Shown here: piece after piece, positions 1 through 64,000 of the stretch
Numbering within the stretch: position 1 is the stretch's first letter
Layout of the letters: every line of letters begins with the position of its first letter
Source: Cheilinus undulatus
Taxonomy: Eukaryota > Chordata > Actinopteri > Labriformes > Labridae
Assembly: GCF_018320785.1 (NCBI RefSeq)
Contig: NC_054875.1
Coordinates: 28,897,157 to 28,961,156 of the forward strand
DNA: 64,000 nucleotides
Direction of reading: 5' to 3'
The notes under the pieces: generated by a model
Databases searched by the model: none
What the model saw: only the letters and a program-made list of their open reading frames with translations
What the model was told of the DNA's origin: nothing
Made by a program: the position numbers and the translations under genes

Positions 1-378
1 ATAAAGTGTTTTAAATGCTTTGAATGATGACGTGATTCAGGAGTGCATTTTTCAGTCACTGGCTGTCTTGTACTGTCTGGAGACATCTTCTGATCGGGTG
101 GTCCTTGTCAGAGGCTCATAATCTTTCCTTTTAAATGCACTGATGCATGACTTTCCTCTATACGCAGTAGCTTTTCTTTTTGTGACAGGGTAACCTGATT
201 CCCAAGGCAACTGTTGCCACCGCAAAACTCTCAGTGAACGCAGAGGCATGTCACGGTTTAATCTGTAACAAGCACATCTACAGTCATTTGCTATATTTAT
301 GTTGTGAGTCGTGTTATGATTTATTGCCAATAGAGCTTTAAGAAGCTAATTGAATAGTGTAGGATTTGACTCTGGCAG

Positions 379-3300
379 GCTTTCACAAAGACTGGATTTC
401 TACAGCGCAAGAAGAAACAGCTTGAACTACAAAATGAAGCTACGTAAGCAAACAGATTTGATTGTATATTTGTTGTTTGTTTTTGAAGGAAACGTGGTGT
501 AATTCTTTCTGTCTCAATACCACAGCAGCCATCCCCCTAGGTCCCACACAAGTGTATGTTCCTCTCAACACGCCTCCAGTTCAGCAGAGTCACTGCCTGG
601 TGGTGCCTCCCAGGACATTCCCCATCATCTCTGACTCTGCTCGGCTATGGATGAGCACTCAGGTGAGCAGAGGTTCACAGGTACATAATACAACATCATT
701 TCATTTTCTGTGTTATAGGGCAAATTGAAAAAATATTTGTATAAATTTTCTCCCTAGGCTATTCCAAGACTGAACCCTTTACATCCCCCTATGGTCCTTA
801 AGCGCACTGTGAGTCTGGAGACACCAGCTGTTCATCACCACAACCAGCAGAGGACACTTATCCTGCAGAGAAGAGAGCATTACAGGTATGGATAGTTGGC
901 TAAGATTTCTCTGTTTTATGAAATCACATTCCCTAAAAAGTTTGGACATTGTGTATTCCAAACAGAATATAGTTATTTGCACATCATTTCCAATCTATAG
1001 TCATTTATTACAGTACAAAGACAAGATATTTAATGTTGAAACTTAAAAATGTTATCATTTTTATGGAATTTTTCAAAATAAGAAGTCTGATGCGTGCAAC
1101 ACATTCCCAAAAAAAGCTGGGACAGGGGTGTGAAAAGTCCAGGACAGTTGTAGAATGCTGAAAAAAACACAAGATATGGCCATTACTTAATGAGACTGTG
1201 CTTATGAGGATTAAACCACATGGGTCACAGTCACACTGGGTGTTATACTTTAAAGGTTAGGTGTTCATGCACAACTGCTGTGAGTTTCCAATAAGCATCA
1301 TCTTTAGTTCACAGCTAGCTACTGACAGTGCAGGTGTCTAAGCCAAGGCAGAAATTGTCTCAATTTATAAAGAGGCTGTTAAATAAATAGAGATGAATCT
1401 TACATGAACATGACAAAAGTGTGCGCCAAAGCTGTCCCAAAACTTCTGACTCCTGATCAAAAGGGAACAAAAAGCAAATTTGTGGAGACATTTTGGAACA
1501 AATTGAAGGAACACAGAATTTAGGAGGGGTGACTGTATGTGATGAAACTCTGATCTTCCAATACAATCCTGAGACAGAATGGCAGTCATTGCATTGAAAA
1601 ACACTGTCCATACCAAAGATGAAGAAAAACAACAAACCAAGTCCAAACTCAAGACCACGTTGATTGTTTTCTTTGACATTAAGGGTATAATTTCAGAGGA
1701 GTGGTTTCCAGAAGGGTCAACAGTGAACCAACACTATTATAAACAGGTTCTAGAAAAACTGTGAGAAAAGTCCGAAGATAGAGACCCAATCATGGAAAAA
1801 AAGAGTTTCATTCTTCACCAAGACAATGCGCCAGCTCACGCTGTGCTCTCAGTAAAGCCGTTTTTGGCCAATAAAACAAATCACAGTGCTTTATCACCCT
1901 CCCTGTTCACCTGATTTAGCACTATGTGACTTTTTCCTTAGATCAAATCTGTGCTCAAAGGTACACGTTTTAAGTCTGTGTCAAAAGTTATAAAAAGAAC
2001 AACAGAGGTTCTGAGACAACTGTCTGAAGAGGACATACTACACTGCTTTGATTAGTGGAAGACCTGAATTCAGCAGTGTGAAGATGCTGAAGAAGAGTAT
2101 ATTGAAGGAGAGAGATACTGAAAAAAATTTAAATAAAATTATATTACAGCATTAGTCTCATTTTTTAATAGCTATGATTGGTTGTAAAAGAAGCTCTCCT
2201 GAAACACAGGAGTCAACAGTCACTGCTCCAGAATCAACAGCAGTGTGAAGTTCTCCACTTTGCAAAAGTCCTTAACATGCAATTGCACAGAATTTAGAGA
2301 CTTGGCCATCTACAGGCCATGATAGCAAATGTTTCAGAGAATCTGGAAAAAATGTCTGCATATAAGGGGCAAGGCTAAAAAATAACACTGAATCCTGGAA
2401 ACCTTCAATCACCCAAGTAGCACTGCATTAAAAATCAGGATCATTCTGTGATTGATATTACTAAGTGGGCTGAGGAACACTTCTAAAAACCAGTTTGTTA
2501 AGACTGTAAGTTGCTGCATCTCCAAATATAAGTAAAGACCTTGCCATGCAAAGTAAAAATCCTGTATCAAAACATAGAGAGGTGCCATAAAATTGTTTGG
2601 GCCTGAGCTCATCTGATATAGGATAACTTAAAGTGGAAAAGCATGCTGTGGTCTGACATGTCCATGTTTCGTTTGTTGTTGTTAAATAATGATGGTTGAG
2701 ATCATCTTGTTATCAACACAGAGTTAAAAAGCCAGCATTTTTTATGGAGTGGGGTATTAGTGCCCATGGCATGGGTAACTTGTACATCTGTAAAGGCACC
2801 ATTGATACTGAAAAGGTGCATACAGGTTTTGGAGCAACATGCATCAAGATAGTGCCTTTTTCTGAATCAACCACTGCTTTTTTCAGCAAGACAGTGCCAA
2901 GTCACATTATGCACAAGTTACAACAGCATGGCTTCACAGTTAAAGAATGTGGGGACCAGACTGGCCAGCATGGTAATGCAAGTATTGTTGGAGGAAAAGC
3001 TGATGTAACACAGTGTCCCAGCTTTTTTGGATCATGTTGCAGGCACCAAATTCAGAATGTGTCACACATATACTTTATTTATATTGTATAGGATTTGCAA
3101 ATCCTGTTTTCAGTTTTTTTTATCTACATTTTACACAATGTCCCACCTTTTTTAAATTTAGGATTGCATTAAGAACTACTAGACTTTGAAATGATGGATT
3201 AAACATTTCTGACCTGTGGTTTTTGGTCGGCTCAGGTATCATCAAGTGTGGAGAAAACCTTTTTATGGAAGCAGCACTGAGAGAGAAGAGTACAGGTAGA

Positions 3301-3852
3301 ATAAAAACACCCATGTTCACCTCTAGCCTTGATAAATTATCTCTAACACTTCAAATCTCTCACTGCATAATATACTTCTTAAATACTCCTTAACCTTTAT
3401 TGGTGGCAATCTCTTTGTAGGAAGGAGCTGCGTGAGCACTTAAAGAAGCAGATAGAGGAAAAATATGCATCACTGAAGCTGCAGCTGAGCGGAAAAGTGA
3501 AGGAAGCAGAGTATGTTCGTGAGGTGGACCGCCTCGCCCTGTCCAGTGAAAGAGAGCAAAAGATGGAGCACAGAATAGCCATGACTGCATACAGAGATGA
3601 GAACAAGAGGGTAAAGTCAAACACATGCTTGTGCGTTTGTCCTATTACAGCTGTGTCTTGAAAAGCTCTCAGGTTACAACAATAAGGGGAGTGTTTGAGG
3701 TTTTGCTCTCTCTTGTCTCATCCTGTGTTATGTGTGTGCAGCTAATGGAGCAGAGATGGAGGGACAGAGCACTCACACGCTCCCAGGAGGCCATGAGGGA
3801 GCGAGAGCTTCTGTGTCTTAACCCCATTAACTGGAGTGGAACCCTGAAATAG
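379..3852 (+). CDS. Coiled-coil protein, 3' exons only (CCDC81-like, tentative)
   Basis: Six exons join in phase: 379-443, 526-662 (or 529-662), 758-885, 3236-3295, 3421-3610 and 3742-3852, about 230 residues ending LNPINWSGTLK and a TAG stop. The 5' part lies left of the window. The first two exons are proline-rich with little predicted structure. The last three are strongly charged (E, K, R, Q) with the heptad-like spacing of a coiled coil, for example KELREHLKKQIEEKYASLK. Introns show GTAAG/GTGAG/GTATG/GTAGA donors and CAG/TAG acceptors. The order of short charged helices resembles the C-terminal half of CCDC81-type proteins as I remember them, but this is from memory, not alignment. It could be another ciliary or testis coiled-coil protein. 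The gene converges on creld1. The 2.35-kb intron at 886-3235 is filled by a transposon holding a second transposon. Confidence 0.6.
931..3162. mobile_element. Decayed DNA transposon with imperfect terminal inverted repeats, split by a mariner
   Basis: The left end (CCCTAAAAAGTTTGGACATT) and the reverse complement of the right end (ending near 3162) share ACATTGTGT preceded by similar A/T-rich bases. A second, subterminal inverted pair is AAGCTGGGACA near 1117 and TGTCCCAGCTT near 3015. No intact transposase frame is visible. The element fills the long intron of the coiled-coil gene and was later hit by the mariner copy at 1177-2172. Removing the mariner leaves an element of about 1.2 kb, probably non-autonomous. 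I cannot name the superfamily with confidence. Confidence 0.55.
1177..2172 (+). mobile_element. Mariner-type (DD34D) transposon relic, copy 1
   Basis: It starts TGGCCATTACTTAATGAGAC and ends with a matching inverted end (reverse complement reads ATAGCTATTAAAAAATGAGA), flanked by TA on both sides (1175-1176 and 2173-2174). The plus strand keeps mariner transposase blocks: a segment reading KTTLIVFFDIKGIISEEW near 1645-1705, HQDNAPAH near 1818-1840, and a PCSPDLALCDFF block near 1905. These match the catalytic core of mariner transposases. Stops and frame changes are scattered through it, so it is inactive. It is nested in the older element at 931-3162. Confidence 0.85.
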
Positions 3853-4237
3853 GCTGTGAACTTCTACATCTCTCTGCAGCACTTGGGCATGTATTAAGTG
3901 TTATATGAAATGGTATGCAATATATGCAATTATCAAAGAAATCAGTGATGAAATAGTCATTGAAGGAAGTGAAGTGGACTCTTTCAAGGATTTTTGAAAC
4001 TTAGAATGATCAAATAATGTAAGATCAGATTAGAATTCTCATTTCAATCATGCTTGATATATATATTGCAATGCAGAGGAGCTAATGTCTCATTTTTTTC
4101 CCATGCATTCTTCCTCTTTGTCAAAACCTGGTGCCTGTATTGCCTACAATTCAACTTCAGACAAATTCATTCGCAGTTCAAATTGCTCTTAGAAGGTAAA
4201 AAATGTTTAAGGAAATAATGAACATTATTCTGAAAGA

Positions 4238-4251
4238 AATAAAACAATAAA
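4238..4251 (+). terminator. Candidate poly(A) signals for the plus-strand coiled-coil gene
   Basis: AATAAA at 4238-4243 and again just downstream lie about 390 bases past the stop at 3852. AATAAA is common by chance in this AT-rich spacer, so this is only a plausible 3' end. Confidence 0.3.
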
Positions 4252-4689
4252 AAGAAAGATAAATGATTAAGAAAATATGAACTATACAAACATTAACAAA
4301 TATATGAAAACCCCCTAGGGATAATGTTCTTGTGTTTCAAATACTTAGGCCAGACGTGGCTATCGAATAGGCTGGGTGGATCTTGCACCGTGTAGTTCCT
4401 AGAGCACCTCCTCTTTTTGCATTCTTCATACGGGATAGAAATAAAGTAGCATTGCTTCAGGACAATAGAGGTTCGTAGGTGTGAAGCAGAAAGCCCTCCA
4501 CAAGATAAAGTATTAACAAAATGGGATAGCTATGCAGATAGAAATAGAAATAGGGAAAATTGTAATTTAAATAATAATTGCAATAAGCAAGTTAACATAT
4601 AACCATAGAATTAAGAACATAAAAGTACTACATCAAAGCCAAACTGAATAAATTAGGTCTTGAATTGCATCTAAAAATCTCCGTTTCTT

Positions 4690-6800
4690 GATCATCCTAT
4701 TTCCTCTGGAAGTCTGTTCCAGTCTCAGAGCATCACCAGATGTTTTCGTTCTGCTCTGTGGAACAGGTCAAAGAGATGAGCCAGAGCATCTGAGAGCTGT
4801 CCTGGTTCATAAACTGAAACTGTCTTTGAAAGGTTGTCTGGTGAAAGGCCATCCTGAGCTTTATTAACTGATAAGAGAAATTTAAAACAAAGACCGAAAC
4901 TATCAGGAAACCTGAGTCAGGACATGAAAATGGGTGTAATTTTTGCTTTCTTTTAGTTTTTATCTGCACACATGCTGCTGATCTTTTTTTTTGTTTGGTC
5001 TCCCAGAAAGAAGTCTGCTAGATATAAAAGTGTGTGTTGTCTCTGTTTTTGATTCACGGAGAAAAATGACCTTACTTTGGGGATGTTGTCCAAATGATAA
5101 AGGCTATTTTTGTGACACATGGTGCATGAGCCTTAAAACTATCTCCCAAATCAAAGATCCCCAAAAGAAATTGTGCAATTAGTTTTGGGGTGAGTCTTCT
5201 TTGTGTAATTTGGTGGTCAGTTTCTTTCTGCTCCTTTAAATCATTAATTAAGCTTCTGTTTTGCAAAATTTTTAGCATCCAGTCTTTTATATTTAACATA
5301 TAGAGAATTTGAGTGAGTCATCTTGGCATCTGTAGACATTGCCACATACATCATATGCCTATTAAAAAACAAGAATAATGCGGCAATACAATTTTAATGT
5401 CTTTCTCTTTAAGTATACTCCCCCTCAGCATCAACACACAGCTTCATTCAGGTCTCCACTGATCAAAGCAGTGCAGTAGGTCTTCTTCAGACAGTTGTCT
5501 CAGATTCTGTTCTTTTCTTAACTTCTGACACAGACTCTAAATGTGTTCCTTTGAGCACAGATTTGATCTAAGAAAAAGATGTTGGTGCTAGATCAGGTGA
5601 CTAGAGAGGGTGATCAAGCACTGTGATTTGTTTTTGTGCCAGAAACTGAGAGTGCAGTGTAGCCTTGCGCAGTGTTTAGATGAAGAATGAAACCATTTTT
5701 TTCACAATTGTCATGTCTTTCTTCTGGTGTTTTCTCGCAGTTTTTCTAGAACCTGTTTATAATATTGTAGATTCCCGCAGACCCACTGGAACCTACTCCT
5801 TCATAATTAAACCCTTAATGTCAAAGAAAACAATCAACGTGGCCTTGAATTTGGTCTTGCTTTGTGGTTCTTTCTGCATCCTTGTTGATAATGGTGTTTT
5901 GTCTCAGGATTGTATTAGAAGATCCAAGCCTCATCACATATAGTCACTCCTTCTAAAAAATGTGGGTTTTCTTCAATTTGTTCCAAAATGTCTCCACAAA
6001 TTTGGTTTTGTTTTTCCTTTAGATCAGGAGTCAGAAGTTTTGACACAACTTTGGTACACACTTTTATGTTTGAAATTTCATGCAAAATTTGCTGAACTCT
6101 CTCATTATCAATGGAGACCATTTTCGCTATCGTTCTTATACTGAGTCGATCATATAAAACCTTTTGTTCAATTTATAAAATGTTTTTAGAAGTTTTCTGA
6201 TGTGGTTTTATCCTTGTAAGCGCAGTCTCTTAATAGCCATACTTCGTAAAGCTCACACATACCTCATATAGTTATATCTATATAGCTGTCATCAGCATAC
6301 TAGAGATGTGCAAAGAGATGTGGTGACCCCTGATGACACCACCCAGGGGTAATGTACAGATTAAAAAGTAATGGTCATAAAATTGATCCTTGTGGTATCA
6401 CATAGGTAACTTCATAGGCTTTGCAGAAGTGATTTTCTATTGATACAAAAAAGATTTTGTCACACAGTCATGACATAAACCAGTTAGACTCTACTAGAAA
6501 GGCCTATGTGGTAACGTAATCTAAGAATCTTTTGACCAACAGTGCACAGCACTTGGTGGCTAAAAAGCCTCTTGCTGTTTTCTTGAAGAAGAGATCTGAG
6601 TGTTTATAGATATGAGAACTAAGCGGCAAAATCTTTTAATGATGGCATATTTTAAAATGACACCTTGCAATTTTAATGATAAACAGTTAACGAAGTACAT
6701 GAGCTTTAAAAAACTGCAGATTTTACAGTAATTTGGTGTTTAAAACTGATGAATCTTCTCTTTGACATGGTTTTTTAACATGAAATTTGTAAATTTTTCC
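4690..6800 (-). mobile_element. L2-like LINE relic, interrupted by a mariner
   Basis: On the minus strand near 6270-6420, decayed reading frames give the reverse transcriptase blocks VIPQGSIL, PLLFNLYI and a YADD box, matching the L2/CR1 'GVPQGSVLGPLLF...YADDTQLY' region. On the far side of the mariner insertion, 4990-5350 continues with NIKDWM and HLDNIPKVRSFFS, which fit the later part of an L2 reverse transcriptase. Many stops and shifts are present. The outer limits are uncertain; 4690 and 6800 are where I lose similarity or AT-rich filler takes over. Confidence 0.6.
5356..6239 (-). mobile_element. Mariner-type transposon relic, copy 2
   Basis: Same family as the copy at 1177-2172 but on the minus strand. 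Its ends (TGCCTATTAAAAAACAAG at left; the right end reads TGGCTATTAAGAGACTGC in reverse) match copy 1, and both sides carry TA (5354-5355 and 6240-6241). The longest frame, 6121-5915, contains VQQILHEISNIKVCTKVV and ends CDEAWIF, the first catalytic aspartate block of mariner transposase. The remainder is broken. It sits inside the L2-like relic. Confidence 0.85.
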
Positions 6801-7892
6801 CCTGAACACATGAATGTTTCTTCTTCATCCTCTTCCTCTACAATAGAAGTTTAACCACAAAAGGTTAAAAAAATTATCAGCCTTGTGACATCAGCAGTGA
6901 CAGACTCTTTATTGTAAAGCAAGCCTTTATTTATATTGAATAATGACTCTGAGGATAACTTTCCTTTCTAGGAAAAACAAAAATAGATGAACACATACAG
7001 AAGTGTCACTTCAGCCTTGTGACATTATGCTACTTGATCCGTCAAAATCAGAATAAAACAGATTTAAAAAAAATGTAAAAATACACAGAAATAAATAAAT
7101 GAAATGTGATAAACATCTTACTAATAAATATTGCTTTGAAAATAAATTAAAGGCAACAGAACATGGCTGTAATCATCCAAATAAGGGCTGGTATTTCCCT
7201 TAGCACGTTCCTGCATAAAGTCATCATGTGGCTTCATGCTCAAGTAGGACAGTAAATCAATACATACAGTGTAGTTCCTTTAATTTTAAATCCTATTTTC
7301 ATGCATTATTACTAAAAAGAATCATTCAGTAAGTTAGGAGGTAAAAAGTCATTCAGTGAAAATAAATAACCAGTGTTGCACAATGAAAACATCCCCGAGT
7401 TTCAATGAAAAATCCCTTATCGAAGCAAACGCCCTTTCCTTACAAACCAGTCTGTCAATGGGAAAGCTTCTGCTTCATATCAATGACGTAACAAAAACCT
7501 GCCAACATGATAACTGATGGTTTGATTGTATGGGAGGAAACGACATCATTTCTTTAGCAAAGTGAATGCCAGATGAGACATCAAAATGCATAATAGATTT
7601 TAACAATCAGTAATGGTCTTCATGTCACTCTTTGTCCCCAACAGAAGTTGAGGTAGGGTGATAAGTTCAGTTCCTTGACATCCGTGCAGTGGTGCTTTGT
7701 TATTCCTCTTCATGGCTTCATAGCCTTCAAGTTCTCACCTTTCCCAGCATTATTCTACATAAATGAGTCAAAGCCCTTTCAAGTAACTCCCAGTCGCCAA
7801 TAAATCCCTGAAAACCTAGAGTTGGAGGGATATGTTCCTGTTCTCTACCTGGCTGGTATTTGAGGGTCTCTTCCCAGAACTGAGACCCAACT
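6801..7892 (-). other. Probable creld1 3' untranslated region, no other gene seen
   Basis: About 1.1 kb lies between the LINE relic and the creld1 stop codon. It is AT-rich with no long frame or splice-framed exon. A minus-strand AATAAA (TTTATT at 6908-6913) could end the creld1 transcript, but several such hexamers are present. The call rests on position only. Confidence 0.35.
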
Positions 7893-10800
7893 CTAACGTC
7901 CTTTTAAAAATCCATCCAGCATGTAGTCGCCCTTTTCTGTCAGCCAGTATCCAGCCATAGCAGCCACACCTCCGATAAAAATGGCAGTGAAAACCATGTC
8001 ACCTTTAGCAGCCAGTGTAGCAAGGGCACAGATTACGACGCCAAAGAACATCTGTTGCAGCACAAGGACTTCATCGTCCGTCATGTCATCAAACAGACCT
8101 TTTTCTGGACCAGCTAAGGAGGAAGAGGAAATAAACTCAGCAGACCGATCAGAGAAGCCATCAGACACACATGCCTATATAATCCCTATCCAGACTACTC
8201 ACCAGGAGGCTTATTTTCAACACAAATGCTGTCTCTTCTGATGAATCCATCGGCACAGTCACAGTGGAAGGAGCCCTCCTCATTGATACAGGCCTCATTG
8301 AGTCCCGGGCATGCTATTGCATGTTCATTACATTCATCAATATCTGTGGGAGCCAGCAAAGAAAGTCAGAGAAGCATACACAAATGTGGTGAAGATATTC
8401 AGTATTTAAGAGGTGCATCCTTACCAAGACACTTTGCTCCTTTCAGTCTGTAGCCACGTGCACATTTCCTACAGCGAGCAGGACCACTGCCCATACAGCC
8501 AACACATGCCGGATCACAGCCTGGATATAGGAAATGAACAGTGGTCGTAAACAGTGAGCAAAAAGGAAGCACTTTGTCCAACAAATGACCAAATAATTAA
8601 GTATGACTAAGTATGAAAAGAGTTTATGAAGGCCTGTAAACATGAACATTATTCTGACATCTGACCAGTTGCTTTATTATTCTTTAAGTAATATTGCCAA
8701 AAGCTAGCTACTAAAACAGAAATTTGCTTCTATCTTTGACGAAAAGAAAGTTAAATTAAAAAATGACTTGAACAAATTAAGTCACGTTCCACACGCTAAC
8801 CCAGAAAGACTTGGCACCACCAGTAATGTTCAACCTACTGACTGATGGATGCCTGTTGCCTGATGCGGAGGGATTTCCTCCTCATCTGGTAGCGAGGACC
8901 CCAAGGGCTTTGCCCCACTGCATTCATGTGACGTACAGCTTGTCTAACGGCTGCAGTATCAGGAGTACTACCCCTGCACAGATCTTTCATTCATAGGTGT
9001 TTATGTGTAGTTTAAGGCCGTGGGGGTCCAAACCCCACCCCTGAGGCTCTGGAGGCAAGGGACGCCCACCCTCTTCCCACATATCTTCAGCAGTGAGAGC
9101 AGCAGTGGTCCATTTTAAACTCACAGGTCAGCAAAAATTGACATCTAATGTCCTTTTTGCTTTTCATTAAGATGTTAAGAGTTACAATTATGTCTCTAAG
9201 AAGAGATAGCTGAAAAGGTTACAGTCAAGGATAGGCATGGGTCTGAATTGTCTAATTCAATTGGCAGCTCCAGTATTTGGGCAATTGAGCCATGCTTAAA
9301 ACACTACTCAATATCTATTGTCTCCTACTTATATTTTTGTTGCCGCAGCATTGAAACAGGTATCGATATTTATAGGATTTTGCAAGAATTGTATAAAAAT
9401 TTTAAATTGTAGATGCATTACAGCCTTATTTGAATACAAATTCCCTCATGTGAGAAATTTTGTTAAATGTTAAACTTATAAAACCTTAAAAAAAGTATTT
9501 AATAATAAATCAACAAAAAGATTCATTTATTTACCAGAAACACAGAAAACCAGACAATTTTGTGATGAGATACAGAACATTCTGATTTATTTCTAATATG
9601 TTGGAAATGCACCTACAAATCTACCTCTAACCTACCTCTGCATTCATATGATCCATCAGTGTTGTGACAGTAGGTGTTAGAAGCACATCGAGCCAGCTCA
9701 GTGCCACACTCGTCAATGTCTAAAAAACACAAGCATTCAGTCAAACAACAGAAAAGCACAAACCTGTACAGTCAATAACATATTTACAAATGATCTCTGA
9801 AGTGACACCTACCCACACACTTGTGGTCATGGAGGATCCAGCCAGGTTTGCAGTCAAGGCATTTGTAGTCCTGCGGCCCTGAGCATTTCTTACATGAGTG
9901 GTAGCAAGCTACACAGGATGGGAAAAAAAAACAAAACAGAAAGCTAGTGAGATCACTTAGCATGATCAGAGACGCATTCAAACACAGATCAAAGGCTGGA
10001 ACAGATGACTACATCTGAGGCACCTGCACAGGCTCCCGCGCTCTCATTGGAGCTCTTCTCTCTGAAGTAACCATCAGCACAGCTCTGGCAGAGACTTCCT
10101 GAGTACCCGGGATCACAGACGCACTCTCCATCTCCAAGGCGAGTCCCCTCTCCCTCACAGCGGCCAAGACCTCCGCAAACGCCACCAGGGCCAGATGGAC
10201 ACTCTGGAAAGAAATACACAATCAATTGTATGTTTGAAATCTCCATATAGTTTCACTTAGATTGAATGTTTTTCATACCTTTACAGTCAGGTCCAAATCG
10301 CCCGGGCAGACAGCAGAGTCTCAGCTCTTCTATGCAAAGCCACTCAAACAAGTCCGGAGCCTCTTGCTGCCTACAGGACACATACATGATGTCACTCATG
10401 GAGTTAAAACAGGGTCTTGGCAATAGATATTTAATACATAGCACAAAAGCTGAGGCTTACACAGTCAGAATTTAAAGAACAGATATGAGATTAAAACTTA
10501 TTCATCTACAGGATATTAGGTCTACCTGTGGAACCACCATGTCTCCACTTGGTCCTCGATCTGCTCCAGCAGCCGGTTACATTCAAAATCTGTTTTCTCA
10601 CAAGCAGCTTCAACAATCTCAAGGAGTCGAGTCTCACTGAAATAGAGATGTAAGAAAGGATGTTAAAGCCAGATGCTAATCCACCTCCACAGCCCTAATG
10701 GGACTTCACTGTAGTCCACACTAAGGCTTTGCATCCTCAATGGACCAAATCATTTAAAATATACTCTTACCTAATTATTCACATGTGACAATATAATGAA

Positions 10801-11335
10801 AATTTGAAAAAAGGGACTGTAGAAAATTAATAATATTTTGTAGGATGGTTCTAGTAATGTAGATTTTAACACATAAAAGTCGTAACAGCATGAAATCACT
10901 TCCACAATAACAGCATTATTTTTTAAGTATTTTTCTTTTTGGTTTATAAAGTCAAGACCAAACGCACAATCACAATTGATCAAATTAAATACAAGTTTTC
11001 ATTTTCAAGTGTTTTTCTTATTCTACTAATACTTGCCTGCGTGCATACTTTGCCAGCTTTTCTTCTTCCCAGGCAGTGTTACCTCCCCCAAAGTTCTTGT
11101 TAGCTGTTTTCTCCAAGCCCTGGAAGAAAGAAAAAAAAAACACAGAGCATCAAACAAAAAAAAAAAAACATCTCAAAAATGCATACATAAAACAACAGTA
11201 TGGCAGTTATTTGCATACCTTGATGAAACTCTCAGTCAGCTTTCGGCAGGTCTGGCAAGGTGCAGTCTGGACTTTCACCACAGAAAACTCTGAAAGAAGC
11301 ACCAGGGCAGGTAGGAAAGGCCAGGCCCACCACAT
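7893..11335 (-). CDS. creld1: CRELD1, cysteine-rich protein with EGF-like domains 1 (complete)
   Basis: Ten coding exons join in phase on the minus strand: 11219-11335, 11037-11119, 10526-10636, 10279-10370, 10024-10203, 9813-9908, 9636-9719, 8425-8520, 8203-8343 and 7893-8113, giving 406 residues (human CRELD1 is about 420). The N-terminus is hydrophobic (signal peptide), followed by a CQTC (CxxC) motif at residues 27-30, a tryptophan/glutamate-rich WE domain, an EGF/laminin-type region (GEGTRLGDGECVCDPGYSG), furin-like cysteine repeats (HSCKKCSGPQDYKCLDCKPG and CDPACVGCMGSGPARCRKC), and two calcium-binding EGF modules opening DIDEC and DINEC. Two hydrophobic spans follow (near residues 345-363 and 368-387), and the chain ends YMLDGFLKGR. 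CRELD1 is an ER/membrane protein tied in the literature to heart cushion development, calcineurin/NFAT signalling and receptor maturation. The start is the first ATG of a signal-peptide exon, just inside a clean 3' splice site. Intron 2 uses a GC donor. Intron 7, between the exons at 9636-9719 and 8425-8520, is the longest; I see no gene in it. Confidence 0.95.
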
Positions 11336-11339
11336 GATC

Positions 11340-14300
11340 CTTCAGGGGGGAAAACACACAAATACATAAAACAAGTGGTGTTGATGCCTAGTATTGTGTT
11401 AAATTGTTCTTAGAGATCATTACAGTTGGAATGGATGAATTTGTATACACTTTTAGAGGAATTATCTATCGTGTATTACTTCATATCGTGTCTTGACTTG
11501 CATTTGCTGGATTATCAGGGTTCCTATAAACTTTCAAGAATCAAATTCAAGATTTTCCCAGACCTTTTCTAAGACCTGAGCTAAGAAATGGTCAAAACTA
11601 AGAGGTGTGTGAGATTTCTCAGTACACCCAACAGAGCTGAATTTTCTAATTTAATGCACTGTTGATGCAGAATATTGGCCATACAAACACATAGGTTAGT
11701 GGAGTTTCAGGCTGGAACAACAGACCTACTTCAGCAGAAGTCTTTTTCTTTATTGATCATCATTCCTTACACTTAAAGTCTGCTTTAAGGATGGAAATTT
11801 GTTAATCTGTTCATACTAAAAGTTTAAAAATTTGTTTTGAGGACGTCAGTTTTAAGTCTGAACTACATTTAAATATCAGTGTTGATATCAGTATATCAGA
11901 TATTGGCAAAAAAAACAACAATATCTTGCACCCCTAAGTATTTGATTATGGTATGTAGAGAGACTTGGCATTACAACCAGAACATTTTTACGATATTAAA
12001 CGCAAATCCTTTTAATACATAGTGATACTTACACAAATCATATGGTTATTCTTTAATGGGGCGCTATGAAAGTATAATATATGCTTAAATATTCATTTAA
12101 AGCTGTGTTTTTTTTAAGTTGGTTTACACTGCAGTCTAATACCGGCCCGTTTAGCTCAACCGTTGGTGATCAAACTCAATTACTTAATTACAGTTTTAAA
12201 CGATTATTGACAATAACAGACATAAACAAACTAACCTAAAAGAGTCTTACATTTACAAAGCTAAGTTTGCTCAGTAATGGATCGGTTTTTTTTAACCCAA
12301 TCTAATTCAAAAAGCTTAAATGAACAGATTAGCCTGTTTGGGATGCTCCTCTGTCAGCTAGCTTAGCTAGCTCAGCATCAGTACCACAATAACAGGCTAA
12401 CTAGCAGCTGGCTAAGGTCAATAGTTAGCTGCTAGCCACGGCTAACATTGTCTATCATAGTCTGGTTTAGTCCGCTGTACCTTTAAGTCAAAATAACTCA
12501 GCGGGAAAGACCTTTAACGTTATTGTTACCTTAATTGTAGTTAGCCTGAAAGTAGCCGAATTGTGTTCATCAGCTGTTCTTACCTTATTGCAAAGCCAGC
12601 ACGTCCGCTTCACCACAGATGATAGTCTATTTCCCTGCTGGTTCACACAATGCACGCAGGAGTTTCATATTTTGGGCAGCCCCCTTTTTAAAGCTTTAAG
12701 TTTGTCATTTTGCCGGGTAAGCCACAGCAATGGCCAACCAGCTGGACGCCTAGCTAGCTAACACTAGTGTTTCTTATGCAGGCTAATGTGGAGCTAGTCT
12801 GAATCAATGAAAAGCTTCCAGTTGGTTCTCTGCTTTCCATGCAGTAGCTGTCTGAGCCATACAGGATAACATGGCACCGCCCAAACCCCACAGGGATTTC
12901 AGCCTACAACCAATCACAGCACGCCAAATTTTTAACAGCTGGACCATATGTAGCGCAAAGGAGCATCCTGCTTAAGTACACAACCTGTTTAAATAATAAT
13001 TATTTGGCCCATTGTTGGCTGTACTTATTATGGAATTTGAATGGATTTAGAAAACATTAACATGACCTGTGGGGTATATTAATTTTTAGAAAATTAAAGA
13101 TATTTGCGGTTACTAATAAATGCTGAAAAGATTCATATAGTCTCTACTTTCCATCACGAACTGCACAGTAAAGTACTGTATTTTAAAGCGAAAGAGCTGA
13201 CAACAGGACACCTTTACCTCCTATGACCCTGCATGCACTTATGAGGACATCTTGGCTTTCCAACAACAATGCAATAATTCCTGCTTTCAGAATTATAATT
13301 AAATTATAAAAGAAATCTAGATCTCAGTGGGTTTCTATCTGGTTAAATAAAGGCAAAATAAAATAACAAAACGTTCAGAATGTTCACTAAATTTAAGTGA
13401 TTTGCTTGTAATGCTTGGTGATTGCCGTGTAATTTTCAGGACTTTCGGGAAATTTTGGTTTTATTTTCATACTCATGGGAAATTGGGAAAACAATTTGTA
13501 ATCTAAGGGACGTAATTTGAATGTGTGTGTGTGTGGGGGGGGGTTTAAAAGTTTTAGTTATTTTCATGGAAATTAAGGACATTTATTTGTAATTGTAATT
13601 TTTTGAGAAATTGACCCGAAACACTGGGGGGTCCTTTAAATTTTTAAGAATTTAATGGAAATTTTGATAAATTATGTCCATGGAATTTGGGAAATGTGTT
13701 TGTTAATTTGGGGTGAATTTGATAAGAAATTTTAGGGGGGGATTTGCTTTGCAATTATGGTGAGTTTGCCTGAAACTTTTAGGGAATTTATGTGGACTTT
13801 TTATTGGAAAGTTTAGGCTTGATGGTAAAGTATCACTTAAACATTGAGGAATACTGAAGGAATGTTGGGGTACTTTTATTGGAATACTTATGTTTATAAT
13901 TTTCCACAGAAGTTTTAGAGAATTTTTTTTAAATTCCAGAGAATTTACACAGACCTTGCAAAGGAAATTACATTTTAAAAACTCAGCACTTTCAGTGGAA
14001 ATGTTGTTCATACCTGAACAATACCTTGTGGTCAATCTTCAGAATAACAAGAAAAAAATGACTCCACCTACCTCTCTCAATGACTGACACCATGAAGACC
14101 CACAACATTTAACCAACTGGCTGACACTCAGCCAAAACATCTGCTCTAATCCACTCTATTTTCTGCAGAAACAGGACCTTCAGGGGATTTGCAGGTCTCA
14201 GGAGAAAAAAAACATCCCAAATGATAAAAACAAATCAAGACAACAAAAGGAGGTATTACAAATGTAAAACATACAATACACAAATATATAAAATGCGTTA

Positions 14301-14444
14301 AATCAGAATGCATAAAAAATTCAAGAAGAACACTGACAAAATCTTTCAACTGTTTTTGTGATAATTGTAGTGCATTTTCAAACTTCCACAATCTCCCTAA
14401 ATAAAACCTCATCTCAGGACCTCATGTATTGTCCTCTCCTGCTG
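11340..14444. other. creld1 first intron, promoter flank and il17rc 3' flank; no further gene seen
   Basis: 11340-12583 is the inferred creld1 first intron. From about 13430 to 13900 the plus strand becomes C-poor and G/T/A-rich, with recurring GGAAATTT/GGGAAATT words and a GT run followed by G9 near 13523-13543. I see no coding exon. Part of 13900-14444 is probably the il17rc 3' untranslated region. Confidence 0.5.
12584..12900 (-). promoter_or_regulatory. Probable creld1 5' untranslated exon and promoter region
   Basis: A minus-strand exon end ending TTTGCAATAAG is followed by a consensus donor GTAAGAAC (plus positions 12576-12583), and a matching polypyrimidine-CTGAAG acceptor sits four bases upstream of the creld1 ATG. 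This implies a non-coding first exon whose left border is 12584 and an intron of about 1.2 kb. The right limit (12900) is a guess. The sequence around 12340-12780 is richer in GCTAGC-like motifs than the flanks. Confidence 0.5.
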
Positions 14445-17400
14445 TCAGACCCACTCCTTTACATTGACCTTGTGGTTTGAGTTGGGGCTGGAGGGAGGCG
14501 TAACAAGGCTTGGTTTCAAAGGAACTGTTTCCGTAGAGTCTTCAGCTTCAATAACCACACAACCCTGAGACACTCCTGCAAGGCGTAACACACTTGTCCC
14601 TGCTGTGAACCCAGACAGCCTTCGTGCCAGAGCTCGGGATGCCATCCTCAGCCCCCCTGCCCTCTTCCTTCTTGCAGAAGCTGTTGCCATTTGTCGAGCC
14701 CCTGCCAGCTCAGTCAGAAAACCCAGGCTCTGAGAAGGAAGGCTGTAGACATGAAGTCCACGGAAAAGTTCTGGCAATGGCCTGAACCCACCTGGAGGTT
14801 CAGGTGGGAGTGACTCAAACTGTACCAGCATGAACCGCTCACCAGCACGGCCCTGCAAATAGTCTGCAAGAATACAGCTCAGTGAAGCAGTAAAGACATC
14901 TACACATTGAGAGGATGTAGTGCAGTTTCTTTCCACTTCCTCCTCTTCCTTCATATCTTTGCTCCTGGTAGTGTTCCTCTCTGAACTCTGAGCTCCCCAC
15001 TCCTCAGCTCTGATCCAGGCAGTCTGGGTTAGGACCAGGACCACTTTACCCCCCTGCCTTTGCAGTCGGTTTAGTCTTGAGTGGAGCCAGGGCACAGGAC
15101 CCAGAACACCCAGTTCAGTCTGGCTCCACAAGTCTAAAGACACGCTGAAGCCCAGAGCTTGAAGGGATGAACCCAGGTGACTCATCAGCTCTGGTAAAGC
15201 CTGGTCATCATCAGATGGGTACAGCAACACCACATGACCACCACCCACAGCACCTGAACCAGAGAAAGAAAACATTTTATAACTTTTGAAGGACATTATT
15301 ATAGTTACTATTTAGTAGTGTAAAATGGTTAGATTTGTGTCATCTTCCAATAAGCTATTAAATACAAAGCTTAAGTCAGGTATTTGCTAGCTAAGCTTAG
15401 CAATTAAATTATTCCTCAACAAAAGGCCTTTATAAACAACAAAATGCCTTCAGTATTCTGCTAAAAAAATAAAATAACAACAATCTAACTATAGCTAATA
15501 CCAACAACTGAGAATAAACTTGGGTTAAAAACCAAGAGAAATGCAGGGTAGATTTTTTTTCACAAGAGAATACGAAGATGTAAACATTTCCTCAAAGCAC
15601 GAGTAACAACATAAACTTTTCTGTTTTTTAAATACTGATCTTGTAAAAAATGATTTTCTTGTAACCAATAAATCCACAAGACAATCTGGCAGCAAAGGGT
15701 TCATCTTATACACTGCCTATTTCAGAACAGAAATGCATGCTAAAACTTTCTAAATAAAATTGGATTAAACTTCGTTTAGGGTTGGCTAAGGGTTAAGGTA
15801 AGGGTTGGGATACCAAAAGTTAAAAGTCAAAAACCTAAGCTGCAAAATCTGATTACAAAACATTTAATAAAGTCAAAAAACAGTCTGTTTAAAGGTAAAA
15901 AAATAAAAAAAACAAAACATGTCCTCCATGAAAACATTGTAACATTGTAATGCAACCAGTGCAGCTTATGTAGCTCCATTAGCTACTTAAGCTACGGAGA
16001 TAAAGAAGCTAGGTAGCTACCATAGCTAAAGCTAAGCTTACAAAACAGCTACATAAGTGGCGTATCTATGTTATCTGTGTAGCTGAGTTAGCTTTGGATA
16101 TGTTTTCTTAAGATCACATTGCTATAGCTACCTTGGCTACATTGGCTTATGCAGCAACGTTAATTATGTAGCTAGCATAGCTATGCCAGCTTTAGTTCAA
16201 GCTTTACAAAGCTAAAGCGAGCCACTTTTCATGGTACTACCTCTAAAATGGGTCTATACATAATTTAATCCTAGGTTAGACCTATGACCTTTTTTCTGAT
16301 GTATTTATAAAATGTTTCTTGGTCTGTAATGTTTGCAATGTGATTATTTCATAAATGTATCCACCAAACTTTGTTTATGAATAATGTTGAATTTAAAAAA
16401 AAAATCTGAAACTGGAAATATGTTCACCTGGTACGCCAGATTTGTTTCACACATCCATCTGGAAAATCAGTGATAGACAGCGTTTGGGAAAAGGCAGAGC
16501 CTTTGAAAAAAAATCTCGGAGGGTGATTGGATGAACGTTCTGTCTGTCACATCTTTACAGGCCAATCAGAGCAACAAAAGACTTGACGTAGCCGCTACAG
16601 AGCTGCGCCTCTACAGAGGAGTAAACTCCATAGAAAGTTGCATTACGCTAACCATGGTGATTGTAGACATGTCAGTACACAACTTTTGTCGTTTTGAAGA
16701 GAAAACAACTCAGTGCTGTTCTTTGTTCTTCTTTTAATGAAGAAATGTAGTCAAGTTCTGATAAAACTTGCGCTTTAGCAGCATCCACGCTAATCTCTTC
16801 CACCATAATTGCACCGGCCTCTTCTTGCTGCTTGCTTACATCACGGCTCTGCCGCGCCTGAAAGTACTGCCCCTCGACACTGATTGGCACTGTCACTTTC
16901 TAACTGGGCGCCAAACAGTTCAGACGGGAGCTTTGCAAGATGGATTCGCCAGTGAGAAACACGGAAACGGGCGTATCCATCTGCTTTGCGAGGTTAGAAA
17001 TATGTTGTAACAGGAAATTATGGCCCTTTCTTTCTAAGATATACTGCAGTGTCTCAGATGAGCAGTCTGTGAGAGTGGCCTTCAGAAATGTACAGTCTGC
17101 AGCCAGACCCCTCTCTGTAAATCAGTTGTCAGGCTGTCTCGTACCTTTAACATCCTCTTCTTTCAACCACCTCCACATGTAGCCTGAAAAGAGATTGCAC
17201 AATGAGGTTTTTTGTCACAGTGAATATTCAGTGACCAATGCATGAAAAACAGACCTTTAAGGACCCCTTGTATAAAATAGGCTCCTAGTATGGCGACACA
17301 GATAAGTAGTATTGATATGAGAAGTGGCAGGCTCCATCTCCATCGAGATTCTGGGGAACAGAAACAAAAAGTATTTAAAACATTATTATTATTATTATTT

Positions 17401-20400
17401 CGGACTTGGAGGAGCAGGTGGCCTAGTGGTTAAAGGTGCTCCCCATGTACCCGGGCGGCCAGGGTTCGAATCTGGCCTGAGGTCCTTCACCACATGTCCC
17501 TCCCCCACTCTTAACCCTGTTTCCGACTCTATCCACTGTCCTCCTCTATCTAATAAAGGCACAAAAATGCCCAAAAATAAATCTTAGAAAAAAAAAAAAG
17601 TTTCGAACTTTAAAAATCATGTGGATATATCCTCTAACCTGACATGCCAGATGGATGTGTTTCACACATCCATCTAAAAAACCAATGATAAACAGCGTTT
17701 GGGAAAGGGCAGAGCCTTTGAAAAAAAATCTCAGAGGGTGATTGGATGAACGTTCTGTCTGTCACATCTTTACAGGCCAATCAGAGCAACAAAACATGTG
17801 ATGTCATAGCTGCTACCGAGCTGCATGTGCGCAGCTACTGAGGAATAAACTCCATATAGAACAGCATAAAGCAAACCATGGCGACTGTAGACATGTCAGT
17901 ACCCACCTTTTGTCATTTTTAAATAGAAAACAACTCAGTGCCGTTCTTTGTTCTTCTTTTAATGAAAAAAAAAAAGTCACCGTCATTTTCTAATGGTTCA
18001 GACAGGAGCTTTGCAAGATGGATTTGCCAGTGAGAAACACTGAAACGGGCGGATCCATCTGCTTTGCAAGGTTACATATCCTCCTCATTCCTTAGAAATC
18101 TACTGTTTAGTTATCTGATACAATTCAAACATTACTAACATTTTATCAGGTTTTGGACAGTAGGTAGCGTTCTTACTTGTAAATGGACAATGAGGCTCAA
18201 AGTATGACTGCATCCCATGGATCTTTAACTAGGAAAAGATTAGCAGAGTCAAGGTTAGTGAAGACAGAGAAGCAAGCAACAAAACATGTTTACATTTCTG
18301 GAAAGTGACTGCTTTTACTCTGTAAGGACAAAGAGGATCATCACCTGGATGCAAAGCAAAGGGTGTGAAGATGCATTGAATTCTCCTGTTTTCTGAAAAA
18401 AAAAACAAAAAAACAACACATGGATAAATAAATTACTAAATTATAACAAAAAAAAGAACACAAAACGTTCATACTTAAACCTACTGTGTCCCAAATTACC
18501 CTCAGAGTGAACAATAACATATTAGGAACAGGATCATGAAATACACATGACTATTTTGTCTTAATGTAAAGACAGTTTTTTTATTAACAGAGCAATAACA
18601 TAAAGTATTGTAATGGACATTTTTTTACCCTTTTCTCAAAAGCACTTGGTCTTTGTAGCAGTGCAGCTATGGTGTTGTGGTTACAGCTTCAGATGAAACT
18701 CTTAACGGCAGACTTTGTCATGCTTTCTCCATGTTTATTTAAAGTTACTGTATTTCATGCTAGATTACGTTTTTAGAAGCTTAACTTGTGGAAAGGTTAC
18801 AAAGTCTAAATACTAAATTAAAAGTACAATGTTTTAAATTGTATGCACATTTACTCATAAAGAGGTACTGACAGTACCACAAGACAAATTACTCTGTAGG
18901 CTGTTTAATTTTTAGGTTTTATTTCTTTATTATCTTATTGTTCTTCATAAATAACTCATGAAAGTGGGCAAAGCTACTTTATTTTTTGAACACTGAAGAC
19001 TTTAAAGCTTCCAAAGGCCAAGCTCTTCCTCTTACCCAGTGTCCTTTGCGTGATGCCCTCCAGCCTGCATGTTCTTGGTTGTCCAGTTTCTGTCTGGAGC
19101 CCGTCACCTCCTCACACAGCCCTCCTGCTGCGTCCTTCTTGCACAACCACAACTCTCCCTCCAGCCTGCAGGGGGCAGTCACATTCCAGCTCAGCCCAGT
19201 ACCTCCGTCCCTCATCCGAGACTCAACCACAGACACAGACACATTCTGCTGCATTCTTTCCATGGCATCTGAAAAAAAATAAATAAACAAGTAAACAAAT
19301 CATGTTTGGCTGCAAAATATTTTCCAGCACGGATTTATCATACCCTAAAGCTGACCTTTAATAACCTTTTACCTTGTTTGTTTTTGAAAGGGCAGAATGG
19401 TCTGCGGAGTTTCTTTCCCTTCCACCACACCTAAAAACAAAAGTTTTAAGAGTTAAATTTATTTCCCAAATGGAATGTGCAGTCTTATCCTGTAAGCTGA
19501 AATTAAATCATGAGCTACCTGGAAGCAGAGGCACGGTGCAATGAAGTTTAATGGGATGGCGATTTCTGTCTTGCCCTTGGGCTGCAAAGGTATTAAAATA
19601 CAGTTATAGAGACAGGCATAATTAATGAATGGTGAATAGTTTAGCACTTACTGACCCATGAAAGACTCTCTCCTGATATGTTATCCCAAACCATATGAAA
19701 CATGAGCTCATCTTGTGAGGTATTGGTATTATTTTCAAGCTGAAGGAGGACTTCATTTGTCTTACTAGCAGTCATAGCTTGGAGTCTGGGGGCTAAAACA
19801 CAGACACAAGACAAATATAATAGACATATTACACTTTATAAATAAAAGTACGCTTTTTACACGTTTGTTGTGCAAAGAAATGTAAAGTCTTTATTCATCT
19901 GACTACAAATCCTCTTTCATTTAACATCATGTCTTACTGTCACAGTCCTTTACAGCCCATTCTATGTCCATGGAGCAGACTGAAACAAAGAGGAAGGACC
20001 TGTTCAGTAAAATTACATTGATCTGCAGTCTTTGCTAATAGAAGTGGACTTTACCTTCTTGTAAAGATGGTATTGTGATTTTTTTAATGATGTCTGTGCC
20101 ATCCAAGCCTGTAAAGGCTTGGACTGAAACAGGACTGCCGAACATCAGGTGCTTCCTCAAAAGAAGCTGCAGTAGAAAGAAAATAACTCACTTATTCAAA
20201 TCAAACACACAGAAGGAAAACATTTTAGAAATGCAGAAATGAGAAGAAAAGAATGTCTTTGTGCAAATCAAAGTAAAGAGATATTATAACACATATGTAA
20301 GGTAAACTTTATTATCCCTGAGGGGCAATTCACTGTATAGCCAGCAGAGAATCAAAGTACAAAGTACTCACTCTGCTTTGAAAACCCATCCATTAACTAT

Positions 20401-23400
20401 TATTTTAATGATGCATTATTTTTAATCCTGATGCAAACAGATTTGATCTTTGTTTTGTGCATAGTTCACAACATCTGGGTTGAGCTCCTCTTAAAAGTCA
20501 CAAGATGAGTTATGAGCACTATTGAAACAGGACTAGAATTACCTGTGGACCTCTGATAGCTTGTGAATTACCCCCTGATGTCAGCATTTGGTGCAGTGCA
20601 TTCTCATAGGATAAGCAAAGCTCTAATGTACTCAAATTTACATTCATTTCTGAAGGAAAAAAATAACGGTGCTGCATTGTTGCAGCAATTAAAAAGCAAA
20701 ATTTTTATTTCTAAAATGCAATGTTTTTATCTTACTCCTGTCTCTTTAGCAGTTTTTGTGCAGATGATGCTGTTGATTAACCTTGCATAGCAGATGGATA
20801 CGCCCGTTTCTGTGTTTCTGACTGGTGAATCTATCTTGCAAAGCGCCCATCTGAATCATTTGGGCCTGGTTAGAAAGTGACAGGACCAATCAGCGACAAG
20901 GGGTAGTACTCCCTGGCACAGCGGAGTCGTGACGTAAGCAAGCAGCAACAAGAAACGGGTGCAGTTATGGCAGAAGAGATTAGCGTGGATGCTGCTAAAG
21001 CGCCAGTTTTATCAGAACATGATGGCATTTCTTCGTTAAAGGAAGAACAAAGAACTGCAGTGAGTTGTTTTCTTTACAAAAACGACAAAAGTTGTGTACT
21101 GACATGTCTATAGTCACCATGGTTCACGTTGCAGTTCCCTATGGAGTTCAGTCCTCGGCAGGGGCGCAGCTTGATAACAGCTACGTCACATGTTTTGTTG
21201 CCCTGATTGGCCCATAAAGATGTGACAGACAGAAGTTCATCCAATCACCCTCCGAGTTTTTTTTCAAAGGATCTGCCCTTTCCCAAATGCTGTGTATGAG
21301 TTGTTTTCCTGATGGATGTGTGACACAAATCCATCTGGCATGCCAGGTTAACTGTTGATGTTATTCTGCGCTCTATAAATTTAGGAACGTATCCACAACA
21401 GCCCTCCTTGCGATCAGCTATTGCAGTACAAAAACTGAATGTTTAGCGACACATTTCAAATCATATATTGTGTTTTGCATTAAATGTACATCTAAATAAA
21501 ACTGAACAAGATCAGGCAGTTGTAAAGAGAAACTGTAGGAAACAGAGCGCTGTGCATATGAAGAGGACAGCGGTGCACACACCCATATTTGGATAGTAGA
21601 GTTTTATAAATGTTAAGTAAAATAAATTCATTTTTACAAATATGCTGAAATTAACTTAAAGAGAAGCACAATTTATAACCTATATTTGCTTATCTGTGCA
21701 AAGCTTTGTTAACAGTCTCCTATGCTGTCGCTATCATTTGTTTTATCAAAAAAGACAGAAAAAAAGCCACACAGATCATAAAAAACATAATTACCACCCT
21801 GTTACAGAGATGCCTACTTCACACTGCCAACACTGAAATGTGAAAGGTAATTTGTCATGCATTTTTTTTCTCCACAAATTACAGACATGGTCTATTTGCA
21901 TGGGATTAAAAACACAGATGTCCTGTGTGGTTATTACATCAGAGGTCCTTTGGTAATGCTAGTCCTCTGGGAATAGGGCATAAGAGTCTGTAATCTAGGC
22001 AGGTTTTTTCTGATCGTTAAAGGTATAATATGCAGCATTTTAAAAGTGAATATATCAGGTATCAAATATATCCATACTGCATTTATTACTGAGTAATGAC
22101 TTTCTTTAAATAAGTGATTTATTGTTTTTAGCTCTGTGTTTACACAAGCTGTACTGTGCTTTCATTAGTTTTTTTATGTTTCATAAAGAGACTGCTCCAC
22201 CCTCTCTGGATTCTGTATGTAGAGTCACACTGGCAGAGTTTCTTCACAATGAAACAAACGTTGCATTTTATGCCTTTAAATAAAAAGAAAGGAACACATA
22301 AAAGTTTTTTTTTCTCTTTCTAGCTGAGCTTTATCTCCTCACCTGAAGTGTGTCCTGCTGTGATGCTTTATGTAAACCCGAGATCTTTGGTGTAAACTGG
22401 ATTATCTTGCAAAGCTCGGGCAATCCTGGTGAACTGTGACACACTTTCACTGCAACACAAACAGCATACAAGGAAACTGAACAGTGTAATTATCATTTAT
22501 AAATAGTAAAAAATATTTGTTTGGGTTTCAGGTTGTGCTTCTTTACCTCTCCGCTCAGAAACCACAAACTGGACACTCCCCTCCACATTCATGCCAAAGA
22601 CATCCTCATGACTGCTGTACTGACCAGATGCCTCTGAAATATCCTTTGGGTTGTCCACTCCTACAACTTCATGGGCAATGTAGCAAACAGTCAGCGGGAA
22701 ATGCAATGTTTTAAAAGCAGTTTGCAAGCTGTCAGCCAGCCAAACAACTATGATTCATGAAAGAACTACCCAAGAAACTATGACAGCAATGAGCTCCACA
22801 AACAAAGACATTTACTGTAATGAAGACTTATGATCCTGTAAGGAAAAAAGTGAAGCGTCACTGAGTCACCCTGTCTGACAATCCAAAACTTGGCATTTAT
22901 TACACTTACTTTGGACTGTGATGTTGATTTGCAGGCAGGGTTTACAGTCTTGTGCAGCAGAACAGCACAGAAACACTTTCAGCTTCGCATGAGTGATGTT
23001 TGTTGTTTCATCTGGATCAGGTGGAGCAGCAGCAAACAGAGACTCTGCAGAAGAAAAGGAGTCTGTAAAAGTCCAGTTGTAGTTTAATAACAGGTTGTTA
23101 GAATGATATAAGATGCACTGGGGTTGATGGTGTTTTTACCTGAACTCACACTGCAATCAGTCAAACCCTAAAAAGAGAAGAGTTGTGGTTGAGCATTGAG
23201 CAATTTCAACATATTCAACTCGACAATAAAGCACAACTCTTGTATGTCTGGCTCCAACAATGAAGAGGTAAGAGAGGTCTTGATTACTTAAGCAAAATAG
23301 ATTATACGATATCCACGCATCCATGATCCATATCACCTGTAGCGTTTGGGGTTGTGAGGGCTGAGATGTCATCCAAATCAGATGTGCATTTATTTTTTAA

Positions 23401-25022
23401 ACCATTATTTGACATAATGAATAACGGCATGCTAACCCATTTAAGTCTGAAAACACAAATTATAGCCAGAAAATTCTCTTTTTTTGGAACTGTTTATTTA
23501 ACTTTATACTGAAATTTTAAAAAATCCAAATTTCCATAAAATTTAACATATATATTTATTGTATCTCATTTGATACGTTACGTGTTTTTGGTAACTGATA
23601 ATCCACTTGAGGGCATTTTATCATTTATTAGATTATATTTAGAAGGGGTTATTTTTTAGGAATTTATTAATCATATTGCTTAGACAGAGGTATCATAAAA
23701 GTATGTATCAAAAATGATACTACAGGCATTAAGGGGTTAAGGATGCCAAAAAGATTTAAAAATAAAGAGGATCAGTACCCTTTTAAAGGGGAAAAGTCAG
23801 TATTTTTTAGAAAAAAAAAGAAAATTTTGAGATTGTTAAGTCGGATTTTTGCAAGAAATCAAACTGAGTATTTCAGGTTTTAAAAAGCAGTAGCCTAATT
23901 TATGGAAAAAAAATCCGAATTTTCAGGTTAAATAGTTAAAATTGTGACCTAAACTCAAAAATGACAACATTTTAAAGTTGTAGGCTACATTTACATGAAA
24001 CTAAGCTGAAAGTGGTGGTTGGAAAGCCCAAGTTTACAGAAATGTCTCGATTAGGTCTAGATGAAAATGAAAATGTGATCATGCTGAGCTAATATCACTT
24101 TTCTTTCTTCAAAAGGAGTATGATATGATTTGGTTCTCAACTGCAATAATATTGCAGGGGAAATGGCTTCATGTGGTAGGATTTTCTTTCATGCAATCAG
24201 CTATTTTTGACTTAATAAGCTAAAAAAAAATCCCAAGCTTTGGTTCATGTAAATATGCAACTTTTAAAGTGAAAGAAGATCCACTTTATTTTTCTTTAAA
24301 TCTAAAACAGTAATAACTGGAAAATGTTCATATCTTTCTAAAAAAAAATAATAGAGCTTTTTATATTTATCTTTTAAAGTGGCACTAATACACTCCTGTG
24401 GTAATAGATAGTTTATACGTAGCTCTTTTGGCAAGAACCTGTTATGTAAATAGGCTCAATACGTCGGGATTTTGTCAATGACAAAATCAATCTATTAAAA
24501 TAGATGTTTTATTTTTCCAAGTGGGTCCTGGGGGCTTAGCGTTTCTTAGATTTAGGGGCCCTAAGGACAAATAAGGTCAGAAACAGAAGAAGGGGGTCTC
24601 TCATTGGAAAAAAACCAGATAAAATACCCTTCCCTACCCTGACCAAGGTCCTCAAAATACTATACATCGTTGACAAAAAGATGCTGCCTATCACCTTTCA
24701 GTGTTGACTTGTTTTGAAAAAAACAGCAGCCTTTTTCATTCAATAAAAAGTGGTGGTTTTGGTGACTTTTTTTCCTTTGTTGTTTAATATGTAATGAATT
24801 TGTTGCATACTTTAAGTTACGTATCAGTCTCTTGTTAAACCGTTTTTTTTTTTCATCTTTTTCATGAATGACTCTAACTTTTCGTTTCTGTGGATGCTTT
24901 CAACACTGTTTATACAAACTGCCTTAAGGGCTTTAAATGTTAATTAACTCCATTTTTTAATATACACCTAAATTTTTTCTTAACAGTAAATCTGTTGATA
25001 AGCTTTGTGATCTATATATATG

Positions 25023-25056
<34 letters not shown>

Positions 25057-26501
25057 CACATATATATATATATAAAGTGCTCAAAAATGGCATTTTGAAA
25101 TTGCACCAACTAAAAGTTGTTTTCTTTCCATCAAGAATCATAAAAAAGGGAAAAAAAAAACCTCTTTCTAATGAACTTTTAGTTGAATAAGATAAACTTT
25201 TATTGATCCCCTATTGTGGGAAATGTGGTTATTACAACAGCTCAATGGTAAATGACAAAGTAATCAGCAGTATTTTACAGAGACAAAGGGGGAGAATGTG
25301 CCTACTTTATTTTGATTCCGGATAACAAAAAAATAGCAATAATGATAATACTATTTACATGTTTACACCTGTACACCTTTGCATGTGGAAGAACCACAGT
25401 GCGTATGATAATAATGTGAAGGGAATACATTTCAAGGTACAGATACACATTTGAAAACTGCACACTTGGCTGTTACTTCTTTGGGAATGTGGGAGTATAT
25501 ACATACACATCCTTAGTTGTAAAAACGTCATCATTACTGCTTTAACAGCTATTGGAGCTACAGATGGGTGACGATTTAATACTTTCTTTTTTTCTACAGT
25601 TTAGTATCATATAGTTTTTATTCCACATTCAGGTCTAGATGTATAAGTTCTGGACAGGAATTTGTGTCATAACATTCCTACTACTGAAACCCTAAATGTG
25701 GGGATGTCTAAAAATGAAATGATGCTCCATAATGGGTACATTTATGAACATTACATAACAAAAGACTAATGAGAGCACTATTAGCTTTCAATTCCAACGT
25801 AATTTTCAACAGCTAAAGTTCCATGAACATCATAAAAACACATAATATGCAGCCATTAAATATCATTGAGCTTTGTTCAGTTACTTTTTGTCTTCTGTAG
25901 TAAAGTTTTGGTTGTTTGGGCTTCTATAAATGTAAAGATGTCTCATGTGGTTTTATGTCTTTTCAACTGAACCTTAAACGCGCTCCCTGAAAGAAGAGCA
26001 GTGGACGTACGTTTTCATGCGCAGGTAGGATACTAAATAAGTAATGGACATAAACCCTTATCTCTTAAAGCTTTTGTCACTCTGGATTCAATCCTTGAAA
26101 AAACTGTAGTAGTAATTTTTGTCTCAATGCATGTGTGTTACGGACAACAAGTACAAATACATTTGTTTTCCACCTGGCTGTAGCTTTGTGTGTAATGTCT
26201 GTAATGTAAAGTAAGGAGGAAGTGCGGATTACCAAAGCTAAAATTACAGTTAAAACCAAAACTCTTATCGAGCTTACTTCAAAGTAAAAAAAAACAGCCT
26301 TCAAAAATATAAAAAGATATTGACACCGTATTACAGGCACGCTGTTTTAGTCTATTTCAGTGGTATTTTTTAGCTCGTTACCTCGCTGCAAGTGACCTCA
26401 GGAGCTTCTCTTTCAATCAACTCCAGCGCGCTCGCGGACATGAGCAGCCAGGTGAGGAGCAATGACAGCGGCGATGGAGGGACAGAAGCACGAGAAGTCA
26501 T
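14445..26501 (-). CDS. il17rc: Interleukin-17 receptor C-type receptor (complete)
   Basis: Sixteen coding exons join in phase on the minus strand: 26382-26501, 23140-23167, 22910-23044, 22547-22747, 22343-22449, 20055-20166, 19938-19979, 19656-19792, 19519-19581, 19373-19430, 19036-19268, 18345-18392, 18177-18228, 17255-17350, 17145-17183 and 14445-15253 (about 759 residues; human IL17RC is about 790). Exon 1 encodes a signal peptide (LSLLLTWLLMSASALELIE). The ectodomain follows, opening VTCSEGLTDCSVSS, with paired cysteines and N-glycosylation sites. Exon 14 carries one membrane span (LPLLISILLICVAILGAYFI). The last exon encodes a SEFIR domain from HVVLLYPSDDD through VSLDLWSQTELG and GPVPWLHSR. 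SEFIR domains recruit ACT1 in IL-17 signalling. IL17RC rather than RE is supported by the DLWSQTEL...GPVPW block and by lying next to creld1 in the same orientation as in mammals. A longer upstream in-frame ATG (26555) exists, but 26501 places the signal peptide at the N-terminus. Confidence 0.9.
15722..16240. repeat. Dispersed repeat with a TAGCTA-rich tail, copy 1
   Basis: Starting AGAACAGAAATGCATGCTAA, this stretch matches 40416 onward (AGAACAGAAATACATGCCAG), including the shared words TTCTAAATAAAATTGGA and ACCAAAAGTT and, later, ATTACAAAAC. It runs into a cluster of AGCTA/TAGCT words (15960-16200) that the second copy shows only weakly. No coding potential or clear ends are visible. The family is unknown to me. 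Confidence 0.5.
16427..16993 (-). mobile_element. TTAA-flanked short DNA element, copy A (567 bp), in il17rc
   Basis: Left end CCTGGTACGCCAGAT and right end ATCCATCTGCTTTGCGAGG are imperfect inverted repeats, also carried by copies B and C. The flanks are TTCA and TTAG, decayed forms of TTAA. On the minus strand 16829-16695 encodes a short frame starting MVEEISVDAAKAQVLSELD and continuing SLKEEQRTALSCFL, seen again in copy C. The strand given is that of this frame. The copy lies in the intron between the last two coding exons of il17rc. The TTAA target and CC...GG ends suggest a piggyBac- or Kolobok-type non-autonomous element. Confidence 0.75.
17408..17600 (+). mobile_element. tRNA-derived SINE
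   Basis: The head holds RNA polymerase III promoter boxes: A box TGGCCTAGTGG at 17419-17429 and B box GGTTCGAATC at 17463-17472, with tRNA-like spacing. A short unique body and an A-rich tail ending in about 12 A follow. The flanks TTTCGGACTT (17398-17407) and TTTCGAACTT (17601-17610) form a 10-bp target duplication with one mismatch. It lies in an il17rc intron next to copy B of the TTAA element. Confidence 0.85.
17638..18071 (-). mobile_element. TTAA-flanked short DNA element, copy B (434 bp, internally deleted)
   Basis: The ends CCTGACATGCCAGATGGAT and ATCCATCTGCTTTGCAAGG match copies A and C; the flanks are CTAA and TTAC. It aligns collinearly with copy A but lacks about 133 bp that in A and C hold most of the short ORF. 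It lies in the intron between coding exons 13 and 14 of il17rc, in the same orientation as copy A. Confidence 0.75.
20303..20355. repeat. Short teleost LINE-tail-like fragment
   Basis: AACTTTATTATCCCTGAGGG followed by GCAATTC resembles the common teleost motif 'CTTTATTGATCCCC...GGGGAAATTC' found at LINE 3' ends. A related fragment is at 25190-25245. It is too short to classify. Confidence 0.4.
20781..21347 (+). mobile_element. TTAA-flanked short DNA element, copy C (567 bp), with helicase-like ORF
   Basis: The best preserved copy. It is flanked by intact TTAA on both sides (20777-20780 and 21348-21351), starts CCTTGCATAGCAGATGGAT, ends ATCCATCTGGCATGCCAGG, and is the same length as copy A but in reverse orientation. 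The frame 20967-21113 reads MAEEISVDAAKAPVLSEHDG, then ISSLKEEQRTAVSCFL and a stop soon after. The LKEEQ..A...FL block resembles the segment just before Walker A in RecQ-like helicases; no Walker A motif follows. It lies between exons 5 and 6 of il17rc. Confidence 0.8.
23168..26381. other. il17rc first intron; AT-rich, no gene seen
   Basis: This 3.2-kb intron separates the signal-peptide exon from exon 2. It is AT-rich and holds a (TA)n tract at 25014-25072 and a LINE-tail-like fragment near 25190-25245 (ACTTTTATTGATCCCCTATT). No splice-framed coding segment or RNA gene is apparent. Confidence 0.6.
25014..25072. repeat. (TA)n microsatellite
   Basis: An almost pure TA dinucleotide run broken by TATG and ACAC units, inside il17rc intron 1. 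It is likely length-polymorphic and prone to sequencing error. Confidence 0.9.
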
Positions 26502-26794
26502 GTCTCTGAGCAGCTCTGAGCCTATAACAGGCAGACCCTGACTCCCCTCATCCACAACAGCAAAGGCCTTTCACCCCGAGGTCCACCCAGAAGAAGGAAA
26601 GCATGGCCGTAAAAATATCTCCGTCCAGCCAGCGCTCATGGCTCCTGTCAACCTAGCTAAGAGTGGTAATGCTCCCAGGTTTTGTGACGCACGTTCTTCC
26701 TTCTGATTAACAGTGCCGGAGAGGGCGTGACGAAGCGTGACACCTGCTCAGGTAGGGATTGAAAAAAAAAAAAACCACTGTCAACACAATTCTG

Positions 26795-27119
26795 TACGGA
26801 AGAGTATTAGGGCCACTGAAAAAAAATAATTTGAGACTTTTTTTTTCAATTGTGAGATTAAAGTCAGAATTCTGAGAAAAAAGTCAGAATTCTGAGATTA
26901 AAGTCAGAATTCTGAAAAAAAGTCAGAATTCTGAGTTTAAAGTCAGAATTCTGAGATTAAAGTCAGAATTCTGAGAAAAAAACATTTGAGACTTTTTTTC
27001 ATTTGAAGAATAAAGTCAGAATTCTGACTTTTTTCTCAGAATTCTGACTTTTTTCTCACAAGTGAAAAAAAATTTTCGTCTCAAATTTTTTTTTTCAGTG
27101 GCCCCAATACTCTTCCGTA
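26795..27119. mobile_element. Foldback/hAT-like short element with internal palindromic tandem repeats
   Basis: The ends are near-perfect inverted repeats: TACGGAAGAGTATTAGGGCC at left, and the right end reads TACGGAAGAGTATTGGGGCC in reverse. The flanks CAATTCTG (26787-26794) and AAATTCTG (27120-27127) form an 8-bp duplication with one mismatch, as expected for hAT insertion. The interior repeats AAGTCAGAATTCTGAGA-like units; the core TCAGAATTCTGA is itself a perfect palindrome. It sits about 0.3 kb upstream of the il17rc start codon. Confidence 0.75.
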
Positions 27120-27127
27120 AAATTCTG

Positions 27128-30100
27128 TTAGCTTTTGCAATTCCCCGGAATTCTACGGAAGCCCTAAGCTAATTTTGCTGAGTAAATTCAGGTTTCCCCT
27201 GAGCTCTAGACTTGGGATAACAACGCTTTTTTGTGATACAAGTTTAACTTCTAGAAATCGTGAGAAAAAGACTAAAAATGATTTGTTAACACAAGAAAGT
27301 CTAGGATGGTTAGTAAAATAAAATGTAGGCATGTTATACATGGCATAAAAATAAGAGGTGCACTTCATCACGTTTTAGTATTCATGACATCTTAAGGCTA
27401 ATTTGTCTTTTACATTCACAGATAAAGGCAGAGCCTTCTGTCTTTAGTCTGTGTTCCTTTCATCCACATTTCTGCACACTTCCAGGACCAAATGTTGCAG
27501 TGCCAACCAGCATTGTAGAAGCAGCGTTGAATAGTGTGCCAGATGGCAGCAAAGAAATGGAGGTCTGTGTGAGACTGTGACTCGTTTAACATTCATTCCA
27601 ATGTAAAGGACATGAGCATGTAAATGGATGAAGACAGTTACATTTTCTCAAACATACACTCAGGCGCATATGTTTAAGGCATACAGGGCGCTAAGAATTC
27701 ATCACAGGTCCAGATGTGCCACAACCCAGAGCTAAAGAGGGGTGAAGTGTGGCCAGAGCCAAGCTTGACACATGTTGACACACGTGTGTTACTCAGCAGT
27801 CAAGGTCAAGTTTGACAGCATCTCTTTTGTAGGGGCCTTTTCACGCCTGGTGATAAGCCGAGAGATTGCCACCCCTTGAGATATCCACAGCACAGCTAGT
27901 GGCTCATAGCAACCCTACTACCCCCCTGGCTGTTACTCTGGGCCAGAGGTTCTCAAAATTTTCTGTCCGCAACCCCCAAATAAAGGTACCGGTGACTGGG
28001 GGCCCCAACTGTACCTGAGGGTGGTTGAAGTATAGTTGAACACAGCCGTGCAAATTCAAGAACTGTCATGTGCGGACTTATATTCTTGGCTACATTCTTA
28101 CATTTCAAGCTGCAAAAGCTTAACCTCCTCCACCTCAGCCTCCTCCTTATAGCATAAAGCTGTTTCACCCTCATATTCACATTCATGCTGAAATGGATTA
28201 ATTGCTTTTGAACTAATTCTATTCTTGGAAAGTTAAAGCACGCCGCTTGACTAACCCAGGGAGCGTCTTTTGAGTGGAACTGTCTCCTGCAAGTACAACT
28301 GTATATTCATTTTGCAAGAAAATGATGAACTGTATGAAAAGATTGTTCCTGATTAGAATAATTGTATGCATATATTTTTATAAAAAATTGTAAAATATAC
28401 AATTTGAAATCATTTAAAAACATTCTGGGGTTTTGGGAAGACATCCCATGCCCCTGGTAATATACAAAGACATCCAGAGCACAACCTGGGTTGTGTCATT
28501 CTCTTTCCTGCCCAGTGGTGCCCTCGTGCAGCTTACTTGCCACAGCTACGCCTTACTTTAGCCTCAATTTTTGGCCGAAACATGCCCTAAAGTTCTGCAC
28601 AGTACTGTTTGTATCTATTCTTATTTGTAAAGGAAGAATAAATAAGCATTGATGATTATTATGGCATTCAGATCACAATATTAACATTAGCTAGTTTATA
28701 ATGTCAGTGTACAGTAGAAATCCTTGGTAACACTGAAGAAGCCCAGGTGTAAATGTGGTAGCTGAGGCTGTTTTCTACCCATTGTTTTTTGTATTCTTTA
28801 TTATCACAAACTCCTGTCCAGTTGAAGCTTAAGCACCATTGAGACTTTTTGAATTGCAGCTCCTGTGAGTTTTAGCTGGTTATTAAACAGAAATTCACAC
28901 TGATGCATCTCTATGAGCTACAAAATCACATGAAGAGTAGCTATTTCCACCTGTTATAGTTAGGCTACTTTTAAACATGAAAAGCAGCAGAATGACAATA
29001 TAAGTTAACACTATTTTACACTATATAAGCCAAAATCATTATAGTAATATGATCAGATAGTTAATATAAACATAACCTAAAAGTTCCCCACAGGAGCTTT
29101 AAAACAGTGTCCAGGCTAGAGTGTTTTCAGCTACAGAGCTAAAATTTAATTATTAACATTTCTCTAAGAAAGTAGGTCAGCTAAGCCACTGGTTTGGATG
29201 ATTATTTCTTTCCTTGTTTATCAGGCTGTATGTTTTGAAGGCCAAACACCTGTGTGAACTTTGTGCTTAAGCTTTAACAAACAATATATTGTATCTCACA
29301 TGCATTATGCTGATGGTAGCCCAGCCGCCCAGATATGTACCCTTAAACTTTGTGGTGCAGGGGACTTTTTCTGATATGTAACTGAACCTATTAACTTCTC
29401 TTACATTAAAACTAATACCATAGATGACTGTACATGTATTATAATAATTTTCCCATTAACATGTTTTAGCATAGTGCAATTATTTTTTGAAGTGTAGGCA
29501 AATACCTCATGTCTAGACCCTGTAGTTTACTGTATTGTCTGTAATGTTTAACTGTTGCTCTATTCTGGGTACATCACAACTGCTGCATACCAGTAACTTT
29601 CTGGGAAATCAAAAGTCAAAGATATGGATCTACCTGTTGCTCAGATTTTCAGATTTTTGAGTAAAATTTGTCAATATTACTTGTCTGTTATGCCCTCCTC
29701 TTAAATTTTCATCTTAAAGTTGATTTTGAGCTTGGTAAATGAATACAAATTAATAAAAATAAGAGCAAGTTACTTTCTTGAGACACCAGGCTGAACTTGA
29801 TGTTCTGCCAGTAGGACTGTGTATCAGATATACCCAACAGAAGAAGGATTTACTTCCTTATTAATCCTGTCAAGCAGGTAAGTCACTCAGCCTGAAAAAG
29901 CTGAATTCCTGTCAGCATTCTGGTTTTATGGTGATACTTATCCAAACAAACAGGCTGAACACAACGCATGAGGCCTATCTTAAAACATTCTTCACTGTAG
30001 AAAAGGGTTGCCTTTAACACTCATCGAATGTGCATTCTTAGTCAATAAAGCATTGTGTAATTTCGAATTGAAAAAAAAATAAAATACTGACACTGTCAGG

Positions 30101-30831
30101 CTGATATTTTGGTGTTCACAAAAGCAGGATGAAAAAAAATCATTCAAGATTAATCTGACAGAGCATTTTTTATTCAATGTGCAATCACATGTTTGCTGGA
30201 TAAAAAGCACTGTACACATGGGGAGAAAAAACACAAACTTCATTAATCTTTTTTTGTTTTTTAAGAGGTAGTTTGTGTACAAATATTTAATACTATATGT
30301 AAAGACAGCCATCTTCACAGAATTCAATAGAAGCAGTCGACCTGTTATGGTTCAAAGTCTAATGGGATAAATATGTAAAGCATCTAAGAGCACCACCACA
30401 AGGATTAACTGTCAGCAGTCTTCAATAAGAGTCATTTCCTCTTTTCACCTGTCACGCTTTCACTCTGAAAAGCTTCAGTGTCTGTTACGAAACGCAAATT
30501 TTTTCACAGTAAACAGTAGTGACAGTGTGCCACCTGTGCCTACAAACAGTAAACACTCTCATGAAGAAATTGAGATTAAACTGCAACCAGACGTAGACAG
30601 CAGCAAAGTCACAGAGATAAGACCGATGGTTTCAGTCAGGAAGGCCACACACAGAGCTTCACTTTAAGGCTAAAAGCGTGACATATTGCGTAATGTTTCT
30701 CTTTCACATTTCAAAATTAAGCTTCCAAGTAATGAAAAGCTGTTTTGAGTCATTTGGTGCTCAAATGTAACACTAGCTCCTGCGTCTCATGTTTCCAGAA
30801 AAACAAGTCTCTCCCCGTCAGAAACTTGAGC
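27128..30831. other. Spacer between il17re 3' end and il17rc 5' end; no gene seen
   Basis: About 3.7 kb holds no splice-framed exon in either direction. Near 27948-28020, AGAGGTTCTCAAAATTTTCT and the following GCAACCCCC resemble hAT-type repeat ends common in fish, but no partner end was found. The part next to 30831 is probably the il17re 3' untranslated region. Confidence 0.5.
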
Positions 30832-33800
30832 TCAAAGTGTCTCTGCTCCCCATGGAGACACGTTGAGCGGCTCATGCTCTTGTACACTCCCCTGCCTTGC
30901 TGTGTTAGCTGCCAGTGGCAACCTGAGCCCACTCTGCGTCTTACCTGAGTTCATTTTTAGCGACGATGTGACACTCAACCCCTGCAATTTCTTTCCACGC
31001 GTCTGAGGCAGCAGTGTTTGAAGTCTCTTGGCTAGCCGCCGTGCCAGCCATACTGACAGCACTTTAGAAAGGAGTCTGGGCCAGCAGTGCCACCTGAATT
31101 TACCTGTTTTTGTCTGTTGTCTTATCCCTCCAAGCACTTGTATCAAACCCCTGAAATCTGAAGGTAAACAGTAGTGAGGGATTTCTTTGAGGGCTTTTGG
31201 GATGTCCCTGTTGCGACAGAGTCCTTGGAAGTAGACAAGGGCCACTCCTTGACCTTTGTTACCCTGCAGTACCCCCTCCAGGCGGGCTAGAGCAGCCAAA
31301 AACACAGGCATTATCACTGACGAGGACTCCTTTGGGGAGTTGCAGTCTACATCATCACACAAGTTAACACAATCTTTTTCTGCAATAGCTTTCTCAATTT
31401 TAGATTTCCCCTGTCTTCTTCCATTTGGTTTACAATCCTCTTGAAAAAGCTTCACTACTGCTCCCTTTTTTCCCTCATTCTTTCCCACATTTGCCTTCTT
31501 CTCCCTCCATGTCTCATAGGTCTTCTTTGCTCCAGGGCTCCAAATAATCAGTACTTTTCCTTGTGCTTTGAGCACATTTTCCCACTGCCCATACAACCAG
31601 GGAAGTGGGCCGAGATCTGTCACTCCAGTTCCAGACCCAGACCCAGCCTGTGTTTGAGAGCTCTGGGCCCACAGGGCCATGTGAACTGTGGCACTCAGGT
31701 CCCTCTGCAGGATCGAGGCTAATGCACACACAGAAGAGACATGTGCTGAGTGCTCTGATGAGCAGACCAGTAACACTGGCTTCTGGATGGAGAGCCAACC
31801 TGGAAAATGGGAAACACAAAGAAGGAGAAAAATATTGGAAAATTCACTCAGAGTGCTTTCACACCTAACCTGTTGAGTTCTATTAAATCAAAATTCAGTC
31901 CAATTTTGAGTTTGTGTGGTTCATGATGAAAGTAGAGATTGTAAATATATTCAATTAAGATGATCTGGTATAAACTACGGCCTAAAGTACATGATATCTT
32001 TGTTAAATAAAGCCGGTGGAAAACACCTCAAGAAATATCTATCAATCTATCTGTTTCTTTGACTGTCAAATGAATATATTAATTTACAGGATTTATATAC
32101 ATATTTATCTTGTGAGTTCGCTATAATTTATATCAAAGAGAATAACTGTCATTTTTATTGCTAAAATGCAAGAAAGTAGATTCTGCTTGTGTTTCACTGA
32201 TGAAATCTCATTTATTTTTTTGTCTTAGTGATTTTTATTATTGGAACTTACATGAATATGGCTTACTCAGTATGAAATGATTAATCAAAATTGATTTAAT
32301 GTGATAATTTGTGCATTTTATTTTATTCCCCATCTACTTGTTTTGCCCTACATGGCGGATCTGCCTCTGGCAATGTGGCAGCGACACTTAAGCAGTCCAG
32401 CCAGTCAGTAAGGTGTCTATTTATATTATGTCTATGCTTATAAATGCCCTTTGTGAACACAGATCAAATTTCATGTAATTATGCCGCAATGTAACAAATC
32501 AGTCCTTAAGTCGAACCAAAGAAACTGAACTACTGGTGTGAAAATGTTCGTTTGGTGAACCATAGCACAATATTGGGTTAAGAATGTGATTTTAACTTTT
32601 TTTTTTTTCATTTTCATAAAGACATGAAATTATTTGCTGTATAACTGCTATTCTTTACTTTTGGTTTACTGGAAAAAAGCAAAATATTCGTTTTCCTTAT
32701 TCGTCTCTAAACCTGTATATAATACTTTTCAACTCTGAGGTTATATAGTTATGAATAGCACTTTTTTTCTTTATAAAATGTGACTCTTCTGTCTTACAAA
32801 GACCTTATTTGAAATAGAAGTGCTAAAACAAATGGATGAGTCTGAGATGGAAAAACATCCAGAACAGCCATATATTTATTTCACTACTCTTCTCTGCTTG
32901 TTTTTGTACTTTCTGCATCTCCCTCTTCCCTATTTCTTCATCTCCTTCTTCCTGCATCTTTCTCACCACTCTCTGCAATTTCCTCTGTCCCTTTAAAATC
33001 CCAACATCACTTAGGCAGAGAGTGATTAAAAATGAACCTAGTTCTGCAGAGGTTTCTGCCCATTAAAGGGAAGTTTTTCCTTGCCAATGTAACTCTGCTT
33101 AAAGTTGCTTGGTTCTGAGTTCATGGTGGATTAATGCTGAGTTTTGAGAACAGTCTAGACCTGCTCTCTTAGTAAAGATAACTTTGGTTATAAACTGGCT
33201 GGCTGCAAATAAAGAGAAATTGATTTATTGTAATAGTATTAAAATGTATAGTTTTTTGATGATTTTAATTTGTCCATACCTGTATCAATTTTTAATTGTA
33301 TTGCAAATTGTCACTTTATCTCTCATTTGTACTGTTCTTTTATATTTGTACATTTACCATGTGCTATTCGGCTGATGCCAATTAGGTAAATTAACTGACC
33401 TCTTAAGACTATTAAATATATTATTGAACCTACCTACAGCTCCATTCTTGGTGAGACAGTGGATGATTTTTCCCAGCGACACAACAGCACACACAAATAT
33501 TAAAGCTGCAACAGCGTATAAACCCCATCTGTTGTGCATGTCTGTAAACAGGAAATGCAGGGTATCTTATCATGAGAGGAATGTGTGTCAATGCATTGTG
33601 ATGTAAACTCAAACTGTGTATGTGTCGGCACACTTTGGCTCGAGTGTGTGTCTCACTCACAATCCGGGCACAAAATTCTTCTGCCAGAAAGAGCAGGATG
33701 AGACCGCCACACCTGCAGAGAAGGAATTAAAAAGATAAGAGGAGGAAGTGTATTACACCATGTCCAGATTCACATTTTTCAGTGCTGTTATGTATGTGCT

Positions 33801-36800
33801 TCACCTGCACACAAGGCTTGTCAGCAAGGAAATGAAGAGGAACATTTGTCTCGGAAGAATACCCCTCCTGCAATGAAGGATAAGACGCATTTTCCATATT
33901 AACTCAAATTTTCCCCTTTTACTTAACTTTCTCTTTCTTTGTCAAAGTACACATAGACTTACCACTGTCACTGAGTGGACCTTGCCCAATGACGAACATC
34001 CCTTCTCGTTTAGAATACAGAGCTGAGCTGAATATGTTGCCTGAACAGAAGAAGTAATATGCAGTAACACACTCTGTCGCCCTGGTCCAATATGAACCTC
34101 CCATGAAGACTCATCTGTGAAAGAGAAGCAGAGAGGGAGTCAACAAAGACTGACACAGATATTTAGGCAGATACAAGCTAAATTAACTCTTTGTTTTCCT
34201 GCTTGACTTACCAGGCTGGAAGGGGCATGACGTATTATGGCTCCCTTGAAGAGAAAGCTGCAAAAGTCAAACACAAATATGTGACTCTGCGACTAAAATT
34301 TCACGTTGCAGTTCATGTACAAATGCCTTGTTCTCACCTGTACACACATCTGGGGGTGTTTGTCTACAGCAGATATGTTATATTTCTGTTGAGAAGAGCA
34401 GTGGGTGTTACAGAGAGCCTTTTTGCACCTTTAAATGGAAAAAACAAATACTTACCAGGTTCATTCCTTCTGTCTCCAGTGAAGTGAGGTTGAATACAGG
34501 TGTACAGAGATGCTCATGTTGCCTCCAGCAGAGGGAGGCAGAGATCTGCAGGTCACTGGCGGGACACTGAGAGCCCCATTCAAGACTGGACTTGTACACT
34601 GTGAGTTTGGAGGACTGCCAAACATCTCCAGCATCTGTAGAGGCAATGCGTATGCAGCTGTGATACTATAACCATGACTTTCAAGTTAGTTATTCTGGAG
34701 ACACAGTTTTGGTATATAATAACAGAAAATTATTGGCTTTATCAGAAAATAAGATGAACACAAACATAGCTCCTGAGAGGGGTTTAATGTGGATACAAGA
34801 CTGACTAATGCAATAACAAAGTCTCTTTTGAATCAGTGGATCAAGAGCCACCAAACACAGACAGGTCCAAGATATGGGCTACAAGTGTCATGTTCCTAGT
34901 GTCAAGCCACTCCTGAACAACATCATCAGTGTCTCATCTGGGCTACAATGAAAAAGACCTGGACTGTTGCTCAGTGGTCTAAAGTTGGTCCACAGTCCTT
35001 AATCAAGTCCAGAGTCAACGCTGTCCGTTGTCTACCAGGAGATTTTAGAGCACTGCATGCTTCAAATTGCTGAGGCATAACCCACATACTCAGCTCTGCT
35101 GTTCATCCCACAAATGCATGTTCCTTACAAATGTGGCACCATTTAAAAAGGTAATAAACAGGCTTTCCAACGGTATAAGATTTTTTGCCAAGAACCATTA
35201 TTACAACCAAGACATAATCTACCAAACAAAAAAAAAACTTTCTTTTTGTGCTAAGTTTATGTTTGTCTATCGATCTGGGATTAACTGTTCCCCTGTGTTT
35301 CCAATCTTTGTGCTAAGCTTACATTATTACACTGATTTTGAAACTTTCAGTGCTGTTATGCCCATGAAGTTCCTTTAACTTGGATGGGTTACTCTGCCTT
35401 TCAATGCACATCCCTGCATCCTAACACAGTCAAGCCAACACTGCCTGCAGTCATTAAATTCCTTTTTTATTCCTGTGAACTAACCCTTTCAAAATAGCAT
35501 AAATAACATAATTTTGTTAACAAATGCATAGGCGGTGTCTTGCTGAAAATGCCCTCCAAAAATGTCACACAACAGGATAGCTAGTACAGCTGTTTTTCAT
35601 CCTTGAGCCTTTTTGAAAGGAAATCAAGGGCTGAGGAAGACTATTGTTTGTGTAATATTCAGCAGTACACAGTGTATATGGCTGCTCACTTAAAGTAAAG
35701 CAAATAAACTCTTAAATTTGTGATCAGCTACACAGCACGAAGCTTTAAAATGTGACACATTTAAATTCAAGAGGCTTATTTTTTCCCTTAAGATGGAAAA
35801 AGCAGATGAAGGTCGCATTTAAATTGAGCTTGATTCAGAGATTCAGACCTAGGTCACTGTGGTAAAGGCTGCTCACTTCCTATGTTTCCTGTAACACCTC
35901 ATATGTAGAGCACGCTTCATCTAAATAGTAGGAGATAAAGCTACTCTGGAAGAACATAACAAACTACACTGCATGATCCTAGACTGCATGAGCCATCATT
36001 GCAACAACGTTGAGAGACTATGGTGGAGTTTGATGTCAAAGAGGGCAAACCAAGATGATAATGACACCACAAAGACTCCATTCAGCGAGAGAAAGGAAGC
36101 ATTTGGTTTGTATGATTAAGTTTTGAGACAGATAATCTCACTTGTCACAAAAAGGGTCAAATAAAGAAAAAAACATCCTTAACACTCACCTGCCAGACTT
36201 TTATTCTGGAATGGGCACTTACGCGATCGTTCAGCATCACTTATATGTCTGTAATATACCTGCACAGGTGTGGAAAAAGTGACTGATAAAAACAATAAAT
36301 CTAAATGAATATCAAAATGAACCGTTGTTAAAGTACCTCCACACAGACACAGGGGAGTATGTAAGGGATGTTAAGAAGAGCTGATTGAGACTGACATGGA
36401 TCAATCTGAAAGAAAAAAAAAAGACATGAGAAAAACAACCTTGTTTCCTTGGTTTAGAACATACAGAAAGAGGTATGGATGTGAGAATCATACTTACAAC
36501 AATTTTAGGGGGTCCAGAGCATAACATTTTATCTTTTGAGAAACACCATCTAGCATTAACTTTGTGCCCAGGCTCCACGGTGACATTGATGGATTTGGAC
36601 GACTCATTCACAGACAATTCAAAGTTTGGTACTGGATCTAAGTCAAATGCATACACAAAAAAGGATTTAATACACACCTCTTAACAGGTCAAAACATGCA
36701 GAGGAATGGTGCATTAACGGAAGAATGAGAATCCATTATGAAACACTGACAAGAGAAAGACATAAATCCTTTTACTTTCATTTTAACCTCTTATGGGCTT

Positions 36801-39320
36801 CGAATAACATATATATCAATGCAGCAAATGCCCCTATTTGCAGGGAGGCAGATGTATAAGTGGTGAGGATAAAATAAAATAATAAAAATAAGAATAAAGA
36901 AATCCTGAACGGACTACCTTTCACTGAGTAGCTGACACTGCAGTTTATTGATGGGGTGATGTAAGACACAGAGACAGATTTTCCAGCCTCAGCCTTAAGA
37001 GAATAAACCTGTTTCCAGACATATTCAACTCCAGTTTCACCTTCATTGTCACACTATGGAACAGAGAGAACATCATGCAGTTTTATGAACTATATTTCAT
37101 GATGTCTAATCCACAGAGTTTTTGGCAGGGGAAAAAAGTACATGCGTTACCCTTTTATTCTTTTCAGGCCGAATCCTTATTGGTTTGAATGCTGAGAATG
37201 GATAGAATATGTCTAACCTGCAGGTCTTACATGAACCTGAAAGACAGACTTTTGTAATGTTTTATCAAACAAAGCAAAGATTGCTTTAGAGATGAAGCAA
37301 TGCATGATAAAAAAAATGACTTTTTTATTTAAAAAAATGAATAAATACCCCAGTTCTTCATCCAAACATTGACACCGACAGTCTCTAAATATGTCCCATC
37401 AGAATACTGGGGTGGGACAGAGGATAGTTTCACAGGGCAGTCTCCATTAACGTAATCTGCCAGAAAACAGCATTATAGCAACAAGTCTCTCCAGGCTAGT
37501 CCACACTTAAGGTAAAGAAGGTAATTTGGGGAATTAAAAGGTCATACAAGGTTGAAATGAAAGAAAGGGGATTTATATCTCTTTTTACACATGCAATTAA
37601 CAGGACAGGATAGGAGATGACAAAGTAAAAACTAACCCATCAGTAAAAGCAAAAAGACAGGAGAATATAGCCTACCACCATTAGTAAGACCATGCTATGA
37701 ACAAGATGGAATTGTTTCATCAGTAAAAACAGGATAAAATGTGTTGAATAAATAAGTAGGGGAAAGCAGGGTAAGGTGAGCCCGTGGGTTAGCTGAGCCA
37801 CTCCTTGTTTTTAGAAAAATAAACACATAACTGATCAATAAAACAGACATTTTTGAAGAGGTATCCACTGTACCCTCCCACTCTCACTATACCTTAAACT
37901 CCTTCAGAGATCCTCCTGTGAGGTATGTGAAATCTCCATGCTGATTGGCTATCGCGATGCGAGTGATTCCGATATTTTCAGATTTTTCCACTGCCTGTTG
38001 AAAGCAGTGCAAATTCACCAGATTTGTTTGTTAATTTTAAAACGGATTTTGTTTTAAAAATGTGAAATTGTTAGGCCTTAATGAATACAAATTGTCTTAA
38101 ATTGTACCCTTTATGTTGAATAGTACCCCAGTTTATAAAATATGCCATTTTGAACTTGATTGTGTTCCAAGAGTTAAAATTTGTGGGTCCTATTAAAGAA
38201 AACTTGCCTTCATCGTATTGTTGAATAAAACTTTTTAAGAGGTCATTTGGTACTGAATGTGTCATGCTTTGATTAAGCATTATGAGTTGCCTTTAGCCCT
38301 TTTGGCAGTTTTTCTTAGGTTACTTTGCTGTGGGGAGAGGTTTCATAAGACTGAATTGGCATGATTGGCCCATGGATGTGAAGCTCGAAGCACTCACAGA
38401 ATCGGCACATATACTGCCTTTGTTGTTGGTACTTAATGCAATAAGGCCAATTAGCACGGAAAGGGGTGCTTTTTCCCCAAATAACAGCATAATGGCTCAG
38501 CATCTCTGTGTGCTGGTGGGTGTTTGTGGGGATAGGAATGCAACACACTAAGGGGAGCATTAAGGCTGTGCCTTTTTACTTCTTCAAAGTTTTAGCGTGA
38601 ACACTTTATCGGGACCTTTGACAAAGAATCACACCGTTTGCCTGCACGGAGACAGATAATATTCATAAATATTTATGCAGCACCACCAACTACAACTTAC
38701 AAAGCATTATAAGGAGGGAAAATGTTCAATTTTACTTCAATATAACCAATGGCACAATTTACCCTGCCATATTTTCTCCAAAGGCTCAATTTACCCCAGG
38801 CCAGTTGCAAGTTGGGCAAAGAAACCACTTTCTTCAGACATTCCGGTATCCTGAAATTTATGTAAAGATTATTTATAGACATTAATGCCACCCTGTTACA
38901 GTGAAGACACCTCAAGTAAAAACTGGCTCATCTTACCCCACTCTCCCCTACAATTTGCTCCTATATCATTTGAGATATTTTTTGCCAATAAAATGGTGCA
39001 AAAGACTTCAATGCCATGAGGTAAGATACTCCAAATGACTTACCAGACCGTTCTTCTTTCTGTAGCACAAACAAAAGAAAGGGAATAGAACACACTGACA
39101 TTACAGGACGAACACTTTACCCGCCATACATTCAGACTATTTTAGCTTAGTACTAGGCTTTTAACATGTGTCCACGCTCTTATGAATACAGTGAGTAATT
39201 TAGCTTTAATAAATATTACTCTACCACGCGTGTTAAACTCACCTGACATGTCCGGGTACATTCCAGCAGCAGCGAAGACACCACGACGGTAATAAACGCC
39301 ACTGCAGTGAGACTATACAT
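30832..39320 (-). CDS. il17re: Interleukin-17 receptor E-type receptor (complete)
   Basis: Fifteen coding exons join in phase on the minus strand: 39243-39320, 39044-39059, 37349-37456, 37151-37236, 36918-37053, 36498-36637, 36337-36405, 36190-36259, 34456-34634, 34212-34257, 33963-34114, 33805-33867, 33661-33712, 33434-33541 and 30832-31799 (about 756 residues). Exon 1 is a signal peptide (MYSLTAVAFITVVVSSLLLE). The ectodomain is cysteine-rich (KNWGSCKTCRLDIFYPFSAF, CSGPPKIV, HNTSCPFQ) with several N-glycosylation sites. Exon 14 holds the membrane span (LYAVAALIFVCAVVSLG), and the last exon holds the SEFIR region (PVLLVCSSEHSAHVSSVCAL, then DLGPLPWLYGQWENVLKAQG). In mammals IL17RE binds IL-17C together with IL17RA. 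The RE call rests on SEFIR type, a fibronectin-like ectodomain, and position next to il17rc and creld1 in conserved order. Without an alignment, a fish-specific IL17R paralog cannot be excluded. The tail after the SEFIR domain is long and basic. Confidence 0.85.
32985..33225 (+). repeat. Fragment of a widespread teleost interspersed repeat
   Basis: The words TCTGCAGAGGTTTCTGCCCA, AAGGGAAGTTTTTCCTTGCC, TCTAGACCTGCTCT and ATAACTTTGGTTATAAACTGG occur in the order I associate with a common teleost repeat tail ('...GAGATAACTTTGTTATGAATTGGCGC...'). It lies in the il17re intron between the membrane and SEFIR exons. The family name is uncertain. Confidence 0.5.
34826..35076 (+). mobile_element. Tc1-like transposon fragment (same family as 54867-56160)
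   Basis: The series TCAAGAGCCACCAAACACAG, AAGCCACTCCTGAACAAC, CTGGGCTACAATGAAAAAGA and CTGGACTGTTGCTCAGTGG matches the transposase region of a common fish Tc1-like family and the corresponding part of the longer copy at 54867-56160. Internal deletions are evident and no inverted ends remain. It lies in the il17re intron between coding exons 8 and 9. Confidence 0.75.
37759..38948. mobile_element. Non-autonomous DNA transposon with 28-bp terminal inverted repeats
   Basis: The left end GGGGAAAGCAGGGTAAGGTG and the reversed right end GGGGAGAGTGGGGTAAGATG match over about 28 bp with roughly five differences. TA flanks both sides (37757-37758 and 38949-38950). No transposase frame is present in the 1.19-kb interior. 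The 'GGGGTAAGATGAGCC'-type end is shared with repeats I associate with animal genomes, but I cannot place the superfamily. It occupies il17re intron 2. Confidence 0.7.
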
Positions 39321-42300
39321 CTCAAACAAGGTTACTACAAAATTTTCTAGCTTTTAAACATCTGCACATGGTGCTCTCGTGACGCTCTAGTTTTCCCGCC
39401 GGTCCATGACGCTAGTTTCCTCCAGAAAGAGCGACAACTCCAGCTGTTACACTTGCATAAACACGGCAGGCGCTCGGCATGGGAACTTTCTGTATGATTA
39501 TAAGCCTCAGTCACCTGCTCCTTTCTCAACCCCTGCAGAGTGACTAACGATGTGGGCGTCTTTTAAAAGGAAAACAACTCTCATGAATAATAACAGCAAA
39601 CTCCGCCTCTCTTTACCGAAAGGAGCCAAAGGTCTTACACCTAATGCAAATACCAGGGTTACTCAGGGTCAGCGCCTATTTGGTGTCAAGTCCTTGAAAA
39701 CATTTACCTCATTTTGAGGACAACACTAGATAAGTTGCTGCCAGGAAGTGGTATCTTTCACAATCAATCCCACCTCCCACCTGCAAAAATTCACCTTGAC
39801 ACCTGCTCTCCTCAGTAATGTTTGCAGCTCACGTTAAATGAACTTTTGGGGGAGACTAGGGTTAGCTGTCTCATTACTTTTGAAAGATATACATAAGGGT
39901 GCTCATTTCTAACTAGAATTGTGGCTGAGCAAGCACTAAATTTAAGGGAGATGATTGATGATGGTTGAAGGTTCTCAAGTGATTAGCCATTAAACATCAA
40001 ACATTTTCTTAAAAAACGGGGAGAGTAGGTTCAGTTGCCTGTCACACAAAGTGACAAATAAATGGATGGTTTGATGCAATGGAGGTGGTTAGTGATGCCT
40101 GCAGAAGTAGGCATACTCTTTATTTCAAGCAGCACATCCAGCAAGATAACCCTCCTGTGTTAAAAGCAAAGATGTGTAGGACCATCTTTCATATTTAGCT
40201 CACTTAAAAATGAGCCCTTAGTATAATGTTACTTCACTTCCACTGCCTTAGGTAGTAAGGATGATTATGACATTAACAGCCAAAGAGGAGAAGATTTTAC
40301 CATCATCACTGGTCCACAGACTATAGGCTGAGACAACTAAATATTAATTATAGATTTTACATGAGAGGGGGCTGGCCAGTCTGACAGACCATTCATCTGA
40401 GATGTAATCTATTTTAGAACAGAAATACATGCCAGAATGTTCTAAATAAAATTGGAGTAAACTTTCGTCTTAGGTTAGGAAACCAAAAGTTGATGGTAAA
40501 AAAAACCTGACCTAATTACAAAACGTTTCACAAAGCACACAGCTAACTTTAGCTGCATTAGCTTTACCTACATTTGCTAAAGATCATGCTGCATAAATCT
40601 AGTAACAAATCATGGTAGTGACATCAATGCACCATGCCAAACTGGGGTCCCTGATTTCTACAGCTTAGAAGTAGAAGAGCTACAGATGCATTGTATTTTG
40701 ACAGATTTACCCACAGCGGAGAAATACCATGAATCATGAATGTCTGATGAAAATGAAAATACATTTTGGTATGGTTTTAGTCATACTGACTTGTCAGTTT
40801 AAGTCGTCAAAGATCTGTTTTGGTTAATCTTAGTCAAGTCTTTCTCATGGAAAAGAAGGTAGTCGAAGAACAATTTTAGTCATACTTTTAGTTGACAAAA
40901 TTAACACTGTTCATAAGTCCATTCCTTAAGACATCATGATGGAGTCTATTTGCCAAGGACATTCACAACTTCAGACATTTCCAAACTTGTAAAATAAATA
41001 GCTAAACTGGTATTAAGCCTTCCCTCACTGAAATGAGAAGCCGATCAACAACAAGATATTGCAATGTGTTTCTTTTCTTTTTTTAAAGTAATGCCATAGC
41101 TTTACAGACTGACTTTTGTAATGTAGGCTGCACAAGCACATATTTAAGTTCCATGTTAAATGTGGGAAATGGTCTTATTAAATGGTCATGTAAAAGCTTT
41201 TTACTGGTTATGACATAAACTAATATGAATGCTGATGCCTCTTCATGATTGCCAAAAGCAAATGAGATGATCAACATACAGACAGATTTTACAGAAGTAT
41301 TTTTATGTCTAAAACATTTGTCACTGTACGTGCCTTTTGTTAAAAAATTTTCAATGGCAAAGGGGTTATACAGTAATCTTTTAAAAGAATGCGAGATGAA
41401 ATGTTTTGCAAGCATTGACTGCTTGCTTTGTCGACAGACGTTGCCGAGGTAAATACATCTTAAGTTTCTTAACAGTATTGTTAAGTGTTGATTCAAAATT
41501 GCTTCAAAACAAGTGGAATGAAAACATTCCTACAGATCATATGTATTACTTTTATCAGGCAGGAAATTAGCAGGGCGTACTCAGGCTCTGGGGTGAAGAA
41601 AATAGGACACTAGAGCACAGAAAATGAATCATGTTGAACTAGTGTAAGGCCATCCTAAAATGCTTGGTGTCACATTTTCTCCACTCAAAGCATGCCCTTC
41701 ACGTTTTCCATTTAATGCACTACTACATTGTCAGTTTCTCTCCACTGGAAAAAGGCCTGAATATTAGACTTTCCCAACCTTCTAGGAGGTATTAACTGCC
41801 AAGTTTTTATTTCTTTAAACTAGCAGTGCAAGAGGTATTATTAGAACCTAAATACACTTTAATTTTTAAAAAAGTTTTTCTCTGGGACATATCTAAAGAG
41901 CCTACCATGACTAATATACTTTAAAGACTGCAAAAAAGGAACTACTTCTTTTACATAACCCCACAGAGCCTTCAATAGCAAATCTTGATTTTCTTAAGAA
42001 TATGTACACCTGAACCTGCAATGCATCAAAAACTCCTATCCACCAAAACTCACGCAGTTAGCCCATGCATAAATAAATGCAAACAGAGATAAAAATGAAC
42101 ATGCAAACTTTAAGGTTAGAATAGAGTTTAAAAAAAAAAAAGTATTTAGTGGAAATCATGCAACTTTACTTAATATAGACATTCAACTGTGACATCTTTG
42201 CCTGATGCTTATCAGTTGTTTCCACTCCCATTTTGAGCATTGCTCAAGCAGGAAACCAGGCAGCTTTACTCAGAGGGGTTGACGTTTTGGTTGCAAACCT

Positions 42301-43254
42301 ACAGACACATACGCTGTGGTGAGTGGGTGTTTGAGTCGGGTGGGGGATCTTTATCAAGTGTTGGAAAAAATATGACCAAAAACACTAGTGTGAGAAAAGG
42401 AAATTTACGGTGGTTGCTGAGGGAGATATTCGTCATCAGGTGCAAAATAGCTAACACAGCAACTGATAATGTAAACAGGCAGTCAGTGTTAGAGAAATAC
42501 AGTGTTAATGAAAGTAAAGTTTGCTGCTATGGGCTATAACACCTGAATATTTAGTGAGATGGACGGCAGGTTTTTGCTTTAACATGAAAATTTCAGATTC
42601 TTGTCATTTTAACTGTTTCTTCAACCTCTAGGCATGCAAAAATGAAATGAGATTCTAAGCATGTGTCTGTGAGACATGGTACTAGCACTTTTTTTTTCCA
42701 AGGTTGTCTTACCAGTAGAACAAGTGTACAGTTTATCTGCGCCACATATACCATAGAATACAGCACAAGGCAAGAAACAGGAAAAACCAGCCTGAAGCAC
42801 ATAGAATCAAACCCCGTCTAAAACCCTCACAGCTAAGTTAACCACAAACACCACGGTTCTACTCACTTTGTTAAAATAAAGAAATTCTGTGGGTATATTA
42901 AGGCAAATTAGGTCAGAGCAATGTTACAAAAGGAAGTGTTAAAACATAAAGTCCCTAAAAATGCGAAATTCCTTTAGCTAAAAGCCAAGCTCATTGTTTG
43001 ATGAATTGTAGAACCTAAAAGATATGGCACATTCACACCGTTTGAATCCATATCAAGAGATTTCAACATGAGTCATTATTACATAATATGAATTTCTTTG
43101 GAAAGAATCCAGGGTTGGTGAAATATTCTGCTGAACAGTCATATTCTACTAACTAGTCTCCTGAGAAACCCTGAAGCCCACACAAAGTCAACTCTCACAT
43201 GCACCGACACAGAGTGACCACAACACCAGCCACAAGTTTAAAAAACTCAATTCT
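39321..43254. other. Spacer between brpf1 3' end and il17re promoter; no gene seen
   Basis: The il17re promoter should lie at 39321-39600, which is more GC-rich (TTTTCCCGCCGGTCCATGAC at 39391). The rest is AT-rich. It contains a second copy of the dispersed repeat seen at 15722 (40416-40610) and AT-rich filler. The 137-codon minus frame at 41083-41496 has no recognised domain or splice context and is probably chance. Confidence 0.5.
40416..40610. repeat. Dispersed repeat, copy 2
   Basis: Collinear with 15722-16000 over AGAACAGAAATACATGCCAG, TTCTAAATAAAATTGGAGT, ACCAAAAGTTGATGG and CTAATTACAAAACGTTTC, then AGCTAACTTTAGCTGCATTA. It is the shorter and less TAGCTA-rich of the two copies. Confidence 0.5.
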
Positions 43255-43257
43255 TTT

Positions 43258-43263
43258 TTTATT
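43258..43263 (-). terminator. Candidate poly(A) signal of brpf1
   Basis: AATAAA on the minus strand about 820 bases after the brpf1 stop codon (44080). The stretch 43264-44079 contains no other gene and would be the 3' untranslated region. Confidence 0.35.
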
Positions 43264-44079
43264 AAACTTCTATCTTTATGTGATCTGTATATATAAAAGT
43301 TCTACAGCCATTGGCCTGAGACTACGACAGACAGTGAGGCGATCATGTGTTTCAATTTAGTCTTCAGTTTTCGTCGACTAGCAGCCTGTGGGACACAGAC
43401 GTGCGTTGACAAAATCATAAAAACAGGAGACATAATGAACACAGACAAGAAAAAAGGAGGACCATACAAAACTGTCTTGTGTAGTCGGAGTGATAAGAAG
43501 TAGTCCATGTTAAAATGAGAATAAGGGACTTGTCAATAAGGAGTCAGAAGAATAAATAACATTGAAAAAGTCTTTCTTTGTGGCCCGCTGACAAATGAAA
43601 GGGCTCAAACAGCAACAGCTTCTTTTTGAAGGGATGTGCTTGATTGTTGGAATTAACAGCCAAACCAACTAAGTGTTTTCATGTTCACTTCATGCCCTGT
43701 TCAAATGTCATATCATATGTGAGAATCAAAAGGAGACACTGAGTTGTCTAAATGTAATACTATGAAATTTTTTTCAGTCTGTAAACCATTATCTCATTTG
43801 TTCTTAAACATATCGACCACTTACTTTGATTTATGAATCCGAACATAGCATATTTTCCACATTATTATTAATAACCTTTTCAATTCTCTTAAATACAATA
43901 TTTTACATGTCAGATTAAATACGGCTTAGTGTGTATGTCATGGGGCCAATGTAGTGGATTATCATCCCACATTGCTACTGGCACTGTTTTTTTCTGAGTT
44001 CTGTAAAGGAGGCTCGGGCTCTTGAAACATAAACTCCACATCACCAGTGAGGACCAACACATTAAGTGTGTGTGTGTGT

Positions 44080-64000
<19,921 letters not shown>

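Follow-up and report, generated by a model that had tools for sequence, protein, structure and literature searches.

Helicase-encoding Academ DNA transposons, termed AcademH, were reportedly described by Kojima in 2020 from animals and fungi. Their helicase is of the superfamily 2 type. In the treatment given in PMC10045372, the length of the target-site duplication in Academ is related to the encoded helicase and nuclease, i.e., 9 or 10 bp for AcademH and 3 or 4 bp for AcademX, and piggyBac has a 4-bp duplication and CC..GG termini. Among teleosts, the Academ entries of PMC4746887 include zebrafish, medaka and stickleback. A RecQ helicase is also encoded by KolobokH, downstream of the transposase domain; the account of Kolobok in PMC9587614 places KolobokH only in fungi and gives TTAA as the duplicated sequence.

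We analyzed a stretch of 64,000 nucleotides from the genome of the teleost Cheilinus undulatus (the window), in which a family of short elements carries a reading frame with helicase-like wording. We estimate a probability of roughly 85% for the reading that these elements are non-autonomous miniatures, formed by internal deletion of a transposon of about 9 kb with a helicase gene and a DUF6589 gene, likely of the AcademH lineage. The miniatures would then be a new example of an already known transposon type.

Miniature copies and their target site

The window contains three related short copies, as the preliminary description had stated: copy A at 16424–16996 on the minus strand, copy B at 17635–18074 on the minus strand and copy C at 20778–21350 on the plus strand, with A and C in opposite orientation. 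Including terminal bases, their lengths are 573, 440 and 573 bp, respectively, and A and C align to the family consensus at 92% and 90%. Copy B has undergone a further internal loss that makes it 133 bp shorter, as noted before; it is without the ATG and first codons of the short frame, and SLKEEQRTALSCFL is still present.

We searched the genome (1.17 Gb, 46 contigs) with copy A and scored the best 40 of 9,675 candidates, a figure that is not a copy count. The scored matches comprised copy A itself and 39 others with 85–88% identity to A, i.e., a non-random sample of the copies most similar to A. Aligned with A, B and C, the 39 fetched genomic copies gave 42 rows, with identities to the consensus between 90.1 and 94.7% (median 92.0%).

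The pattern used allowed both ends to be scored in 36 of the 42 copies; the duplication and TTAA counts below refer to these 36 and omit the other six. Flanks agreed at 9 bp with a mean of 84%, compared with 30% in shuffled flank pairs (n = 36), and at 2–8, 10 and 11 bp the agreement was 22–33%. Since the flanks agree at 9 bp only, the element starts with TAACC and ends with GGTTA. These termini form short, imperfect inverted repeats in which 17 of 22 bases match. The 9-bp duplication was exact in 13 of the 36 copies, had at most two mismatches in 30 and three to six mismatches in six. In the window, copy A is flanked by GAAATATGT on both sides (16415–16423 and 16997–17005, exact match) and copy B by a 9-bp duplication with one mismatch. 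Copy C has GCTGTTGAT on its left (20769–20777) and ACTGTTGAT on its right (21351–21359), again with one mismatch.

The preliminary description had regarded the elements as TTAA-flanked and placed them in a piggyBac or Kolobok setting. Of the 36 copies, 11 had TTAA at the left boundary, 8 had it at the right boundary and 5 at both. Copy C is among these five because T and A happen to adjoin its own terminal TAA and TTA. The TTAA boundaries of copy C and the RecQ helicase that KolobokH carries aboard a DNA transposon (PMC9587614) would suit a TTAA-target element, either Kolobok, including KolobokH, or piggyBac; we nevertheless give this explanation almost no credence, since 31 of 36 copies do not have TTAA at both ends and the flanks duplicate 9 bp. 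Moreover, KolobokH as portrayed in PMC9587614 is fungal, duplicates TTAA and has its helicase downstream of the transposase domain, whereas we found a 9-bp duplication in an animal genome, with the second gene encoded opposite to the helicase. The 4-bp duplication and CC..GG termini of piggyBac likewise differ from the 9-bp duplication and TAACC..GGTTA ends observed here. The target site is hence corrected from TTAA to a 9-bp duplication.

A long relative with the same termini

Scanning the genome for RecQ-family helicases pointed us to a contig C14 locus whose first piece contains MAEDISVDAAIASVLSELDDISSLKQEQRTAVSSFL, followed by SVFALLPTGFDKSLIYQLAPLVVKK. The element at this locus (C14:1079324–1088318, minus strand) is 8,995 bp long, has the same termini as the miniature family and lies between AAAACCAGC and AAAACCAGA, a 9-bp duplication with one mismatch. 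It was the one full-length member found in this genome and is decayed, with its helicase split across frames. Positions 1–296 of the miniature consensus correspond to positions 1–296 of this parent element at 87% identity and positions 291–576 to parent positions 8693–8995 at 76%; the two blocks overlap at TTTTCT. Copy C matches the same end blocks (1–296 and 8693–8995), copy A matches parent positions 1–298, 8693–8754 and 8828–8993, and copy B has the same blocks with an additional gap.

As these alignments show, the miniature consensus is the two ends of the parent joined together, a pattern that a single internal deletion at a few shared bases would give. It is nearly certain that the copies are internal-deletion derivatives of a helicase-encoding DNA transposon with a 9-bp duplication. 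The parent would have been a DNA transposon of about 9 kb with two convergent genes, i.e., a RecQ-like superfamily 2 helicase gene starting at one end and a gene for a DUF6589-containing protein, the putative transposase, starting at the other. A deletion between parent positions ~296 and 8693, at the 5–6 shared bases of TTTTCT, would have taken out both gene bodies, so that the first codons of both genes and the terminal inverted repeats, which are short and imperfect, remained. Of the two convergent genes, the miniatures thus retain the starts only, and a deletion between these starts would account for the origin of the family. The DUF6589 protein presumably moved the element, and full-length copies may have provided, in trans, the proteins by which the miniatures spread.

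Helicase gene and the short reading frame

The short frame MAEEISVDAAKAPVLSEHDGISSLKEEQRTAVSCFL is present in copy C, where it spans 48 codons and a stop (20967–21113, plus strand), and copy A contains a homologous frame. The helicase-gene start of copy A, MVEEISVDAAKAQVLSELDYISSLKEEQRTALSCFL, is located at 16698–16806 on the minus strand, inside the match to parent positions 1–298. The first 36 codons were open and free of indels in 25 of the 42 aligned copies, with the ATG present in 24 of these 25. The frame is therefore not a chance product of one copy; a decaying relic could give the same picture, and the open codons alone are no evidence of selection.

In the C14 parent the frame continues as LKQEQRTAVSSFLSVFALLPTGFDKSLIYQLAPLVV into helicase motif I, and a later piece contains motifs V/VI. 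The corresponding stretches LPTGFDKSLIYQ and ALGMGLNFP..QQVGRAGR, which we take to be motif I and motifs V/VI, respectively, occur in profile order. For three plus-strand C14 pieces the RecQ profile TIGR00614 was the best NCBIfam match, with E values of 7e-10, 1e-5 and 2e-15, and the pieces follow each other along the profile (positions 3–83, 163–226 and 276–367), each staying below the whole-protein cut-off of the family. In Pfam, the third piece matched PF00271 (Helicase_C) above cut-off (E 1e-12), the first piece reached 22.9 of 26 bits with PF00270 (DEAD), slightly below cut-off, and the second piece gave no family. Against solved structures, the C-terminal piece matched WRN best and the first piece RECQL5; DEAD-box RNA helicases appeared lower in one of the match lists. 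The element gene thus resembles the RecQ helicases RECQL5, WRN and BLM in its best profile and top structure matches, and differs from them in being degenerate, placed between transposon termini and below the family cut-off in every piece.

The suggestion that the parent encodes a helicase-like protein is borne out by this continuation into motif I and the later motifs. A continuation to GxGKS and DEAH had been anticipated, and of these motif I was reached, reading GFDKS in C14. Visual inspection of parent positions 481–1560, translated in three frames, showed no motif II (DEAH-type) in this one long, decayed copy. The 48-residue frame alone matched no Pfam or NCBIfam family in profile search, i.e., the helicase link is visible only via the longer copies. 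Comparison with the parent shows that the helicase-derived part of the 48 residues comprises about the first 36 (to ~21073 in copy C). The tail KNDKSCVLTCL has the start of another gene on its complementary strand, which explains why the helicase likeness ends at SCFL. The puzzling short reading frame is accordingly explained as the remnant of a transposon's helicase gene.

Further loci of the genome retain parts of the same arrangement. At C13:33937119 one frame connects the LKEEQRT stretch with motif I (CLKEEQRTTQKTFLGRKDVFALLPTGLDKSFIYSLAPLVVNK), and at C17:43454468 both are present in different frames owing to a frame shift. The motif I region is also kept at C8:5246335, where the upstream frame was not seen.

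Alternatively, as the preliminary description had also considered, the miniature family might have taken up the first exon from a RecQ helicase gene of the host. RecQ-type matches occur on several contigs of the genome, including C9, C16, C21 and C23, and a miniature by itself cannot separate capture from descent. We consider such a capture highly improbable and unneeded as an explanation, because the long member combines the family termini and duplication with a helicase body and an additional, opposite-strand gene. Besides itself, moreover, the C-terminal part of the element helicase matched two loci with stops (54% and 36–37%) and two helicases elsewhere at 39–41%.

Opposing gene and superfamily assignment

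The C14 element has a second gene on its other strand, of which two pieces matched the Pfam family DUF6589 and followed the order of the profile, the first below cut-off (E 0.01, 15 of 27 bits) and the second above it (E 8.5e-15). DUF6589 was the sole Pfam family of this gene, and NCBIfam gave no match. A DUF6589 search of the genome yielded two candidates and one match, the C14 element, which is the sole place over cut-off in this genome. Among viral contigs there were 18 pattern matches to the DUF6589 piece and 6 to the helicase piece, none of which was confirmed as a relative, and no paper came up under the name DUF6589 in the library searched.

Relatives of the N-terminal region of the opposing gene were found at C7:45938145 (63%) and C10:24518135 (68%). 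Read from this end, the miniature consensus gives MATVDMSVHDFCRF before a stop; the corresponding readings are MATVDKSVHDFCRFCKENLRVKGTL in the parent and MATVEVTIPSIHDCCRFCKENLRMNGTL in the C7 copy. In copy A of the window, the opposing-gene start MVIVDMSVHNFCRF (16654–16705, plus strand) is homologous to MATVDKSVHDFCRFCKEN of the C14 parent and out of frame afterwards. In copy C, sequence comparison with the parent places the opening codons of this gene, MVTIDMSVHNFCRFCKEN, at 21068–21120 on the minus strand. The C7 copy has a longer opposing gene; its N-terminal parts came near the cut-off of no Pfam family, one of them gave no meaningful solved-structure match (best E 0.54), and within the 10 kb fetched the family termini were weakly matched and misplaced.

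We infer that the DUF6589 protein may be the transposase, which would suggest a candidate function for this Pfam family, namely that of the transposase of a helicase-bearing element. The parent is probably an AcademH element, a label that we apply because of the 9-bp duplication plus the helicase. An AcademH element would also be expected to encode an Academ-type DDD/E transposase; the family obtained for the opposing gene was DUF6589. In the C. undulatus family, flank agreement peaks at 9 bp only, and AcademH duplicates 9 or 10 bp according to the same treatment (PMC10045372); its helicase gene has PF00271 above cut-off and RecQ as the best profile of the three sub-cut-off pieces. The teleost host also fits the zebrafish, medaka and stickleback entries for Academ (PMC4746887). 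A difference from AcademH is that the copies sampled here by similarity to A are miniatures.

The element might instead be a helicase-bearing, 9-bp-duplicating DNA transposon outside Academ, e.g., of a superfamily of its own with the DUF6589 protein as transposase. The opposing protein points in this direction, as it gave only DUF6589 in Pfam and nothing in NCBIfam. We regard a separate superfamily as unlikely, since a helicase together with a 9–10 bp duplication is the combination published for AcademH (PMC10045372) and Academ elements are known from teleosts (PMC4746887).

In addition to the three copies, the window contains a diverged fourth member, copy D, of about 460 bp (50521–50980, plus strand), in which consensus positions 1–78 and 229–279 were matched. 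A clean 9-bp duplication was not found around it, and its flanks have GATGAG in common. Inside 50707–50822, in the reading frame starting at 50502, copy D contains a frame-shifted vestige of helicase motif I of 12 residues. Its DNA scored just 28 against the C14 parent, compared with 24 for shuffled sequence, and 64 against the C13 copy, where the maximum of 300 shuffles was 25.

Possible shortened and diverged relatives of the parent element

At two loci elsewhere in the same genome, C8:5246335 (L088) and C13:33937119 (L087), sequence resembling the right end, the family terminus opposite to the helicase start, begins no more than a few hundred bases beyond the helicase motif I region. Both are possible intermediate deletion derivatives, and shortening of the family may thus have happened repeatedly.

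The opposing gene, the parent's second, DUF6589-carrying gene, has a relative within C7:45932001-45942000 (L094), with long open frames of 251 and 208 codons at positions 6175-6927 and 8887-9510 of this interval (minus strand). No convincing family termini were found near it in the interval. It is probably a diverged element or, possibly, a gene kept by the host.

Probable host exons in the window

Two minus-strand open frames with SEFIR domains, which are found in interleukin-17 receptors, bracket miniature copies A-C, at 14448-15311 (E 7e-18) and 30835-31887 (E 5e-16); by synteny, they may be il17rc/il17re. Domain matches placed bromodomain and PHD or PHD-like zinc finger exons at 56713-57216, 61915-62529 and 63446-63817, all on the minus strand, consistent with a BRPF-type gene.

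Other repeats in the window

By eye, positions ~17410-17560 resemble a tRNA-derived short repeat, with GGGTTCGAATC box B-like; ARAGORN found no tRNA genes in the window. An open reverse transcriptase frame of 336 codons (46842-47849, minus strand; RVT_1, E 1e-36), LINE-like as judged by eye, is flanked by open frames at 45873-46838 and 48134-48820. A Tc1-like transposase frame lies at 58264-58857 (plus strand; HTH_Tnp_Tc3_2, E 8e-9).
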